Shown here: one piece after another, positions 1 through 64,000 of the stretch
Layout: every line of letters starts with the position of its first letter
Position numbering within the stretch: position 1 is the stretch's first letter
Origin: Chloroflexota bacterium
GTDB taxonomy: Bacteria; Chloroflexota; Limnocylindria; QHBO01
Reading direction: 5' to 3'
NCBI GenBank assembly: GCA_025699005.1
Contig: JAILWI010000002.1
Location: 151,403-215,402 of the forward strand
DNA length: 64,000 nt
Made by a program: the position numbers and the translations under genes
The notes under the pieces: generated by a model
The model's database searches: none
What the model was told of the DNA's origin: nothing
The model's input: only the letters and a program-made list of their open reading frames with translations

Positions 1-445
1 TGATCATTGCCGTCAACCACACGGTCGTCAGGACCATGGCCGTGGGCCCGGATATCACCCCGCGCATCCCGAACAGGTCGAAGGCTAGCTCCGGGGCAAG
101 CAGCACCGCTCCGACGGCTGCCGCCGCCAGCTGAGCCGCATACTTCGTGATGACCCGGACGTGGACCAGGTCATCGACCAGGCCAACTACGGCAAGCCCC
201 ATGGCGGCCAGCATGACGCCCACGACAGGCGCATCCCCGAATCCTCCGGATACCACCCACCCCGTTGCGCTACCGACGACGATGCCGATGCCGCCGAGGC
301 GCGGAGTCGGGACCGTGTGCAAGCTGCGGTCGTTCGGAATGTCGAGCAGTGCACGCCGGCGGGCGACACGTTCGACGAGGCGTGTGGCGATCATCGCGAC
401 GAGCGCCGAAGTCACCCCGGCCACGAGAGCGAGATACTCGCTCAC
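1..445 (-). CDS. Polyprenyl-phosphate sugar-1-phosphate transferase (MraY/WecA/WbpL family), partial
   Basis: The reading frame starts with GTG at 445, overlapping the stop of the epimerase gene by 4 nt (GTGA), and runs off the left edge, giving about 148 N-terminal residues. The translation contains the family hallmarks PNDRSLHTVPTPRLGG near residue 38 (cytoplasmic loop 1) and GLVDDL near residue 90 (the Asp-Asp pair involved in Mg/catalysis), between hydrophobic membrane segments. Enzymes of this family move a sugar-1-phosphate from a UDP-sugar to undecaprenyl phosphate in the inner membrane and so start assembly of a polysaccharide repeat unit. Its position directly behind a nucleotide-sugar epimerase/reductase and a GT4 resembles the wbpV-wbpL arrangement. 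Family assignment is secure; the sugar substrate is inference. Confidence 0.9.
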   Translation of the reverse strand, partial: MSEYLALVAGVTSALVAMIATRLVERVARRRALLDIPNDRSLHTVPTPRLGGIGIVVGSATGWVVSGGFGDAPVVGVMLAAMGLAVVGLVDDLVHVRVITKYAAQLAAAAVGAVLLAPELAFDLFGMRGVISGPTAMVLTTVWLTAMI

Positions 446-1359
446 CGATCCAGATACCAGCGAGCAAGTCGTCCGATCGTCTCGTCGAATGGCACGGCCG
501 GGTGGAATCCTGTCGCATCACGAAACGCGGCGGTCGAGTAGCTGACCGAGGTGGTGAGCGTCGAGATGCGATCGGAATCGAGGAGCGGTGGACGCCCCAT
601 GACGCGAGCTGCCACCCCTTCGGCGCGACTGATTCCACGGAGGGCGGACGTCGGAACCGAGATCATCAACGGATCCTTTTCCATCGCTCTGCTCAATCCC
701 GTCATGATGGATCGGAGACTGTAGGAGCGTTCATCGCCGACGATGAAGGTGCGCCCGGCGCACGCCTGGGCCGCGAGCGCTTCGGCGACAGCCGAAGCCA
801 CAGTGTCAACATCAGTCATCGGTATCAGCGCTCGACCACCGGCCGGTAGGGGAACGACCGGCAGGGCGCATATTCGGCACAGTGTCGCGCCGAGCCCTCG
901 TCCGGGTCCGAACACGGAGGTGGGTCTGAGAATCGTAGTTCGCTCCATGACGTCGGATTCTTGGAGCACACGCTCCCCCTCGCGCTTGCTCACCGCATAT
1001 GGTGAGGTCGGCTCGCCCGCGTCCTCCTCGGTGAGCATCACGCCTTCGCGTCGGCCCATGGCAGCGACGCTGCTCAGATGAACGAGCCGCGCCACCTTCG
1101 CCTTGGCACAGACGCCAGCCAGCACGCGGACGCCATCCACGTTGTCGCGCTGGAGTCGGCGCATGCCGTCCTCGGACCGATCAGTCGCGTTGGCGTATCC
1201 CGCGGCATTGATGACGACATCATCGGGACGTAGGAGCTCAGTCAGGCCGCGGGCGTCGTTGAGATCGACATCGGTGTGCCTCGGCGCGATTGCGTCGGGC
1301 AAACGCCGATGGATCGCCGACCCCACGAATCCGCGCGCACCCAGGATGATCAGTCTCAC
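442..1359 (-). CDS. NAD-dependent nucleotide-sugar epimerase/dehydratase-reductase (extended SDR, WbpV-like)
   Basis: The product is 305 aa. An N-terminal Rossmann motif GARGFVGS (residues 8-15), LSSVAAMG near residue 97 and an active-site YAVSK near residue 122 mark an extended short-chain dehydrogenase acting on an NDP-sugar. GTG at 1359 overlaps the stop of the upstream GT4 gene (GTGA), so the two are co-translated, and the same kind of overlap joins it to the WecA-like gene downstream. Because it precedes a WbpL/WecA-like transferase, a role like WbpV (4-keto reduction to UDP-QuiNAc or UDP-FucNAc) is plausible. The exact reaction cannot be read from sequence. Confidence 0.85.
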   Translation of the reverse strand: MRLIILGARGFVGSAIHRRLPDAIAPRHTDVDLNDARGLTELLRPDDVVINAAGYANATDRSEDGMRRLQRDNVDGVRVLAGVCAKAKVARLVHLSSVAAMGRREGVMLTEEDAGEPTSPYAVSKREGERVLQESDVMERTTILRPTSVFGPGRGLGATLCRICALPVVPLPAGGRALIPMTDVDTVASAVAEALAAQACAGRTFIVGDERSYSLRSIMTGLSRAMEKDPLMISVPTSALRGISRAEGVAARVMGRPPLLDSDRISTLTTSVSYSTAAFRDATGFHPAVPFDETIGRLARWYLDR

Positions 1360-2612
1360 GGACGCTGGCGGGATGGCACCACGGCGCGGAGCATCCCTTC
1401 CAGAACGTCGGTCGTCTTCTCGATGGTGTAGCGCTCAGCCACGGTCTGCCGCCCACGCACTCCCATCGCTTCACGCTCCGCTGCCGACATCGCGACCATT
1501 CGCGCGAGCGCGCGGGCGAGCGAGTCTGGGTTGCCAGGCTCGAATGCCATCCCTGATCCTCGTTCGTGAATTGGTGTATCGGTGAGCCGCGTCGCCAGCA
1601 GCACGGGTCGACGTGCAGCCATGTAGTCGAAGAGCTTGTTCGGACTGAGCCCATACTCGTAGACGGGGGCATCGGCGAAGTTGACCAGGAGGGCATCGGC
1701 TCGGGCCAGCGTCGCCGGAATCGAGGCCTTGGGAATGGGCGGGTGGAAGTGGACATGCGGCAATCTCGCCTCGGCCGCACGCCGCTGGAGCCGCGTGCGT
1801 TCCGCGCCGTCGCCCAGGAGCACGATGGCAAGGCGGTCGAATGTCGGCGCGTCCGACTCTCGCAAGCGGATTACCGCGTCGAGGACCGTGTCCAAGCCGT
1901 TGGAGATGCCGTGAGCACCGGTGTACATCGTGATGAATCGACCCGCCTCCCCGTCGAGGACCCGCGAAAGTGTCTCGGGGACATCGTGCGGCTCATGGTC
2001 TGACTTCTTACCGAGTGCGATCGCATTGGGAACGTGCACGCACTTGGATGCGTCCTCGCCGACCTCCGCTACGCGACGATCCGCGTGAGGTGGAACCGTG
2101 ATGATCGACGTCGCCGAACGATAGAGTCGGCGCTCCACGGCGGACAGTGCGCGGTGGGTGCGACCTCCCGGCTCTAGCGCACCCAAATCCACCAACGCTG
2201 ACGGCCACAGGTCGCGAACCTCGAACAGGAAGGGAATTCGGTGCCTTCGTGCGATCGCGAGCGCGGAGACTCCGGCGAGCAAGTGGGGCGAGGAGCCGAT
2301 GACGACGTCGGGCCTCGTTTGGCGCCGCATGCCCGCCATGGTTGAGCGCAGCATGAACTCCACCATGCTCCGCGTTCGGCGGCCGTCGTTGTTCGCGTAC
2401 GGAGCGCTGTGCAACCACCGGAACTCGACGCCTCGATGCGATTCGCGTTCCGCGCGGTCGCGATCTGCGGTGCGCGTCATGTAGTTGAAGCGCGATGCGA
2501 GCACGGTCACCCGGTGGCCTCGTCGCACCAGTTCCGCCCCGAGATCACCGTGCCGAGTAATCCCTGACCAGCCCGCGGGTAGGCCATACTGATTGACGAT
2601 GAGCAGGTGCAT
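1356..2612 (-). CDS. Glycosyltransferase family 4 (WbuB/WcaI-like)
   Basis: A 418-aa GT-B glycosyltransferase. The N-terminal domain opens with LLIVNQYGLP and RHGDLGAELVRRGH, typical of WbuB-type amino-sugar transferases. The C-terminal nucleotide-binding domain has MYTGAHGISNGLDTVLDA and the EX7E-type loop around YEYGLSPNKLFDYMA. ATG 2612 is chosen because the family's first beta strand begins there; a further upstream in-frame start would add 17 residues without family character. A TACCAT hexamer (2627-2622) lies 9 nt upstream of the start. First gene of the minus-strand operon with the epimerase and WecA-like genes. The sugar specificity is unknown. Confidence 0.88.
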   Translation of the reverse strand: MHLLIVNQYGLPAGWSGITRHGDLGAELVRRGHRVTVLASRFNYMTRTADRDRAERESHRGVEFRWLHSAPYANNDGRRTRSMVEFMLRSTMAGMRRQTRPDVVIGSSPHLLAGVSALAIARRHRIPFLFEVRDLWPSALVDLGALEPGGRTHRALSAVERRLYRSATSIITVPPHADRRVAEVGEDASKCVHVPNAIALGKKSDHEPHDVPETLSRVLDGEAGRFITMYTGAHGISNGLDTVLDAVIRLRESDAPTFDRLAIVLLGDGAERTRLQRRAAEARLPHVHFHPPIPKASIPATLARADALLVNFADAPVYEYGLSPNKLFDYMAARRPVLLATRLTDTPIHERGSGMAFEPGNPDSLARALARMVAMSAAEREAMGVRGRQTVAERYTIEKTTDVLEGMLRAVVPSRQRP

Positions 2613-2621
2613 GGATGGGCG

Positions 2622-3923
2622 ATGGTAGCAAGACTCATCCGCGAGGGGACCGCCGGCCGCCACATCGCAATGCTCATGGGTGGAGCAGCTGGAGCGCAGC
2701 TCATCAATGCTGCGGCGGCGCCCGTGCTGACGCGGCTCTTCGATCCCTCGGAGATGGGTGCCCTGGGTCTCTACCTAGGATTCATGTATGTCGCGACAGC
2801 GGTGCTGTCTCTCCGGTACGAGCAGGCGATCGTGGTTCCGGAGAAGCCGGAAGACGCGGCTCGCCTGGCCGTGATGAGCATCCTCCTCGTACCGATCATG
2901 GCCGGCCTCGCCGTGGCAGCTCTCGCGTTCTTGATCGTCGGCCGAATCGGTGGCTTCGGCGTCATTCCCCTTGCTGGCGCAGGCGTGGCGTCTCTGGCTC
3001 TGCTCGCAACGGGTCTCTTCACGACGTTTCGCTTCTGGCTGATTCGCGTGCACCAATATGTGCTCATCTCGCAGGTTCTGGTGGTTCAGAGCTTCGCGCG
3101 GGCCGGAGTGCAGATCGCTTCGGGGGTCGCTGGTCTTGGTGTTGTGGGTCTGCTGCTAGGGGACCTCGTTGGTCGCGGCGCTGGTCTGCTCCGGATGGGC
3201 CGGGTGGCCTCGGGCGAGATCGCCAGCGCAGCCGCTGACAGCGTCGTATCCCGGCGCGCGCTGGCAGCGCGGTATCGAAAATTCCCCCTGCTCGGCGTTC
3301 CCTCCTCGGTCATCAACGCGGCAGCGTTCGCACTTCCGCTGCCTCTACTTGCCGTCAATTACGGCATCACCACCGCCGGATTCTTCGCCCTGATCCAGCG
3401 AGTGCTCGGCCTTCCGCTCACGGTGATCGGGACCAGCGTGGCGGACGTGTTGCTCGGCCGCATATCAATGCACGCGCGTGAATCCCCAGAGCGGGCGATC
3501 CCTGTCTTTCGCCGAACGGCCATGTGGCTTGCGATCATCGCAGCAGTGATCGCCGTCGTGATGGCGGTTGCATCTCCATTGGCCTTTCCGGTGGTCTTCG
3601 GCCCCGAATGGGCCACTGCGGGATCCATGGCGTCGCTCATGGCCCCGTGGTATGCGGCTGCGTTCGTCGTGAGCCCACTCAGTCGCGTCGTCCTTGTGTA
3701 CGAGGGTCAGGGGTCGAAGCTCATCTACGACATCCTGAGCTTGACGGCCGTGGTCGTCGCCATCACGGGAAGCGCCATGCTGGGCTTCAATGCCCTGACC
3801 GCGGTGCTGTTTCTCGCTCTCGGCCAGGTTGTCGCCTACGCTGTGTACTTCGCCGTGCTCGTACGACTCGTGCGGCGCGCCGCTCGGCGCGGCGGAACGG
3901 TCAGTCCTACGGAGACTCGCTAG
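2622..3923 (+). CDS. Oligosaccharide flippase, Wzx/MATE-like (MVF superfamily)
   Basis: A 433-aa protein made almost entirely of hydrophobic helices (about 12-14 predicted by eye), with the family-like N-terminus [32 protein letters not shown] split over the first two helices. Such proteins move undecaprenyl-diphosphate-linked repeat units across the cytoplasmic membrane. ATG 2622 is preferred; a GTG at 2607 would overlap the divergent GT4 gene. Only 9 bp separate the two starts, so both promoters must lie in the neighbouring coding sequence. It leads the plus-strand arm of the cluster, followed by the acetyltransferase 35 bp downstream. Confidence 0.85.
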
Positions 3924-3926
3924 ACT
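3921..3926 (+). promoter_or_regulatory. Candidate internal -10 element TAGACT
   Basis: TAGACT overlaps the TAG stop of the flippase gene and lies 32 nt upstream of the acetyltransferase GTG. The same hexamer precedes other genes in the window (29308, 11693, 23171), so it may supply a secondary promoter for the downstream sugar genes. No clear -35 is visible. Confidence 0.35.
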
Positions 3927-3958
3927 TGCCTCGCTCGCGACGCGCCAGCAGGAGCCCA

Positions 3959-4606
3959 GTGACCGTCACGATCTCACCCACGGCGATCATCTATCCCGAT
4001 GTCGAGCTCGGAGACAGCACGCGCGTGGACGAGTACGTGATCCTCGGGCAGGTTCCCGGCGGCAACGGACGCCTTGGGCCGCTCCGCATCGGCGAACAGG
4101 CAACGATCCGATCTCATTCGGTGCTGTACTCGGGAAGCCACATTGGAGCGCGCCTCCAGACGGGGCACGGTGTCATGATTCGTGAGAGTTGCCGGTTTGG
4201 GGATGATGTGAGCATCGGGACACACTCGATCGTCGAGCATCACGCGACGCTGGGAAATGGAGTGCGTGTGCACTCGAACGCGTTCATCCCCGAGTTCTCT
4301 CTGGTCGAGGAAGGCGCCTGGATTGGTCCAAGTGTCACGTTCACGAATGCCATGTACCCTCTCAGTCCCGAGGCAAAGTCGACGCTCAAGGGTCCAATCA
4401 TTCGTCGTGGCGCCAAGATCGGCGCCAACGCCACGCTCCTGCCAGGCGTCGTGATCGGCGTCGACGCGCTCGTCGGGGCCGGAAGCGTCGTGGTTCGCGA
4501 TGTCCCCGATGGTGCGGTCGTTGCAGGCAACCCGGCGCGCGTGATCCGTCGGATCTCGGACATCCCGGCATACCGCTTGATCAACAGTCAGAACGAGAAA
4601 CCATGA
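3959..4606 (+). CDS. Left-handed beta-helix acyltransferase (WbpD-like N-acetyltransferase)
   Basis: A 215-aa protein built of hexapeptide repeats (for example [19 protein letters not shown] and [14 protein letters not shown]), ending in the usual AGNPARVI motif. It probably acetylates an amino-sugar nucleotide using acetyl-CoA. GTG 3959 is chosen because AGGAG lies 5-6 nt upstream and the beta-helix begins immediately after; longer in-frame readings fall inside the flippase gene. The stop overlaps the next start as ATGA, followed by a DegT aminotransferase and a Gfo/Idh/MocA oxidoreductase. That trio is the same as WbpD/WbpE/WbpB, which makes 3-acetamido sugars. Confidence 0.87.
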
Positions 4607-5736
4607 GTTCATCAATCGCATCCACCAAAGCCGATAGCAAGATCCCTCTCGTCGATCTGCAGGCGCAATATCGCTCGATCCAATCCGAGGTAGACGCCGC
4701 CATCCGGCGCGTGCTGGATCGCAGCTCGTTCATCCTCGGCGATGAGGTGCTGGCATTCGAGAGTGCATTCGCGAAGCACGTCGGCGCCACGGGTGCGGTG
4801 GGGGTATCGTCCGGGACGGCGGCACTCCAGCTTGCCCTTCGTGCACTCGGTGTTTCTCGTGGCGACGAAGTGATCACCACTGCACATACGTTCATCGCCA
4901 CCGCTGAAGCCATCAGCAACATTGGCGCAGTCCCGGTATTCGTCGATATCGACCCCGTGACCTACAACATCGATCCGGCTGAGATCGAGGCCAAGATCTC
5001 CGAGCGAACGCGTGCGATCCTCCCGGTGCACCTCTACGGGCAACCGGCCGACATGACTGCGATCATGGCGATTGCAGAGGAGCGAGGACTCTGGGTCGTC
5101 GAGGATGCGGCGCAGGCCCACGGAGCCGCGATCGACGGCCGCCGCTGCGGGAGCATCGGTCACCTGGCATGTTTCAGCTTCTATCCCGGCAAGAATCTGG
5201 GTGCCTATGGTGATGCAGGTGCTGTGACGGGCAACGATCCCGAAGTGCTCGACCGCATCCGGAGGATGCGGGACCACGGACGCACGACGAAGTACGAGCA
5301 CGTTGAAGTCGGATACGCAGAGCGGATCGATGCACTGCACGCGGCTGTGCTCGGGGCAAAGCTTCCGCACCTCGAGTCATGGACCGATGCGCGACGAAGC
5401 CACGCGCGCCGATACAGCGAGCTCCTCGAGGGTGCGATGGTCGAGGTGCCGGTCACACGGGATGGGTTCAGGCACGTGTTTCACCTATATGTCGTGCGCT
5501 CGGCGCGCCGCGACGAGCTGCTGGCTCGACTGCGCGAGGAGGGGATCGGCGCCGGAATTCACTATCCGATTCCACTGCACCGGCAGCCCGCCTACGTTGC
5601 GCTCGGCTACGGCGATGTATCGCTGCCCCACACCGAGGCCGCGGCAGCGGAGGTGTTGTCCCTCCCGATGTATCCCGAGCTGACCGACGAGCAGATCCAG
5701 CGGATCGTTGCGACGGTCCGGGCATCGGTTGCATGA
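4603..5736 (+). CDS. DegT/DnrJ/EryC1/StrS PLP-dependent sugar aminotransferase (WbpE-like)
   Basis: A 377-aa aspartate-aminotransferase-fold enzyme of normal family length. [15 protein letters not shown] near residue 65 binds the PLP phosphate, [10 protein letters not shown] near residue 166 supplies the Asp facing the pyridine nitrogen, and the PLP lysine lies in FYPGKNLGA near residue 195. It transfers an amino group, usually from glutamate, to a 3- or 4-keto nucleotide sugar. It overlaps the acetyltransferase before it and the oxidoreductase after it by 4 nt each, so the three are translationally coupled. The trio order acetyltransferase-aminotransferase-dehydrogenase supports a 2,3-diamino sugar pathway. 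Confidence 0.93.
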
Positions 5737-6779
5737 CGGTTCGCCTCGCCCAGGTCGGACTCGGCTACTGGGGCCCAAATCTCGCGAGAAATCTTGCCAC
5801 CGTCGAGGGTGGGGAACTCGCAGTCATCTGCGATTCCGATCCCGTGCGCCTCGAGCGGATGGGGCGGCAGATCCCATCGGCTCGAATGGTCAAGGACTTC
5901 GACGCGGTAGTGGCGGATCCGGATATCGACGCTGTCGTTCTCGCAACGCCTGTGGAAACACATCACCGCCTTGCAAAGCAAGCGCTCCAGTCGGGCAAGC
6001 ATGTGCTCGTCGAGAAGCCCCTCGCCCGGTCCTCGGACGAGTGCCTCGACCTGATCGACATCGCCGACAAAGGCGACCTGCGGCTGATGGTCGGTCACGT
6101 CTTCATCTACAACGCTGCGGTCCAGCAGGTGAAGGCGTACATCGATTCTGGCGAGCTTGGCGACGTCTATTACATGTACTCACAGCGTCTGAACCTCGGG
6201 CAGATTCGATCCGATGTGAATGCAATGTGGAACTTCGCGCCGCACGACCTGTCGATCCTCTGCTCCTGGATGGGCTCCGAGCCGCTCTCGGTCATGGCCC
6301 AAGGTCATGCCTACATCCAGCCCAGCATCGAGGACGTCGTATTTCTCAACCTGGACTTTCCAGGCAATGTCGGGGCGAACGTTCACATCAGCTGGCTCGA
6401 CCCGCTGAAGGTGCGACGCATGACGGTGGTGGGGAGCGAGAAGATGGTCGTCTACGACGACGTCAGCGCGGACGCGAAGATCATGTTGTACGACAAGGGG
6501 GTCACGAAGCGTCTGACCGAGGGCGACGTCAATCCCATGGGGTCCTACCGAAGCTTCGGCGAGTTTCAGCTGCTGCTCCGGGCAGGCGACGTCCTGATTC
6601 CCAAGCTCAATTTCGTGGAGCCACTGAAGGTCGAGTGCCAGCACTTCGTTGACTGCATCCGCACCGGCGAGGCCCCTCTGACGGACGGGCGCCAAGGTCT
6701 TCAGGTCGTGCGCGCCCTTGAGGCCGCGGACCGGTCGATCTCCACTCGGCGTGCCGAACAGACCCTTGCGGGGAAGTAG
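5733..6779 (+). CDS. Gfo/Idh/MocA family nucleotide-sugar oxidoreductase (WbpB-like)
   Basis: A 348-aa NAD(P)-dependent oxidoreductase. The N-terminal Rossmann motif is VGLGYWGPN (residues 8-16) and the family signature HVLVEKPLA sits near residue 90, where the Lys is catalytic. A C-terminal alpha/beta domain carries the substrate site around NFAPHDLSIL. In the WbpB branch this enzyme oxidises C3 of UDP-GlcNAcA before transamination. ATG 5733 overlaps the upstream stop (ATGA); longer in-frame readings lie inside the aminotransferase gene. The UDP-GlcNAc 6-dehydrogenase (WbpA type) that would feed it is not seen in the window, because the dehydrogenase at 9269 is of the Ugd type. Confidence 0.9.
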   Translation: MTVRLAQVGLGYWGPNLARNLATVEGGELAVICDSDPVRLERMGRQIPSARMVKDFDAVVADPDIDAVVLATPVETHHRLAKQALQSGKHVLVEKPLARSSDECLDLIDIADKGDLRLMVGHVFIYNAAVQQVKAYIDSGELGDVYYMYSQRLNLGQIRSDVNAMWNFAPHDLSILCSWMGSEPLSVMAQGHAYIQPSIEDVVFLNLDFPGNVGANVHISWLDPLKVRRMTVVGSEKMVVYDDVSADAKIMLYDKGVTKRLTEGDVNPMGSYRSFGEFQLLLRAGDVLIPKLNFVEPLKVECQHFVDCIRTGEAPLTDGRQGLQVVRALEAADRSISTRRAEQTLAGK

Positions 6780-8124
6780 GTTCGCGTCACGAATTTCCAC
6801 CGCGATCCCTGGTCGGCTGATCGACCGTCATGCGACGCTGCTCGCCACGGGTGGCGTGGGCGCCTACCTCACGATGCTCGTGGGCTCGTATGTCCTGGTC
6901 ATCAGTCAGACGTACTACTCGTCGGGCATGGTAAATCTCGTGGTCGGCGACGGGTCGCTGACCGTCGCGATCGCTCTGGCATGGGCTCCGGTGCTCGCGA
7001 TGCCAACGCGCATCGACCGGCCGTCCCAGGGAGTGTCGTGGCTCCTCTACGTGCTCACGTACATTCCTGCCCAGGTCATACCGGCGTTTGTTCTCGGTAG
7101 CGGATGGGCCCTGCTGCCGCTCAACATCGCCCTTCTGGCGGGGATGGTCATGCTGCTGCTTGGTCAGCGCATTCCGGTTCCTCAGCTCCCACGGCCGAGC
7201 ATCTCTCCAATCGCATACCAGGTCGCCATTGGCGCGTGCGCGCTCCTGCTCGTCACAGTGGCAGCGGCGTGGTTCGGCGTCTCCCTGAGCCTCCCGAGCA
7301 TCACGGATGTCGCCACGACGCGGGACGACTATCGAGAGGAGATCGCGGGTGCCCCCCGAGTAGTCGGATACGCGGTCGGATGGGCTGGTCGAGTCCTGTT
7401 GCCCACGGCGCTGGCCGCCGGACTCTGGTGGCGGAAGTGGTGGCTCGTGGCCCTCGCCCTCACGGGTGAGCTGTACATCTATTCCGTGTCTGGATTCCGG
7501 TCTCTGTTCCTCGTGGTGGGTATCACCCTCGGACTGCTGCTCATGATTCGCTTCTTCGGGAAGCGATGGGGTCTGATGCTCCCATGGATCGCTGCGGGAG
7601 GAATTGCGCTCGCAGCGCTGCCGTTGGCGGTCGGAGAGCGGCTTCCCATCTCGCTATTCGTCCGCCGCCTGATCGATGTCCCGGGACAGGTCACGGGCTA
7701 CTACTTTGATTACTTCTCTACCAACCCTCCGTATCTCCTCGGCCACAGCGTGCTTGGATGGCTCTTCGATCCGCCTCATGCGAGCGATCCTGCGAGCGTG
7801 ATCGGGACCACCTACTTCCACGACCCGCGAGTTCATGCGAATGGCAATCTGTGGGCCGACGGTCTCGCGAACTTCGGCTTGCCGGGAATCCTTCTCGTAA
7901 GTGGGGCGGCAGTCGCGATCCTGTTCGCGATGGACGTGGCAGCACGGGGACGGGCGACGACGCTCGCCATCGCCATGCTCGGCGCGGCAAGTCTCAGTCT
8001 CACGAACTCCGGTCTGCTCACGTCGATCGCCACGCACGGGCTTGCGATCGCCATTCTGGCGGTAGCGCTTCTCCCCAGGCACGCGCCTGCGGGGTCGACG
8101 GTGGCCTCGGGGAGCCAGGCATGA
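6751..8124 (+). CDS. Putative polysaccharide repeat-unit polymerase (Wzy-like membrane protein)
   Basis: A protein of about 457 aa with roughly ten or more transmembrane segments and a long periplasmic loop (about residues 300-370) rich in aromatic residues, a layout typical of Wzy-type O-antigen polymerases. Wzy proteins have little sequence conservation, so the call rests on topology and context between sugar-nucleotide genes and a glycosyltransferase. The start is uncertain: GTG 6751 and TTG 6766 both lie inside the end of the preceding gene and neither has a good Shine-Dalgarno site. The stop overlaps the next gene as ATGA. Confidence 0.65.
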   Translation: MPNRPLRGSRFASRISTAIPGRLIDRHATLLATGGVGAYLTMLVGSYVLVISQTYYSSGMVNLVVGDGSLTVAIALAWAPVLAMPTRIDRPSQGVSWLLYVLTYIPAQVIPAFVLGSGWALLPLNIALLAGMVMLLLGQRIPVPQLPRPSISPIAYQVAIGACALLLVTVAAAWFGVSLSLPSITDVATTRDDYREEIAGAPRVVGYAVGWAGRVLLPTALAAGLWWRKWWLVALALTGELYIYSVSGFRSLFLVVGITLGLLLMIRFFGKRWGLMLPWIAAGGIALAALPLAVGERLPISLFVRRLIDVPGQVTGYYFDYFSTNPPYLLGHSVLGWLFDPPHASDPASVIGTTYFHDPRVHANGNLWADGLANFGLPGILLVSGAAVAILFAMDVAARGRATTLAIAMLGAASLSLTNSGLLTSIATHGLAIAILAVALLPRHAPAGSTVASGSQA

Positions 8125-9245
8125 CATCGGCACGTCGAGCGGTTCATCTGACCACAGTTCACCGCGCCGACGACCCGCGGATCGCGCTCAAGGAATGCGC
8201 AAGCCTATCGCGCGCCGGGTGGGAGGTAGTCCTCGTCCACGCCAGCACCGCGGATCCACCGGGTTCGGCGGGTGTCAGGTCGCGACGCATCCGCAGCGGC
8301 ACCGGTCGCATCGGGCGGATGACGTGGACTGCCGCTCGAGCACTCCGCACCGCCCTCGCCGAGCGTGCGGATGTCTATCACATCCACGATCCCGAGCTCA
8401 TCCCCGTAGGGCTGGTTCTCAAGGCCCGCGGACGGCGCGTCATTTACGACGTCCATGAGGATCTTCCGCGCCAGATCCAGTACAAGCCGTACCTCGCCGC
8501 CCGTTGGCGGGGGCCGGCGGGCCGTGGTGCTGAGCTCATCGAGGCGGTCGCACGCTACACATTCGACGCGATCGTCGCGGCAACACCGGCGATCGGCGAG
8601 CGTTTCACTGGGCCTCGCACGGCGGTGGTACAGAACTTCCCGATGCTCGATGAGCTGGGTGGGGCGATCGGCCCGCCGTATTCAGATCGAGCGCCGCACG
8701 TCGTCTATGTGGGACGCATCACGCCGGAGATCGGAGCGCGCGAAATGGTGCTGGCAAGTCAACGGTGCGTGACGCCCGGTGTCCGTTTCACGATCGCCGG
8801 CCCGGTCGCCGCCGAGCTAGAGGATGAACTCTCTGAGGCGAACAGAGATCCGCTGGTGAGTGTTCCGGGACGACAGGACCGTGACGGTGTCAAGGAGTTG
8901 CTCGGAACGGCGCGCGTGGGGCTCGTCCTCTTTCACCCCCTGGGCAACTACGTGGCCGCATACCCGACGAAGATGTTCGAGTACATGGCCGCCGGCCTGC
9001 CGGTCGTCGCATCGGACTTCCCTCTTTGGCGCGACATCGTCGAGCGGGCGTCGTGCGGGCTGCTCGTGGATCCGCTAGACCCCGCAGCCATCGCGGGCGC
9101 CGTCGACTGGCTGTTGAATCATCCCGCCGATGCGGCTCAGATGGGAGCGAACGGCCGAGCAGCCGTCCTGGATCGGTTCAATTGGGAGTCCGAGGAACGG
9201 AAGCTCGTTGCCTTATACGACAGCCTGGTGGAACGCTCCCGCTAG
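8121..9245 (+). CDS. Glycosyltransferase family 4
   Basis: A 374-aa GT-B enzyme. The N-terminal half contains HIHDPELIPVG near residue 90 and YDVHEDLP near residue 110, often seen in GT4 enzymes of capsule clusters. The C-terminal half has VVYVGRITPEIGA and the EX7E-like segment KMFEYMAAGLPVVASD near residue 285. It would add a sugar to the lipid-linked repeat unit on the cytoplasmic face. ATG 8121 overlaps the polymerase stop by 4 nt. The donor and acceptor sugars cannot be told. Confidence 0.88.
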   Translation: MTSARRAVHLTTVHRADDPRIALKECASLSRAGWEVVLVHASTADPPGSAGVRSRRIRSGTGRIGRMTWTAARALRTALAERADVYHIHDPELIPVGLVLKARGRRVIYDVHEDLPRQIQYKPYLAARWRGPAGRGAELIEAVARYTFDAIVAATPAIGERFTGPRTAVVQNFPMLDELGGAIGPPYSDRAPHVVYVGRITPEIGAREMVLASQRCVTPGVRFTIAGPVAAELEDELSEANRDPLVSVPGRQDRDGVKELLGTARVGLVLFHPLGNYVAAYPTKMFEYMAAGLPVVASDFPLWRDIVERASCGLLVDPLDPAAIAGAVDWLLNHPADAAQMGANGRAAVLDRFNWESEERKLVALYDSLVERSR

Positions 9246-9255
9246 GACGATCTGG

Positions 9256-9261
9256 TAGATT
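9256..9261 (+). promoter_or_regulatory. -10 element TAGATT for leaderless ugd mRNA
   Basis: TAGATT is followed by exactly 7 nt and then ATG 9269. No Shine-Dalgarno sequence is present, so transcription is expected to begin at or next to the A of the start codon. Confidence 0.55.
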
Positions 9262-9268
9262 GCAGCGC

Positions 9269-10618
9269 ATGCATGTCACCGTGATCGGCGCCGGGTACGT
9301 CGGTCTCGTCACCGGCGTGAGCCTTGCGCGAATCGGCGGTCATCACGTCACCCTGGTCGAGAAGAATCCACTGCGGCTGGCTGAACTACGGGACGGGATG
9401 GTCCCGTTCGAAGAGCCGGGGCTGCAGGATGCATTGACCGAGGTCCTCGACCGAGTGACGGTCGTCGAGTCCGTTGATCAGGTGGAGGAGCCAGATCTCG
9501 TTTTCGTCGCCGTCGCGACGCCAATCTCCGAGAGCGGAGAGCCAGATCTCACCCAGATCCGTGCATCGCTGCAGTCGCTGCACCGCCTTCCTGATGTCCA
9601 TGTCTGCGTGCGCAGCACGCTTCCTCCCGGCACGTCTGCGCGCCTGCCGCTGATGCTGAATCGCACGGACGGATCGCGCATCTCGACCAATCCCGAATTT
9701 CTCCGCCAAGGGTCGGCGATGGCCGACTACGCGGAACCCTCGAGAATCGTGATCGGTCGTTTTCCCGAGACGTCGGAGGATCACCTCAGCGTGCTCGAAG
9801 AACTGTTCGAGGACATCAAGGCGCCACGCCTGATTGTTGACGTCTCTTCAGCTGAATTGATCAAGAACGTCGCGAACGGGTTCTTGGCTCTCAAGCTCAG
9901 CTTCGTCAACGAGGTGGCCGGCCTTGCCGAGGAGTACGGCGTGGACGTCGATGAGGTGCTTTCAGGTATCGCGCTCGACCCGAGGATTGGATCCGCATAC
10001 ATGCGGCCAGGTCTCGGGTTCGGCGGTTCGTGTCTCCCCAAGGAACTTCAGGTTCTGTCCGCCGCCGGGCGTCGCCAAGGACTCCCAATGCATGTTGCCC
10101 GGGCGGTCTCCCAGGTAAACATCGAACAACAGGATCGGTTCTCGCGAAGCATCCTGGAAGAGCTGCCGGCCTACGGAGCTCGCGTGGGGATGCTCGGCCT
10201 GAGCTTCAAGGCGGACACGGACGACCTGCGGGGATCGCCCGCAATTCACGTCGCTCGGCGGTTGCTGGAGGCAGATCACGAAGTGCTTGCCTTCGATCCG
10301 GCGGTGCGGCCGGAGCGCGCCCGCGAGGCCGCTCCCGGAATTCAGATCGTGGACTCAGCCATGGATGTGTTTCGAGGTGCCGATGCGGTGGTCATCGCCA
10401 CCGAATGGGGCATATTCGCCGACATCGACCTCACCCAGGCCAGGGATCTCGTGCGCCGTCCGATGCTGTTTGATGGGCGCCGACTTCTCGATCCCGCCGT
10501 CGCGGTGGCAGCCGGCTTTGTGTATCACGGGATCGGGCGCCAATCCCGAGCCCCGTCGCAGCGAGATAAGCCGGCAGCCTCAGCGGTCCGACTGGCTGTC
10601 GATGGCGACGGCGAGTAG
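9269..10618 (+). CDS. ugd: UDP-glucose/GDP-mannose dehydrogenase family, Ugd type
   Basis: A 449-aa two-domain NAD-dependent 4-electron dehydrogenase. It begins VIGAGYVGLVTG (NAD-binding GXGYVG), has STNPEFLRQGSA near residue 130 and the catalytic-cysteine motif GFGGSCLPK near residue 252. The SCLPK form is that of UDP-glucose 6-dehydrogenases rather than the GGHCIP form of UDP-HexNAc dehydrogenases, so UDP-glucuronate is the likely product. ATG 9269 is chosen because it starts the Rossmann strand and follows a -10 hexamer by 7 nt. Its 3' end overlaps the convergent paralogue gene by 39 bp. The C-terminal 25 residues are polar and look non-conserved. Confidence 0.88.
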   Translation: MHVTVIGAGYVGLVTGVSLARIGGHHVTLVEKNPLRLAELRDGMVPFEEPGLQDALTEVLDRVTVVESVDQVEEPDLVFVAVATPISESGEPDLTQIRASLQSLHRLPDVHVCVRSTLPPGTSARLPLMLNRTDGSRISTNPEFLRQGSAMADYAEPSRIVIGRFPETSEDHLSVLEELFEDIKAPRLIVDVSSAELIKNVANGFLALKLSFVNEVAGLAEEYGVDVDEVLSGIALDPRIGSAYMRPGLGFGGSCLPKELQVLSAAGRRQGLPMHVARAVSQVNIEQQDRFSRSILEELPAYGARVGMLGLSFKADTDDLRGSPAIHVARRLLEADHEVLAFDPAVRPERAREAAPGIQIVDSAMDVFRGADAVVIATEWGIFADIDLTQARDLVRRPMLFDGRRLLDPAVAVAAGFVYHGIGRQSRAPSQRDKPAASAVRLAVDGDGE

Positions 10619-11680
10619 CGCGTAGGCGGTCAGGTCAGGCCGTCCGACGCTGCTCCCGAGCGCCACTCGCAGATCCGCATCGTATCCGGGTCCGCCCCAG
10701 GTCCCGGTGAACGCATCCGCGGCACCGATGCCGGCCGTCCAGTGGGCGCTGACGCGCCGCCGGCGCAGGTCCGCAGTCATTTCGACATCGTCCGGCCAGA
10801 CGGCAACTCCGGTGCCATGCCGAAACTGCTCGATGGAGTCGATGGCTTGCCGGCGGGTCCACGGCGGAGCGAATCCAGCATCGCGGGCCCGTTCTCCGCC
10901 CCAGAGGACGTTCACGTGCTGGCGCAGATCACTCGGCGTGGCGCGATCCGCCTGGTATGGCCATCTCATCGCGGGCCCCATCTCCGCGAGCTCGGCGAAC
11001 GTGTCAGCTACGCGCGACTCCAGCAGCCTCCGCTCGGCGGATTCAAACGCTTCGGGGTATTCGGCGAGCATGCGAGCGGTCACCCCGGCCATCATGGCCG
11101 AGCCGCTCGGAACGTGGAAAGCATCGTGTTCGGCGAGCGAGAACCAGAAGAACCCGCCCGCGTCGGTCGATGACCATGCCGACTCTGCCCAATGCTTGAC
11201 TATCGCCGCGCTCATTGCGATCTCGGGTCCGCTGATCCCCGCATCCAGCAGCCCGTCGAGTGCCAATGCGGTGCTCAGCGCGAAGGGGGTTCCGGACGGC
11301 GTCACCGTCCCGTCGCCGAAAGCGTCGAGCTCGTATGGCACGCCCCACCCGCCGAGCCGGGCGTTGCCGAGCAGCCATCGTTTCGCTTCTCTCGCCTCGG
11401 CGTCGTCTCCCGCGGCGACTGCGGCGGAAAGGACGAGCCCGAACGTCGACGCGTTCAGGCTCGCGGGATCCTCGTCTGGAACGCTCGACGGCGGCAGGAT
11501 GGTCTCGAGAATTGAAGAGTACGACAGGGCCGGGGCTGCCGCGTTGGCGGCAAACGCGCCAAGCGCGACGGAGCCAAGAACAATGATCGTCAAGCCGAGG
11601 AGCATCGGTGTTCGCTGCTGCACCAGCAATCCGTCGGGCGGGTCCACGCTCCGCGACTGCCCAGGTGATGTGCTGTCCAC
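10580..11680 (-). CDS. Membrane-anchored or exported protein of unknown function, paralogue A
   Basis: A 366-aa protein. Residues 1-25 are polar, 26-50 form one hydrophobic helix (signal anchor or long signal peptide), and the rest is a helix-rich domain. It shares long collinear stretches with the divergently transcribed 11782-12774 product: LSAAVAAGD, GGWG, FGDG, GTPFA, SAMMAGVTAR, HV-LWG-ERARDAGFA and PWTR. Alternating helices with Trp/Gly loops suggest an alpha/alpha-toroid like those of six-hairpin glycosidases, lyases or epimerases, but no catalytic motif is recognised. GTG 11680 follows TAGACT by 7 nt, which fixes the start. Position beside the polysaccharide cluster suggests action on its product; this is inference. 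Confidence 0.8.
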   Translation of the reverse strand: MDSTSPGQSRSVDPPDGLLVQQRTPMLLGLTIIVLGSVALGAFAANAAAPALSYSSILETILPPSSVPDEDPASLNASTFGLVLSAAVAAGDDAEAREAKRWLLGNARLGGWGVPYELDAFGDGTVTPSGTPFALSTALALDGLLDAGISGPEIAMSAAIVKHWAESAWSSTDAGGFFWFSLAEHDAFHVPSGSAMMAGVTARMLAEYPEAFESAERRLLESRVADTFAELAEMGPAMRWPYQADRATPSDLRQHVNVLWGGERARDAGFAPPWTRRQAIDSIEQFRHGTGVAVWPDDVEMTADLRRRRVSAHWTAGIGAADAFTGTWGGPGYDADLRVALGSSVGRPDLTAYALLAVAIDSQSDR

Positions 11681-11687
11681 CTGACGT

Positions 11688-11693
11688 AGTCTA
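11688..11693 (-). promoter_or_regulatory. -10 element TAGACT for leaderless paralogue A mRNA
   Basis: On the minus strand TAGACT is followed by 7 nt and GTG 11680. It is identical in sequence and spacing to the element before the Fur-family gene at 29321. Confidence 0.6.
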
Positions 11694-11781
11694 TCGATGC
11701 CGTCGTCGGACCACCCTAACGTTCGTCTCTGACGGCCGGCGATGCGCCGTACGCTCTCGCTGCATCTGAGAAAACCCAGGG

Positions 11782-12774
11782 TTGAAGATCATCTCGTCGC
11801 GTTTCCTTTCGATGGCTGTCGTCGTGCTCCTGAGCGGGGAGTCTGGCTCCCTGCCGCCGTACTACGTGCTGCGAGAGGAGCTCACAGCCGGAGCCGCTTC
11901 TGACCCGTTGTTCGGAGAAGAGGCGCACGAGTACGCCATGACGCACGCCCTCCTGCTGTCGGCCGCCGTGGCTGCCGGTGACCACGACACGGCGGCGAGG
12001 TCGCAGGCCTGGCTCTCAGCCGACGCCGTGGCGGGGGGTTGGGGGATGGCCTGGACCTGGGATCCGTTCGGGGACGGGTCGCTCACCGAGGCAGGAACGC
12101 CATTCGCCATCACCACCGCGCTTGCCATCGAGGCCATGCTCGATGCAGACGTGGCTGGCCGCCGGGAGGCCTCGTCTGCCCTGCAATGGGCCGAGACCGC
12201 CTGGACCGACGGCTTCTACTGGTACTCGCTCGCGCCGCAGGATGCCATCGACACTCCAAATGTGAGTGCCATGATGGCTGGGGTAACCGCGCGCCTGTTG
12301 GACCGGCATCCTGAGCTGTTCACCGAACAGGAGCGAGATCTTCTGACGGACAGAATCACGGCATCATTCGCTCATCTCGCCGCCGCGGCGACTGACGGGC
12401 TGCGGTGGTCTTACTCCGCGGCGCACGATGTTCCGAACGATCTCAGCCACCACGTCTACATCCTGTGGGGGGCCGAGCGGGCGCGGGATGCTGGTTTCGC
12501 CGTGCCGTGGACGCGTGACGAGGCGATCGCGTCGCTCGAAGCGTACGACGGCGTCTATCCTCGCGACGCGATCCTGACCGAGGCGATGGCAGCTCGGACC
12601 GGCTCGGCCTGGGAGATCTCGGGTGCGGGAATGGCCCTTGCGTTCGCTGCCGAGTGGGGAGGCCCGGTGGCGGAGTGGCGCCAGCGGACGATGAGCGCGC
12701 TCGATCTCGCACCGCACGTGCCGCGCTTCGTGGCCCACGCGGCGCTCGGCCTTTCGCTCGCTGACCGATACTGA
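11782..12774 (+). CDS. Exported protein of unknown function, paralogue B
   Basis: A 330-aa protein with a short signal peptide (MKIISSRFLS followed by a hydrophobic run to about residue 23) and no other membrane segment, so it is probably released or periplasmic-side. The remainder matches paralogue A over its whole length, including FGDGSLTEAGTPFA, WYSLAPQDA, SAMMAGVTARLL, HVYILWGAERARDAGFA and PWTRDEAI. TTG 11782 is preferred because it gives a basic n-region; ATG 11812 would remove it. Only 7 bp separate its stop from serA, so they may be co-transcribed. The function is not recognised; an all-helical carbohydrate-active fold is the best guess. Confidence 0.8.
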   Translation: MKIISSRFLSMAVVVLLSGESGSLPPYYVLREELTAGAASDPLFGEEAHEYAMTHALLLSAAVAAGDHDTAARSQAWLSADAVAGGWGMAWTWDPFGDGSLTEAGTPFAITTALAIEAMLDADVAGRREASSALQWAETAWTDGFYWYSLAPQDAIDTPNVSAMMAGVTARLLDRHPELFTEQERDLLTDRITASFAHLAAAATDGLRWSYSAAHDVPNDLSHHVYILWGAERARDAGFAVPWTRDEAIASLEAYDGVYPRDAILTEAMAARTGSAWEISGAGMALAFAAEWGGPVAEWRQRTMSALDLAPHVPRFVAHAALGLSLADRY

Positions 12775-12781
12775 GCAGGAA

Positions 12782-14380
12782 ATGGCACGCATCCTCGTCG
12801 TCGAGCCGGTCTCCCAGCCGGGCATCGACATCCTTGCGGCGGCACACGAGACGGAGGTGCGCACCGGTCTTCAGCGCGACGAGTTGTTGCACTGCATGTC
12901 GCACGGGGATGGGTGGGACGCGCTCATCGTCCGCTCTCAGACGCGCGTTGACGCCGAGCTGCTGAAAGCGGCTGCGCCCCGCCTGAGCGTGGTCGGCGTC
13001 GCGAGCGTGGGGATCGACCGGATCGACGTCGAGGCGGCAACCCGTGCCGGGGTGATGATCGTCAACGCCCCGACCGGCAACACCATCGCCGCCGCCGAGC
13101 ACACCATGGCCATGATGCTCGCCCTGGTGCGACACATCCCGGAGGCCGATGCCTCGATCCGGCGCGGTGAGTGGGAGCGGACTCGACTCACCGGGACGGA
13201 ACTCCGGGGAAAGACGCTCGGCATCGTCGGCCTCGGCAAGATCGGCAAGGCGGTGGCCCGAAGAGCCATCGGGTTCGAGATGCGGGTGATCGCAAGCGAC
13301 CCCTACCTCACCGATGAGCAGGTGTCAGAGGCCGGTGCCCGGCTCGTTGGCCTGCCGGAGCTTCTCTTGCGGTCTGACGTCCTTACCGTCCACACCCCCC
13401 TGTCAGCACAGACAAGTGGGCTGCTCGGGCGTGCTCAGCTCGAGGCGACCAAGCCAGGCGCCTACGTGCTGAACGTCGCGCGGGGCGGCATCGTCGACGA
13501 GGCGGCCTTGGCTGATGTGCTTCGCTCCGGCCACATCGCAGGAGCCGCCGTGGATGTGTACAGCGCAGAGCCGATGGTCGCGGACAACCCCCTGATCGGC
13601 GCTCCGAACCTGATCCTCACGCCGCATCTCGGTGCGTCGACCACCGAGGCCCAGGACCGCGTGGGAACCGAGATGGCGGAGCAGGTGCTCATGGCACTCT
13701 CGGGCGTGACGCCGCCCCACGCCGTCAACGCGCCCGCGCTCGCCCCGGAGACCGGTCCCAAGGTTCGGCCCTACGTCGAGCTCGGACGCCGGCTGGCGAT
13801 CCTGGCGCGGCAGCTGGCGCCGGACGCATTCGACACCCTGTCGCTGACGTACGCCGGCGAGCTCGCGGCCGGCGACTGCGCGCCGATCCGAACGGCGGCC
13901 ATCGCCGGCATCCTCGAGGCGGTGACCGATCAGCGGGTCAACGCGGTGAACGCCGATCTCGTGGCTCGCGAGCGGGGCATGACCATACGAGAGGAGCGCA
14001 CCGGCTCGTCCGAGCCCTGGGCATCGCTGGTGCAGCTGAGCGTCGGAACGTCGGATGCGGCGCCGATCCTCACGCTCGCGGGGTCGACCGCCCATGGCCG
14101 GCCGCATCTCGCCGGGCTTGGGGGATTCGCGATCGATGCCGAGCTCACCGGACACATGCTCGTCACGCGTCATCACGATCGGCCCGGGGTCGTCGGCTCG
14201 GTGGGCACGCTCCTGGCTGACGCCGGCATCAACATCAGCTCACTCGAGCTGTCCCGCATGTCGGAGCACGGCGAGGCGATGATGTTCGTCTCGGTCGATG
14301 AGCCTGTGGACGAGCCGATCCTCGATCGCATCCGCGCGACGGACGGGATGGTCGAGGCGCGCGTCGTCGAGCTTCCGTGA
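12782..14380 (+). CDS. serA: D-3-phosphoglycerate dehydrogenase, long form with ASB and ACT domains
   Basis: At 532 aa this is the usual length for type I SerA. It catalyses the NAD-dependent oxidation of 3-phosphoglycerate, the first committed step of serine biosynthesis. Catalytic Arg is in NVARGGIVDE (about residue 235), Glu in SAEP (about 261) and His in TPHLGAST (about 281); the NAD loop is GLGKIGK (about 147). The allosteric substrate-binding domain (about 320-450) and a C-terminal ACT domain (about 455-532, with HHDRPGVVGSVGTLL) suggest serine feedback. AGGAA immediately precedes ATG 12782. Confidence 0.97.
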   Translation: MARILVVEPVSQPGIDILAAAHETEVRTGLQRDELLHCMSHGDGWDALIVRSQTRVDAELLKAAAPRLSVVGVASVGIDRIDVEAATRAGVMIVNAPTGNTIAAAEHTMAMMLALVRHIPEADASIRRGEWERTRLTGTELRGKTLGIVGLGKIGKAVARRAIGFEMRVIASDPYLTDEQVSEAGARLVGLPELLLRSDVLTVHTPLSAQTSGLLGRAQLEATKPGAYVLNVARGGIVDEAALADVLRSGHIAGAAVDVYSAEPMVADNPLIGAPNLILTPHLGASTTEAQDRVGTEMAEQVLMALSGVTPPHAVNAPALAPETGPKVRPYVELGRRLAILARQLAPDAFDTLSLTYAGELAAGDCAPIRTAAIAGILEAVTDQRVNAVNADLVARERGMTIREERTGSSEPWASLVQLSVGTSDAAPILTLAGSTAHGRPHLAGLGGFAIDAELTGHMLVTRHHDRPGVVGSVGTLLADAGINISSLELSRMSEHGEAMMFVSVDEPVDEPILDRIRATDGMVEARVVELP

Positions 14381-14381
14381 C

Positions 14382-14406
14382 GCGAGGACAGCCCTCTCGT
14401 CCTCGC
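14382..14406 (+). terminator. Hairpin terminator after serA
   Basis: GCGAGGAC (14382-14389) pairs perfectly with GTCCTCGC (14399-14406) around a 9-nt loop, starting 2 nt after the serA stop. No U-tract follows, as is common in GC-rich genomes. Confidence 0.6.
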
Positions 14407-14615
14407 TGACGGCCGTGGCCGACCACCGAGTTGTGACGGTGTGTGGATAACTCGCCGTCCGCCACGTGATTCCGTGGACAAAGGGGCTTGATCGCTCCGG
14501 CAGATGCCGGGCATGATGAGGTCGTCCCGAAGGGGCAGTTGGCCGGTCCGAGATCACATCAACGATCGCCGCGGTTCCTTCGGGACACTTCGTGTCCGCC
14601 GTTCCTGCCGGCGCG
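14407..14615. other. Non-coding spacer between serA and tRNA-Pro
   Basis: No coding frame with plausible start and composition is seen on either strand. One further small hairpin, GGACAC-TTC-GTGTCC (14583-14597), lies upstream of the tRNA promoter. Confidence 0.5.
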
Positions 14616-14645
14616 TTGGACCCTCCACGGTCCGCCTGCTAGGAT
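14616..14645 (+). promoter_or_regulatory. tRNA-Pro promoter
   Basis: TTGGAC (14616-14621) and TAGGAT (14640-14645) are separated by 18 bp. The -10 ends 13 nt before the mature tRNA 5' end, which allows initiation about 7 nt downstream and a short leader. Confidence 0.7.
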
Positions 14646-14658
14646 GCGATTCTTCGGT

Positions 14659-14734
14659 CGGGGCGTGGCGCAGTAGGTAGCGCGCGTCGTTCGGGACGAC
14701 GAGGTCGGAGGTTCGAGTCCTCTCGCCCCGACCA
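14659..14734 (+). tRNA. tRNA-Pro (anticodon CGG)
   Basis: The 7-bp acceptor stem CGGGGCG/CGCCCCG, T-arm with GTTCGAGTC, and anticodon stem CGTCG/CGACG closing the loop TTCGGGA (anticodon CGG, reading CCG) form a complete cloverleaf. The discriminator A is 14731 and the CCA end (14732-14734) is encoded. The variable loop is short (class I). Confidence 0.95.
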
Positions 14735-14784
14735 GATTCCATGGTTCCCCTCGGCTCCTTCGAGCTGCCCGCGTGGGCCGGTCC

Positions 14785-15582
14785 CTAGAACTCGACGCGC
14801 AGCGCCGGAAACCCGTCGAGCAGGTCCTTCGCGACCACCTGGTAGATCTCGTGCTCGTCGGGGATGCCCCGCAGCCGATACGTCCCGAGGTGGCGCAGCT
14901 CGACCGTCGCGTCGTCCCCGAGCGCGGCGCGGGCCGTCCGCGAGACGAGGATCTGGCCGCCGTGTCCACACGAGCAGAGGCGGGCCGCCGCGTTGACCGA
15001 GATGCCCTGGTAGCCGCCGGCGGTTCGCGTCGGACGTCCGGTGTGGAGGCCCATGCGGACTCGGACCGGCGCCGCATCCGGCCACGCATATAGTCCGAAG
15101 GCCCGCTGCATGGCGATGGCCGCCGCCAGGGCATCGGCCGCCGATTCGAACACGGCGAAGAACTCGTCGGCGCGAGCGTCCACCTCGAAGCCGTTCGCCT
15201 TTCGGATGGCGGTGCGCTCGATGCGCCGGACCGTATTCAGCAGCGGACCGTAGCCATCACCGAGGCGAGAGGTCAGCTCGGTCGAGTTCTCGACATCGGC
15301 GAACAGGAGCGTCAGCTGGCCGAAGGGCAGCTTCGGCCTGAGCTGGCCCTCGATGAACCCGACGGGCACGATCCCGTGCTTCCTCGCGGCCTTGAGCAGC
15401 CGCGTCCTGGCTCGATCGCGCGCCTCCTCGTCCTCGAAGACGACGCGATTGAAGCGAGCCAGCGCGTTGCGGACGTGCGCCTCGTCGTGGATCGGAAGCA
15501 GGCGCCGCCGTCTCTCGGAGTCGATGTAGGCGAAGGCGGAATCGGGCAGCTTGGCCCGCTCCTTCGCGCCGATCGCGGCCAT
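14785..15582 (-). CDS. Class III adenylate/guanylate cyclase domain protein
   Basis: A 265-aa soluble protein. An N-terminal conserved segment of about 75 residues (with RRRLLPIHDEAHVRNALARF) precedes a class III cyclase homology domain: FADVENSTEL carries the first metal-binding Asp, the second lies in ARADEFFAVF, and QGISVNAAARLCS matches the family's dimer/transition-state segment. The usual Gly before the second Asp is Ala here. ATG 15582 begins the conserved N-terminal segment; longer readings enter the neighbouring gene. It might make cAMP, or act as a degenerate sensor; activity is not certain from sequence. It stands alone, 34 bp after the LLM gene in the same direction. Confidence 0.82.
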   Translation of the reverse strand: MAAIGAKERAKLPDSAFAYIDSERRRRLLPIHDEAHVRNALARFNRVVFEDEEARDRARTRLLKAARKHGIVPVGFIEGQLRPKLPFGQLTLLFADVENSTELTSRLGDGYGPLLNTVRRIERTAIRKANGFEVDARADEFFAVFESAADALAAAIAMQRAFGLYAWPDAAPVRVRMGLHTGRPTRTAGGYQGISVNAAARLCSCGHGGQILVSRTARAALGDDATVELRHLGTYRLRGIPDEHEIYQVVAKDLLDGFPALRVEF

Positions 15583-15616
15583 GGTCGGCCCATGATCGCA
15601 GACAGCGACCGCGGCT

Positions 15617-16579
15617 TCAGCGGAGGCGGGGGAGTACCTCGCGTCCGAACGTCTCCACGAACCGCTCCTGCTCCGGGCCCACCTCGTGAAGGTAGAGCCC
15701 GCTGAACCCGCGATCCAGCTCTCGCTGCAGCCAGTCGACATGCTGCCCAAGGTCTGCGGAGATTCGCACCGCGGCGTCGATGTCGTCCGGCGTCACGTGC
15801 GTCGACGCCTCCCGGATCTGCGCGGGGTGTGACAGGTCGGTCATGACGCTGTTCGGCAGGCAGTTCTGGCCCCACTGCGCGAAGGCAGCCTCGCGCGCCT
15901 CGGCCTCGTCCGGGGCATAGGCCAGGTGGACCTGGAGGAACATCGGCTTGTCCGCGCCACCGTTCGACCGGAACGCCTTCACGATCTCGTCGAGCGTCTC
16001 GTCCGCCTGGACCACGGTGATGAGCGCATCGGCCCATCCGGCGACCCAGCCCGCCGTCTCCGGGGTGACGGCCGCCCCGACGAGCATCGGAGCATGCTCG
16101 GGCCGCGTCCACAGCCGAGCCTCCGAAACCGTCACGTGGCCGTCGTGCGAGACGGTCTCGCCGGCCCACAGCCGGCGCATGACGTCGGCGCTCTCGCGGA
16201 GCCGCTCGTTGCGCTCGGGCTTCGATGGCCAGCGCTCGCCGGTGATGTGCTCGTTGAGGAGCTGGCCGGAGCCGACCGCGATCCAGAAACGCTCCGGGAA
16301 CATGACGTTGAGGGTGGCCGTGGCCTGGGCGATGATCGCCGGGTGATAGCGCTGCCCCGGGGCGTTCACCACCCCGAACGGCAGCGAGGTTGCCTGGAGC
16401 GCCGCCCCGAGCCATGACCATGCGAAGCCCGACTCTCCCTGGTCCTCCGACCATGGCGCCCAGTGGTCGGAGCACATGGCCGCGTCGAAGCCGGCGGCCT
16501 CCGCCGCCTGCACCAGCCGCAAAAGCCGATCCGGCCGGAACTGCTCGTGGCTGGCATGGAAGCCGATGATCGGCGCCAT
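15617..16579 (-). CDS. LLM-class flavin-dependent oxidoreductase (TIGR03885-like)
   Basis: A 320-aa luciferase-like TIM-barrel flavoenzyme. GFHASHEQFRPDRLLRLVQ, CSDHWAPWSEDQGESGFAWSW (split over residues 35-56) and VGSGQLLNEHITG are typical of the subfamily described as probable non-F420 flavinoid oxidoreductases. ATG 16579 shares one base with the stop of the GH13 gene (TGATG), so the pair is co-translated. The pairing with a TreS-like enzyme suggests a sugar- or stress-related role, but the substrate is unknown. Confidence 0.85.
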   Translation of the reverse strand: MAPIIGFHASHEQFRPDRLLRLVQAAEAAGFDAAMCSDHWAPWSEDQGESGFAWSWLGAALQATSLPFGVVNAPGQRYHPAIIAQATATLNVMFPERFWIAVGSGQLLNEHITGERWPSKPERNERLRESADVMRRLWAGETVSHDGHVTVSEARLWTRPEHAPMLVGAAVTPETAGWVAGWADALITVVQADETLDEIVKAFRSNGGADKPMFLQVHLAYAPDEAEAREAAFAQWGQNCLPNSVMTDLSHPAQIREASTHVTPDDIDAAVRISADLGQHVDWLQRELDRGFSGLYLHEVGPEQERFVETFGREVLPRLR

Positions 16580-18237
16580 CAGACGCCCTCCTTTCGTCCG
16601 TACCAGTGGTAGCCGTATGGCGCCATCTCGCAGCTGAGCCGATCGCTCGAGATCTCGGGCGCCTCCTCGTCACCGGCTCCGAAGATGTGCCGCCAGCGCG
16701 TCCCGCGCGCATCGGCCGGGATCTGGATGCTGACCTTCGCCGGCTGGTCGGAGAAATTGTGGATGGCCATCACGCTCGAACCGTCCCAGGTCGCGACATG
16801 CGCCAGGACCGCCGGATTGCGCGTCCCCACGACCATCCACGTGCCCCAGCCGAACTCCGGCCACTCCTTGCGGGTCCGGATGGCGCGCTCGGTCCAGTTG
16901 AGGAACGAGCCCGGATCGCGCCGCTGCTCCTCGACATTGAGCTTCGGATAGCCGAACGGCCCGTCCTTCAGCACCGGCCGCGGCAGATCGCCCTCGTCCG
17001 CCGTGGTGAAGCCGCCTCCGGGCCGATCCGACCACTGCATCGGCAGGCGCACCGCCTCGCGATCGGCCATGGCGAGGTTGTCGCCCAGGCCGATCTCCTC
17101 GCCGTAGAACAGGACGGGCGTGCCCGGCAGGCTGAACAGCAGGCTGTAGGCGAGCTCCATGCGGCGTCGATCCCCATCGACCATGGTCGGGAAGCGTCGC
17201 CGAATACCGCGGTCGAAGAGGCGCATCGACTTCTTCGGGGCGAAGGCCGCAAAGACCTCCTCGCGCTCCGCGTCGGACAGCTTGTCGAGCGATGCCTCGT
17301 CGTGGTTCTTGATGAAGTTCGCCCACTGGGCCTGCGGCGGGATCGGGGGGAGGGATCGGAGCGCATCGACGACCGGCGTCGCGTCCCCGCGCACGAAGGA
17401 CAGGTAGAGCGCCTGGTTGGTGATGAAGCTGAAGAGCATGTCCATCTGGTTGCCGCGCTCGCCGAAGTAGCTCGCCAGCTTGTCCGCCGGCTCGTTCGCC
17501 TCGGCCAGCAGCATGGCGTCGCCGCGGCGCCGGACCATGAAGTCGCCGAGGTCGCGGAGGTAGTCGTGCGGGTCCGTCACGGCGGGGTTTCCCGGGCTCA
17601 CCTGCTCGATGAGGAAGGGGACCGCATCCACCCGGAATCCGGACAGGCCGAGCTCGAGCCAGAAGCCGATGACCTTGTGGATCTCGTTGCGAACGAGCGG
17701 GTTGTTGATGTTGAGGTCCGGCTGGAACGGATAGAAACGGTGCATGTACCAGCGCTTCGCCGCCCGGTCGTACGACCAGATGCTCTCCTGCTTGCCCGGG
17801 AAGATGATTCCCTTGTCGGCATCCGGCGGCTTCTCATCGGCCCACACGTAGAAGTCGCGGTAGATCGGGTGGCCCTGGCGGGCCATCTGGAACCAGGGAT
17901 GGTCGACCGAGGTGTGGTTCACAACGAGGTCGGCGATGACCCGTATCCCGCGCTCCTTCGCCGTGCGCACCAGCTCGACGAGATCGCCGAGGCTGCCGTA
18001 CTTGTCGGCGACGCCGTAGTAGTCGGCGACGTCGTATCCGTAGTCGCGCTCCGGCGACGGGTAGATCGGCATCAACCACAGGCAGGTGACGCCGAGGCCG
18101 GCGAGGTAGTCGATCCGCTGGGTCAGGCCGTCGAGATCGCCGACGCCGTCACCGTTCGTGTCGAGGAACGCCTGGGTGTCGACGCAGTAGACGATCGCGT
18201 TCTTCCACCACAGGTCGCTGGTTGCTTCGAGGCTCAT
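16579..18237 (-). CDS. GH13 family enzyme, trehalose synthase (TreS)/alpha-glucosidase-like
   Basis: A 552-aa (beta/alpha)8-barrel enzyme of normal TreS length, without a signal peptide, so cytoplasmic. The four GH13 regions are visible: DLVVNHTS (about residue 103), GFRVDAVPF with the nucleophile Asp (about 205), LLAEANEP with the general acid Glu (about 250) and FIKNHDE (about 315). The start LWWKNAIVYCVDTQAF and RVDAVPF favour the TreS branch, which interconverts maltose and trehalose, over plain amylases. ATG 18237 begins the barrel; the open frame upstream is antisense to the hydrolase gene. First gene of the operon with the LLM flavoenzyme. Confidence 0.87.
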   Translation of the reverse strand: MSLEATSDLWWKNAIVYCVDTQAFLDTNGDGVGDLDGLTQRIDYLAGLGVTCLWLMPIYPSPERDYGYDVADYYGVADKYGSLGDLVELVRTAKERGIRVIADLVVNHTSVDHPWFQMARQGHPIYRDFYVWADEKPPDADKGIIFPGKQESIWSYDRAAKRWYMHRFYPFQPDLNINNPLVRNEIHKVIGFWLELGLSGFRVDAVPFLIEQVSPGNPAVTDPHDYLRDLGDFMVRRRGDAMLLAEANEPADKLASYFGERGNQMDMLFSFITNQALYLSFVRGDATPVVDALRSLPPIPPQAQWANFIKNHDEASLDKLSDAEREEVFAAFAPKKSMRLFDRGIRRRFPTMVDGDRRRMELAYSLLFSLPGTPVLFYGEEIGLGDNLAMADREAVRLPMQWSDRPGGGFTTADEGDLPRPVLKDGPFGYPKLNVEEQRRDPGSFLNWTERAIRTRKEWPEFGWGTWMVVGTRNPAVLAHVATWDGSSVMAIHNFSDQPAKVSIQIPADARGTRWRHIFGAGDEEAPEISSDRLSCEMAPYGYHWYGRKEGV

Positions 18238-18279
18238 GCGCTTGCCTGCTTGCACGGAGCGTTCCCGGACGCGGCCCGG

Positions 18280-18285
18280 GATAAT
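18280..18285 (+). promoter_or_regulatory. -10 element GATAAT for leaderless hydrolase operon
   Basis: GATAAT is followed by 6 nt and ATG 18292. No Shine-Dalgarno sequence precedes the start. Confidence 0.5.
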
Positions 18286-18291
18286 GGCGTC

Positions 18292-19074
18292 ATGCCGACC
18301 GTCGAGCTCGCGATGCACACGTGGGCCCCTGGTGCCGACGCGCCGCCGAGGGGAACCGTGGTGCTCGTCCACGGGGTGACCGGCTGGCACCGCACCTGGT
18401 GGCGCGTGGGGCCGGCGCTCGCCGATGCCGGATGGCGGGTCGTGGCGGTCGACCAGCGGGGGCATGGCCACAGCCCCCGCATCGAGGGATTCACCACGGT
18501 CGCGGAGCTGGCGGGCGATCTCGCCAGCACGGTCGAGGGACTCGGTGCCCCCGTCGATGCCGTCGTCGGGCACTCGCTCGGCGCCGCGGTCGCGGCCGAG
18601 CTCGCCCACGAGCGCCCCGAGCTCGTGCGGCGCGTCGTGCTCGAGGATCCGCCGGCCGTCACGCGTGCCGACGACATCGGCTGGCAGGCCAATCTCGAGC
18701 GGGAGCTGCTCGCCGCCGAGGAGGACCCCGCGTCGGAGATCGCCCGCGAGCTGTCGGAGAACCCCGGCTGGGCCGAGGAGGATGCACGCCAGGACGTGGA
18801 CGGCAAGCGGCTCGCCGACCGTTTCGGGCTCGTGGCAACCTTCCGGCGCGACACGGGAGCCCGCGTGCTCGAGCTCGCCCCCACGCTCCGGGTCCCCGCG
18901 CTCTACGTCCTGGCCGCCGAGGGCCGCTCGGTGCTGGGGGGCGAGCACCGGCGCCGGCTCGTCGAGCGGCTGCCCGATGACGCCAGGGTCGTGGTGGCGG
19001 ACGCCGGTCACACCGTCCATCGCGATTGCCCGAACTGGTACGTGTCCACGGTGCTCGAGTGGATCGGGTCGTGA
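18292..19074 (+). CDS. Alpha/beta-fold hydrolase
   Basis: A 260-aa cytoplasmic hydrolase. The oxyanion strand is VLVHGVTGW (about residue 26), the nucleophile elbow GHSLGAA (about 88) and the catalytic His lies in DAGHTVHRD (about 240). It heads an operon: its stop overlaps the sirtuin start (GTGA), and the P1-family peptidase follows. The start is supported by a -10 element 6 nt upstream; the long upstream frame is antisense to the GH13 gene. The substrate is unknown. Confidence 0.88.
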   Translation: MPTVELAMHTWAPGADAPPRGTVVLVHGVTGWHRTWWRVGPALADAGWRVVAVDQRGHGHSPRIEGFTTVAELAGDLASTVEGLGAPVDAVVGHSLGAAVAAELAHERPELVRRVVLEDPPAVTRADDIGWQANLERELLAAEEDPASEIARELSENPGWAEEDARQDVDGKRLADRFGLVATFRRDTGARVLELAPTLRVPALYVLAAEGRSVLGGEHRRRLVERLPDDARVVVADAGHTVHRDCPNWYVSTVLEWIGS

Positions 19075-19886
19075 CGACCACCGCCGAGGTCGCCCGCTGG
19101 ATCGCCGATGCCCGCTCGGTCGTGGCGCTCACCGGTGCGGGCATCAGCACCGAGTCCGGCATTCCCGACTTCCGCGGGCCGGACGGAGTCTGGACCCGCG
19201 ATCCGCGTGCCGAGCGCCTCAGCAACATCGGCTACTACGTCGCCGATCCGCGCATCCGTCGCGAGGCGTGGCAGCGTCGCGCCGACCACCCCGCCTGGAG
19301 CGCGCGTGCGAACCCGGGTCACCGTGCCCTCGTGGACCTCGAGCGCGCGGGCCGGCTCGACGTGCTCGTCACCCAGAACATCGACGGCCTGCACCTGGCC
19401 GCGGGCACGTCCATGGCGCGCCTCATCGAGATCCACGGCACGATCCGCGAGACCGCGTGTCTCACCTGCGGTGACCGAAGGCCGATGCGGGAGACGCTGC
19501 AGCGGGTCCGCGACGGCGATCCGGACCCCGCCTGCCTCGGATGCGGCGGCATCCTGAAGTCGGCGACCATCAGCTTCGGCCAGAACCTCGACCCCGGACT
19601 GCTGGCCCGGGCCGAGTCGGCAGCGGCTCGCGCCGACGTCCTGCTGGCGGTCGGCACGAGCCTCAGCGTCTACCCCGTCGCGCGGTTGCCGGAGCTGACG
19701 CTCGCCGGGGGAGGGCGGGTCGTGATCCTCAATGCCGAGCCGACACCGCTCGACGCATCGGGGCACGCGGTGCTGGCCGGTCGAGCCGGTGAGGTGCTTC
19801 CTGCGCTTGTCGACGCGGTCGTGACCCGGATGCGTGGCACTCGGCCGGGGGTGCATGTGGCCTCCCGGCCCACCGTCGAGCCATGA
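19071..19886 (+). CDS. Sir2-family NAD-dependent protein deacylase
   Basis: A 271-aa sirtuin. GAGISTESGIPDFRG (about residues 22-36) binds NAD, QNIDGLH (about 102) and the catalytic His in EIHGT (about 121) are intact, and two Cys pairs, CLTC and CLGC, form the structural zinc site. It removes acyl groups from lysine, making nicotinamide and O-acyl-ADP-ribose. GTG 19071 overlaps the hydrolase stop (GTGA). The C-terminal 20 residues are non-conserved. The target is unknown; position between hydrolases suggests a general metabolic role. Confidence 0.93.
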   Translation: MTTTAEVARWIADARSVVALTGAGISTESGIPDFRGPDGVWTRDPRAERLSNIGYYVADPRIRREAWQRRADHPAWSARANPGHRALVDLERAGRLDVLVTQNIDGLHLAAGTSMARLIEIHGTIRETACLTCGDRRPMRETLQRVRDGDPDPACLGCGGILKSATISFGQNLDPGLLARAESAAARADVLLAVGTSLSVYPVARLPELTLAGGGRVVILNAEPTPLDASGHAVLAGRAGEVLPALVDAVVTRMRGTRPGVHVASRPTVEP

Positions 19887-19899
19887 GCGGGATGCGCCG

Positions 19900-20793
19900 A
19901 TGCATCGGCTGACGATCCGCGACGTCCCCGGCATTCGGGTCGGTCATTGGACCGATGAGGACGCGCGCACCGGGTGCACCGTCATCCTCGCCGACGACGG
20001 CGGGATGGTGGCGGGAGTCGACGTGCGCGGTTCCGCACCGGGCACGCGCGAGACCGACCTCCTGCGACCGACGGCACTCGTCGAGCGCATCCACGCCATC
20101 TGCCTGGCCGGGGGGTCGGCCTTCGGGTTGGCCGCCGCCGATGGGGTCATGCGCCGACTCGCCGAGCGCGGGGTCGGATTTCCGGCGCCGCATCGTCCTG
20201 TCCCGATCGTGCCGGGCGCCATCCTCTACGACCTCGGGGAGGGATCAGCCACCGCATTTCCCGACGCGGACTCGGGCTACGCGGCGACGCGGGCCGCCGA
20301 AGAGAACGAGGGACCGCTCGAGGGTCGCGTTGGGGCCGGCACCGGAGCGACCGTCGCCAAGCTGTCGGGCCCGGGTCATGCGGCGGGCATCGGCTCGGGA
20401 GCCCGTCGCGCCGCGGACGGCAGCCTGGTCGGGGCGATTGTCGCGAACAACGCGCTGGGCGACATCCTCGACCGCACCGGCCAGCCGCTCGCAACCTCCG
20501 GTGGCGCGGAGCCGTCGCCCGGGCTTGGCAACACCGTCCTGGCCGTCGTCGCGACCGATGCGTCGCTCGACCGAGCCCAGTGTCGAAAGCTGGCCGAGCT
20601 GGCGCACGACGCGCTCGCACGCGTCATCCGCCCGGTGCACACCCTGTACGACGGGGACGTGGTGTTCGCCGTCAGCACGGGCGACGGCACTGCCGCACCC
20701 CCCGAGTCGATCTTCGCGATCGCGGCCGCCATGGAGGCGGCGGTGCTGGAGTCGGTCGAGCGCAGCGTGACCGAGGCGGTCGCGCGCTCCTAG
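19900..20793 (+). CDS. P1-family (S58) peptidase, DmpA/NylC-like Ntn hydrolase
   Basis: A 297-aa protein with the family start IRVGHWTDEDARTGCTVIL and LAGGSAFGLAAADGVM. The sequence GLGNTVLAVVATDA places Asn211-Thr212 at the expected autocleavage site, as in the nylon-oligomer hydrolase NylC, where Thr becomes the N-terminal nucleophile. It would therefore mature to an alpha and a beta chain. ATG 19900 is used because the conserved domain starts there, 13 bp after the sirtuin stop. Its TAG stop shares CTAG with the convergent panB stop. Substrates in the family range from aminopeptides to cyclic amides. Confidence 0.88.
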   Translation: MHRLTIRDVPGIRVGHWTDEDARTGCTVILADDGGMVAGVDVRGSAPGTRETDLLRPTALVERIHAICLAGGSAFGLAAADGVMRRLAERGVGFPAPHRPVPIVPGAILYDLGEGSATAFPDADSGYAATRAAEENEGPLEGRVGAGTGATVAKLSGPGHAAGIGSGARRAADGSLVGAIVANNALGDILDRTGQPLATSGGAEPSPGLGNTVLAVVATDASLDRAQCRKLAELAHDALARVIRPVHTLYDGDVVFAVSTGDGTAAPPESIFAIAAAMEAAVLESVERSVTEAVARS

Positions 20794-21659
20794 CTTTCGC
20801 GGCGGGTGCGCTCGAGGTCGGCTTCGAAGGCGCGCAGCTCGTCGCCGGCGATCTTGTACTCGTGCTCCGACGCCGGGTACGTACCTGAGCGCACCTCGGC
20901 GGCGAACTCGGCGAGGCCGCGGCGTGTCTCCGCCGCCAGCTCGGCGTAGCGCTTCACGAAGCGGGGCGCCGCGCCCTCGTTGATGCCCAGCAGGTCGTGC
21001 CACACGAGGACCTGGCCGTCGCAGCCCGGTCCGGCGCCGATGCCGATGGTGGGGATCGTCAGGATCTTGCTGATGTGCGTCGCGACCCGCGCCGGCACCG
21101 ACTCGAGCACGATGGCGAAGGCGCCGGCCGCCTCGAGCTCACGAGCGTCGTGGAGGACGTGTCGGGCGGCCGCCGCGGTCTGGCCCTGGGCCTTCATGCC
21201 GCCGAGCTTCGTGGCGGATTGCGGCGTTAGCCCGACGTGGCCCATGACCGGGATGCCCGCGTCGACGATCGCCCGGACGCGCGACACCATCGGCCCTGCG
21301 CCCTCGAGCTTCACGGCATCGGCGCCGGCCTTCACGAGCCGCACGGCGCCGGCCACCGCGTCGCGGTCCGAGGCCTGGAACGTGCCGAACGGCATGTCGC
21401 CCACGATGAGCGAGCGGGGTCGTGCCCGCGCGACCGCGGAGGTGAGCATCGCCGCCTCGTCCATCGTGACCGGCACCGTCGAGTCGTAGCCGAGCATGTT
21501 GTTGCCCGCCGAGTCGCCGACGAGGATGAGGTCGATGCCCGCCTCGGATGCCAGGCGCGCAGAGGGATGGTCGTAGGTGGTGACCATCACGATCTTCGTG
21601 CCGGCCCGCTTCATGGCGGCGACGTCGGGGAGACCGATCGACTCGCGTGACTCGCTCAT
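20790..21659 (-). CDS. panB: 3-methyl-2-oxobutanoate hydroxymethyltransferase
   Basis: A 289-aa TIM-barrel enzyme that makes ketopantoate from alpha-ketoisovalerate and methylene-THF, the first step of pantothenate synthesis. VTTYDHPSARLASEAGID, VGDSAGNNMLGYDSTVPVT (split at residues 45-63), AVKLEGA and IGIGAGPGCDGQVLV are family hallmarks, including the Mg-binding Asp residues and the catalytic Glu. ATG 21659 starts the conserved region. It is the last gene of the DUF2520-panC-panB operon, 31 bp behind panC. Confidence 0.96.
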   Translation of the reverse strand: MSESRESIGLPDVAAMKRAGTKIVMVTTYDHPSARLASEAGIDLILVGDSAGNNMLGYDSTVPVTMDEAAMLTSAVARARPRSLIVGDMPFGTFQASDRDAVAGAVRLVKAGADAVKLEGAGPMVSRVRAIVDAGIPVMGHVGLTPQSATKLGGMKAQGQTAAAARHVLHDARELEAAGAFAIVLESVPARVATHISKILTIPTIGIGAGPGCDGQVLVWHDLLGINEGAAPRFVKRYAELAAETRRGLAEFAAEVRSGTYPASEHEYKIAGDELRAFEADLERTRRES

Positions 21660-21690
21660 GCCGGAAGCGTCCACCCCGCCGCGCGGGTTG

Positions 21691-22503
21691 TCAACGCGAC
21701 GTACGGCCGAGGCGAACGTTGTCGATGAGCCGCGTCTCGCCGACCCGGATCGCCGCCACGAGCGTCGGACCGTCGAAGTCGGCGAGCGCCACGTACTCGA
21801 CCTCGATCTCGCCGGCCCCATCGAGGACGGAACGCGCCGCGGCAATGGCATTCCCGCCTGCTTCGTGGGCCGCGCTGCCGGCCTCGAGTGCCCGCGGGAG
21901 GGCGAGGCTCAGCCGCCGCTCCTGGGGCGAGAGAAACACGTTGCGCGACGAGAGCGCCAGGCCGTCGCTGTCGCGGATCGTGGGCAGCGCCACGATCTCG
22001 AGCCCCAGGTCGAGATCGGAGACGACGCGGCGGACGACCGCTACCTGCTGGGCGTCCTTCTGCCCGAACCAGGCCGCCGTCGGCGTGACGATCGCGAAGA
22101 GCTTCGTGCACACCGTCGCAACCGCGCGAAAGTGGCCGGGTCGCGCGGCTCCCTCGAGGGTCGTGGCAAGCTCGCCCGGTTCGACCCACGTGTCGAAGCC
22201 GGGAGGGTAGAGCTCCTCCACGGACGGGACGAACAGGAGATCGACCCCATGGGCTTCGGCGTCCCGCGCGTCGCGCTCCTCGTCGCGCGGGTAGCGCGCC
22301 AGGTCACCCGCCGCGTTGAACTGGGCCGGGTTGACGAACAGGCTCACCACCACGACGTCCGACGCCTCTCGCGCCGCACGCATGAGGGCACGGTGCCCGT
22401 CGTGGAAGGCGCCCATGGTCGGCACGAGGCCGATCCGCTCGCCGAGCTCGCGGGCCGGAGCGAGCGCCTCGCGAACCTCGTTCACGGTGCGGAGGATTCT
22501 CAC
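21691..22503 (-). CDS. panC: Pantoate-beta-alanine ligase
   Basis: A 270-aa enzyme that condenses pantoate with beta-alanine using ATP. LVPTMGAFHDGHRAL (about residue 25) contains the nucleotide-binding HXGH-type site, followed by SLFVNPAQF and FGQKDAQQV; SSRNVFLS near residue 185 is the KMSKS-like loop. GTG 22503 overlaps the DUF2520 stop (GTGA). Longer upstream readings fall in the DUF2520 gene. Confidence 0.96.
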   Translation of the reverse strand: MRILRTVNEVREALAPARELGERIGLVPTMGAFHDGHRALMRAAREASDVVVVSLFVNPAQFNAAGDLARYPRDEERDARDAEAHGVDLLFVPSVEELYPPGFDTWVEPGELATTLEGAARPGHFRAVATVCTKLFAIVTPTAAWFGQKDAQQVAVVRRVVSDLDLGLEIVALPTIRDSDGLALSSRNVFLSPQERRLSLALPRALEAGSAAHEAGGNAIAAARSVLDGAGEIEVEYVALADFDGPTLVAAIRVGETRLIDNVRLGRTSR

Positions 22504-23159
22504 CGCTGCGTCGCCTCCGCCAGCGCCCGGTACATCGTCGCGAGGTGCGGCGCCCGCGCCTCGAGCGCGGCGAGATGCGCATCGACCGTCGCCGTGTCGC
22601 CGCGCGCGATCGGCCCGGTGAGCTCGAACCCGTTCTCGATCGTCCGTCGCATGAGCGGGACGATCGCCTCGGGCGGCGCCCCCACCGACTCGAGGAGCTC
22701 GGTCGCGGCCCGGTGCAGGGTGACGAGGAAGTTGCCGCCGATGACCGCCGCCGCGTGGTAGATGGCACGGTCCGCATCGGCGATCTCGAAGGACCGAAGC
22801 CCCAGGCGTTCGGCCAGATCGCGTGCCTCGGTCATGGCTTCCGGGGTCTCGGCCGAGATCGCGGCCCAGGCGCCGTCGAGCTGCTCGGCGCCGCGGCCGC
22901 GCACGAGGGTCTGGAGCGGATGGACGCTGAAGCGACGGCGGTGCGGATCCAGGGCGGAGAGCATCGTCGCCCCGCTGACATGGGCGATCCACGGGCCGAC
23001 CGGGATGCCGGCGGCGACCTCGGCGATGGACGCATCCGGCACGCACAGCAGCACGAGCTCGGGGTCCTCGTCGGTGAGCGTCAGCCCCCCTTCGGCGAGC
23101 CGGTCGTGGATGGCGCGCCCGGCGCGACCCAGGCCGATGACGCGGACGCGGTTGAGCAT
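22500..23159 (-). CDS. Rossmann-like DUF2520 protein in pantothenate operon (candidate ketopantoate reductase)
   Basis: A 219-aa protein with an N-terminal NAD(P)-binding motif VIGLGRAGRAI, the segment VSGATMLSAL and a helical C-terminal domain with FSVHPLQT and AAAVIGGNFLVTL, all diagnostic of DUF2520. Members commonly lie next to panC in GC-rich bacteria. No panE or ilvC is seen in the window, so it may supply ketopantoate reduction, but that is inference. ATG 23159 follows TAGACT by 6 nt. Leads the operon into panC and panB. Confidence 0.85.
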   Translation of the reverse strand: MLNRVRVIGLGRAGRAIHDRLAEGGLTLTDEDPELVLLCVPDASIAEVAAGIPVGPWIAHVSGATMLSALDPHRRRFSVHPLQTLVRGRGAEQLDGAWAAISAETPEAMTEARDLAERLGLRSFEIADADRAIYHAAAVIGGNFLVTLHRAATELLESVGAPPEAIVPLMRRTIENGFELTGPIARGDTATVDAHLAALEARAPHLATMYRALAEATQR

Positions 23160-23165
23160 GCCCGG

Positions 23166-23171
23166 AGTCTA
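23166..23171 (-). promoter_or_regulatory. -10 element TAGACT of the pantothenate operon
   Basis: On the minus strand TAGACT is followed by 6 nt and ATG 23159, predicting a leaderless transcript for DUF2520-panC-panB. Confidence 0.55.
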
Positions 23172-23175
23172 GTGC

Positions 23176-24609
23176 TCAGCGCAGCGCGCCCCGCAGCGCC
23201 GAGCGCGCCGCGTGCATTCCGCACAGCCCGTGAACGCCGCCGCCCGGCGGCGTCGACGCCGAGCACACGAAGATCCCGGGGTCGGGCGTGGAGTACGGGC
23301 CCCAGCGCACCGCCGGGCGGGTGAAGAGCTGCGCCCAGTGCTGCATCCCGCCGTTGATGTCGCCGCCGATGTAGTTCTCGTTGTAGGCCTCGAGCTCACT
23401 CGGGCGAAGGACGTGGCGAGCCACGATCCGGTCGCGGAAGCCTGGCGCAAAGCGCTCGATCTGCCCGAGGATGCGCTCGGTGGCATCGCCGTCCCAGCCA
23501 TTGGGCACGTGGCAGTAGGCCCACACGACCTCGCGACCGGCCGGCGCCCGCGACGGGTCGAAGCGCGACGGCTGGGCGAGGAGGACGAACGGGCGCTCGT
23601 GGACGCGCCCCCGGGCGACGGCGCGCTCCGACGCGGCGATCTCCTCGTACGTCCCGCCGATGTGGACCGTCCCCGCCTCGCCGATGACCGGGTCGCGCCA
23701 CGGGATCGGGCCATCGAGGACGAGGTCCAGCTTGAAGGCCGCCGGGCCGTAGCGGTAGCGACGCAGCTGCGCCGCGTAGAGCCCGCCGAGCCGATCTCCG
23801 GCCATCGCCAGCACCTGCCGCGGCGTCACGTCGAGCAGCGCCGCCCGGTGGGCGGGCAGCTCCCGGACGTCACCGATGCGCGCGCCCGTCGTGATGTGAC
23901 CGCCGGCCTCCCGGAGCGAGGCAGCGAGCGCGTCGACGATGTGCTGCGATCCGCCCCGCGGGAACGGCCAGCCGACCGCATGGCCGCTGACGAGCAGCGC
24001 GAGCGCCGGGCCGCCGGTCACCGGCGCCGTCATCGGCAGGAACGAGTGAGCGCCACACCCGGCGAGGAGCGCTCGGCCGACCGGTGAGCGGAGACGGCGC
24101 GCCAGCGCCGCCACCGGCAGGAGGGCGAGGAGTCCGAAGCGGCCAAGCGCGACGGGGTGTCGAACGGCGCCGATCGGCAACGGCCCGAGCAGCTCCCGCA
24201 CGATGAGGTCCCAGTCCGCGACCAGCGGCGTCATCCAGTCCCGGTACGTGCGCGCGTCGCCGGCATCGTCGAAACTGGCCGCCGTCTCCTCGATGCCGCG
24301 TCGCAGCAGGGCGACCCGCCCGTCGCCGAGCGGGTGCGCCAGCTGGATCGGCGGCTCGATCCACTCCAGGCCGTGACGCGCGAGATCGAGCTCGCGGAAG
24401 AGCGGCGAGGACCTGGCGAGCGGGTGGATCGCGCTGCAGACGTCGTGAAGGACGCCCGGCTCGGTCAGCTCCGCGGTTCGACACCCGCCGCCGATCGTGT
24501 CGCGCGCCTCGAACAGCCGGACGCTCCGGCCGGCGCGCGCGAGGACGATCGCGGCGGCGAGCCCGTTCGGCCCGGCGCCCACCACCACCGCATCGGCCGC
24601 GTCAGTCAC
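23176..24609 (-). CDS. Phytoene-desaturase-like FAD-dependent oxidoreductase
   Basis: A 477-aa flavoprotein. It opens with VVVGAGPNGLAAAIVLARAG and EARDTIGGGCRTAEL, the dinucleotide-binding motif plus the GG segment of phytoene dehydrogenase/amine-oxidase relatives, and ends with the FAD-contacting ASTPPGGGVHGLCGMHAA. The middle is divergent from true CrtI and no carotenoid gene lies nearby, so the substrate is unknown. GTG 24609 follows TACCGT by 6 nt. It sits between the DUF385 and pantothenate genes with its own promoter. Confidence 0.85.
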   Translation of the reverse strand: MTDAADAVVVGAGPNGLAAAIVLARAGRSVRLFEARDTIGGGCRTAELTEPGVLHDVCSAIHPLARSSPLFRELDLARHGLEWIEPPIQLAHPLGDGRVALLRRGIEETAASFDDAGDARTYRDWMTPLVADWDLIVRELLGPLPIGAVRHPVALGRFGLLALLPVAALARRLRSPVGRALLAGCGAHSFLPMTAPVTGGPALALLVSGHAVGWPFPRGGSQHIVDALAASLREAGGHITTGARIGDVRELPAHRAALLDVTPRQVLAMAGDRLGGLYAAQLRRYRYGPAAFKLDLVLDGPIPWRDPVIGEAGTVHIGGTYEEIAASERAVARGRVHERPFVLLAQPSRFDPSRAPAGREVVWAYCHVPNGWDGDATERILGQIERFAPGFRDRIVARHVLRPSELEAYNENYIGGDINGGMQHWAQLFTRPAVRWGPYSTPDPGIFVCSASTPPGGGVHGLCGMHAARSALRGALR

Positions 24610-24615
24610 GCCGAT

Positions 24616-24621
24616 ACGGTA
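24616..24621 (-). promoter_or_regulatory. -10 element TACCGT
   Basis: On the minus strand TACCGT is followed by 6 nt (ATCGGC) and GTG 24609 with no Shine-Dalgarno, predicting a leaderless mRNA. Confidence 0.45.
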
Positions 24622-24630
24622 GTCGCCGGA

Positions 24631-24996
24631 TCAGTCGAACGTGACCTCCACCAGGGGCGCGGAGACGACCATCACCCCCAGGTCCATGCGCCACAGCCGC
24701 GCGATCGGCGCCAGCAGCCGCTCGCGTTCGGCTCGGTCGGTCACGACGCGGCCCCGCGCAGGAAGGTCGGCCACGACGTCCCGCTTGAGGTGGAAGGTCA
24801 TGTGCGGGTCGGCCGCGAGGTTGGCGACCCAGCCTCGCGGATAGCCCGGCCGGCCGCTGATGAGGATCCGACCGTCGACGTTGTTAAACACCAGCTCGAT
24901 GCGGCGCGGCTCACCGGACTTTCGGCCGGTCGTGGTGATGTCGATCACCTGGCCGCGCTCGAGCGCGCGGGCGATCGCCGGGTCGGTGGCGATCAC
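24631..24996 (-). CDS. DUF385/DDN-family nitroreductase-like split-barrel protein
   Basis: A 121-aa protein. TTTGRKSGEPRRIELVF and GYPRGWVANLAADP match the flavin/F420-binding split-barrel family that includes the mycobacterial deazaflavin-dependent nitroreductase Ddn. GTG 24996 overlaps the protease stop (GTGA), so it is translationally coupled to the HtrA-like protease. Whether it uses F420, FMN or another ligand cannot be told; F420 genes are not in view. Confidence 0.82.
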   Translation of the reverse strand: MIATDPAIARALERGQVIDITTTGRKSGEPRRIELVFNNVDGRILISGRPGYPRGWVANLAADPHMTFHLKRDVVADLPARGRVVTDRAERERLLAPIARLWRMDLGVMVVSAPLVEVTFD

Positions 24997-25865
24997 TCCG
25001 CCACCGTGACCGTCTTCTCCTCGGCACCGCGCACGACGGTGATCTCGAGCGGCCCGCTGCCGCCGAGCGCCTCGAACAGGTCATCGGCGCTTTCGATGGC
25101 TCGCCCGCCGGCCGCCACGATGAGGTCGCCCTCGGCGATGCCGGCCTTCGCGGCGGGGGAGTCGTCCTCCACCTCGCGGACGAGGAGGCCGTCGCGCTCG
25201 TCGAGCCCCACGGCTCGCCGCAGCTGTCGGGCCACGTGGGACGGCGCCAGTCCGACGCCGAGCCGGCGCCGCGTCGGCGTCTCGCCGCGCCCGAGCGCCG
25301 AGATCCGCTCACGCAGCGTCTCATCGGCGGCGATCGCCAGGTAGAAGCCGTTGCCGAGCCGGTTCGTGTTGATGCCCAGCAGCTTCCCGTCGAGATCGAC
25401 CACCGGCCCGCCGGACGATCCCGGCATGAGCGGCGCGGTGTGCTCGACGGCTCCGGCGACGCGACGGCCGCGCGGTCCCCGGAACGACCTCCCGGTGCCG
25501 GACACGAAGCCGAACGTGACCCGCGGCCCGTGGCCGTTCGGGTTGCCGAGGGCCACGACCGGTGCACCGACCCCGGGTGCATCGGCGCCCAGCTCGAGCG
25601 CCGCGGCGCCGTCGGTCGGTGCCTCGAGGATGGCGAGGTCGCCATCGGTGTCGACGCCGAGCGCCTTCGCATCGGCGGATCGTCCATCGGCGAAGGTGAT
25701 CGTCACCTCGTCGCCGTGGAGGTTGTGCGCATTCGTGAGGATCCGGTTCTCGCCGATGACGACGCCGGAGCCGCCGCGCCATCGGTTGCCGATTCCGACC
25801 ACCGATGGTCCGACGCGCTCCGCGATTCCCCCGATCTCCCGTCCCAGCTCAGCCAGGCTTGTCAT
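24993..25865 (-). CDS. Trypsin-like (S1C, HtrA-type) serine protease with PDZ domain, no signal peptide
   Basis: A 290-aa protein. The catalytic triad is His47 (LTNAH), Asp76 (DTDGDLAIL) and Ser151 (MPGSSGG). A PDZ domain covers about residues 195-285 (GLLVREVEDDSPAAKAGIAEGD). Unlike classic DegP/HtrA it has neither signal peptide nor membrane anchor, so it should act in the cytoplasm. ATG 25865 is preferred over ATG 25871 because GGAG lies 6 nt upstream. It is divergent from an HxlR-type regulator across a 23-bp operator and is followed by a coupled DUF385 gene. Confidence 0.9.
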   Translation of the reverse strand: MTSLAELGREIGGIAERVGPSVVGIGNRWRGGSGVVIGENRILTNAHNLHGDEVTITFADGRSADAKALGVDTDGDLAILEAPTDGAAALELGADAPGVGAPVVALGNPNGHGPRVTFGFVSGTGRSFRGPRGRRVAGAVEHTAPLMPGSSGGPVVDLDGKLLGINTNRLGNGFYLAIAADETLRERISALGRGETPTRRRLGVGLAPSHVARQLRRAVGLDERDGLLVREVEDDSPAAKAGIAEGDLIVAAGGRAIESADDLFEALGGSGPLEITVVRGAEEKTVTVAE

Positions 25866-25886
25866 GGTCATCTCCGTGGGTAGCAT

Positions 25887-25909
25887 GTGACTTGCAATGC
25901 GCAAGTTAC
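25887..25909. promoter_or_regulatory. HxlR operator, 23-bp inverted repeat
   Basis: GTGACTTGC (25887-25895) and GCAAGTTAC (25901-25909) match at 8 of 9 positions around AATGC. It lies centrally between the divergent protease and HxlR genes, so binding would affect both promoters. Confidence 0.7.
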
Positions 25910-25941
25910 TCCTCTCCCAGCGGCTGTCAAGGCCGATGCCC

Positions 25942-25947
25942 TACGAT
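25942..25947 (+). promoter_or_regulatory. -10 element TACGAT for leaderless HxlR mRNA
   Basis: TACGAT is followed by 6 nt and ATG 25954. This decides against the in-frame ATG at 25897, which lies inside the operator palindrome. Confidence 0.5.
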
Positions 25948-25953
25948 CCCTCC

Positions 25954-26370
25954 ATGGCCGCCCAGACCCCGCTCGCCGCGGCGCTCGAACGCGTCGGAGA
26001 CCGATGGAGCCTCCTCCTCATCGAGGCGCTCCTCGACGGTCCGCGCCGCTTCGGCGAGCTGTCGGAAGCGGTCGACGGGATCGCGCCGAACATCCTGTCC
26101 GAGCGGCTGAAGCGCCTGGAGGGGGAGCGGGTCCTGCGCGCCACGCCCTACTCGGAGCGGCCGCCGCGCTTCACGTATGCGTTGACCGATGAGGGCCTCG
26201 AGCTGGCCGGCGTCCTGCGGCTGCTGGCCGACTGGGGGTCACGGGGCTCCGCCCACGCCGAGCCGATGCGTCACGCGCTGTGTGGCACGCCGGTCGAGGC
26301 GCGACTGTGGTGCCCGACCTGCGCCCGGGCCGTCGAGCGCCCGGAGGCCGACGAGCTGCGCTTCGTCTGA
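25954..26370 (+). CDS. HxlR-family winged-helix regulator
   Basis: A 138-aa protein. A winged helix-turn-helix covers about residues 5-95 with the family signature VGDRWSLLLIEALLDGPRRF and GIAPNILSERLKRLE. The C-terminal tail has CGTPVEARLWCPTC, a possible metal or redox site. ATG 25954 is chosen because the HxlR domain begins there and a -10 hexamer sits 6 nt upstream. It is divergent from the protease-DUF385 operon and likely controls it and itself through the palindrome at 25887-25909. Confidence 0.88.
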   Translation: MAAQTPLAAALERVGDRWSLLLIEALLDGPRRFGELSEAVDGIAPNILSERLKRLEGERVLRATPYSERPPRFTYALTDEGLELAGVLRLLADWGSRGSAHAEPMRHALCGTPVEARLWCPTCARAVERPEADELRFV

Positions 26371-26385
26371 GGTTCCGCCACAGAC

Positions 26386-26414
26386 GGGGGAGCCGTTTCT
26401 AAGCCCGGCCCCCC
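26386..26414 (+). terminator. Hairpin terminator after HxlR gene
   Basis: GGGGG (26386-26390) and GCCG (26392-26395) pair with CGGC (26406-26409) and CCCCC (26410-26414) with one bulged A, 15 bp after the stop. No U-tract. Confidence 0.5.
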
Positions 26415-26532
26415 GAGGCGCGTGCCAGGCGTGCATCAATGGGACGACATTCGGTGGCTGGCGCCTGGTTCTTCTCGCTCGTCCCGCGGCGATCTGCCCA
26501 CCGCGTATGGCGCACGGGAGCGATACCCGTGG

Positions 26533-26562
26533 TTGACATGCAACTGGAAGGTTGCATAACAT
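26533..26562 (+). promoter_or_regulatory. arsR promoter: TTGACA - 18 bp - TAACAT
   Basis: A perfect consensus -35 TTGACA (26533-26538) and TAACAT (26557-26562) flank the operator. The -10 is followed by 7 nt and ATG 26570, so the mRNA should be leaderless. It is the best-matching promoter seen in the window. Confidence 0.75.
26538..26557. promoter_or_regulatory. ArsR operator, perfect inverted repeat
   Basis: ATGCAAC (26538-26544) and GTTGCAT (26551-26557) are exact reverse complements around TGGAAG. It fills the -35/-10 spacer, so binding of the ArsR product would block its own promoter. Confidence 0.8.
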
Positions 26563-26569
26563 GGGCGTG

Positions 26570-26878
26570 ATGAGCGCGACGTTCGACGCCGTGGCCGATC
26601 CGACGCGACGCCGGCTGCTGGACCGCCTGCGCGGCGGCGACAGCCTGTCGCTCGGCCAGCTGGCGGATGGTCTGCCGATGACGAGGCAGGCCGTCACGAA
26701 GCACCTCGATGCCCTCCGCGATGCCGGCCTCGTCCGGATCGAGCGGAGCGGCCGCGAGCGGCTGCACTCGCTCGAGGACGCGCCTCTGCGAGAGATCGCC
26801 GATTGGCTGGCGCCGTACGCCGCGGCGTGGGACGCGCGACTCGATCGGCTCCGTGAGCACCTGGAGGAGAACCCATGA
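26570..26878 (+). CDS. ArsR/SmtB-family winged-helix repressor
   Basis: A 102-aa regulator. ATFDAVADPTRRRLLDRL and LADGLPMTRQAVTKHLDAL form the DNA-binding winged helix, and the C-terminal helix (WLAPYAAAWDARLDRL) is the usual dimerisation element of the AHSA1-linked subfamily. No metal-binding CXC motif is present. ATG 26570 is set by the -10 hexamer 7 nt upstream; in-frame starts at 26552 and 26561 lie within the promoter. It overlaps the AHSA1-like gene as ATGA and is presumably autorepressed. Confidence 0.9.
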   Translation: MSATFDAVADPTRRRLLDRLRGGDSLSLGQLADGLPMTRQAVTKHLDALRDAGLVRIERSGRERLHSLEDAPLREIADWLAPYAAAWDARLDRLREHLEENP

Positions 26879-27312
26879 GCGACGCCACCACGACCGAGCT
26901 GCCCGCCATCGAGCGGACGCTGGAGCTCGACGCCTCGCCCGAGCGGGTCTGGCGCGCCATCTCCGACCCCGATGAGCTGGCCCGGTGGTTCCCGTAGCGC
27001 GCCGAGCTCGACCTGCAGCCTGGCGGAGATGGCCGCTTCTACTGGGACGGCCACGGCTGGTTCCCGATTCGCGTCGAGGCGGTCGATCCGCCGCGCTACC
27101 TCGCCTGGCGATGGGGCCTCGAGTCCGAGGCGGATCCGACCACCGATGCGACGTCAACCCTCGTCGAGTGGTGGGTCGAGCCGAGCGGCGAAGGGACTCT
27201 TCTGCGGATGCGCGAGTCGGGGTTCCACCAGGCGGAGCAGCGAGAGAACAACGACGGAGGCTGGACCTCCGAGCTCGCCGAGCTCGTCTCCCTCCTGGCC
27301 GCAAGGGCCTGA
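26875..27312 (+). pseudogene. SRPBCC/AHSA1-family protein interrupted by in-frame TAG
   Basis: Read from ATG 26875 (overlapping the arsR stop) the frame gives the AHSA1 start IERTLELDASPERVWRAISD and LARWFP, then TAG at 26995-26997. It continues in the same frame with RAELDLQPGGDGRFYWDG through IRVEAVDPPRYLAWRWG to TGA at 27312. The total would be 145 codons, the normal length. Codon use and homology resume without a shift, so this is one base change (a CAG, AAG, GAG or TGG codon would restore it) rather than a frameshift. It may be a true pseudogene, a sequencing error, or stop readthrough. AHSA1-like proteins are small ligand-binding partners of such ArsR repressors. Confidence 0.85.
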
Positions 27313-27330
27313 CCCTCGGCTCGCGCGGAT

Positions 27331-27362
27331 GCGCCATCGGCGGATTCCACCGTCGATGGCGC
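27331..27362 (+). terminator. Strong hairpin after arsR-AHSA1 operon
   Basis: GCGCCATCGGCGG (27331-27343) pairs with CCGTCGATGGCGC (27350-27362) over 13 bp with one G-T pair, loop ATTCCA. It lies 18 bp after the stop and 18 bp before the left 19-bp repeat. Confidence 0.65.
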
Positions 27363-27380
27363 ACTGGACCGGCACCTTGT

Positions 27381-27399
27381 GAGTCACCTTGCGTGGGAT
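27381..27399 (+). repeat. Left arm of 19-bp inverted repeat
   Basis: Perfect partner of 27867-27885; separation between arms is 467 bp, too long for a simple transcription terminator. Confidence 0.95.
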
Positions 27400-27472
27400 T
27401 TGCTCAGTAGCCTTGCGCTCGCGAGCCGGCGCGCCGATGCTGCTTGCGCGAGCCGCGGCAGGGAGGACGTTC

Positions 27473-27841
27473 TTGTTGCCAAGCGTCGATGAGGTAGTTC
27501 TGGCGGTCTGTCGCCTTCCCCAGGACTTCTACGCCGCCAAGAATTCCGCCGTGGGCGATCTCGTCAGGTCCTCGGGCTATCCGGCCATCCGTTCGCAGCT
27601 CACGGTCGAGCGGCTGGCGGCATGTCTGCGATCGCATCCCGATTGGGTTGCGCAGTGGCTCGACTGGTCGGCCGGCAACCGGTCGTCACCGTCCTGGTAT
27701 GTGATTGAGGCGGACCAGGGCGGGTTCCACCTTGGGTTCTACGATGGCCAGAGGAGCGAGCCACCAGCGGTAATCACCGATCAAGCCATGGCCGTCGCGG
27801 AGTTCATTCACCGCTACCTCCAGCACATCTCGCCAAGATAG
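27473..27841 (+). CDS. Orphan hypothetical protein inside the inverted-repeat segment
   Basis: A 122-aa soluble protein that I do not recognise. It has a helical N-terminal half (LPQDFYAAKNSAVGDLVRSSG) and an alpha/beta end with SWYVIEADQGGFHLGFYDG and AVAEFIHRYLQHI, a shape seen in several small immunity-like families, but no motif supports a function. TTG 27473 is chosen because GGAGG (27462-27466) lies 6 nt upstream; earlier in-frame starts (27389, 27437) lack such a site and the first would lie in the repeat arm. The whole gene lies between the arms of the 19-bp inverted repeat. Confidence 0.6.
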   Translation: MLPSVDEVVLAVCRLPQDFYAAKNSAVGDLVRSSGYPAIRSQLTVERLAACLRSHPDWVAQWLDWSAGNRSSPSWYVIEADQGGFHLGFYDGQRSEPPAVITDQAMAVAEFIHRYLQHISPR

Positions 27842-27866
27842 GTCGTTCTTCACGACCGAAGTGGAG

Positions 27867-27885
27867 ATCCCACGCAAGGTGACTC
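27867..27885 (-). repeat. Right arm of 19-bp inverted repeat
   Basis: Exact reverse complement of 27381-27399, beginning 25 bp after the orphan gene's stop. Confidence 0.95.
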
Positions 27886-27940
27886 GTCAGGACCGGCAGA
27901 GGGTGTCCGGGACTGACGGCAGGACCCCGATCGGGCGTCC

Positions 27941-27946
27941 TACACT
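27941..27946 (+). promoter_or_regulatory. -10 element TACACT for the 28001 gene
   Basis: TACACT would start transcription near 27953, giving a leader of about 48 nt that contains GGAGG at 27986-27990. Confidence 0.4.
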
Positions 27947-28000
27947 GCGCTCGATCGGGGTGCCGAAGCTCGCCCCGGCACGAGTGGAGGGCTCTGCCTC

Positions 28001-28498
28001 ATGACACAGTCAGTCCCGTCTCCCGACCCCGGCGCCCCCGTCGCGCCCGCCGCCCCGGCCGCCGGCACCGCCAGGCCCGGGATGATCACCGCCGCCGGCA
28101 TCACGCTCATCGTCCTCGGCGTGCTCACGGTGCTCATCGGCCTCTTCGTCGTCCTCGGCGCGGCGCTCTTCGCCGGCGCGGCGGGCGGCATCGACTCGGG
28201 CGAGGTTCCGGGTCTCGGTGGCATGTTCGGCGCATTCGCCGGAGCGATCCTCTTCCTTGCCATCATCGTCCTGGGATTCGGCGTGCTCCAGTTCGTGACC
28301 GGTCTCAACGTGATGGGCGGCCGGAGCTGGGCGCGGATCACCGGGATCGTCGTGGCGGCCATCGGCGCGCTGTTCGCCCTCGCCGGGATCGGCGATGCCA
28401 GCGGTGCGGTGATCAGCATCGTGCTCCTCGCGGCGAACGCGTTCGTCATCTACGCGCTGGCGGTCGGCGGGGAGTGGTTCGCCTCGCGCGTGAGCTGA
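28001..28498 (+). CDS. Small four-helix membrane protein, unknown function
   Basis: A 165-aa protein. A Pro/Ala-rich cytoplasmic N-terminus of about 27 residues is followed by four hydrophobic helices (about 30-56, 75-100, 110-128 and 132-155), with NVMGGRSWARITGIV between helices 2 and 3. Similar DUF4064-like proteins are common in GC-rich bacteria, but I cannot assign a role. ATG 28001 has GGAGG 10 nt upstream. Convergent with the Ni/Co transporter gene 6 bp downstream. Confidence 0.75.
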   Translation: MTQSVPSPDPGAPVAPAAPAAGTARPGMITAAGITLIVLGVLTVLIGLFVVLGAALFAGAAGGIDSGEVPGLGGMFGAFAGAILFLAIIVLGFGVLQFVTGLNVMGGRSWARITGIVVAAIGALFALAGIGDASGAVISIVLLAANAFVIYALAVGGEWFASRVS

Positions 28499-28504
28499 CG
28501 CTGC

Positions 28505-29260
28505 TCAGGCGGGCTCCCACTGGTAGGTGCCGGTGAAGAGCCCGCCCTCGAAGCCGATCTCGTAGGCGAGCAGCAGCCCGAATGCCAGCGACAGCACGCC
28601 GGATCCGATGGTGAGCCATCGGTTGATCTGCGCCGATCGAGTGCTGCCGAGCATGAACGGCAGGCCGATCACCGTCGTCAGCACGGCCATGCCTGCGGCC
28701 ACGCCGATGCAGAAGATCACGAGATAGGCGATCGCCGCGCCGGTGTCCTGGATGGTGGCGAGAACGAGCAGCGCCACGGCGGCCGACCCGGCCAGCCCGT
28801 GCACGAGGCCGACCACCACCGGCCGGATCAGCTGGTAGCGCCCGAAGGTCTCGATGAGGCCGGGATGCGAGCCATGGCCGTGGAGGTGCCCATGTGACCC
28901 CTTCTCGTGCGCGTGCTCGTGCGCGTGCAACGGGGCGGGCGGCGTCAGGCGCTCGGTGAGGGAGCGGAGCCCTCCGGACAGGTTGAGGACCCCGAGGCCG
29001 ATGAGCATGAGCGCCACGGCGAACTCCATGGCCAGCCCGACCGGCGGCGGAATCACGACGTTGAAGACGATGATGAGCACGCCGACCACGACGACGGTCA
29101 CGGTGTGGCCGAGGCCCCAGAGTGCGCCGATGAGCGTGGTGTCGAGGAACCGCCGGCTGCGGTTGAGGATCGTCGTGACGGCGATCACGTGGTCCGCATC
29201 GGTTGCGTGGCGCATCCCGAGCAGGAATCCGAATCCGGCCAGGGCGAGAAGCTGGGTCAT
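28505..29260 (-). CDS. Nickel/cobalt transporter, NiCoT/UreH-like
   Basis: A 251-aa polytopic membrane protein. The NiCoT signature RHATDADHV (about residue 17) supplies metal-binding His/Asp in helix 2, and a His-rich loop (HAHEHAHEKGSHGHLHGHG, about 112-130) follows helix 3. It would import Ni2+ or Co2+. ATG 29260 has GGAG 7 nt upstream; longer readings run into the operator. It is divergent from a Fur-family regulator with a 20-bp inverted repeat between them, which suggests metal-responsive repression. Confidence 0.87.
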   Translation of the reverse strand: MTQLLALAGFGFLLGMRHATDADHVIAVTTILNRSRRFLDTTLIGALWGLGHTVTVVVVGVLIIVFNVVIPPPVGLAMEFAVALMLIGLGVLNLSGGLRSLTERLTPPAPLHAHEHAHEKGSHGHLHGHGSHPGLIETFGRYQLIRPVVVGLVHGLAGSAAVALLVLATIQDTGAAIAYLVIFCIGVAAGMAVLTTVIGLPFMLGSTRSAQINRWLTIGSGVLSLAFGLLLAYEIGFEGGLFTGTYQWEPA

Positions 29261-29274
29261 CGGTCTCCGCTGTC

Positions 29275-29294
29275 TATTGCAACGTTTCGCAATA
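29275..29294. promoter_or_regulatory. Candidate Nur/Fur-family operator
   Basis: TATTGC (29275-29280) and GCAATA (29289-29294) are exact inverted repeats around AACGTTTC. It also reads as TTGCAA-N4-TCGCAA, close to the TTGCAA-N5-TTGCAA box of Streptomyces Nur. It sits 14 bp from the transporter start and 13 bp from the regulator's -10. Confidence 0.65.
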
Positions 29295-29307
29295 AGCCTA
29301 CGGAGCA

Positions 29308-29313
29308 TAGACT
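29308..29313 (+). promoter_or_regulatory. -10 element TAGACT for leaderless Fur-family mRNA
   Basis: TAGACT, 7 nt, then ATG 29321; no Shine-Dalgarno. Confidence 0.6.
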
Positions 29314-29320
29314 ACTTCGC

Positions 29321-29767
29321 ATGCGCATGACTGCTCTGCCGCCGCCCTGGGACTCGGTCGACGACCGGCTGCGCGCCCGCGGCCTGCGCTGGACGCCGCA
29401 GCGGGCGACCGTCATCGAGGTGCTCGCGGAGGCCGATGGTCACGTGTCGGGAGCGGAGCTGGTCGAGCGGTGCCGGCTGCGCGACCCCTCGACGATTCCG
29501 TCGACGGTGTATCGCACCCTCGACGTCCTGGAGGAGCTCGGGCTCGTGCGCCACGGCCACGGGCCGGACGGCCGCGAGGAGTTCCATGTCCGGCCCGTCG
29601 AGGAGCACGGCCATCTCCACTGCGCCGAGTGCGGGAACAGCTGGGAGCTCGGGAACGAGCGTGCGGCGGCCGTGGCGGATGCGCTGCGCGCCACGGACGG
29701 CTTTGAGATCGACATCGGGCACGTGACGCTGGTGGGTCGGTGCCGGGACTGCGCCGCCGGCGCCTGA
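29321..29767 (+). CDS. Fur-family metal-responsive regulator (Nur-like candidate)
   Basis: A 148-aa protein. The N-terminal winged helix has RGLRWTPQRATVIEVLAEA and IPSTVYRTLDVLEELGLV. The C-terminal metal-binding/dimer domain has EHGHLHCAECGNSWEL (HXHC-XXC) and a final CRDC, forming the structural zinc site. The neighbouring Ni/Co transporter makes a nickel-uptake regulator (Nur) more likely than iron Fur or zinc Zur. ATG 29321 follows the -10 by 7 nt; an ATG two codons later is possible. Confidence 0.88.
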   Translation: MRMTALPPPWDSVDDRLRARGLRWTPQRATVIEVLAEADGHVSGAELVERCRLRDPSTIPSTVYRTLDVLEELGLVRHGHGPDGREEFHVRPVEEHGHLHCAECGNSWELGNERAAAVADALRATDGFEIDIGHVTLVGRCRDCAAGA

Positions 29768-29775
29768 GCGGCTGA

Positions 29776-29781
29776 TACCCT
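29776..29781 (+). promoter_or_regulatory. -10 element TACCCT for arginase-family gene
   Basis: TACCCT, 7 nt, then GTG 29789, in the 21-bp space after the Fur-family stop. Confidence 0.45.
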
Positions 29782-29788
29782 GCGGCGC

Positions 29789-30688
29789 GTGATCACCGAC
29801 CGACCGGAGATGGGGTTCCTGGGCGCGCCGATCGAGACGCACCTCGAACGCGTCGACGCCCGCTTCGCGATCCTCGGCGTTCGGTATGGCTGGCCGTACC
29901 CCGACCCCGGCACCACCGCCGGCTGCGCCGATGCGCCGGCCGCCATCCGCCGCCGATCCGCGCGCCTGGGTCGGTTCGCGGGCCACTGGGACTTCGACGC
30001 CGATGCGTCGATGACCCTCCCATCGCTCATTGACGCCGGCGATGTCCCGGGCACCGCCGACGACGGTCGCGGGAATGGCGATCGGATCGAGGGCGCCGTC
30101 CGGACCCTCCTGGACCGGGGTGCGGTCCCGATCTGCCTGGGCGGCGACGACTCCGTCCCGATTCCCATCCTGCGGGCCTACCAGGGCCGAGGACCGATCG
30201 TCGTGCTCCAGGTCGACGCGCACCTCGACTTCCGGGACGAGGTGGCCGGCGTCCGCGAGGGCTACTCCTCGCCGATGCGACGCGCCTCGGAGATGGACCA
30301 CGTGGCACGCATCGTCCAGGTCGGCCTGCGCGGCGTCGGCTCCGCCCGGCCCGATGACGTCCGCGACGCGCGGGCGGCGGGCAACCTGCTCGTCACCGCC
30401 GCCGAGCTCCGGGAGCGTGGCGTGCCATGGCTGCTCGAGCAGCTCCCGTCGGACGCATCGGTCTTCGTCAGCTTCGACTGCGACGGCCTCGACCCGTCGG
30501 TGCTGCCGGCGGTCTCGGCGCTCGCGCCGGGCGGTCTCGGCTACCGCGAGGCGTGGGATCTCCTCGCCGGCGTGCGGAACAGGGTCGTGGGAGCGGTCTT
30601 CACGGAGCTCGTCCCCGGGCGGGACCGCGACGAGATCTCGGCACTGGTCGTCGTGCGCCTCATCGGCTCGCTGCTGCGCGAGGCATAG
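29789..30688 (+). CDS. Arginase/agmatinase/formiminoglutamase-family ureohydrolase
   Basis: A 299-aa enzyme of normal length. Mn-binding motifs are CLGGDDS (about residue 117), VDAHLDFRD (about 143) and SFDCDGLDPS (about 229). The first motif has Asp where arginases usually have His (GGDHS), so one metal ligand differs or is replaced by Asp. It hydrolyses a guanidino compound to urea and an amine; agmatine or guanidino acids are possible. GTG 29789 follows the -10 by 7 nt. Confidence 0.87.
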   Translation: MITDRPEMGFLGAPIETHLERVDARFAILGVRYGWPYPDPGTTAGCADAPAAIRRRSARLGRFAGHWDFDADASMTLPSLIDAGDVPGTADDGRGNGDRIEGAVRTLLDRGAVPICLGGDDSVPIPILRAYQGRGPIVVLQVDAHLDFRDEVAGVREGYSSPMRRASEMDHVARIVQVGLRGVGSARPDDVRDARAAGNLLVTAAELRERGVPWLLEQLPSDASVFVSFDCDGLDPSVLPAVSALAPGGLGYREAWDLLAGVRNRVVGAVFTELVPGRDRDEISALVVVRLIGSLLREA

Positions 30689-30691
30689 AAC

Positions 30692-30723
30692 GACCCCCGG
30701 CAGGCCGGAGCCCGCCGGGGGTC
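30692..30723. terminator. Bidirectional terminator hairpin
   Basis: GACCCCCGGC (30692-30701) pairs perfectly with GCCGGGGGTC (30714-30723). It lies between the convergent arginase-family and subtilisin genes and can serve both. Confidence 0.8.
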
Positions 30724-30739
30724 TGTGACGCGGACCGGA

Positions 30740-32830
30740 TCAGTTTCCGGTCGAGTACCAGAACGGGATGAGGTACTCGGTGGTGCCGTCGTTGACGGTC
30801 ACGTCACCCTCCGCCTGGTTCGGTCCCCGGGCGGAGAGGGTCACGTCGAACGTCGCCGTCCCGTTCGCCGGGAGAGAGACGCTCGTCGTCGACAGCGAGA
30901 GTGCCGCATCGCTCTCGCTGAGCGACAGGGTCTTCGCGGCGCCCGAAAGGTTCTTGACGGTCACGGTGATCGTCTGGTTGATCTTCCGGTTGCCGTTGCT
31001 GACGCCGAAGCTCAGCGACATCGGGTCGAAGGTGGTGGTCGCCGCGCTGGCGCGTGCCAGATCGATGCGTCCGCCGCCGCGCTCCATGACGGTGGCCAGC
31101 AAGCCGCCGACGACGTTCGACCAGACCTGCCGCTCGGCGTTGTTGCCCAGCAGCGACTTCACGTCGGCCGGCGAAAGGGACGGATCGTCAGCGAGGAGCA
31201 GCGCGGCCGCGCCCGCCACGTGGGGGCTCGCCATGCTCGTTCCCTGCTTCATCCCCCAGCCGAGCTCACCGGTCGCCTCGTCGAAGTCAGACGAGTAGAT
31301 GTTCACGCCGGGCGCCACGACATCCGGCTTGATGTTCTCGGTGAACTCCGCCGGTCCGCGCGAGCTGAAGCCCGCCATGATGTCGGCGTTGGTCGTGAGG
31401 ATCTCGACCGGATTGCTGCCATCGATCGAGACCGTGCTCGGGAGCTCGGCCTTGATCGTCTCGCCGTCGCCGTTGCTGACCATGACGGCCGGGAGGTCGC
31501 CCGCCCCGCCCATCGCGATCGGGTCGCCCCCGACGCTGTTGTAGACGACGACGCCGATGGCGCCGGCGCCCGCAGCGCTCGCAACCTTCTGGGAGAAGGT
31601 GCAGGCGCCGCGCTTGATGAGCACGACCGCCCCGCTGACGTCGCTTGCCGGCGAGCTGCCGGCGCACGCCGTCTCGGTCCCTCCCCATGCAACGAAGGGC
31701 GCGTCGGTGACGGGATTCTCGGCGAAGGGATCGAAGTCGCCCACGGCAGCTCCGAAGGTGCCGAACGGGGTGACGACGTTGATCCCGACGTAGTGGGCGT
31801 TGGTGGAGGCGCCGGCGGTCAGGGCCCCGACCGCGTTGCCGGGTGAGCCGGTCGTCGAAGGCCCGGGGCCCTCGTTGCCGGCGGAGACGGCCGCAACCAC
31901 ACCCGCCGCGACGGCCGCGTTGACCGCTTCGGCGAGGTAGTCGTGCTTGCCCTGGATGGAGCCGCCCAGGCTCATGTTGATGACCTCCATGCCGTCGTCC
32001 ACCGCGTCCTCGACGGCGAGGGCGATGTCATGGCTGAAGGCACTCCCGCCGAAGGCGACGTACCCGCCGCCGTAGCCGGGGAAGACGTTGTAGTCGTGGA
32101 GATTCGCGCCAGGTGCGACGCCGCTAATCGTGCCCTGGATCGGGCCCCCGGGATCGACCACCGAGAGGTCGGTCACGCAGCCGGCGACGGTGCCGGCGAC
32201 GTGGGTGCCGTGGTCGAAGACGATGTCCTGGGTGCCGCCGGCCCGACCGGCAGCGTAGGTCTTGTGCGGGATCTCGTCCTTGCAGGCGAAGAACGGATGA
32301 TCCTCGCGGATGCCCGAGTCGATGATCCCGACATCGATGCCCGCGCCGGCATCGGCCTGGCCACCGAGGGCGCCCCACACTGCCGGCGCGTTGATGATGT
32401 CGACGCTGACATTCATCGTCGGCCGGTAGAGCCAGCTGGCCTCGACCGACTTCACCTTCGGGTTGCGGGCGAGACTCTCGACCGTCGCGCCGTTGAGCTC
32501 GACGGCGAAGCCGTTGAGCACGGTGTCGTATTCAGCGACGATGCGGGCCTGCGGGACCGACTGGGCGAGGAACGCCCGGTAGTTGGCGTGCTCGCCGGCC
32601 AGGAAACGCTGGTACGCGCGATAGGCGGGGCTGGTCGGGTCGAGCCGGCCGCGGAGCGGCTTCGTGCGCTCGAGTCCGTTCTTCCCTCCCTCGTAGGTGG
32701 CAATCGGAGCATCCGCCAGCGTGACGATGGCGTAGCCCGTGGTCGCGCTCTGCTGCTTCGGCGCTGCCAGCGCGGTGGCCGGCATGGTGAGCGCGAGCAG
32801 CGCGACGATGGTGATGACCTTTCGGAGCAT
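30740..32830 (-). CDS. Secreted subtilisin-like (S8) protease with PA insert
   Basis: A 696-aa protein with a signal peptide (MLRKVITIVALLALTMPATALA). An I9-type prodomain covers about 35-140. The catalytic triad lies in IIDSGIRED (Asp about 172), DHGTHVAG (His about 209) and GTSMASPHVAG (Ser about 531). A protease-associated domain is inserted at about 370-475 (VVLIKRGACTFSQKV), and a C-terminal beta-sandwich (about 590-696) ends in LIPFWYSTGN. ATG 32830 has GGAGG 7 nt upstream. A TATCCT (32914-32909) may be its -10, leaving a leader of about 70 nt. It is expected to be extracellular and self-activating. Confidence 0.95.
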   Translation of the reverse strand: MLRKVITIVALLALTMPATALAAPKQQSATTGYAIVTLADAPIATYEGGKNGLERTKPLRGRLDPTSPAYRAYQRFLAGEHANYRAFLAQSVPQARIVAEYDTVLNGFAVELNGATVESLARNPKVKSVEASWLYRPTMNVSVDIINAPAVWGALGGQADAGAGIDVGIIDSGIREDHPFFACKDEIPHKTYAAGRAGGTQDIVFDHGTHVAGTVAGCVTDLSVVDPGGPIQGTISGVAPGANLHDYNVFPGYGGGYVAFGGSAFSHDIALAVEDAVDDGMEVINMSLGGSIQGKHDYLAEAVNAAVAAGVVAAVSAGNEGPGPSTTGSPGNAVGALTAGASTNAHYVGINVVTPFGTFGAAVGDFDPFAENPVTDAPFVAWGGTETACAGSSPASDVSGAVVLIKRGACTFSQKVASAAGAGAIGVVVYNSVGGDPIAMGGAGDLPAVMVSNGDGETIKAELPSTVSIDGSNPVEILTTNADIMAGFSSRGPAEFTENIKPDVVAPGVNIYSSDFDEATGELGWGMKQGTSMASPHVAGAAALLLADDPSLSPADVKSLLGNNAERQVWSNVVGGLLATVMERGGGRIDLARASAATTTFDPMSLSFGVSNGNRKINQTITVTVKNLSGAAKTLSLSESDAALSLSTTSVSLPANGTATFDVTLSARGPNQAEGDVTVNDGTTEYLIPFWYSTGN

Positions 32831-32986
32831 CGGTCCCTCCATGGGGGCCGCCAGGCGATGCCGGCAGGCCCGGGCGTGATCCGGCCTGCGACGGCCGCTG
32901 TGCCTCGGAGGATATCGCTCAGCCGGCCGCGCGTGCCAGCGAACGGGACGAAAGGATGGTGCTCGACGGCACCGAGCCCCGAGTGA

Positions 32987-33394
32987 TCAGCGCTGGACGG
33001 AGCTGGCCCGGAAGATGGGGCCGATCTGGCAGATGGAGGCCATGTCCCCGGCGATCTCGCCGATGACGGTGACCTCATCACCGCCACGCGCCACGACGGC
33101 TCCGTCGGGGGCGCGCAGCTCGAGCGGCCGGAGGCTCAGCTCCCAGCCATCGGGGTAGATGACCTCGAAGCGCGTGCCGTCCTCGCTTCGCAGATAGCCG
33201 CACCCGCCCTCGATGGAGTCGGCGCCGAGAATGCCCGTGAGGGGGTCCCCGTCGGGCGGTGCGGATTCCTCCCCGGAGGTCGGCGATGGTCGATCGCTCG
33301 GCGTCGCGGAGGGAGAGCCGGGCTCGGGAGACGAGCCGGCGCTGGTGCAGGCGCTCATGGCGAAGGCGACGAGGACGAGAACGAGAGCGCGCAT
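32987..33394 (-). CDS. Small lipoprotein, unknown function
   Basis: A 135-aa protein with a lipoprotein signal (LVAFAMSAC, Cys16) followed by a Ser/Pro-rich linker (about 17-50) and a small beta-rich domain with GGCGYLRSEDGTRFEVIYPDGW and VTVIGEIAGDMASICQIGP. It is likely lipid-anchored on the outer face of the membrane. GAGGAG lies 6 nt before ATG 33394. The two Cys in the domain may form a disulfide. The function is not recognised. Confidence 0.75.
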   Translation of the reverse strand: MRALVLVLVAFAMSACTSAGSSPEPGSPSATPSDRPSPTSGEESAPPDGDPLTGILGADSIEGGCGYLRSEDGTRFEVIYPDGWELSLRPLELRAPDGAVVARGGDEVTVIGEIAGDMASICQIGPIFRASSVQR

Positions 33395-33428
33395 CGGATC
33401 TCCTCAACTGCTGCGTTCGAAGGGACGG

Positions 33429-33674
33429 TCACGATGCATGACCGGTTCCCGTTCCGGGGTGCGGTGCCTCCTGCCCCGCTGCCTCGCGGGGACGGTACCC
33501 GGTGCAGCCAAGCACCGGCAATCGGGGGTACCGCGGGAACCGTGGGTCGACATCGGCGAGGCGGCAGCGCCAGTACGCCGTGCCCCGCGTGGTCACGATT
33601 CGATGCGCGTGGGTGCAGGTTGCGCACAGTCCCGGGTGGTCGTGTCGGGTCGGGTGCATCGCGGAAGGTTTCAT
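33429..33674 (-). CDS. Small Cys-rich (zinc-ribbon-like) conserved protein
   Basis: An 81-aa protein with GLCATCTHAHRI, YWRCRLADVDPRFPRYPRLPVLGCTGY split over residues 35-61, giving four Cys (CXXC ... C ... C) suited to a zinc site. I recall short proteins of this shape in many soil bacteria, without known function. Start ATG 33674 has AGGGG 4 nt upstream; ATG 33659 is an alternative. The third codon positions are strongly GC-biased, as expected for a real gene. Confidence 0.6.
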   Translation of the reverse strand: MKPSAMHPTRHDHPGLCATCTHAHRIVTTRGTAYWRCRLADVDPRFPRYPRLPVLGCTGYRPREAAGQEAPHPGTGTGHAS

Positions 33675-33763
33675 GGCCCCTGTACCGGAATGCCCATTGT
33701 CGTCCGGGTCGAGCCCGGTAAGGTGGGTTCCCCAACCATCATGCTTGCCGGAGGCTGTTCCTC

Positions 33764-36700
33764 GTGCCCTTGACCACCCCGATGCCGGTGCAGCGCGGCT
33801 TCGCGCTCATCATGACCCTCGCCCTCGCCATGGCGGCGCTCCTCCCACTCGTCGCCCCGTCCGCGACGCGAGCCGCTCCCGGCGAGCTCTTCTTCAGCGA
33901 GTACATCGAGGGGACGAGCAACAACAAGGCGCTCGAGATCTACAACGGCACCGGTGCGCCGATCGACCTCGGCGCCAACAGCTACACCGTCCAGATGTTC
34001 TTCAACGGCAGCACCACCGCTGGCCTGACCATCAACCTGACGGGAACGGTTGCCAATGGCGACGTCCACGTCGTCGCACACTCGTCGGCCAGTGCGGCGA
34101 TCCTTGCCCAGGCCGACCAGACGAGCGGCGCGGGATTCTTCAACGGCGACGATGCCGTGGTCCTGCGCAAGGGCGGCACCACCGTCGACGCCATCGGCCA
34201 GGTTGGATTCGATCCGGGCACCGAGTGGGGAAGCGGGCTGACCAGCACCGCGGACAACACCCTGCAGCGCAAGGCCACGGTGCAGGCCGGTGACACGAAC
34301 AGCGGCGACGTCTTCGATCCCTCGGTCGAGTGGGACGGGTTCGCCACCGACACGTTCAGCGGCCTCGGCGCCCACACGATCACCTCGGTCGATTCGGCTC
34401 CCACGGTCACCTCGACCACGCCGGCCGACAACACGACGGGCGTCGCGAAGGCCGCCGACATCTCGATCACGTTCAGCGAGCCGGTCACCACGGCCGGCAC
34501 CTGGTTCGACATCACCTGCTCGCTCAGCGGGGCGCACAGCGCCGCGGCGAGTGGCGGCCCGACGACCTTCACCCTGAATCCCGACGCCGACTTCGCGAAC
34601 GGTGACGTCTGCACCGTCACCGTCCTGGCCGCGGGCGTCACCGACCAGGATGGCGACCCGGACACCATGGCCGCGGACTTCGCGTTCGACTTCACGGTCG
34701 GTGTGGTCTGCACGCCGGCGACCCACCTCATCCACGAAATCCAGGGCTCGGGCACGAGCACGCCGATCTCCGGCGCGTCGGTCACGATCAACGGCGTCGT
34801 CGTGGGGGACTACCAGGGGAGCTCGCCCACGCTCCGTGGGTTCTTCGTCCAGGAAGAGGACGCCGATGTCGACGCGGATCCGCTGACGTCGGAGGGGATC
34901 TTCGTCTTCCATTCGTCGACGGCGGTCGAGGTCGGTGACGTCGTGAGCGTCTCGGGCCGCGCGACCGAGTTCAGCAGCCTCACGCAGATCGGCAGCGTGA
35001 CGGATGTCACCGTGTGCGACACCGGTGGGACGGTGACCCCGGCGCAGGTGACGCTGCCGGTCGGCTCGGTCGGAGACTGGGAGCGCTGGGAGGGCATGCT
35101 CGCCGACTTTACGCAGACGATGACGGTGACCGAGAACTTCACCCTCGGTCGCTTCGGCGAGGTCGTCCTGAGCTCGACCGGCCGGCAGTACCAGGGCACG
35201 CATGTCGCGGAGCCCGGTGCCGGTGCGCAGGCCGTCGCGGACCTCAACCAGCGAACGCGCATCGTCCTCGACGACGCGAACACCAGCCAGAACGCCGATC
35301 CGACGCGCTATCCGACCGGTGGCCTCTCGGCCTCGAACACGCTCCGGGTGGGAGCCACGGTCTCGGACCTCACGGCGATCGTCCACGAGGGATTCGGGTC
35401 GTACCGGCTCCAGCCGGTCGGGGAGATCACCTTCGACGGCGCGGCGGATCGACCGGCGACGCCGCCGGCAGTCGGCGGTGACATCCAGGTCGCGGCGTTC
35501 AACGTCTTGAACTACTTCAACGGTGACGGCCTCGGCGGCGGCTTCCCGACCGCACGAGGCGCGAACACGGCGCTCGAGTTCGAGCGTCAGCACGACAAGA
35601 TCGTCGCCGCCATCGCGGCCATGGACGCCGAGATCGTCGGCCTCATGGAGATCGAGAACGACGGGGCCGACGCGGTCCCGGCGATCGCCACTCTCGTCGA
35701 CGGGCTCAACGACGTGGCGGGAGCCGGCACGTATGACTACGTCGAGACCGGCGTGATCGGCACGGACCAGATCGCCGTGGCGATCATCTACCAGCCGGCC
35801 GAGGTCACGCCCACCGGCGCGTTCGCGGTGCTGGACTCGAGCGTCGATCCGCGCTTCGACGACACCCGGAACCGGCCCGCACTGGCGCAGTCGTTCACCG
35901 AGACCGCGAGCGGTGCCGTCTTCACCGTCGCGGTGAACCACCTGAAGTCGAAGGGGTCCGGCTGCGGAGCCGGTGACGACCAGCCCGACCACCTTGGCGG
36001 CAACTGCAACGCCACCCGGACCGCCGCCGCCGAGGCGCTGGCGGACTGGCTGCTCGCCGACCCGACCGGATCGGGTGATCCCGACTCGATGATCATCGGC
36101 GACCTCAACGCCTATGCCATGGAGACGCCGATCTCGGCGCTCGCGGATGCGGGGTACACCGATCTCCTGTGGCAGTTCGAGGGTCCGGACGCGTACACCT
36201 ACGTCTTCCGGGGAGCATCGGGCTACCTGGACCATGCGCACGCGAGCGCCTCGCTCAGCGCCCAGGTCACCGATGCCGCCCCGTGGCACATCAACACCGA
36301 CGAGCCGCCGGTCCTCGACTACAACGTCGAGTTCAAGTCGCCGAACCATCGGTCGTCGCTGTACGCCCCCGATGCCTTCCGTTCATCGGATCACGATCCG
36401 GTGCTCGTCGGGCTCGACCTCGGCCTCCACGCCAAGGTCACCGGCGGCGGACGCATCACGACCGATGACGGCATCGCGAGCTTCGAGCTGTCGGCCCAGT
36501 ACGCCGGCAAGGCAATCGTCCCGAGCGGCGAAACGCTGTTCGTCCTTCCCGGACGCTCGTTCGCCTCGACGGGCGTGGCATGGCTCGTGTCCGAGCCGGA
36601 CGGCTCGGCCGCCCGCTACGGCGGCACCGGCACGCTGAACGGCGCGGCCGGCTACGGATACGCGGTGTCGGTCACCGACGGACCGGATCGGCTTCGCATG

Positions 36701-36793
36701 CGGATCTGGGAGCTCGCGACGGGGAACGTGGTCTTCGACAACGGCTCGCCGCAGCCGATCCGGAACGGCCAGATCAAGGTGCACGCCACCTAG
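33764..36793 (+). CDS. Secreted ExeM/NucH-like extracellular endonuclease
   Basis: A 1009-aa exported protein. Domains in order: signal peptide (about 1-38), lamin-tail domain (about 40-145, FFSEYIEGTSNNKALEIYNG), Big_5 Ig-like domain (about 212-316, TVTSTTPADNTTGVAKAADI split), OB-fold region (about 321-470), and endonuclease/exonuclease/phosphatase domain (about 572-885) with FNVLNYF, MEIENDG, VNHLKSKG, GDLNAY and SDHDPV. A C-terminal beta domain follows (about 900-1009). It lacks an obvious anchor, so probably degrades extracellular DNA for nutrients or biofilm turnover. GTG 33764 has GGAGG 9 nt upstream. Confidence 0.93.
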   Translation: MPLTTPMPVQRGFALIMTLALAMAALLPLVAPSATRAAPGELFFSEYIEGTSNNKALEIYNGTGAPIDLGANSYTVQMFFNGSTTAGLTINLTGTVANGDVHVVAHSSASAAILAQADQTSGAGFFNGDDAVVLRKGGTTVDAIGQVGFDPGTEWGSGLTSTADNTLQRKATVQAGDTNSGDVFDPSVEWDGFATDTFSGLGAHTITSVDSAPTVTSTTPADNTTGVAKAADISITFSEPVTTAGTWFDITCSLSGAHSAAASGGPTTFTLNPDADFANGDVCTVTVLAAGVTDQDGDPDTMAADFAFDFTVGVVCTPATHLIHEIQGSGTSTPISGASVTINGVVVGDYQGSSPTLRGFFVQEEDADVDADPLTSEGIFVFHSSTAVEVGDVVSVSGRATEFSSLTQIGSVTDVTVCDTGGTVTPAQVTLPVGSVGDWERWEGMLADFTQTMTVTENFTLGRFGEVVLSSTGRQYQGTHVAEPGAGAQAVADLNQRTRIVLDDANTSQNADPTRYPTGGLSASNTLRVGATVSDLTAIVHEGFGSYRLQPVGEITFDGAADRPATPPAVGGDIQVAAFNVLNYFNGDGLGGGFPTARGANTALEFERQHDKIVAAIAAMDAEIVGLMEIENDGADAVPAIATLVDGLNDVAGAGTYDYVETGVIGTDQIAVAIIYQPAEVTPTGAFAVLDSSVDPRFDDTRNRPALAQSFTETASGAVFTVAVNHLKSKGSGCGAGDDQPDHLGGNCNATRTAAAEALADWLLADPTGSGDPDSMIIGDLNAYAMETPISALADAGYTDLLWQFEGPDAYTYVFRGASGYLDHAHASASLSAQVTDAAPWHINTDEPPVLDYNVEFKSPNHRSSLYAPDAFRSSDHDPVLVGLDLGLHAKVTGGGRITTDDGIASFELSAQYAGKAIVPSGETLFVLPGRSFASTGVAWLVSEPDGSAARYGGTGTLNGAAGYGYAVSVTDGPDRLRMRIWELATGNVVFDNGSPQPIRNGQIKVHAT

Positions 36794-36816
36794 AGTCCAG
36801 GCGTCGGCGAATGTGC

Positions 36817-36842
36817 GAGGGCCCGGCAGATGCCGGGCCCTC
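36817..36842. terminator. Terminator hairpin after nuclease gene
   Basis: GAGGGCCCGGC (36817-36827) and GCCGGGCCCTC (36832-36842) form a perfect 11-bp stem with loop AGAT, followed by GTTCGTC. Confidence 0.8.
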
Positions 36843-36847
36843 GTTCG

Positions 36848-37012
36848 TCATCCCGCAGGATCGGGCTCGTCTCGGGGAGCACCGACCGGCGCGCTCTCCT
36901 CGCCGGGCGCACGCTGCTCCGGCTCGTCCGGCGTGCCGATCGGCATCGGCGTGGGGTCCGTCTCCGGGACCGGGGGTGGGGTGTCGTCGCTGGGTGGCTG
37001 CTGGATCGTCAT
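36848..37012 (-). CDS. Possible 54-aa Pro/Glu/Asp-rich small protein
   Basis: A short frame (MTIQQPPSDDTPPPVPETDP at the N-terminus) with strong GC bias at codon third positions and an acidic, proline-rich composition. There is no domain, membrane segment or convincing ribosome site. If it is not real, 36794-37126 contains only the terminator and the promoter of the next gene. Confidence 0.3.
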   Translation of the reverse strand: MTIQQPPSDDTPPPVPETDPTPMPIGTPDEPEQRAPGEESAPVGAPRDEPDPAG

Positions 37013-37083
37013 GAGCGGCGTGGATTGCAGCCGGCGTGCCGTCGCGGAGGTGATGCGAAACCGGCGGGGAATCGTAATTATGC

Positions 37084-37089
37084 TAGGAT
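37084..37089 (+). promoter_or_regulatory. -10 element TAGGAT in an AT-rich promoter region
   Basis: TAGGAT lies in an unusually AT-rich stretch (about 37071-37110). Initiation near 37096 would give a leader of about 30 nt with CAGGAG before ATG 37127. Confidence 0.45.
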
Positions 37090-37126
37090 CAGGTATCACG
37101 TTATTTGAACGCAACAGGAGTTCCCG

Positions 37127-37615
37127 ATGGGATGGCTACCGGAGCCGATCGAGCGCCTGCTCGAGGTGGCATTGGTCGGTGAGCTGACCGTCGTCGGGCG
37201 CGATGGACGGCCGATCACCCACCCGCTCATTCCGCTCTACGACGGCGAGAAGATCTACCTTCACTCGTCGACGCTGTTCAGCAAGAAGCTCGAGCACATC
37301 AAGCGCGACCCGCGCGTGAGCCTGGCGCTCACCGACCCGGTCGCGATGAAGGGCAACCTCGACCGCGCCACGATCCAGGGCACCGCCCGGATCATCGAGG
37401 ACGATCCGCACGCCGACTGGGAGCGGCTCATCCTCGACCTCTGGCAGCGCAAGGAACCGGCGATCAACGACTTCCTCAAGGCACGCGTGGCGCTGCCGCT
37501 CTTCTTCGAGCGTGCCGTGATCGAGATCACGCCGGAGCGCGCGCTGTTCTGGGCCGATGGGCGAACCGACCAGCCGCCGGTCGAGACCCGAGCCCCGCGA
37601 TCGGTGGCCGCGTGA
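37127..37615 (+). CDS. Pyridoxamine-phosphate-oxidase-like split-barrel FMN-binding protein
   Basis: A 162-aa protein. VGELTVVGRDGRPITHPLIPLY, IYLHSSTLFSKKLEHIKRDPRVSLALTD and ATIQGTARIIEDD follow the PNPOx-like split-barrel pattern, in which FMN, F420 or heme is bound at a dimer interface. CAGGAG precedes ATG 37127 by 6 nt. Its stop overlaps the start of the next gene (GTGATGA), whose N-terminus is a second split-barrel fused to UbiA, so the two are coupled. Confidence 0.82.
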   Translation: MGWLPEPIERLLEVALVGELTVVGRDGRPITHPLIPLYDGEKIYLHSSTLFSKKLEHIKRDPRVSLALTDPVAMKGNLDRATIQGTARIIEDDPHADWERLILDLWQRKEPAINDFLKARVALPLFFERAVIEITPERALFWADGRTDQPPVETRAPRSVAA

Positions 37616-38991
37616 TGACGACCACCGCACCGATGCGCTCGGGCTCGATTCCCGCGCACGATCCCACCGCTGCCGACCTCGAGAAGCTGGCGACCTACCC
37701 TCACGCGATCGTCAGCTGGGTCGACGACGCCGGCTATCCAACGAGCGTGGCGACCTCCTTCGAGGTCGACGCCGAGGCAGGCACCGTGTCCCTTGCCGCG
37801 CCGGGCGGCATGCCGATTCCGACCGACCGCGAGGTCAACGTGATGGGCAGCCACATCCACCCGCAGCCCGGGATCGGCTACGACGAGCGCCGCTACATCC
37901 AGCTGTGGGGTCGCACGTCGGACGGCACGACCTTCACGCCCGTTCGCGCCTGGGGCTGGGACGAGACCGAGGTCCCGTTCTTCGAGTACTCGGAACGATC
38001 CGTCCCGCAGTCGCGGCGCTACCTCGCGCAGCTGTCGAAGGAGAAGGGCCGCACGATCCGTCCGAGGCTCAGCCCGTTCTGGCTGGCGCTCCGGACGACG
38101 CGGCTCCCGTTCCTGTCGGCGACGGCCGTCCCGGTCCTCCTCGGCATCGCCGTGGCGGCGACCGACGGCGCCTTCACGTGGTGGACAGCCCTGCTGACCC
38201 TCATCGGCGGCTCGTTCGCGCACCTCGCGATCAACGTCACGAACGACATCTTCGACACGCTGTCGGGCGCCGATGACGCGAACACGACCCCGACTCAGTT
38301 CTCCGGCGGCTCCCGCGTGGCGGTCTACGACCTCGTCTCGATCCGCGGGCTGAGCCAGCTGGCCGTGGCCCTGTTCGGTGCCGCGGCGCTCATCGGCCTC
38401 CTGCTGGTGGCCGTCACCGGCTCGCTGACCCTGCTCTGGATCGGGATCGCCGGCATCGTGGTCGGCGTCGCGTACACGGCGCCTCCGCTGAAGCTCGTCT
38501 ACCGGGGTCTCGGCGAGTTCGCCGTGGCGCTCGGGTTCGGGCCGATCATGCTCCTCGGCGCCTATGTCGTGCAGACCGGGCGAATCGCGATCGAGCCGCT
38601 TGTCCTGTCGCTGGTGCCGGGGATCCTCATTGCGCTGATCCTGTACGTGAACGAGATCCCGGATCGACGCAGCGATGCCGAGGCCGGCAAGCGGACGCTG
38701 CCGGTACGGCTCGCCCCGTCGACGGTCCAGACCGGCTACCTCGTCGGTGCCATCGCCGCGTTCGCGGTGATCGTCATCGGCGTCGCGGCCGGCGTGCTGC
38801 CGTGGCCGACGCTCATCGCGCTCGCGGCGGTCCCGATCGCGCTGCGGGTCCACCAGGGCATCAAGGTCCACTACGACAGCCCGTACACCCTGATGGCGGT
38901 GATGGGCACGAACGTTAACCTCAACCTCGTCGTCGGCGGGCTGCTGCTCGTCGCCTACGTGCTCACGATCGTCGTGGCGCTCTTCGTCTGA
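37615..38991 (+). CDS. Split-barrel domain fused to UbiA/MenA-type prenyltransferase
   Basis: A 458-aa protein. Residues about 1-145 form a PNPOx-like split-barrel (HAIVSWVDDAGYPTSVATSF, RRYIQLWGRTSDGTTF). Residues about 160-458 form a multi-helix UbiA prenyltransferase with both Asp-rich motifs: NVTNDIFDTLSGADD (about 215) and DRRSDAEAGKRT (about 355). The order and spacing are close to MenA, which prenylates 1,4-dihydroxy-2-naphthoate for menaquinone. ATG 37615 and GTG 37612 are both possible starts. The fusion suggests that the soluble domain binds a flavin or the aromatic acceptor. Confidence 0.85.
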   Translation: MTTTAPMRSGSIPAHDPTAADLEKLATYPHAIVSWVDDAGYPTSVATSFEVDAEAGTVSLAAPGGMPIPTDREVNVMGSHIHPQPGIGYDERRYIQLWGRTSDGTTFTPVRAWGWDETEVPFFEYSERSVPQSRRYLAQLSKEKGRTIRPRLSPFWLALRTTRLPFLSATAVPVLLGIAVAATDGAFTWWTALLTLIGGSFAHLAINVTNDIFDTLSGADDANTTPTQFSGGSRVAVYDLVSIRGLSQLAVALFGAAALIGLLLVAVTGSLTLLWIGIAGIVVGVAYTAPPLKLVYRGLGEFAVALGFGPIMLLGAYVVQTGRIAIEPLVLSLVPGILIALILYVNEIPDRRSDAEAGKRTLPVRLAPSTVQTGYLVGAIAAFAVIVIGVAAGVLPWPTLIALAAVPIALRVHQGIKVHYDSPYTLMAVMGTNVNLNLVVGGLLLVAYVLTIVVALFV

Positions 38992-39005
38992 CACCCTTGA
39001 CTCAG

Positions 39006-39036
39006 GCCCGGGGTTCGCGCAGCGCGAGCTCCGGGC
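39006..39036. terminator. Bidirectional terminator hairpin
   Basis: GCCCGGGGTTCGCG (39006-39019) pairs with CGCGAGCTCCGGGC (39023-39036), two G-T pairs, 3-nt loop, between the convergent UbiA and DUF427 genes; TTCGTCGT follows. Confidence 0.7.
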
Positions 39037-39058
39037 TTCGTCGTGTGCTCTCGGCTGC

Positions 39059-39562
39059 CTACCAGCCTTCGCTGCCCGGCTCGCCCTTGAACGGGCCGAC
39101 CACGTCGTCGGTCACCCAGCCACCGTAGAAGCCGCCGGGCTGCGGTCGGACGCGCTCCCCGTCCACCGTCGCCTCGTCGACGAGGCCGGCGTAGAAGGCG
39201 AGGTGGCCGGCGATCGCCTCGTAGCCGCGCTGCGGCGAGGGATACGACCACGCCGCACGTGGCGCCACGCGGTCGCCGACGACGAGATCGAGATAAACGG
39301 CGACTCCCTTCCACTCGCACACGGTCTGGTGGCCGATCGCCGGCCTCAGGAGGTCGAGACGCACGTCGGCCATCGGCAGATACCAGACCGGCGCGCCGGC
39401 GGTCTCGAGCACGCGGATGGCCCGCCGGCTCTCGGCGATCACCTCGCCACCGTGCACGATGCGCACGTGGCGGTTCGATGGGCTGAGCGCGGGCGGGCGC
39501 GGGTAGTCCCAGACCGACTCGCGAGCTCGCTGATCGGCCTGGTGCGTCGGTTCGGTGGTCAT
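39059..39562 (-). CDS. DUF427 domain protein
   Basis: A 167-aa protein. WDYPRPPALSPSNRHVRIVHGGEVIAES (split) and CEWKGVAVYLDLVVGDRVAPRAAWSYP match DUF427, a small beta fold of unknown function common in actinobacteria and proteobacteria. After the family core it has a C-terminal RPQPGGFYGGWVTDDVVGPFKG tail, also usual. ATG 39562 starts the conserved part. It lies 32 bp behind the lectin-like gene, in the same direction. Confidence 0.85.
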   Translation of the reverse strand: MTTEPTHQADQRARESVWDYPRPPALSPSNRHVRIVHGGEVIAESRRAIRVLETAGAPVWYLPMADVRLDLLRPAIGHQTVCEWKGVAVYLDLVVGDRVAPRAAWSYPSPQRGYEAIAGHLAFYAGLVDEATVDGERVRPQPGGFYGGWVTDDVVGPFKGEPGSEGW

Positions 39563-39594
39563 GCCACCGGATACGGCCGAAGCCGCCGTTCGAA

Positions 39595-40014
39595 TCAGTC
39601 CCAGGACCAGGCGCTGCCGTCCCACCAGGCGTGAACGAGGTCGCCGGCCGTCCCCCGGGCGAAGATATCGAGGCGGTTGGGACCCCAGCTGCAGGCCGCG
39701 GGGTCCGAGGTCAGCTCACCGCCGAGCGACTCCCAGCTCGTCCACCCGCCGGGCTCGTACCAGCAATGCTGCAGCGAACCGTCGGCACCGCGCGCGAACA
39801 GGTCGATCCGATCGGCGCCCCAGCTGCACGCGGAGGGGTTGCCCACGAGCTCGCCGCCCAGCGACTCCCAGTCGTGCCAGCGTCGTCCGTCCCAGTAGCG
39901 GTTCCAGAGCTCTCCATCGCCGTGGATCGCGAAGACCTGCATCTCGTCCACGGCCCAGCTGGTGACGGCGGGTGCGGAGACGATCGCTCCGCCGAGGGAC
40001 TCCCACACCATCAT
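39595..40014 (-). CDS. Three-repeat PLL/DUF346-like lectin-type protein
   Basis: A 139-aa protein made of three tandem repeats of about 46 residues, each starting WESLGG and containing a Ser-Trp pair and a D-hydrophobic-FARG/FAIHG strand (VFAIHGDGELW, LFARGADGSLQ, IFARGTAGDLV). This matches blades of the PLL/fucose-lectin-like beta-propeller, which normally has six or seven blades, so either it oligomerises or it is a reduced form. There is no signal peptide. GGGAGG lies 4 nt before ATG 40014 and 7 nt before ATG 40011; either may be used. Confidence 0.7.
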   Translation of the reverse strand: MMVWESLGGAIVSAPAVTSWAVDEMQVFAIHGDGELWNRYWDGRRWHDWESLGGELVGNPSACSWGADRIDLFARGADGSLQHCWYEPGGWTSWESLGGELTSDPAACSWGPNRLDIFARGTAGDLVHAWWDGSAWSWD

Positions 40015-40074
40015 CGATCCTCCCAGTGGTGATGTGCGATGCATCTTCGCCTGCCAGGCAAGCGGGACGCCAGA

Positions 40075-41025
40075 TCAGCGCTCGATCGTGACGAGCGCCG
40101 CCACGCGGTCTCGCTCCGCGTCGCGGGCGAACAGGAACGTCGCGTCGACGAGCTCCGACCGCACGTGGAGGGCGGCGACCGTCTCGCTGGCCGTGTGGAC
40201 GGTGCCCGTGCGCCCCTGCGTCCAGCCGCCGCCGATGAGCACGGGCTTCGGCGCCGGACCGGAGCCGTCGCCGAGGGGTTGCGCGGTGAGCAGGTTCATT
40301 CGCCCGTCGCGCCGGACGAGGAGCAATGCCCCCGCGGGGTCGGCAAGGTGCGCCTCGTTCGGGCCGATGCGCCCGCCATAGGCGGTCGGGACGCGCTCGC
40401 CGGGTGCCAGGGGCCGGGCGAGGACGTCGACCGTGGCCGTGGGTCGGAAGATCGGGTAGCCAGCTCGCAGGCCGATCGCTAGCACCCCGGCGAGGAACAG
40501 CGGCGGAATCGCCAGGAACCACAGGACCGGCCGTGGGGGATGCGGCACCGCGTCCAGCACGACGAGACGGTCCGACACGATCGTCGGTGGCGTGCCGGCC
40601 ACGGTCGCCTCGATCGGCAGCTCCTCGGTGACGACGACCGAGGCGGGCTGGATCCGCCCGGTGAGCGTCGTGCGCTCCGTCGCCGTCGGTCGGGACGGGG
40701 CGCGGAGCACGACGGCCCGCAGCGGATTTGCGGCATCCACGAGCAGCGCATGCGCCCCGTCCTCGGAGGTTGGTGACTCGGTCAGCGGCACGAGCCGCCC
40801 GGTCAGGCGCACCCATCCGTCCGGGTGCGTCGTGGTCCGGTCGAGGATCTCCTGGATCGTGGCATCCTCGGGCTGCGCGTCGAGGAGCGGGAGCGCGATC
40901 GGGATGATGGCGACGAACACCAGCAGTGCGGCGACGATCGACACGACGAGCGGTCCGACGCGCGCGCCAAACGGGCGGCGGATCTGCCACGCGAGCCAGC
41001 CACAGATCGCAAGGAGGCGTCCCAT
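40075..41025 (-). CDS. Membrane protein with extracytoplasmic domain, unknown function
   Basis: A 316-aa protein with one membrane helix near residues 25-48, a soluble beta-rich segment (about 50-150) containing two OB-like DGWVRLTGRLVPL and TTLTGRIQPASVVV strands, a second helix near 168-190, and a soluble C-terminal part with LVRRDGRMNLLTAQPLGDG. This is reminiscent of E3-ligase-like membrane proteins but I cannot name the family. ATG 41025 is used; CATCAT ends 6 nt upstream. Divergent from tryptophanase, 83 bp apart. Confidence 0.65.
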   Translation of the reverse strand: MGRLLAICGWLAWQIRRPFGARVGPLVVSIVAALLVFVAIIPIALPLLDAQPEDATIQEILDRTTTHPDGWVRLTGRLVPLTESPTSEDGAHALLVDAANPLRAVVLRAPSRPTATERTTLTGRIQPASVVVTEELPIEATVAGTPPTIVSDRLVVLDAVPHPPRPVLWFLAIPPLFLAGVLAIGLRAGYPIFRPTATVDVLARPLAPGERVPTAYGGRIGPNEAHLADPAGALLLVRRDGRMNLLTAQPLGDGSGPAPKPVLIGGGWTQGRTGTVHTASETVAALHVRSELVDATFLFARDAERDRVAALVTIER

Positions 41026-41095
41026 CGGCGCATGATGCCGGTCAGCCGGTGACGACGCCACCCGGACGACCGTTCGAGACGGTTCGCCGACGGAC

Positions 41096-41101
41096 TACCA
41101 T
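41096..41101 (+). promoter_or_regulatory. -10 element TACCAT for leaderless tryptophanase mRNA
   Basis: TACCAT, 7 nt, then ATG 41109. No leader peptide (TnaC-like) or Shine-Dalgarno site is visible. Confidence 0.5.
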
Positions 41102-41108
41102 CGCGCCG

Positions 41109-42488
41109 ATGGACCGCTTCACGACGATCATCGAGCCGTTCCGCATCAAGAGCGTCGAGCCGATCCGGCTCACGACGGTCGAGGAGCGCGACGCGCACCT
41201 CCGTGATGCCGGCTACAACCTGTTCAACCTCCATGCCGCCGACGTGCTCATCGACCTGCTGACCGACTCGGGCACCGGCGCGATGAGCAGCGAGCAGTGG
41301 GCCGGCATCCAGCGCGGCGACGAGTCGTACGCCGGGTCGCCGTCGTGGTTCCGGTTCCTCGACGCGGTGACCGAGCTGTGGCCGTTCCGCCACGTCATCC
41401 CGACTCACCAGGGCCGGGCCGCCGAGAAGATCCTGTTCAGCGTCATCGGCGGCCCCGACAAGGTCATCCCGTCGAACACCCACTTCGACACGACGCGGGC
41501 GAACGTCGAGTTCACCGGCGCCGAGGCGATCGACCTCGTCATCGCCGAAGGTCGCGAGCCATCGACCATCCATCCGTTCAAGGGGAACATGGACACCGAC
41601 GCCCTGGACGCGCTGATCCGCGAGCGCGGCGTCGAGCACGTCCCGGTCGTCTTCGTCACCGTCACGAACAACTCCGGCGGGGGCCAGCCGGTGAGCCTCG
41701 CGAACCTGCGAGCCGTCCGCGAGGTGTGCGACCGATACGGCATCCCGCTGTTCCTCGACGCGTGCCGCTTCGCGGAGAACGCGTGGTTCATCCGGGAGCG
41801 GGAGGACGGGTACGCCGACACGCCGATCCCGGACATCGTGCGCGAGATGGCGAGCCTGGCCGATGGAATGACGATGTCCGGCAAGAAGGATGCGCTCGCC
41901 AACATCGGCGGCTGGCTGGCGATGAACTCGGACACGTGGGCGGAGCAGTGCCGCAACCTCCTGATCCTGACCGAGGGCTTCCCGACCTACGGCGGCCTCT
42001 CCGGGCGGGACCTGGAGGCCATGGCCGCCGGCCTGCGCGAGGTCGTCCAGGAGGACTACCTCCGCTACCGGATCCGGTCCACGGCCTACCTGGGCGAGGC
42101 CCTGCTCGAGGCGGGCGTTCCGTGCGTGCAGCCCATCGGCGGACACGCCGTGTACATCGACGCGCGCGCACTCCTGCCGCACATCCCGCCGCTCGAGTAC
42201 CCGGGCCAGTCGCTCGCTGCGGCGCTGTACCGCGAGGGCGGCATCCGCTCCGTGGAGATCGGAACGGTGATGTTCGGCCTCCACCCCGACGGGAGCGAGA
42301 CACCCGCGCCCATGGAGCTGGTGCGGCTCGCGATCCCGCGTCGCACGTACACCCAGTCGCACGTCGACTACTGCATCGAGGTGATCCGCTGGGTGGCCGA
42401 GCGCGCCTCCGAGCTGCGCGGGTACCGGATCGTCGAGCAGCCACCGGCGCTGCGCCACTTCACCGCACGCTTCGAGCCGATCCGCTGA
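41109..42488 (+). CDS. tnaA: Tryptophanase (beta-eliminating lyase; tyrosine phenol-lyase less likely)
   Basis: A 459-aa PLP enzyme of normal length. THQGRAAEKILFS (about residue 98), VTNNSGGGQPVS (about 185) and the PLP lysine in MSGKKDALANIGG (about 258) are intact. Tryptophanases have Ile in the VEIG segment where tyrosine phenol-lyases have Arg (MERG); this protein has SVEIG (near residue 380), favouring tryptophan to indole, pyruvate and ammonia. The SGKKD form is closer to TPL, so some doubt remains. It stands alone with no TnaB-like permease; the downstream MFS gene is not adjacent. Confidence 0.88.
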   Translation: MDRFTTIIEPFRIKSVEPIRLTTVEERDAHLRDAGYNLFNLHAADVLIDLLTDSGTGAMSSEQWAGIQRGDESYAGSPSWFRFLDAVTELWPFRHVIPTHQGRAAEKILFSVIGGPDKVIPSNTHFDTTRANVEFTGAEAIDLVIAEGREPSTIHPFKGNMDTDALDALIRERGVEHVPVVFVTVTNNSGGGQPVSLANLRAVREVCDRYGIPLFLDACRFAENAWFIREREDGYADTPIPDIVREMASLADGMTMSGKKDALANIGGWLAMNSDTWAEQCRNLLILTEGFPTYGGLSGRDLEAMAAGLREVVQEDYLRYRIRSTAYLGEALLEAGVPCVQPIGGHAVYIDARALLPHIPPLEYPGQSLAAALYREGGIRSVEIGTVMFGLHPDGSETPAPMELVRLAIPRRTYTQSHVDYCIEVIRWVAERASELRGYRIVEQPPALRHFTARFEPIR

Positions 42489-42504
42489 CTCCGGGTGCGC
42501 AGCC

Positions 42505-43500
42505 TCAGGTGACCTCGACCTCGATGACCCATTTCACCCAGTCGAGTCCGCGGCGGCGCGGCGCGACGAGCCGTACCGGCGCCCCGTTCCCGATTGGCAG
42601 CCTCCGTCCGCCCACGTGCGTGGCGAGGAGGGCATCGTCGAGATCGGCCGGCTCGAGCGGGACCATCCAGCCGGTCGCGGACCGCACGTTCACGAAGTGC
42701 GCGTCGGGGTCGGCGCCGGCAGCGGCCAGGACCGAGGCCAGCGGCGTACCACGCCACGAAGTCCGCATCACCCAGCCCGACGTGCAATCGAGGACGGCCG
42801 TCCGCTCCGTGCCGCCGAGCGCGTCGAGCGCCGCCAGGTCCAGAGTCATCGGGTCGGCGACGCGTCCGGTCACGCGGAGACGCCACGCATCGGCATCGAG
42901 GGTCGGCGCGCCTTCACCGTAGAACGTGGTGGGTGGCGGGATGCCGCCGTCCGGGAGCCACCGGGATCCGGTGAACCGCCGTGACCCGCCGCGCAGCCGA
43001 TCGCTGACGTTCGCCGCCGCCCAGGCCCCGGCTCCCAGCGCGGTGCCGGCGATCATGGCGAGGAAGGTCCGACGGCTCAGACCCGGTGCGCCAGCTCGGC
43101 GCGGTCGGAGGAGACGCCAGCGGCGCGGAACCAGGTGCACGAGGACGATCGGCACGACGGCCAGCCCGGCCCACACGTGGAGCGTGAGGATCGTCCACGG
43201 GCCGATCGACCAGATGCGGCCGCTCGCGACCCAGGCGAAGCCGCCCGCGAGCGCCGCCGCCACGGCCAGGGTGAGCAGTGCGCCGAGGACGAGCCGTGAC
43301 CACCGTCGGGTGCGCAACGCGGGACCGATGCTGCGGCGCAGCTTCTCGGCCGATGCCACGAGCAGCGTCCCGCCGAGGAGGCCGTGGAGCCAGAACAGGG
43401 GAGCAGTCGCCGGGACCCCCGAGCGCAATGTGAGCAGCCCGCTCGCGATCTGCGCGACGAGCAGGATCGCAAGCATCCGGTCGAGCGCGGCGCTGCTCAT
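42505..43500 (-). CDS. Molybdopterin-dependent oxidoreductase with N-terminal four-helix membrane domain
   Basis: A 331-aa fusion. Four hydrophobic helices (about 1-145, with WLHGLLGG and LHVWAGLAVVPIVLVHL) resemble a b561-like cytochrome. A sulfite-oxidase-fold molybdopterin domain follows (about 150-331), with the Mo-ligand Cys in LDCTSGW (near residue 245). The Arg-rich SRRTFLAMIAGTALGAG segment between them resembles a Tat-type or anchor helix. It may reduce or oxidise an oxyanion or sulfoxide at the outer face. ATG 43500 follows TACGGT by 7 nt. Confidence 0.85.
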   Translation of the reverse strand: MSSAALDRMLAILLVAQIASGLLTLRSGVPATAPLFWLHGLLGGTLLVASAEKLRRSIGPALRTRRWSRLVLGALLTLAVAAALAGGFAWVASGRIWSIGPWTILTLHVWAGLAVVPIVLVHLVPRRWRLLRPRRAGAPGLSRRTFLAMIAGTALGAGAWAAANVSDRLRGGSRRFTGSRWLPDGGIPPPTTFYGEGAPTLDADAWRLRVTGRVADPMTLDLAALDALGGTERTAVLDCTSGWVMRTSWRGTPLASVLAAAGADPDAHFVNVRSATGWMVPLEPADLDDALLATHVGGRRLPIGNGAPVRLVAPRRRGLDWVKWVIEVEVT

Positions 43501-43507
43501 GACCGTC

Positions 43508-43513
43508 ACCGTA
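43508..43513 (-). promoter_or_regulatory. -10 element TACGGT
   Basis: On the minus strand TACGGT is followed by 7 nt and ATG 43500. Confidence 0.4.
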
Positions 43514-43552
43514 CACCTCCCGCGGCGGTGATGCCGGGTGGCGGGCAAGGGT

Positions 43553-43558
43553 TAGGAT
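43553..43558 (+). promoter_or_regulatory. -10 element TAGGAT for leaderless MFS mRNA
   Basis: TAGGAT, 7 nt, then ATG 43566. The same hexamer serves the tRNA-Pro promoter. Confidence 0.55.
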
Positions 43559-43565
43559 GCTGCCA

Positions 43566-45140
43566 ATGAGCATCCGGTTCGGCACGCTCCTCGCTGTCAT
43601 CCTCGGGTCCGGGATCGTCTTCCTCGACGGCACGGTGGTGAACGTCGCCGTCGAGACCATCGGCAAGGAGCTGCCCGCCACGTTCGTCGGCCGGGTCGAG
43701 GGCCTGACCTACGTCAACAACGGCTATCTGGCCGTGCTCGCGGCGCTGCTCATCCTCGCCGGCGGCATCAGCGACTTCTACGGGCGGCGCCGGATGTTCC
43801 GGATCGGCCTGGCGGGCTTCGGCGTGGCATCGGTCGCCTGCGGCCTCGCGCCGAACATGGAGCTGCTCATCCTCGCTCGGCTGGTGCAGGGTGCTTTCGG
43901 AGCGCTTCTCGTCCCCGGGAGCCTGTCGATCATCACCGCGACGTTCGACGGTGAGGAGCGCGGGCGCGCCATCGGCCTGTGGGCGGCGGGCACCTCCGCG
44001 ACGATGATCCTGGGACCGTTCCTCGGTGGCTTCCTGGTCCAGTCGATCAGCTGGCGCGCGGCCTTCCTCATCAACGTGCCGCTCGTGCTCATCGCCCTCT
44101 ACGCCACCTCGGTGGTGCGAGAGAGTCGCGACGAGGAGGCCGAGGGGAAGTTCGACTGGCTCGGAGCCACCGTGATCGCGGTCGGCGTCGGCGGTCTCGC
44201 GTTCGGGGCCACGCGTGGTGCGGAACGCAACTGGGACGACGCGCTGGCGTTCGTCTCGCTCGGAATCGGCGCGGTGGCGACGGTCGCCTTCCCGTTCCTG
44301 ATGCGGATGCGCTCCAACCCGCTCGTGCCGATGAGCCTCTTCGAGTCGCGCAACTTCACGATCGTCAACGTCTCGACCTTCGTGATCTACGGCGCGCTGT
44401 ACGTCACGCTCGTCTTCCAGAGCCTCTATCTGCAGGGGACGTTGGGCTACTCGCCCGTCGCGGCCGGCGCCATCAGCCTGCCGGTCGGACTGCTGCTCAC
44501 CTTCCTCTCGACGCCGGCGGGACAGCTCGCGGCGCGCATCGGCCCGCGGCTGTTCCTGACGGTCGGCCCGATCATCATGGGGCTCGGCCTGCTCTGGCTG
44601 GCGCGCATTCCCTCCACCAGCGAGCCATGGGTCGCGGACCTCACCGCCCCCGCGACGCTCATCCCGCCGGTCGATGCCCTGACCGACGTCATCCTGGCGC
44701 TCGTGGTCTTCGGGCTCGGGATCGCCATCCTCGTGGCCCCGCTGACCACCGCGCTCATGGCCTCGGTGCCGGTTCGTCGTGCCGGCCTCGGCTCGGCGAT
44801 CAACAACGCGATCTCCCGGGTCGGCGCCCCGCTCATCGGCGCCGTCCTGTTCATCGCCATCACGGCGAGCTTCTATCCGTTCCTCGCGGAGCGAGTCCCG
44901 GACCTCACGGTCGAGCAGGCGCGGGCCGGCGAGATCCAGCCGCTCGCCAGCGTCCCTGACGGCACCGATCCGATGCTGGCCGCGGCGGCCGCCGAGGCCT
45001 CGACGGACGCCTTCCACCTGGCGATGATCGTCTCCGCACTGCTCCTCTTCGCGGGGGCGGGCATCAACGCGGTGGGGATCCGCAACCCGTCCCGGGCAGA
45101 CCTCGACGCCGCACCCGAAGCCAGTCCCGCGGCCGGCTGA
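43566..45140 (+). CDS. MFS drug:H+ antiporter, DHA2 (14-TMS) family
   Basis: A 524-aa transporter with about 14 hydrophobic helices. Motif A-like GGISDFYGRRRMFRIGL follows helix 2, motif C-like ILGPFLGGFLV lies in helix 5, and SGIVFLDGTVVNVAVETI in helix 1 is typical of QacA/EmrB-type exporters. It would export lipophilic compounds or antibiotics. The start at 43566 is set by the -10 hexamer 7 nt upstream; an in-frame start at 43557 is inside the promoter. No TetR/MarR regulator lies next to it. Confidence 0.9.
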   Translation: MSIRFGTLLAVILGSGIVFLDGTVVNVAVETIGKELPATFVGRVEGLTYVNNGYLAVLAALLILAGGISDFYGRRRMFRIGLAGFGVASVACGLAPNMELLILARLVQGAFGALLVPGSLSIITATFDGEERGRAIGLWAAGTSATMILGPFLGGFLVQSISWRAAFLINVPLVLIALYATSVVRESRDEEAEGKFDWLGATVIAVGVGGLAFGATRGAERNWDDALAFVSLGIGAVATVAFPFLMRMRSNPLVPMSLFESRNFTIVNVSTFVIYGALYVTLVFQSLYLQGTLGYSPVAAGAISLPVGLLLTFLSTPAGQLAARIGPRLFLTVGPIIMGLGLLWLARIPSTSEPWVADLTAPATLIPPVDALTDVILALVVFGLGIAILVAPLTTALMASVPVRRAGLGSAINNAISRVGAPLIGAVLFIAITASFYPFLAERVPDLTVEQARAGEIQPLASVPDGTDPMLAAAAAEASTDAFHLAMIVSALLLFAGAGINAVGIRNPSRADLDAAPEASPAAG

Positions 45141-45159
45141 TCCCCGACGTCCGCCTGGT

Positions 45160-46380
45160 TCAGAAGACCCTCGGGCACCACGGAGCGCGGTCGGTGGCGA
45201 AGAGGGCGTCGGCCCGCGCCACACCGCCGGGGGAGAGCTCGGTGACGCGCGCGGCCTCACTCAGCTGCCGGAACGTGAAGCCGCCGAGATACGCCGCAGC
45301 GACGTCGCTCACGTCGCAGGCGATGTCGGCGGCGGCATCGGTGGGCTCGACGATCGGGATGCCGGCCTCCACGCGGAGCGACCAGCGCCCCTCGTTCCAC
45401 GGGCAGAACGCATCCTGGACCTGGACTGTCAGCCCGCCGTCCGTGCGATAGCGGCGGCCCGCCAGCGCGGACGCGACGTCCACCACCCGGAGCCACAGGC
45501 CATCGGCCAGCGCGAGCCCCAGCCGTCGCGGCTCGAGCACGGCAAGCATGAGCGGCTCATCCGGTGGGAGGTTCCACGCCTCGATCCGTCCGATCAGGTC
45601 GACATCCAGCAGGTAGCGCCACAGATCGAGGTGCGCGACCGCGTTGGTGGCGAGCACCTCGTTGACGAGCAGGGTCGATTTCGGGCCGCTGTCGTCCCAT
45701 TCATCGCGGATGCGGTACCGCGCGTAGCCGTCGGCGACCCCGTCGACCTCGTGGACGACGTGGAACGCGGCACCGGCCCCGTGCCGCCAGTGCTCGGGGT
45801 CGTAGAAGACCTGGCTGTCCCAGAACGCGGGCGTGCGGCCGAAGAAGCCGGGCCGATCCGGGAGCAGCGCGTCATGGACGGCCGGGAACAGCCGCTTGGC
45901 CTCGTCGACGTCGACGAAGCGGATGCTTCCCGCCGGCAGATGCGGCCGCGCGAATGCCGCCCGGTCGCGCTGGATGCCGATGCGGGCACGCAGCGAGGCG
46001 AGGCCATAGCCGAACCGCTGGTAGATGCTCCCCTCGCTGGCCCACAGGATCGCCAGCGGCTCCCCGCGGTCGTGGACGTCGTCGAGCTGCATCCGCATCA
46101 TGCGGCGCAGGGCGCCCTTCCGGCGATGGGTGGGCTGGACGCCGACCATCGTGATCCCGGCGGCCGGCAGCACGCCGCCCGGGATCGTCAGGTCGAAGCT
46201 GAAGGCGCCGGCGGTGCCCACCAGGCGATCGCCGTCGAACGTCCCGAGGGTGCGGTCCAGCTCGAGCATCGCCTCCCAGGCGGCCGCGTCGTCATCCCGG
46301 ATGTGCTCGCCGAAGGCGGTCTCGGCGGCGGCGATGAAGTCGCGTGCGCTGCCGTCATAGGGTCGTACGTCGATATCCAC
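45160..46380 (-). CDS. Eis-like GNAT N-acetyltransferase
   Basis: A 406-aa protein with the three-part Eis layout: an N-terminal GNAT domain with the acetyl-CoA loop VQPTHRRKGALRRMM (about residues 80-94), a second GNAT-like domain, and a C-terminal SCP2-like domain (about 300-406). The C-terminal carboxylate used for catalysis in Eis is present as Phe406. Eis enzymes acetylate aminoglycosides and protein lysines. GTG 46380 follows CATAAT by 7 nt. Divergent from the rhomboid gene; their -10 elements are only 15 bp apart. Confidence 0.87.
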   Translation of the reverse strand: MDIDVRPYDGSARDFIAAAETAFGEHIRDDDAAAWEAMLELDRTLGTFDGDRLVGTAGAFSFDLTIPGGVLPAAGITMVGVQPTHRRKGALRRMMRMQLDDVHDRGEPLAILWASEGSIYQRFGYGLASLRARIGIQRDRAAFARPHLPAGSIRFVDVDEAKRLFPAVHDALLPDRPGFFGRTPAFWDSQVFYDPEHWRHGAGAAFHVVHEVDGVADGYARYRIRDEWDDSGPKSTLLVNEVLATNAVAHLDLWRYLLDVDLIGRIEAWNLPPDEPLMLAVLEPRRLGLALADGLWLRVVDVASALAGRRYRTDGGLTVQVQDAFCPWNEGRWSLRVEAGIPIVEPTDAAADIACDVSDVAAAYLGGFTFRQLSEAARVTELSPGGVARADALFATDRAPWCPRVF

Positions 46381-46387
46381 GCTGGCG

Positions 46388-46393
46388 ATTATG
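46388..46393 (-). promoter_or_regulatory. -10 element CATAAT for leaderless eis-like mRNA
   Basis: On the minus strand CATAAT is followed by 7 nt and GTG 46380. Confidence 0.45.
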
Positions 46394-46408
46394 GCCCGCG
46401 CCGTGCTC

Positions 46409-46414
46409 TATCAT
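46409..46414 (+). promoter_or_regulatory. -10 element TATCAT for leaderless rhomboid mRNA
   Basis: TATCAT, 7 nt, then ATG 46422. Confidence 0.55.
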
Positions 46415-46421
46415 CCCGCCG

Positions 46422-47183
46422 ATGTTCCCCATCGGCGACGAGAACGAGCGCGGACACGGCCCGGCCTTCATCAGCCTGGCCTTCATCGGCCTCAACGTCG
46501 CCGTGTTTCTCCTGCTCCAGGGCGCCGGCGGCCCGGGCGGGGAGGACTTCACGTACGGGTACAGTGCCGTCCCCTTCGAGATCACGAACGGCGTCGATCT
46601 CGTCGGAGCCGAGGAGATCACGATCGGCGGTGAGACCATCCCGATTCCGCAGGAGCCCGGCCCCAGCCCGATCTTCCTGACGCTCCTCACCAGCATGTTC
46701 ATGCACGGTGGCTGGCTCCACATCGCGGGCAACCTGCTGTTCCTGTGGATCTTCGGCGACAACGTCGAGCACCGGATCGGGCACATCCCGTACCTCGGCT
46801 TCTACCTCGTCGCGGGCGTCGTCGCCAGCCTGGCGCAGATCCTCGTGGACCCCGGATCGATCATCCCGACGCTCGGCGCCTCCGGTGCCATCTCCGGCGT
46901 CCTCGGGGCGTACCTCGTGATGTTCCCGACCAACCGTATCACCGTCCTGTTCCTCCGCTTCCCGATGCGGGTGCCGGCGCTCGTGGCCATCGGGCTGTGG
47001 GCCGTCTTCCAGGTCGTCAACGGCATCGGCGCCTTTGCCGTGACCGAGGAGACGGCGGGTGGCGTGGCGTACATGGCCCACATCGGCGGATTCGTGTTCG
47101 GGCTCGTCGCCGGGATGGTGTTCCGGACCGTCTTCCACGAGCCGCGTCGTCCACGGAACGCCCCGGTCGCGGCCTACCGATGA
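46422..47183 (+). CDS. Rhomboid-family intramembrane serine protease
   Basis: A 253-aa polytopic protein. Catalytic Ser is in GASGAISG (about residue 154), His in MAHIGGFVFG (about 219), and the HGGWLHIAGN motif of helix 2 is present near residue 91. It cleaves membrane-spanning substrates. A loop of about 45 residues after helix 1 is longer than in GlpG. The stop overlaps the next gene as ATGA. Promoter and start are coupled as described for the -10 at 46409. Confidence 0.93.
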   Translation: MFPIGDENERGHGPAFISLAFIGLNVAVFLLLQGAGGPGGEDFTYGYSAVPFEITNGVDLVGAEEITIGGETIPIPQEPGPSPIFLTLLTSMFMHGGWLHIAGNLLFLWIFGDNVEHRIGHIPYLGFYLVAGVVASLAQILVDPGSIIPTLGASGAISGVLGAYLVMFPTNRITVLFLRFPMRVPALVAIGLWAVFQVVNGIGAFAVTEETAGGVAYMAHIGGFVFGLVAGMVFRTVFHEPRRPRNAPVAAYR

Positions 47184-48001
47184 CCGCGCGCGACGAGGCC
47201 GCCGGGCTCTTCGGCCCGGGCTCCGTCTCGTGGCGCATCGACCGCGAGCTCGTGGTCCTGGCCGGCGGATCGTGCGCGCTGCTCATGCAGGCGGCGCATC
47301 CGGGGGTGGCGGCCGGCGTCGTCGAGCACTCGACCTACGCCAGCGACCCGCTCGGCCGCCTGGTGCGGACGCTGGAGAGCAGCTTCGACGTCGTGTTCGG
47401 CAGCCGATCGACCGCCGACGCCGCGATCCGTCGCGTGAACGCGATCCATCGACGGGTGCGTGGCAGCCGGCCCGACGGCACTCCCTACTCGGCCACCGAT
47501 CCGCTCGCCCTCCTGTGGGTCCACGCGACGCTCGTCGACACCGCGCTTCGCGTCTACGGCCGGTTCGTCGCGCCACTCGATCCCGCCGAGGAGCAGGCCT
47601 ACCACGAGGAGAGCGGGCGCGTGGCGCTGCTGCTCGGTGTTCCGGGTGACCTCCTGCCGCCGACGATCGGGGAGCTCCGGGCGTGGATGTCGGCGCGCAT
47701 GGCCGACGGCACCATCCGCGTGACGCCCGAGGCGCGACGGATCGCGCGGTCGGTCCTCCGTCCGCTGCCGCTGGTGCCGGGGACGCTCCAGGACGTGGCG
47801 CACCTCGTGTCGCTGGCGACGCTGCCGTCAACCCTCCGCCGGCAGTACGGGATCACCTGGTCACCGGCACGCGAGCGCGGGATCGAGCGCATCGCGGCGA
47901 TGTCGCGTCGCACGCTGCCGCGGATCCCGGCGCGCCTGCGCCACGCTCCGAGGGCCCGGGCCGCCGACCGGCGGGTCCGTCAGGCGGGATCGGTCACGTA
48001 G
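47180..48001 (+). CDS. MpaB-like oxygenase family (DUF2236) protein
   Basis: A 273-aa protein. LVVLAGGSCALLMQAAHPGVAAGVVEHS (split), DPLGRLVRTLE and NAIHRRVRG with DPLALLWVHATLVDTAL are DUF2236 hallmarks. The His residues in AAHP, IHRR and WVHA are those expected to bind heme in relatives such as the latex-clearing protein and MpaB. The substrate is unknown. ATG 47180 overlaps the rhomboid stop by 4 nt. Its 3' end overlaps the convergent MOSC-GNAT gene by 22 bp. Confidence 0.87.
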   Translation: MTARDEAAGLFGPGSVSWRIDRELVVLAGGSCALLMQAAHPGVAAGVVEHSTYASDPLGRLVRTLESSFDVVFGSRSTADAAIRRVNAIHRRVRGSRPDGTPYSATDPLALLWVHATLVDTALRVYGRFVAPLDPAEEQAYHEESGRVALLLGVPGDLLPPTIGELRAWMSARMADGTIRVTPEARRIARSVLRPLPLVPGTLQDVAHLVSLATLPSTLRRQYGITWSPARERGIERIAAMSRRTLPRIPARLRHAPRARAADRRVRQAGSVT

Positions 48002-49227
48002 CTGCGCCGCGTGGCGACGCGCCGGAACCCGAGACGCTCCACGTTCGCCGCCGACGCGCCGCCCTCGAGGGTCGACGCTCCCACCGCGTCGGCGCCCAGG
48101 CGCCAGGCGTGCGTGGCGCGCTCCGCGATGAGCGCGCGTTGCACGCCGCGTCCGCGGTGTGAGGGAAGCACCGAGCCGGCCCGAAGCCATCCGAGCTGAT
48201 GGTGGAGGTGGAGGCTTCCGGCCCCGACCGGCGTCCCGTCGATCTCCGCCACGAAGCGGTGATGGTGGGCGGCGAGGGCGAGGTGGCGCTCGAGCTCGCG
48301 CCACGTCTCGCCGATGGCGGGGGGCATCTCGGAGGCGGCCACGATCACGTCCGCCCAGGGGCCGATCTCGTCGCGGGCCAGCTCCCGCACCACGAGCCCG
48401 GGGACCTCGACCGGCGCGAGGGGAGACTCGAGCGCCCAGCGTGCCAGCGTGGCGTCGACGACGGCACCGTCCCACGGAGGATCATCGGCGAGGATCCATC
48501 CCGTCACGCCGTGGTCCCGGAAGTGGGCGATCGCCCGGTCGACGAGGTTGGGAAGGTGCGCGAAGCCCAGTCCCTGGTTGAAGATCGGCCCGGGAAGGTC
48601 GGGTGCCGCCGATGCTGCAATCTCCCCGTCGTCCAGGATCGCGATTCGCCGCCCGGCGGCGACGGCGGCCTCCCAGAAGACGATCGAGCTCTCGCGCTCG
48701 GCATTGTCGAGCCGATCGGAGATGGCGAAGCCGGCGGCCGACGGGTCGACGGCCGGCTCGACCCGGATCTCGTCGTCGGGCGCGACCGTGCCGGCGGTGA
48801 TGACCCGCGCGTACATCCGGCTGTCGGTCGGGTGCGCCCTGATCGACAGGCGCCCGAACCGCCCGTCCTTGAACGAGCGCCGGATGGTGCGGCATGGGTT
48901 CGTGGGCTGCGAGATCTCGAGCACGAGCTCGTCGCCGATGGCGAGACGCGTGCCGGCCTCGAGCGTCGAGACGTCGAATCCGGCGATCGTGAGGTTCTCA
49001 CCGGTGCTGCCGGGCTCGATCGGATGGCCCTCGGCCCGAAGGCGTTCGATGACCTCCACCCCGAGGATCGACACCGCCCGATGGGGACCGCCGTGGACGG
49101 TGTCGGCGTTCTGGCGGTCGCCGGCGACGCCGGCGCTCGTCACACGGGCCGACGGGACCGGGCGCTTCGGCACGCCGCCGTCCGAGACGTTGACCTGGAG
49201 AACGCGGCCGGTGGGCAGGTCGGTCAT
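47980..49227 (-). CDS. MOSC domain - GNAT acetyltransferase fusion
   Basis: A 415-aa fusion. The MOSC domain covers about 1-155 with [28 protein letters not shown] and the sulfur-carrier Cys in PTNPCRTI (near residue 111). A linker of about 80 residues precedes a C-terminal GNAT domain (about 255-415) with [13 protein letters not shown], the acetyl-CoA loop [12 protein letters not shown] and [14 protein letters not shown] domains bind molybdenum cofactor or carry sulfur; the GNAT target is unknown. ATG 49227 follows TACGAT by 6 nt. Confidence 0.88.
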
Positions 49228-49233
49228 CGGCGC

Positions 49234-49239
49234 ATCGTA
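49234..49239 (-). promoter_or_regulatory. -10 element TACGAT for leaderless MOSC-GNAT mRNA
   Basis: On the minus strand TACGAT is followed by 6 nt and ATG 49227, the same arrangement as at the HxlR gene. Confidence 0.5.
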
Positions 49240-49310
49240 GCCGCCGGCCGCCGCGACGGCCCGATCGGCGGGGCCACGCGCCGCCGATGGTGGCCTCGGA
49301 CGGCGACCGC

Positions 49311-49316
49311 TATCAT
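49311..49316 (+). promoter_or_regulatory. -10 element TATCAT of ctaAB
   Basis: TATCAT predicts initiation near 49323. Unlike most genes here, ctaAB then has a leader of about 42 nt with GAGAGG (49351-49356) before TTG 49365. Confidence 0.5.
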
Positions 49317-49364
49317 GGCGTCGCCCGCTCGACGAGGCCCCGCGAGCGGCGAGAGGTACCCGAT

Positions 49365-51164
49365 TTGACCCGTTTCGCCAAGCTGGCGGTTGCGGCTGCC
49401 GCCGCGACCTTCGTCCTGATCGCCATCGGTGGGCTGGTGCGCGCCACGGACTCGGGCCTCGGCTGCCCCGACTGGCCGCTCTGCTTCGGCGACTGGCTGC
49501 CGCCGGCCGATCTCCACGCCTGGATCGAGCATTCGCATCGGCTCACCGCGGCGGTGTTCGTCGGGCCGCTCGTCGGCGCCGTGGGCCTGATCACCGTCTT
49601 CACGCGACGCCGCCGCGATCGGCCTCTGCTCGCCGCGGCCGTCGTGGCCGGCGTGCTCGTCATCGTCCAGTCGCTCATCGGGGCGGCGGTCGTGCTCCAG
49701 GGCCTCGCCGCCGAGCTCGTCACGGCGCACCTGGCCATGGCGCTCACGGTCTTCGCGGCCACGATCTTCATCGCCGAACGTGCGGCGCGCGGTCCGATGC
49801 CGGGCCTCCACGCGCGGCCGGCGCTCACGCGTCTGCTCGTCCTGGCGAGCGGCGCGATCTTCGTGCAGATGCTCATCGGCTCGTGGGTCACCGGCCATGC
49901 CGCGGGGCTCGCCTTCACCGACTTCCCGCTCATGGACGGCGCGCTCATCCCGGCCGTCACCGACAGCCGAGAGGCGACCCATCTCGTGCATCGCGCGGCG
50001 AGCGTCGTGGTGGCGGGGCTGGTCGTCTGGGTGGCGATCGCCGTCCACCGGACGACCGAGGCGTCCCTGCCGCGCCGTCTGGCCCTGCTCCTCGTGGCGC
50101 TCGTCGTCGTCCAGATCGCCCTCGGAGGGCTCAACGTGCTGTCGCGCCTCTCGGCTCTCTTCGTCGTGCCGCACCTGGCGGTCGGGGCGGCGATGTGGGG
50201 CGTCTCGGTCTGGCTCGTGCTCGTCGGGCGGCGGCTCGATCCGACGGCGGTCCGCCACGCCACCGCCGATGCGGCGACGGCGGGGCCGGTCGACACGGTG
50301 CGTGCCTACGTGGCGCTCACGAAGCCGCGCATCATCGAGCTCCTGCTGGTCACGACCGTCCCCACGATGGTGCTGGCGCAACGCGGAATCCCGTCGCTGG
50401 GGCTCATGCTGGCGGTGGTGCTCGGAGGAACGCTGGCCGCCGGGGGCGCGAACGCGATCAACATGTACATCGATCGCGACATCGACGACGTCATGCGTCG
50501 AACGCGCCATCGCCCGCTGCCGCGCCACGCCGTGGACCCGCGCGCGGCGCTCTGGTTCGGGATCGCCCTGACGGTCGTGGCCTTCACCTTCCTGACGCTG
50601 ACCGTGAACCTGCTGAGCGCGCTGCTGGCGATGAGCGCCACCGCCTTCTACGTGTTCGTCTACACGATGTGGCTGAAGCGCTCGACGCCGCAGAACATCG
50701 TCATCGGTGGGGCGGCGGGCTGTGTCCCGGTGCTCGTGGCGTGGGCCGCCGTGACCGGCGAGATCGGGCTCCCGGCGCTCATCCTGTTCGCGGTGGTCTT
50801 CTACTGGACGCCACCCCACTTCTGGGCGCTCGCCCTGCGCTACCGGGGTGACTACGCCGCCGCCAACGTCCCGATGCTTCCGGTCGTCCGCGGCGAGGTG
50901 GAGACCGCGCGACAGATCGTCATCTACACGCTCCTTCTCATCGGGGTCAGCCTCCTCCTGCTCCCCGCGGCCGGCATGGGCTGGGTGTACCTCATCTCGG
51001 CGCTCGTGCTCGGGGGGCTGTTCCTCCTCCACGCGCTTCGGCTGCGCGCCGATGCCAGCAGCGGCCGGCAGGCGATCGGGCTCTTCCGCTACTCGATCAC
51101 GTACCTGACGCTGCTGTTCGCCGCGGTCGCCGCCGACGCGCTCATCCGCCTTCCCCTCGTCTGA
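49365..51164 (+). CDS. Heme A synthase - protoheme IX farnesyltransferase fusion (CtaA-CtaB)
   Basis: A 599-aa membrane protein. The N-terminal half (about 1-290) is COX15/CtaA, with [21 protein letters not shown] containing the family Cys pair (split), and heme-ligand His in [20 protein letters not shown] and VPHLAVG. The C-terminal half (about 310-599) is CtaB, with [10 protein letters not shown], the Asp-rich [15 protein letters not shown] and a second site at [14 protein letters not shown]. CtaB farnesylates heme B to heme O and CtaA oxidises it to heme A, so one polypeptide performs both steps for the oxidase encoded downstream. TTG 49365 is set by GAGAGG 8 nt upstream. Its end overlaps ctaG by 23 bp. 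Confidence 0.93.
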
Positions 51165-52113
51165 CCGCCGCCTCGGCCCCGGTCCGGCGCTCGACCGCCA
51201 GCCGCGCGTCGAGCCGCGCGGTGCGTCGGTCCTCGTGGCGCATCCACATCACGACGACGAGCATCATTCCGGCGAGGAAGGCGAGGTCGCCGACGACCCA
51301 CATGATCACGCCGCCCAGCGCCTGATCGTCGAGCGGCGACATGCCCCAGGTGCGGCCGTTCGTCAGGTAGTGCGGATAGAGGACGCTCGACGCCGACAGC
51401 AGGGCAACCCCCAGGAACGAGTTCTGCGGCATGGCCAGGAACAGGTAGAGCAGACGCACCGGGTGGGGCAGCCGCCATGGAGACGGATCGGCGCCGATGA
51501 CCGGCCACCAGAACAGGAGCGCGGCTCCCAGGAAGGTCGCGTGCTGGAAGTAGTGGAGTGCCGTGTTCTCCAGCGCCTGGTCGTAGAGCACGCTGAAGTG
51601 CCAGCCCCAGTTCACCGCCGCGAACAGCACCCAGGCCACGACCGGGAACGAGATCAGGTGGACGATGCGGCTCTGGAGCACGGTGAGCAGTCGTCGCCGC
51701 ACCCGGGGGCTGGCGACCCGGAGGGTCAGCGTGATCGGCGCGCCGGCCAGCAGCAGGGGCGCCGCCACCAGCTCGAGGAGCATGTGCTGCACCATGTGGA
51801 CGCTGAACAGCGTCCCCTCGTAGGCCTCGATCGGCGACAGGAGCGCCACGCCGATGGCGACCAGGCCGCCGCCGAACAGCCACGACCGGTACGCCGGGTG
51901 CGGGTTTCCCGGATGGGCGACGTTGACGCGTCGAACGGCCCAGCGATAGGCGACGGCCGCACCGATGAGGCCGGCGATCGCGAACGGGTCGAACGTCCAC
52001 TCGGCCAGCACGCCGGGAAACGTCGGCGCCGGCGCCTCCTCACCGTGGGCCACGGCCCCGGTGGGGAAGGCGAGCAGGGCGAGGAGCGGGATCAGAAGGA
52101 GCGCGCGACGCAT
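51142..52113 (-). CDS. ctaG: Cytochrome c oxidase assembly protein CtaG (caa3 type)
   Basis: A 323-aa protein with an N-terminal signal peptide/helix ([20 protein letters not shown]) and about seven further helices. [43 protein letters not shown]-type and [12 protein letters not shown] segments match the caa3-type CtaG family, including His residues thought to bind copper. It helps load copper into the oxidase. ATG 52122 would add three residues; ATG 52113 is better spaced from GGGGAG. It is divergent from the lipoprotein/oxidase block. Confidence 0.9.
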
Positions 52114-52173
52114 CCGGGTCATTCTCCCCGGAATCGGGCGGAACCGCTCGTCCGCGACCGGCGTCAGGGGCGC

Positions 52174-53121
52174 ATGAATCGATCGATGCCGGTCCTTGCT
52201 GCCCTGCTCCTCGTCCTCGCCGCCTGCGCGGCTCCCGGCGTCTCGCCGGATCCCGCCACCTCGCCGCCGGGCGGATCGGACGATCCGGGCGGCTCCGACG
52301 GCATCGAGCACCCGGAGGGCAGCGAGGCGATCCTCGTCGTCGACACGTCGGGAGGGTTCGTCCCCGTCGAGTTCATGGCCACCCGCATGCCGATGTTCGT
52401 CCTGCTCGGTGACGGCCGTGTGATCATGCAGGGGCCGCAGACACTCGAATTTCCGGGACCGGCCTACCCCGCGCTCATCGAGCGGACGCTGACCGAGGAC
52501 GGCATCCAGGCGGTCCTGAAGGCGGTCGAGCAGACGAACCTCTTCACCAGGGATCTCGAGCTGCGCGGTGCGCAGAACATGGTCGCCGACGCCGCGGACC
52601 ATTTGTTCATCCTGAACGCCGGCGGCCAGGACGTGACCGTCAGCGTCTACGGGCTCGGCACGCTTATGCCTGACGTCGAGCCGATGCCCGGCATCACGTC
52701 CGGGGAGATCGAGGCGCACCGCATCCTCGGGCTCCTGAACGATGGGCTCATGACGCTCGACAGCTGGCTGCCGGACGGCTCATGGGAGGCGGAGGGCTGG
52801 CAGCCCTACGAGCCGGAGGCGTTCCGCCTCTACGTGCGCGACTCGACCGACGAGCCGCTGGAGGGCGATCTCCAGGTCCAGGTGCGCGAGTGGCCGACCG
52901 ACGACGATCCCGCGACCTTCGGCGACGAGGACACCTTCTTCGGCAACGGGACGCGCTGCGGCGTCGTGGACGGCGAGCTCGGTGCCGCGTGGCTGGCGGA
53001 GCTGGCCGCGTCCAACCAGATGACGCGGTGGTCGCACGGCGACCGGCAGTACACCGTGCTGCCGCGTCCCGTGCTGCCGCACGAGGACCCGGCCTGCCCG
53101 CCCCTGGACGGAGCCGCCTGA
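52174..53121 (+). CDS. Lipoprotein of unknown function upstream of the oxidase operon
   Basis: A 315-aa protein with a lipobox (LVLAACAAP, Cys18), then a Gly/Ser/Pro-rich linker to about residue 45 and a soluble beta-rich domain with VDTSGGFVPVEFM and LGDGRVIMQGPQ. I do not recognise the domain; it resembles proteins annotated only as hypothetical lipoproteins. Two Cys (CGVVDGE and the C-terminal DPACPP) may be disulfide-bonded. AGGGG lies 3 nt before ATG 52174. It may or may not relate to oxidase assembly. Confidence 0.75.
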   Translation: MNRSMPVLAALLLVLAACAAPGVSPDPATSPPGGSDDPGGSDGIEHPEGSEAILVVDTSGGFVPVEFMATRMPMFVLLGDGRVIMQGPQTLEFPGPAYPALIERTLTEDGIQAVLKAVEQTNLFTRDLELRGAQNMVADAADHLFILNAGGQDVTVSVYGLGTLMPDVEPMPGITSGEIEAHRILGLLNDGLMTLDSWLPDGSWEAEGWQPYEPEAFRLYVRDSTDEPLEGDLQVQVREWPTDDDPATFGDEDTFFGNGTRCGVVDGELGAAWLAELAASNQMTRWSHGDRQYTVLPRPVLPHEDPACPPLDGAA

Positions 53122-53206
53122 GCGGGTCGGCTGCCCCGCCCGCCGACCTCCGACAGGGTGCACCCAAGGCCGTCGCACAGCGTCGCACCGCGGCGGCGGC
53201 CTTCGC

Positions 53207-53212
53207 TACAAT
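53207..53212 (+). promoter_or_regulatory. -10 element TACAAT of the oxidase operon
   Basis: TACAAT lies 96 bp upstream of ctaC and predicts initiation near 53220 with a leader of about 90 nt. No convincing -35. Confidence 0.5.
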
Positions 53213-53308
53213 GTGCGCCGTGCCGCCGTCAGCCTCGTCTGAGCGTGCGTGCCCGAACCCACCGCGCCAGCGACGTGTCGGTTGAACCAGGAGCCTCGAG
53301 ACCATCTG

Positions 53309-54361
53309 ATGCAACGAACGGTGGCCCGATCCCGGCTGCGGACCATGCTCCGAGCCGGCGCCCCCCTGCTGCTCATCGCCCTGCTGTCCGGCTGCCTGCT
53401 GCCGCCGGAGCCGGTGACCGAGACCGGGCGCGACGTCTTCAACCTTTACATCATCGTCCTGATCCTGGCCGGGATCGTGTTCGTGGGGGTCGAGGGCTTC
53501 ATCCTCTACGCGATCGTTCGCTATCGGCGCCAGCCCGGCGACGACGTCCTGCCGGAGCAGCACCACGGCAACACGCTCGTCGAGATCATCTGGACGCTGA
53601 TCCCGACGGTCATCGTCTTCGTCCTGTTCGGGTTCAGCATGGCAACGCTCGGCGACGTCGAGGCGCGGAGCGAGGAGCCGGGCGTGACGATCCAGGTCGA
53701 CGGCTTCCAGTGGAACTGGACGTTCCGCTACGAGGACGGCACGGTCGTGAACGCGCAGGGCGGGGAGCCCCCGGTCCTCGCCGTGCCGGTCAACGAGCCG
53801 GTGCGCGTCGTGCTCAACTCGCTCGACGTGAACCACGCGTTCTACGTCCCGCGCTTCCTCATCAAGCGGGACCTCATCGACCTGGGCGAGAACGGGCGTG
53901 ACAACGAGCTCGAGTTCACGATCACCGAGGCGGGCGAGTACGCCGGCCAGTGCGCCGAGTTCTGCGGCACCCAGCACGCCGACATGGTGTTCACCGTCAA
54001 CGCCATGCCGCGGGCCGAGTACGACGCCTACATGGAGGCGCTTGCCGCGGGCGAGCCGCCGCCCGGCGGCGGAGGCGACTGCGAGACCACGATCGAGATC
54101 GCGGCGCGCGACATCGCCTTCGACATCGGCGAGTTCGACGTGCCGGCTGACACCGAGTTCTGCATCGCCTTCGACAACCAGGAGGACATCCCGCACAACG
54201 TCGCGATCTACGACGGTGGCGAGGCGCTGTTCACCGGTGAGATCCTCAACACGGCGGGCAGCATCGTCTACAACGTTCCGGCCCTGCCGGCCGGCGAGTA
54301 TCGGTTCATCTGCGACGTCCATCCCCAGGCGATGGTGGGCGACGTGACGGTCACCGAGTAG
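53309..54361 (+). CDS. ctaC: Cytochrome c oxidase subunit II with extra C-terminal cupredoxin domain
   Basis: A 350-aa protein. It has a lipoprotein-type signal (IALLSGC, Cys29), two membrane helices (about 44-66 and 90-110) and a CuA domain (about 125-235) with the ligands NHAF, CAEFCGTQHADM. After a Pro/Gly linker (PPPGGGG) a second cupredoxin (about 255-350) shows type 1 copper ligands: PHNV, then FICDVHPQAM. No cytochrome c domain is present, so the added copper domain may accept electrons in place of, or relay from, a mobile carrier. ATG 53309 starts a proper signal peptide. First gene of ctaC-D-E-F. Confidence 0.93.
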   Translation: MQRTVARSRLRTMLRAGAPLLLIALLSGCLLPPEPVTETGRDVFNLYIIVLILAGIVFVGVEGFILYAIVRYRRQPGDDVLPEQHHGNTLVEIIWTLIPTVIVFVLFGFSMATLGDVEARSEEPGVTIQVDGFQWNWTFRYEDGTVVNAQGGEPPVLAVPVNEPVRVVLNSLDVNHAFYVPRFLIKRDLIDLGENGRDNELEFTITEAGEYAGQCAEFCGTQHADMVFTVNAMPRAEYDAYMEALAAGEPPPGGGGDCETTIEIAARDIAFDIGEFDVPADTEFCIAFDNQEDIPHNVAIYDGGEALFTGEILNTAGSIVYNVPALPAGEYRFICDVHPQAMVGDVTVTE

Positions 54362-54381
54362 CGGAGCACGAGCGAGACCCC

Positions 54382-56088
54382 ATGGCAACCACGACACTCG
54401 AACCCCGCGCCGGCGCGTACCGCCGCTCGTGGGTGATCGACTGGCTCACGACCGTCGACCACAAGAAGATCGGGATCCTGTACATCGTCAACAGCTTCCT
54501 GTTCTTCTTCGCCGCCGGCATCCTGGCCCTGCTCATCCGCACCGAGCTCGCCGTCCCGGGGATGCAGTTCCTCGACCAGGACACGTACAACCAGGCGTTC
54601 ACGATGCACGGGACGATCATGCTGTTCCTGTTCATCATCCCGGCGCTGTCGGGCTTCGGGAACTACATCGTCCCGCTCCAGCTCGGGGCGCCGGACATGG
54701 CGTTCCCGCGGATCAACGCGCTGAGCTTCTGGCTCCTCCCGCTCGGCGGCGGCCTGATCTTCAGCGGCTACCTGTTCGGCGGCGCGGCGGCCGAGGGCTG
54801 GACCGCGTACGCGCCACTCACGAGCGACCAGTACGCCCCCGGGGTCGGCACCGACCTGTGGGTCATCGGCCTCACGCTGGTCGGCACGGCCTCGATCCTC
54901 GGCGCGGTGAACTTCATCGCCACGATCTTCAAGATGCGCGCGCCGGGCATGACGCTGTTCCGGATGCCGATCTTCGTGTGGACCGTGCTGGTCACGGCGG
55001 TCCTCATCCTGCTCGCCACCCCGGTCCTCACCGCGGGGCTCATCGCCCTCTTCATCGACCGCAACTACGGCGGCTCGTTCTTCGACCCGAGCGTCGGCGG
55101 CAACCCGATCCTGTGGCAGCACATCTTCTGGTTCTTCGGCCATCCCGAGGTCTACATCGTGATCCTGCCGGCGATGGGCGTCGTGAGCGAGATCCTGCCG
55201 GTGTTCAGCCGCAAGCCGCTGTTCGGGTACCGCGCCTTCGTCTTCGCGACCGTCGGCATCGGCCTGCTGAGCTTCAGCGTGTGGGCGCACCACATGTTCA
55301 CGACGGGCTCGGTGTTCCTGCCGTTCTTCAGCTTCATGACCGCGCTCATCGCCATCCCGACCGGAATCAAGATGTTCAACTGGCTCGGGACCCTGTGGCG
55401 CGGCAAGCTGATGTTCACGACGCCGATGCTGTTCGCGCTTGGCTTCCTGTCGATGTTCCTCATCGGCGGCATCAGCGGCGTGATGCTGGCCTCGCCGCCC
55501 ATCGACTTCCACGTCCAGGACACGTACTTCGTGGTCGCCCACCTCCACTACGTGTTCTTCGGCGGGTCGGTGTTCGGCGTCTTCGCCGCCACGTACTACT
55601 GGTTCCCGAAGATGTTCGGCCGCAAGCTGAACGAGCCGCTGGGCAAGATCCACTTCTGGATCCACTTCATCGGCTTCAACCTCGCCTTCTTCCCGATGCA
55701 CCAGCTGGGCCTGTCGGGCATGCCGCGCCGCATCGGCGACTACAGCCCCGACGCCGGCTGGACGATCCTGAACCTCGTCTCCACGGTCGGGGCGTTCATG
55801 ATCGCGGTGAGCATCATCCCGTTCCTCATCAACGTCATCGCCACGTTCATCAACGGTGAGCCGGCCGGTGACGATCCGTGGGAGGGCAACACGCTCGAGT
55901 GGGCGACGACCTCGCCGCCCCCGGCGTACAACTTCGACCGGCTCCCGCCGATTCATTCCGAGCGACCGCTCTTCTTCCTGACCCACGGTCACGGCCACGC
56001 CGCGGAGCGGCCGGAGGATCTCGAGGAGGAGCCGATCGCCGAGGAGAAGGCCGGGGACATCGAGCGACGAGAGGATCCGCTGGTATGA
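54382..56088 (+). CDS. ctaD: Cytochrome c oxidase subunit I (aa3/caa3 type)
   Basis: A 568-aa protein with 12 or more helices. Heme and copper ligands are all visible: MHGTIMLF (low-spin heme His), WFFGHPEVYI (CuB His and the cross-linked Tyr of the K-channel), SVWAHHMFT (CuB His pair) and VVAHLHYV (heme a3 and heme a His). The YI after HPEV marks an A-type oxidase. The C-terminal 70 residues are hydrophilic with HGHGHAAERPEDLEEE. The stop overlaps ctaE as ATGA. Confidence 0.98.
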   Translation: MATTTLEPRAGAYRRSWVIDWLTTVDHKKIGILYIVNSFLFFFAAGILALLIRTELAVPGMQFLDQDTYNQAFTMHGTIMLFLFIIPALSGFGNYIVPLQLGAPDMAFPRINALSFWLLPLGGGLIFSGYLFGGAAAEGWTAYAPLTSDQYAPGVGTDLWVIGLTLVGTASILGAVNFIATIFKMRAPGMTLFRMPIFVWTVLVTAVLILLATPVLTAGLIALFIDRNYGGSFFDPSVGGNPILWQHIFWFFGHPEVYIVILPAMGVVSEILPVFSRKPLFGYRAFVFATVGIGLLSFSVWAHHMFTTGSVFLPFFSFMTALIAIPTGIKMFNWLGTLWRGKLMFTTPMLFALGFLSMFLIGGISGVMLASPPIDFHVQDTYFVVAHLHYVFFGGSVFGVFAATYYWFPKMFGRKLNEPLGKIHFWIHFIGFNLAFFPMHQLGLSGMPRRIGDYSPDAGWTILNLVSTVGAFMIAVSIIPFLINVIATFINGEPAGDDPWEGNTLEWATTSPPPAYNFDRLPPIHSERPLFFLTHGHGHAAERPEDLEEEPIAEEKAGDIERREDPLV

Positions 56089-56708
56089 GCGCGCGAACGA
56101 TGCAGGCCCATCCCGCAGGGGAGCACGAGGCCGAGGCCGCCATCCAGCACGGCGGATCCGGGATGCCGACCGCCCTCCTCGGGATGCTGCTGTTCATCGC
56201 CAGCGAGGTGATGTTCTTCGGCGGCCTGTTCGCCACGTACTTCAACGCACGGGCGACCACGCCCGGTGTGTGGGGTCCGCCGGAGGGCGCCCACGAGCTC
56301 GACATCGCGCTCGCCGGGGCCCTCACGGTCGTCCTCGTGGCGTCGAGCTTCACGATGCAGTTCGGCGTGTGGGCCATCCGTCGCGGCGACACCGGGAAGC
56401 TGAAGATGTGGACCGCGATCACGCTGGCCCTCGGTGTCCTGTTCCTCATGGGCCAGCTGTACGACTACAGCCAGCTCGGGTTCGGGATCGCCGATGGGGT
56501 GTTCGGGACGACCTTCTACACGCTGACCGGATTCCACGGCGCGCACGTGTTCGGTGGCGCGGTCGGTCTCACGATCATCCTGGCGCGGACCCTGCGCGGT
56601 CAGTTCAGCGCGAAGAACCACGTGGCCGTCGAGGCGGTCAGCATGTACTGGCACTTCGTCGACGTGGTCTGGATCGGCGTCTTCTCGACCATCTACCTCC
56701 TGCGCTAG
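56085..56708 (+). CDS. ctaE: Cytochrome c oxidase subunit III
   Basis: A 207-aa protein with five membrane helices, as usual for bacterial subunit III. LLFIASEVMFFGGLFATYF, LTGFHGAHVFGG and YWHFVDVVWIGVF are conserved family segments. It stabilises subunit I and the proton entry site. Translationally coupled to ctaD (ATGA). Confidence 0.97.
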   Translation: MSARTMQAHPAGEHEAEAAIQHGGSGMPTALLGMLLFIASEVMFFGGLFATYFNARATTPGVWGPPEGAHELDIALAGALTVVLVASSFTMQFGVWAIRRGDTGKLKMWTAITLALGVLFLMGQLYDYSQLGFGIADGVFGTTFYTLTGFHGAHVFGGAVGLTIILARTLRGQFSAKNHVAVEAVSMYWHFVDVVWIGVFSTIYLLR

Positions 56709-56720
56709 GGAACGTTGCAC

Positions 56721-57068
56721 ATGCCCGACACCGCCATCGGCTACGTCATCCTGGGGATCGGCATCCTCGTCATCCTCGGCGTCGTCTTCGCGATCTCCTC
56801 GCGCGCCGGGGGCTCGGCGGGACGGCCGACGCCACCGCGCGGCGTGCACCTGCCGGCGCCCAGCTTCCTGCCGGTCGTGATGTCGGTCGGGATGGGGCTC
56901 CTCGGGGCCGGCCTGGCCTTCCGGGCCGAGGGCGAGCTGGCGAACGTGTTCCTGGCCGTTCCGGGACTGCTCGTCCTCGTCATCGGCATCGTCGCCTGGA
57001 TCCGCGCCGCGAACCACGAGTGGCGCGACACGGAGCATGGCTCGCACGACGACGCAGCCGCGCACTGA
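56721..57068 (+). CDS. Small membrane protein, probable oxidase subunit IV
   Basis: A 115-aa protein with three helices (about 5-25, 45-64, 70-90). It sits 12 bp behind ctaE, where caa3-type operons encode ctaF/subunit IV, and is similar in size, but sequence similarity to known CtaF is not obvious. ATG 56721 has AGGGAA 8 nt upstream and is favoured over TTG 56715. The C-terminus is His/Asp-rich (EHGSHDDAAAH). Confidence 0.65.
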   Translation: MPDTAIGYVILGIGILVILGVVFAISSRAGGSAGRPTPPRGVHLPAPSFLPVVMSVGMGLLGAGLAFRAEGELANVFLAVPGLLVLVIGIVAWIRAANHEWRDTEHGSHDDAAAH

Positions 57069-57075
57069 GGCAGCC

Positions 57076-57645
57076 ATGAGCGCCGCAGCGACGGCGCCGC
57101 ACCGGACGCCCGAGATCCGCCACCTGCGCCTTCCCTGGCTGGTGGTCGCCGCCGTGGTGCCGCTCATCATGCTCGGGGTGCTCGGCCTGATGGTCGCGGA
57201 CCGCCTGGGCGGCGGGACCCCGACGGCGATCGGGCGCCCTGCCCCCGAATTCACGGTCGCCGACCTCGAGGGCAACCCGCTCCGATTGGCCGACCTCCGT
57301 GGCCGCCCGGTGATCGTGAACTTCTGGGCCAGCTGGTGCGCCCCGTGCGTCGAGGAGTTCCCGCTCCTGAACCGGGCAGCGGCCGAGCATGCCGACGACG
57401 GCCTCGTGGTCATCGGCGTCGTGTACCAGGATCGCTCGGAGGCGGCGCGCGACTTCATGCGTCGGAACGGGGCGACCTGGGCGGCGGCCATGGATCCGGG
57501 GGGACAGGTGGCGGCCGACTATGGCATCCTCGGGGCGCCGGAGACGTACTTCATCGGCCGGGATGGCACGATCGAGGCCCGGCAGATCGGACAGATCTCG
57601 GCGCGCTCGCTGGACGAGAAGCTGGCCGCCATCATCGAGGAGTGA
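57076..57645 (+). CDS. TlpA/CcmG-like membrane-anchored thioredoxin
   Basis: A 189-aa protein. One N-terminal anchor helix (about 20-43) is followed by a thioredoxin fold (about 50-189) with the active site FWASWCAPCVEEFP (CXXC about residue 89) and the conserved cis-Pro region GAPETYFIGRDG. It probably keeps the CuA cysteines of ctaC reduced for copper insertion, or reduces apocytochrome c. GAGG lies 5 nt before ATG 57076, only 7 bp after the previous stop. Confidence 0.9.
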   Translation: MSAAATAPHRTPEIRHLRLPWLVVAAVVPLIMLGVLGLMVADRLGGGTPTAIGRPAPEFTVADLEGNPLRLADLRGRPVIVNFWASWCAPCVEEFPLLNRAAAEHADDGLVVIGVVYQDRSEAARDFMRRNGATWAAAMDPGGQVAADYGILGAPETYFIGRDGTIEARQIGQISARSLDEKLAAIIEE

Positions 57646-57647
57646 TC

Positions 57648-57818
57648 ATGGAGAGCAACCTTCCCGCCACCCGGGACGCGACGGACCCCGAGGTCGAGCG
57701 ACCGACGCTCGCGCCGTCACGGCCGCTGACCGTGGCGCTCCTGCCGCTGGCGTTGGCGACGTTCGTGATCCTCGCGCTGACGATCGCCGTCTGGACCTTC
57801 CTCGCCGCCGCGACCTGA
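57648..57818 (+). CDS. 56-aa single-span membrane peptide
   Basis: A short gene with GGAG 5 nt before ATG 57648, 2 bp after the thioredoxin stop, and sharing its TGA with the ABC ATPase start (TGATG). The product has a polar N-terminus with alternating acidic and basic residues and one hydrophobic helix (about 30-54, LLPLALATFVILALTIAVW). It resembles small oxidase accessory subunits by size only. The tight coupling on both sides supports a real gene. Confidence 0.65.
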   Translation: MESNLPATRDATDPEVERPTLAPSRPLTVALLPLALATFVILALTIAVWTFLAAAT

Positions 57819-58726
57819 TGGCCACCGAGCCGGCGATCGACATTCGCGGGCTCCGGAAGTCATACGGCTCGCTGGAGGCGGTGCGCGGCATCGACCTGCG
57901 GGTCGAGCGCGGCGAGGTCTTCTCGCTCCTCGGGCCGAACGGCGCGGGCAAGACGACGACCGTCGAGATCCTCGAGGGCCACCGCAGCCGCAGCGCGGGC
58001 GAGGTCAGCGTCCTGGGCCACGACCCCGGTCGCAACGATCCCGCCCTGAAGCGCCAGGTGGGGATCGTCCTCCAGCAGACCGGCGTCGATCTCTACCTGA
58101 CCGTCCGCGAGGTGGTCGAGATGATCGCCGGCTACTACCCGGCACCGCGGGACGTCGACGAGGTGATCGGCCTGGCCGGGCTCACGGAGCAGCGCGACCA
58201 GCGCGTGAAGAAACTGTCCGGTGGGCAGCGCCGTCGCGTGGACCTCGCCGTGGCACTTGCCGGCGACCCCGAGCTCCTCTTCCTCGACGAGCCCACGACC
58301 GGCTTCGATCCGTCGGCTCGTCGCCAGGCATGGGAGACGGTTCGGGGGCTCACGGCCCTGGGCAAGACGATCTTCCTGACGACGCACTTCATGGACGAGG
58401 CCCAGGCCCTGGCGGATCGGCTGGCGATCATCGCCGACGGGGTGATCGTGGCCGCGGGCACGGCGAGCGAGCTCATCGGCGCCAGCTCCACGACGAGCCG
58501 CATCCGGTTTCGGCTCCCGGACGGCTCGAGGCCGCCGGACGACTCGGGAGCGCGGGCCGACGGCGCGTGGTGGGAGATCGAGACGGACGCTCCGACGCGC
58601 GCGGTCCACGACCTGACCGGCTGGGCGCTCGAGAGCGGCACGACGCTCATCGACCTCGAGATCACCCGCCGCTCGCTCGAGGACGTCTACCTCCAGCTGA
58701 CCGCCGATGCGGAGGCGACCGAATGA
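57818..58726 (+). CDS. ABC transporter ATP-binding protein (ABC-2 exporter type)
   Basis: A 302-aa ATPase. Walker A GPNGAGKTT (about residue 42), Q-loop VLQQTG, signature LSGGQRRRV (about 137), Walker B LLFLDEPTTG (about 158) and H-loop TTHFMDEA are intact. It forms a transporter with the permease encoded next (ATGA overlap). A C-terminal domain of about 80 residues follows the ATPase, as in DrrA/CcmA-like exporters. Its place in the oxidase operon hints at export of heme, copper or a lipid, but this is open. Confidence 0.94.
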   Translation: MATEPAIDIRGLRKSYGSLEAVRGIDLRVERGEVFSLLGPNGAGKTTTVEILEGHRSRSAGEVSVLGHDPGRNDPALKRQVGIVLQQTGVDLYLTVREVVEMIAGYYPAPRDVDEVIGLAGLTEQRDQRVKKLSGGQRRRVDLAVALAGDPELLFLDEPTTGFDPSARRQAWETVRGLTALGKTIFLTTHFMDEAQALADRLAIIADGVIVAAGTASELIGASSTTSRIRFRLPDGSRPPDDSGARADGAWWEIETDAPTRAVHDLTGWALESGTTLIDLEITRRSLEDVYLQLTADAEATE

Positions 58727-59463
58727 ACGACGTCGCGCTCGCCCTCCGGCAGATCCGCTACGAGAACCGCGCCTTCTGGCGCAATCCGCCGGCCGCCTTC
58801 TTCACGTTCGCCTTCCCGCTCATCTTCATGGTCATCTTCAACGTGCTGTTCGGCGAGGGCGCGTCGCGCTTCTTTACGCCGGCGATCATCGTCTTCAGCG
58901 TCATCACCGCCACGTACACGAACCTGGCCATCGCCGTGACCATCGCGCGCGACGACGGCATCCTGAAGCGCGTGCGGGGCACGCCGCTGCCGACCTGGGC
59001 GTATCTCGCCGGACGGATCGGCCACGCCATCATCATCGGCTTCCTCCTCGTCGCGATCGTCGCAGCCTTCGGCGCGCTCGCGTTCGACGTCGAGGTGCCG
59101 TGGGAGGCGATGCCGAGCGTCCTCCTGGTCCTCGTCGTCGGAGCCGCGACGTTCTCCGCGCTCGGGCTCGCGATCGCGGGCTTCATCCCCAACGCCGAGG
59201 CTGCTCCGGCCGTGGTGAATGCCGTCATCCTTCCGGCGCTCTTCATCAGCAACGTGTTCATTCCGATCGAGAACGCCCCGGACTGGGTCGACACGGTGAG
59301 CAAGCTGCTTCCCGTCCGCCACTTCGCCGATGCGATGCTCACGCTGTACACCGGGGGCAGTGCGGCCGACTTCCCGTGGACCGATCTCGGGATCCTGGCG
59401 GCATGGGGGCTCGCGGGCGTCGTGCTCGCCGTCCGGACGTTCAGCTGGGAGCCGCGCCGCTAG
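58723..59463 (+). CDS. ABC-2 type transporter permease
   Basis: A 246-aa protein with six helices and the ABC-2 pattern: an N-terminal amphipathic RQIRYENRAFWRNPPAAFF, DDGILKRVRGTPLPTWAYLAGRI between helices 2 and 3, and PALFISNVFIPIENAPDWV before the last helices. It pairs with the ATPase before it. The TAG stop forms CTAG with the convergent DinB stop. The substrate is unknown. Confidence 0.92.
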   Translation: MNDVALALRQIRYENRAFWRNPPAAFFTFAFPLIFMVIFNVLFGEGASRFFTPAIIVFSVITATYTNLAIAVTIARDDGILKRVRGTPLPTWAYLAGRIGHAIIIGFLLVAIVAAFGALAFDVEVPWEAMPSVLLVLVVGAATFSALGLAIAGFIPNAEAAPAVVNAVILPALFISNVFIPIENAPDWVDTVSKLLPVRHFADAMLTLYTGGSAADFPWTDLGILAAWGLAGVVLAVRTFSWEPRR

Positions 59464-59927
59464 TCGCCCACCAGCCTCGCGATCTGCGCGAGATGGTCGA
59501 CCTCCTCGGCCGCCACGTGGCTCTCGTAGCGCTCGATGGTCATGCGGCCGTGGGTCCCGTGGATCCCGACGCGGTTCCATCCGGCGTCGTCGAGCGACTC
59601 GAGCAGAGCGACGTGCCGGGCGCGGAGCTCCGCCAGGCGAGCGAGCTCGGCGGCCACGTCCAGCTCGATGTACCGCCGCTCGACGGCAAGCGCGTCCTGG
59701 TCGAACGATGGGAGGTGCGGCTCGTCCTCGTGGGCCATGCGGCTGACCCGCTCGAACGCACGCGCCTCCGTGTCGGCGAGGTGCGCCACGACCTCGACGG
59801 CAGCCCATTCCCCCTCGGCCGGGCGACGCCGGATGGCTTCCGGTGACATGACGGAGATGAGGGCCTCGGCCACCACCGGGGTGGCCCGCAGGGTCTTCAG
59901 CAGCTCGAGGCGAGGGTCAATGGCCAT
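59460..59927 (-). CDS. DinB-family four-helix metalloprotein
   Basis: A 155-aa protein. The DinB metal site appears as [12 protein letters not shown] (His about residue 48) and [15 protein letters not shown] (two His about 137 and 146). Such proteins are often thiol-dependent enzymes or have no known activity. ATG 59927 overlaps the end of ispG by 11 nt, so it is transcribed with it. Longer readings lie inside ispG. Confidence 0.87.
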
Positions 59928-61161
59928 CGGTTGATGCCTCCGCGAGCGGCGAGGGATAGCGGCGTTCGACATAGCCGTCGAGGATCGCGAGGAATCGCGG
60001 CACGATGTCGTCGCCGCGGAGCGTCTCCGTCTTCTCGCCGTCGACGAAGACGGGGGCCACCGGTTCCTCGAACGTCCCGGGTAGGCTGATGCCGATGTCG
60101 GCGTGCTTCGACTCGCCGGGCCCGTTCACGACGCAGCCCATGACCGCGACCCGCAGCTCCTCGACGCCGGGGTGCGCCTCACGCCAGGCGGGCATCTGCT
60201 TGACGAGGTAGGCCTGGATGTCGCGAGCCATCTCCTGGAAGAAGGTGCTCGTCGTGCGTCCGCAGCCGGGACAGGCCGACACCTGGGGCAGGAACGAGCG
60301 CAGGCCCATCGACTGGAGCACCTGCTGTGCGACCTGCACTTCCTGGGTGCGATCCCCGCCGGGCTCCGGCGTGAGCGAGACCCGGATCGTGTCGCCGATG
60401 CCGCGCTGCAGCAGAATCGCGAGCCCGGCCGTCGAAGTGATGATGCCTTTCGCCCCCATGCCCGCCTCGGTCAGGCCCAGATGAAGCGGGTAGTCACAGC
60501 GCCTCGCCAGCCGGTCGTAGACCTCGACGAGGTCCTGCACGCCCGAGACCTTGGCGCTGATGATGATCCGGTCGTGGGGAAGGCCGGTCTCCTCGGCAAG
60601 GCGGGCGGACCGCAGCGCCGACTCGATCATCGCCTCGATCATCACCTCGCGACTGTCGGCCGGCTCGGGCAGGAGCGCGTTCGCATCCATCATCTCGGTG
60701 AGGAGCTGCTGGTCGAGCGAGCCCCAGTTCACGCCGATGCGGACCGGCTTCTCGTTCGCGATCGCGACCTCGATGATCTGCACGAACTGCTCGTCGCGCC
60801 GCTTCGTCCCCACGTTCCCCGGGTTGATGCGGTACTTCGCCAGGGCCGCCGCGGCTGCCGGGTACTTCGTGAGGAGCAGGTGGCCGTTGTAGTGGAAGTC
60901 GCCGATGAGCGGCACGTCCACGCCGAGCCGGTCGAGCTTCTCGCGGATGACGGGAACGGCCTCCGCCGCCGCGTCGTTGTTCACCGTGATGCGAACGAGC
61001 TCCGAGCCGGCATGTGCCAGCTGCGCGACCTGGATGGCGGTGGCGTCCGGGTCGGCAGTATCGGTGTTCGTCATCGACTGCACCACGACCGGGTGCGCCG
61101 ATCCGACCGGGATGCCGCCGACGAGCACGGTCGATGTCGGTCGGCGTGGGATGGCGGTCAT
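59917..61161 (-). CDS. ispG: (E)-4-hydroxy-3-methylbut-2-enyl-diphosphate synthase
   Basis: A 414-aa enzyme of the MEP isoprenoid pathway. It opens with [22 protein letters not shown] (split), has [14 protein letters not shown] near residue 110, and [4Fe-4S] ligands in ACPGCGR (Cys about 297 and 300) and [10 protein letters not shown] (Cys about 341) with the catalytic Glu in the last motif. It converts MEcPP to HMBPP. ATG 61161 has TACCAT 8 nt upstream. It is the two-domain form, without the TIM-barrel insert of plant enzymes. Confidence 0.97.
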
Positions 61162-61169
61162 GTCAGCTC

Positions 61170-61175
61170 ATGGTA
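61170..61175 (-). promoter_or_regulatory. -10 element TACCAT for ispG
   Basis: On the minus strand TACCAT is followed by 8 nt and ATG 61161, giving a leaderless or nearly leaderless mRNA. Confidence 0.45.
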
Positions 61176-61248
61176 GAGCCGGGCCCGCGAATCGGCACGC
61201 GGCGTGCACGCGGACGGCACCGTGGATGCTGAGTGGGGGCCGGGGGCC

Positions 61249-61644
61249 ATGACATCGGTGCGCCAGGTCTGGATCGTCGAGGATGAGATGCCCGCCGCGG
61301 AGCTCGCGGCGGACCTGTGCCAGGCGAACGGCGCAGCGCCCTCCGTCTTCCGCATGCCGATTGCATTCCTCGCCGCGCTCCGCACGGCATCGGCACCCGA
61401 CGTCGTCGTCCTCGACTGGCGTCTCGAGCACGAGCTGAGCGCGGCGCTGTTCCTCGCCACGCGCCATCGGTATCCGCAGATGCCGGTCATCTACTGGACC
61501 GGCAGCGCGTCCGGCTCGCTGCCCTCGATGATCTCCGAGGACCGCTGGACGGTCATCGTGGACAAGGCCGATGGCGCCGCATCCTTCGAGGATGCGCTCG
61601 AGTGGGCGATCGCGATGAGCGCGGGGGACGAAGCCACCGGCTAG
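61249..61644 (+). CDS. Stand-alone response-regulator receiver domain
   Basis: A 131-aa protein. QVWIVEDE supplies the acidic pocket, VVVLDWRLE the phospho-acceptor Asp (about residue 53), WTGSAS the conserved Thr/Ser (about 84) and IVDKADG the Lys (about 106). No output domain follows, so it would act by protein-protein contact. No histidine kinase is in the window. ATG 61249 starts the domain. The stop shares CTAG with the convergent KAS gene. Confidence 0.82.
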   Translation: MTSVRQVWIVEDEMPAAELAADLCQANGAAPSVFRMPIAFLAALRTASAPDVVVLDWRLEHELSAALFLATRHRYPQMPVIYWTGSASGSLPSMISEDRWTVIVDKADGAASFEDALEWAIAMSAGDEATG

Positions 61645-62873
61645 GCGTGCCGCGCCAGCAGCAGTGCCGCATTCATGCCCCCGAACCCGAACGAGGTCGA
61701 GAGTGCGACGTCCACGGCCACCGGCGTTGCATCACACAGGAGATTGAGCTGGATCTCCGGATCGGGGATCTCGAGGTTGCAGGTCCCGGGCAGCGTCCCG
61801 CGATCGATCGCCATGGCGGTGATCGCCGCCTCGATGGCTCCCGACGCGCCGAGCGCGTGCCCGTACAGCCCCTTCGTGCCCGACACCGGGACCCGGTCCG
61901 CGACGTCGTCGCCCAGGGCTCGCCGGATGGCGCGCGCCTCGGCCGGCTCGTTGAGCGGCGTGGCCGACCCGTGGGCGTTCACGTAGCCGATCCGATCGGG
62001 CTCGAGTCCGGCATCGGCCAGGGCGGTGACGACCGCTCGCGCCGCGTCTCGCCCGTCCGGTCGCGGCGCCGTCATGTGGTACGCATCGTTGCTCGCGCCG
62101 TAGCCGACGACCTCGGCGATGACCCGCGCGCCGCGGCGCAGGGCAGCATCGCGCTCCTCGAGCGCCAGGATCGCGGCCCCCTCGCCCATGACGAAGCCGT
62201 CACGGCCGGCGTCGAACGGACGCGAGGCATGCTCCGGGTCGTCGTTCCGCTGCGAGAGCACGCGGATCATGGCGAAGGCCCCGAAGGTGAGCGGCGCGAG
62301 CGGTGCCTCCGACCCTCCGGCCAGTGCCGCGTCGACCGTGCCGTCGCGGATCGCTTCGAAGGCCTGGCCGATGGCCACGGCACCCGATGCGCACGAGTTC
62401 GCATTGCCGACCGCCGGACCGGTCAGCCCCAGGTCCAGGGCGACGTTGCTGGCGCCGGCTCCCCCGAACACTGCCAGGGCAAGGGTCGGGGCCACGCCCC
62501 GGACACCGTGGGCAACATACCCGGCGTGCTGCTCCTCGCCGAACGCGACGCCGCCGAGCGCCGACCCGATCCAGACGCCCGTGCGCGCCGGGTCGTGCGC
62601 ATCCAGCCCGCCCCGGTCGAATGCCATCCGCGCGGCGGCGACCGAGAGCGCGCTGAACCGGTCGAGCCGGCGGGCGCGCCGCGCGTCGAGATGGTCGGCC
62701 GGATCGAAGTCGTCGACCTGCGCCGCGATGTGCGAGGGAAACGGGCTCGGGTCGAAGCGGTCGATCGTGCGCACCGCGGACCGGTTGGCGATCACGCCCT
62801 GCCAGAGGCCGTCCGCCCCGCTGCCGACGGGCGTGATGGCTCCGATGCCGGTGATCACGACGCGGCGCTTCAC
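61641..62873 (-). CDS. Beta-ketoacyl-ACP synthase (KAS II/FabF-like)
   Basis: A 410-aa thiolase-fold enzyme. The catalytic Cys lies in ANSCASGAVA (about residue 163), the two His in VNAHGSATP (about 301) and GLYGHALGASGA (about 338), and it opens with VVITGIGAITPVG. It condenses an acyl thioester with malonyl-ACP. GTG 62873 overlaps the SRPBCC stop (GTGA). Location in an operon with an SRPBCC and a geranylgeranyl-reductase-like gene, away from other fab genes, suggests a specialised lipid or polyketide pathway rather than core fatty-acid synthesis. Confidence 0.92.
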   Translation of the reverse strand: MKRRVVITGIGAITPVGSGADGLWQGVIANRSAVRTIDRFDPSPFPSHIAAQVDDFDPADHLDARRARRLDRFSALSVAAARMAFDRGGLDAHDPARTGVWIGSALGGVAFGEEQHAGYVAHGVRGVAPTLALAVFGGAGASNVALDLGLTGPAVGNANSCASGAVAIGQAFEAIRDGTVDAALAGGSEAPLAPLTFGAFAMIRVLSQRNDDPEHASRPFDAGRDGFVMGEGAAILALEERDAALRRGARVIAEVVGYGASNDAYHMTAPRPDGRDAARAVVTALADAGLEPDRIGYVNAHGSATPLNEPAEARAIRRALGDDVADRVPVSGTKGLYGHALGASGAIEAAITAMAIDRGTLPGTCNLEIPDPEIQLNLLCDATPVAVDVALSTSFGFGGMNAALLLARHA

Positions 62874-63316
62874 GATGCGTCGCGCTCCACGAGCGCACGG
62901 ATCGTGGCCAGCGTGCGACCGGCCACGGCCTCGATGAAGTGGGGACCGATGACGTGGTTCGCAGCGAAGCCGCCGATGACCGGCCACCCGAGCTCCAGAC
63001 GGTGCTCGATGCTGACATCCGTCCCGCCCTCCACGGGCTCGAAGCGCCACGCCACCCACATCCCGCGCGTGACGCCACCGGTGTGGACGAATTCGATCAT
63101 GCGGTCGGCGGGCATCGGGCGCTGGATCGCCTCCCAGCGCACCGGGATCGGTCCGCGACGAGCACCCATCGCGAAGCGGCGCTCGCCGTTCGGGTCGGGC
63201 ACGGGGGTCACGTAGCGGTAGTGCGGCAGGATCTCCGGCCACCGCTCGACCTCGGCGGCGTGCGGAAAGATCCGCTCCCACGGAGCGGCCATGCGGACGT
63301 GGAGCCTGCTCTTCAC
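62870..63316 (-). CDS. SRPBCC-family (polyketide cyclase/aromatase-like) protein
   Basis: A 148-aa START-like ligand-binding protein. MAAPWERIFPHAAEVERWPEILPHYR (split over residues 8-33) and WRFEPVEGGTDVSIEHRLE follow the family pattern. It could cyclise or carry the product of the neighbouring KAS. GTG 63316 overlaps the flavoprotein stop and its own stop overlaps the KAS start, so all three are coupled. Confidence 0.85.
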   Translation of the reverse strand: MKSRLHVRMAAPWERIFPHAAEVERWPEILPHYRYVTPVPDPNGERRFAMGARRGPIPVRWEAIQRPMPADRMIEFVHTGGVTRGMWVAWRFEPVEGGTDVSIEHRLELGWPVIGGFAANHVIGPHFIEAVAGRTLATIRALVERDAS

Positions 63317-64000
63317 GGCGCGAGCACCTCCGCCAGGGCGCGGGGGGAGAGGGCGTCGGTGGCGGGGCGAAGGTCACCGAGCGCCGAGCCGAGCCGCAGC
63401 GCCGCCGCGGGCCGGGTCTCCAGCCGGGCCACCACGTGCTCGAGCGCCCACGGCAAGGCGAGGAAGCCCTGGATTAGCCATGTCAGGGCGCTCTTCGCCG
63501 CGAAGGCTCGTCGTCGTTCGGCGCGATAGGCGTCCGCCACCTCCGAGCCGCCGTGGATCGCATCGGCCGCGGCGCGAGCGGAGCGCAGGGCGCGGTAGAT
63601 GCCCTCGCCGGTGAACGGGTCCACGAAGCCGGCGGCATCGCCGACCAGCAGCCACCCGCGCCCCGCGACCTCGGAGACGCGATGCCCGATCGGCGACGTC
63701 CCGCGGATCGGGGCCAGTCGCTCGACACCGTCGAGCCGCCGTTGAACGGCCGGGATCCCGGCGATCGCCGCGGCGAAGCGGTCGGCGGCGGATCCCCTGC
63801 CGCGCATCGGCAGGGCCATCCCGACGTTCAGCTCTCCTCCCGGGGTCGGCGCGAGGCCGACGTAGTAGCCGTCCCCGACGTGCATCTCGCCATGATCGAC
63901 CAGGCCCGGCGGACCGGCGACGTGCGCGACGAGGCCGATGCGCCGGGGTGCGCGCACGGGCCGCTCGACGCCGAGCAGCCGCGCGACCGTGCTTCGTGCC
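63313..64000 (-). CDS. Geranylgeranyl-reductase/FAD-dependent monooxygenase-like protein, partial
   Basis: The C-terminal 228 residues are present and the frame stays open to the right edge, so the N-terminal FAD-binding motif is missing. GRGWLLVGDAAGFVDPFTGEGIYRAL (split) is the second FAD-binding motif of the geranylgeranyl reductase family, and GDGYYVGLAPTPGGELNVG is the sheet before it. It may reduce or oxidise an isoprenoid or polyketide intermediate. First visible gene of the operon with SRPBCC and KAS genes. Confidence 0.85.
   Translation of the reverse strand, partial: ARSTVARLLGVERPVRAPRRIGLVAHVAGPPGLVDHGEMHVGDGYYVGLAPTPGGELNVGMALPMRGRGSAADRFAAAIAGIPAVQRRLDGVERLAPIRGTSPIGHRVSEVAGRGWLLVGDAAGFVDPFTGEGIYRALRSARAAADAIHGGSEVADAYRAERRRAFAAKSALTWLIQGFLALPWALEHVVARLETRPAAALRLGSALGDLRPATDALSPRALAEVLAP

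Follow-up and report, generated by a model that had tools for sequence, protein, structure and literature searches.

Does a perfect 19-bp inverted repeat that closely brackets a single orphan gene in a Chloroflexota genome mark a mobile cassette, a regulatory arrangement or a coincidence? The repeat was found in a 64,000-nucleotide stretch of DNA (the window) on contig C12 of G000, a 2.57-Mb assembly in 30 contigs that is 94.5% complete. The original prediction described two exactly complementary arms, one 122-codon gene with a GGAGG ribosome-binding site between them, no recombinase or transposase inside, and a 9-mer on both sides outside the arms. We confirmed all of these readings, including the coordinates of the arms and their perfect complementarity (Table 1). 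By direct reading, the segment between and including the arms is about 505 bp long and encloses exactly one gene, which is intact and fills the space between them. Both arms are intergenic; the left arm is 73 nt upstream of the start codon and the right arm is 25 nt downstream of the stop codon.

Table 1. Features of the inverted-repeat segment and its borders, in positions of the window
Feature	Position	Strand	Remarks
9-mer GGACCGGCA, left	27366-27374	+	6 nt outside the left arm
GT	27379-27380	+	next to the left arm; a second GT (27886-27887) adjoins the right arm
Left arm GAGTCACCTTGCGTGGGAT	27381-27399	+	one half of the perfect 19-bp inverted repeat
GGAGG ribosome-binding site	27462-27466	+	6 nt upstream of the TTG at 27473; direct reading
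Orphan gene	27473-27841	+	TTG start, 122 codons plus stop, TAG at 27839-27841
6-bp hairpin GGTCGT-TCTTC-ACGACC	27841-27857	+	at the stop codon; lacks a T run
Right arm	27867-27885	-	exact reverse complement of the left arm
9-mer GGACCGGCA, right	27890-27898	+	4 nt outside the right arm; within a predicted hairpin

The orphan gene, which has a second TTG at 27476, is a real gene. A homologue of its protein, with 46% identity along almost its entire length, is located on contig C81 of G114 (PMXR01000064.1, 'Chloroflexi bacterium isolate fen_1026', a metagenome-assembled genome), and the protein is present in two of the 177 genomes of the class. No further homologue was found in the 177 class genomes, in 400 genomes of the phylum, or in plasmids and phages by tblastn. 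Scans of GTDB contigs and IMG/VR with peptide patterns also found none; since such scans detect only fairly close relatives, distant homologues may be missed. The blastn matches to Rhizobium plasmids (48 bp, 83%, E 0.01) were attributed to chance, with no protein match at E <= 1. The AlphaFold model of the protein, built from only two sequences, has a mean pLDDT of 85.9 and predicts a fold of six helices, a beta hairpin and a C-terminal helix. The protein matched no known domain or family in Pfam, PHROGs, NCBIfam or PADLOC, and its predicted fold had no match in PDB or among the viral models of BFVD (best E about 0.5). Weak profile matches to the oestrogen receptor, HapR and a TPR protein fell far under any cut-off and were discarded. 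The GC content of the segment is 63.2%, compared with 69.4% for the window (4th percentile among 505-bp stretches), and the GC3 of the orphan gene is 0.76, compared with 0.88 and 0.92 in two neighbour genes.

The homologue also bears on the arms. On its contig, the motif CCCATG-AAGGTGAC begins one base 3' of the stop codon and differs from CCCACGCAAGGTGAC of the right arm by a single substitution and a gap of one base. Shuffling gave p = 0.006 for the right arm against the 100 bp downstream of the homologue, while the similarity of the whole downstream sequences of the two genes was not significant (p = 0.13). Elsewhere in G114 the motif has no near copy, and the remaining matches have 3 mismatches. 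The likeness of this 3' motif to the right arm is suggestive, and its position adjoining the stop codon adds some weight. Because the contig ends at the ATG of the homologue, the left arm there is not visible. If real, a right-hand motif conserved beside the gene fits the cassette and the regulatory readings alike.

In the regulatory reading, which is the main rival, the arms would serve the gene as a pair of regulatory or RNA elements: either one regulator binds an operator at each end, or the 5' and 3' untranslated parts join in a 19-bp stem that protects or silences the transcript. The distances of the arms from the start and stop codons are in keeping with such elements, the motif of the right arm may have been kept beside the gene despite a protein divergence of 54%, and single-copy arms are expected of regulatory elements and less so of a transposon. 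However, operators tend to be short palindromes or to be imperfect, and a perfect asymmetric 19-bp match exceeds what regulation needs. Moreover, neither a match to a sigma-70-type promoter for the orphan gene nor an Rfam match or a regulator was found. On balance, we regard paired regulatory arms as possible, if doubtful.

It could also be that two unrelated 19-mers match by accident around an ordinary rare gene, although the original prediction held that the pair was not expected by chance. Analytically, 0.0012 perfect pairs of at least 19 bp are expected per 64 kb at a span of up to 505 bp, and 0.007 at a span of up to 3000 bp. Scanning 375 kb of the contig for arms at most 3 kb apart yielded two perfect 19-bp pairs, compared with about 0.1 pairs of at least 19 bp in second-order Markov copies, and the real DNA has some excess of inverted pairs over the model. 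Since the second perfect pair, with a GC of 0.89, lies in the same 375 kb, the length of the repeat by itself is weak evidence. On the other hand, the present pair is the only one of at least 16 bp in these 375 kb with an arm GC below 0.7, and at least 8 A/T positions, as in the present arms, are expected in only 0.7% of chance pairs. It is the AT-richer composition, the intergenic arms and the fit round one gene that convince, more than the length; the claim of the original prediction thus holds by composition and position, but not by length alone. An accident is favored by the other pair and by the many windows that a genome scan covers, but it has to contend with the 0.0012 pairs expected per window at this span, multiplied by 0.007 for composition, and with the similarity of the end of the homologue to the right arm. 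We consider it unlikely.

Further copies of the 19-mer and an empty site in related genomes, both named in the original prediction as findings that would support it, were not found. At up to 2 mismatches, the 19-mer had no other copy in its own genome, in 200 relatives or in the 177 class members. At 3 mismatches, scattered single matches occurred in the class at about the rate of a reversed-pattern control, and no inverted pairs were among them. The 16-mer core was present in ten IMG/VR contigs, with one copy each and no pairs; these were judged unrelated. No relative was found in which both flanking genes lie together: of these genes, G007 has retained the ArsR-SRPBCC pair alone and G016 the membrane gene alone. 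Without a relative of the same flanking gene order, no empty site was available for comparison. Two observations had been named as speaking against a cassette, namely that the 19-mer occurs nowhere else and that all relatives carry the segment at the same locus with diverged arms; the former agrees with our searches, whereas the segment is absent from this locus in relatives.

Ends common to an autonomous element were not found in the genome or its relatives at up to 2 mismatches, and no parent element was identified in the own genome among three transposase families. Transposase_mut and DDE_Tnp_1_2 had no match in this genome, and DDE_Tnp_1 matched one fragment (L059, G000:C25:100984-101256) within a 197-aa open frame; no inverted pair resembling these arms surrounds that fragment, which was rejected as the parent. 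If the segment were the relic of an insertion sequence or another mobile element, with the recombinase gene deleted and the orphan gene as its accessory, identical anatomy would remain, but there is no recombinase remnant between the arms and one intact gene fills the space, which makes a relic quite improbable. An invertible segment, in which a site-specific recombinase acts on the arms and turns the gene around, is very unlikely, since the perfect inverted repeats around a gene that has no detectable sigma-70-type promoter are set against the lack of a recombinase inside and of a second set of sites, and against the gene's own ribosome site.

The borders of the segment were also inspected for a target duplication. 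The 9-mer GGACCGGCA occurs four times on the plus strand and once on the minus strand of the window, and 0.9% of random 505-bp stretches have a direct repeat of 9 bp within 30 bp of each end. Its distances from the arms are asymmetric. It was not accepted as a target duplication, since it stands off from the arms and such a repeat arises by chance in about 1% of cases. The sole sequence that directly abuts both arms is GT, which is possibly a 2-bp target duplication, at about 1 in 16 by chance.

Other features were seen in the neighborhood. The SRPBCC (AHSA1-like) gene at 26876-27313 has an in-frame TAG at 26995-26997, flanked by the conserved residues P and R, at a place where the G007 counterpart has an Asp codon; it represents either a pseudogene or an assembly error. 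A palindrome, TGCAACTGGAAGGTTGCA (26539-26556), lies directly 5' of the ArsR-type gene and is perhaps its operator. In G007, the orthologous ArsR-SRPBCC pair lies between 50-nt direct repeats (L040:701-750 and L040:1658-1707) that are 80% identical and contain GGTTATGTCACTAACGATATA. A strong hairpin, CCCCGATCGGGCG...CTCGATCGGGG (27923-27960), which has a single copy in the window, is located upstream of the membrane-protein gene, and the region 27838-27960 folds with z = -4.1.

The term mobile insertion cassette is used for passenger genes that lie between the ends of an insertion sequence, and such cassettes are insertion-sequence derivatives (PMC5444012). MIC231 of Bacillus cereus and the qnrS2 cassette of the Aeromonas plasmid pAC3, the latter with inverted repeats of 22 bp, have passenger gene(s) between inverted repeats of about 20 bp and no transposase (PMC5444012), and the present segment likewise has matching terminal inverted repeats around a passenger gene and no transposase in the space between them. 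In contrast to these cassettes, neither a parent element nor a second copy of it was found, and there is no clear abutting target duplication; we do not file it as a mobile insertion cassette because a search for an autonomous element with the same ends found none. MITEs and the Tn3-derived TIMEs (PMC4133298) are similarly short and non-autonomous, with inverted repeats at both ends. MITEs have no coding sequence and are usually multicopy, whereas this segment is a single copy with an intact, conserved gene, and in both respects it departs from a MITE. As a small unit with a single orphan gene, the segment also resembles integron gene cassettes. Integron cassettes have one recombination site of another structure rather than matching terminal inverted repeats, and no integron-type recombination site was seen on reading the segment.

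Taken together, we propose, with a probability of about 0.5, that the segment is an acquired, single-copy, transposase-less cassette that resembles a mobile insertion cassette and is now probably immobile. Its repeats would be transposase ends that flank one accessory gene and were once recognized by a transposase supplied in trans. The insertion point would lie between the genes for the SRPBCC protein and the membrane protein, and the product of the cassette gene would be a passenger with no assigned activity. The segment is likely immobile now, because no parent element is detectable in its own genome. The mobile-type cassette of the original prediction is therefore retained in part: the anatomy, the absence of a recombinase inside, the lower GC content and the very patchy distribution of the gene argue for it, but the lack of further copies and of an empty site does not.

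A bolder proposal, which we consider improbable at present, is that this class of Chloroflexota has a new family of mobile cassettes with one gene each, to which the segment belongs. The ends of the family (GTCACCTT...TGGG) would be conserved between lineages, and an as yet unnamed enzyme would move its members. The present basis of this proposal is one locus and half of a second. If this is a cassette with conserved ends, single orphan genes would spread as transposase-less units in poorly sampled Chloroflexota, and the ends would provide a sequence handle for finding the enzyme.
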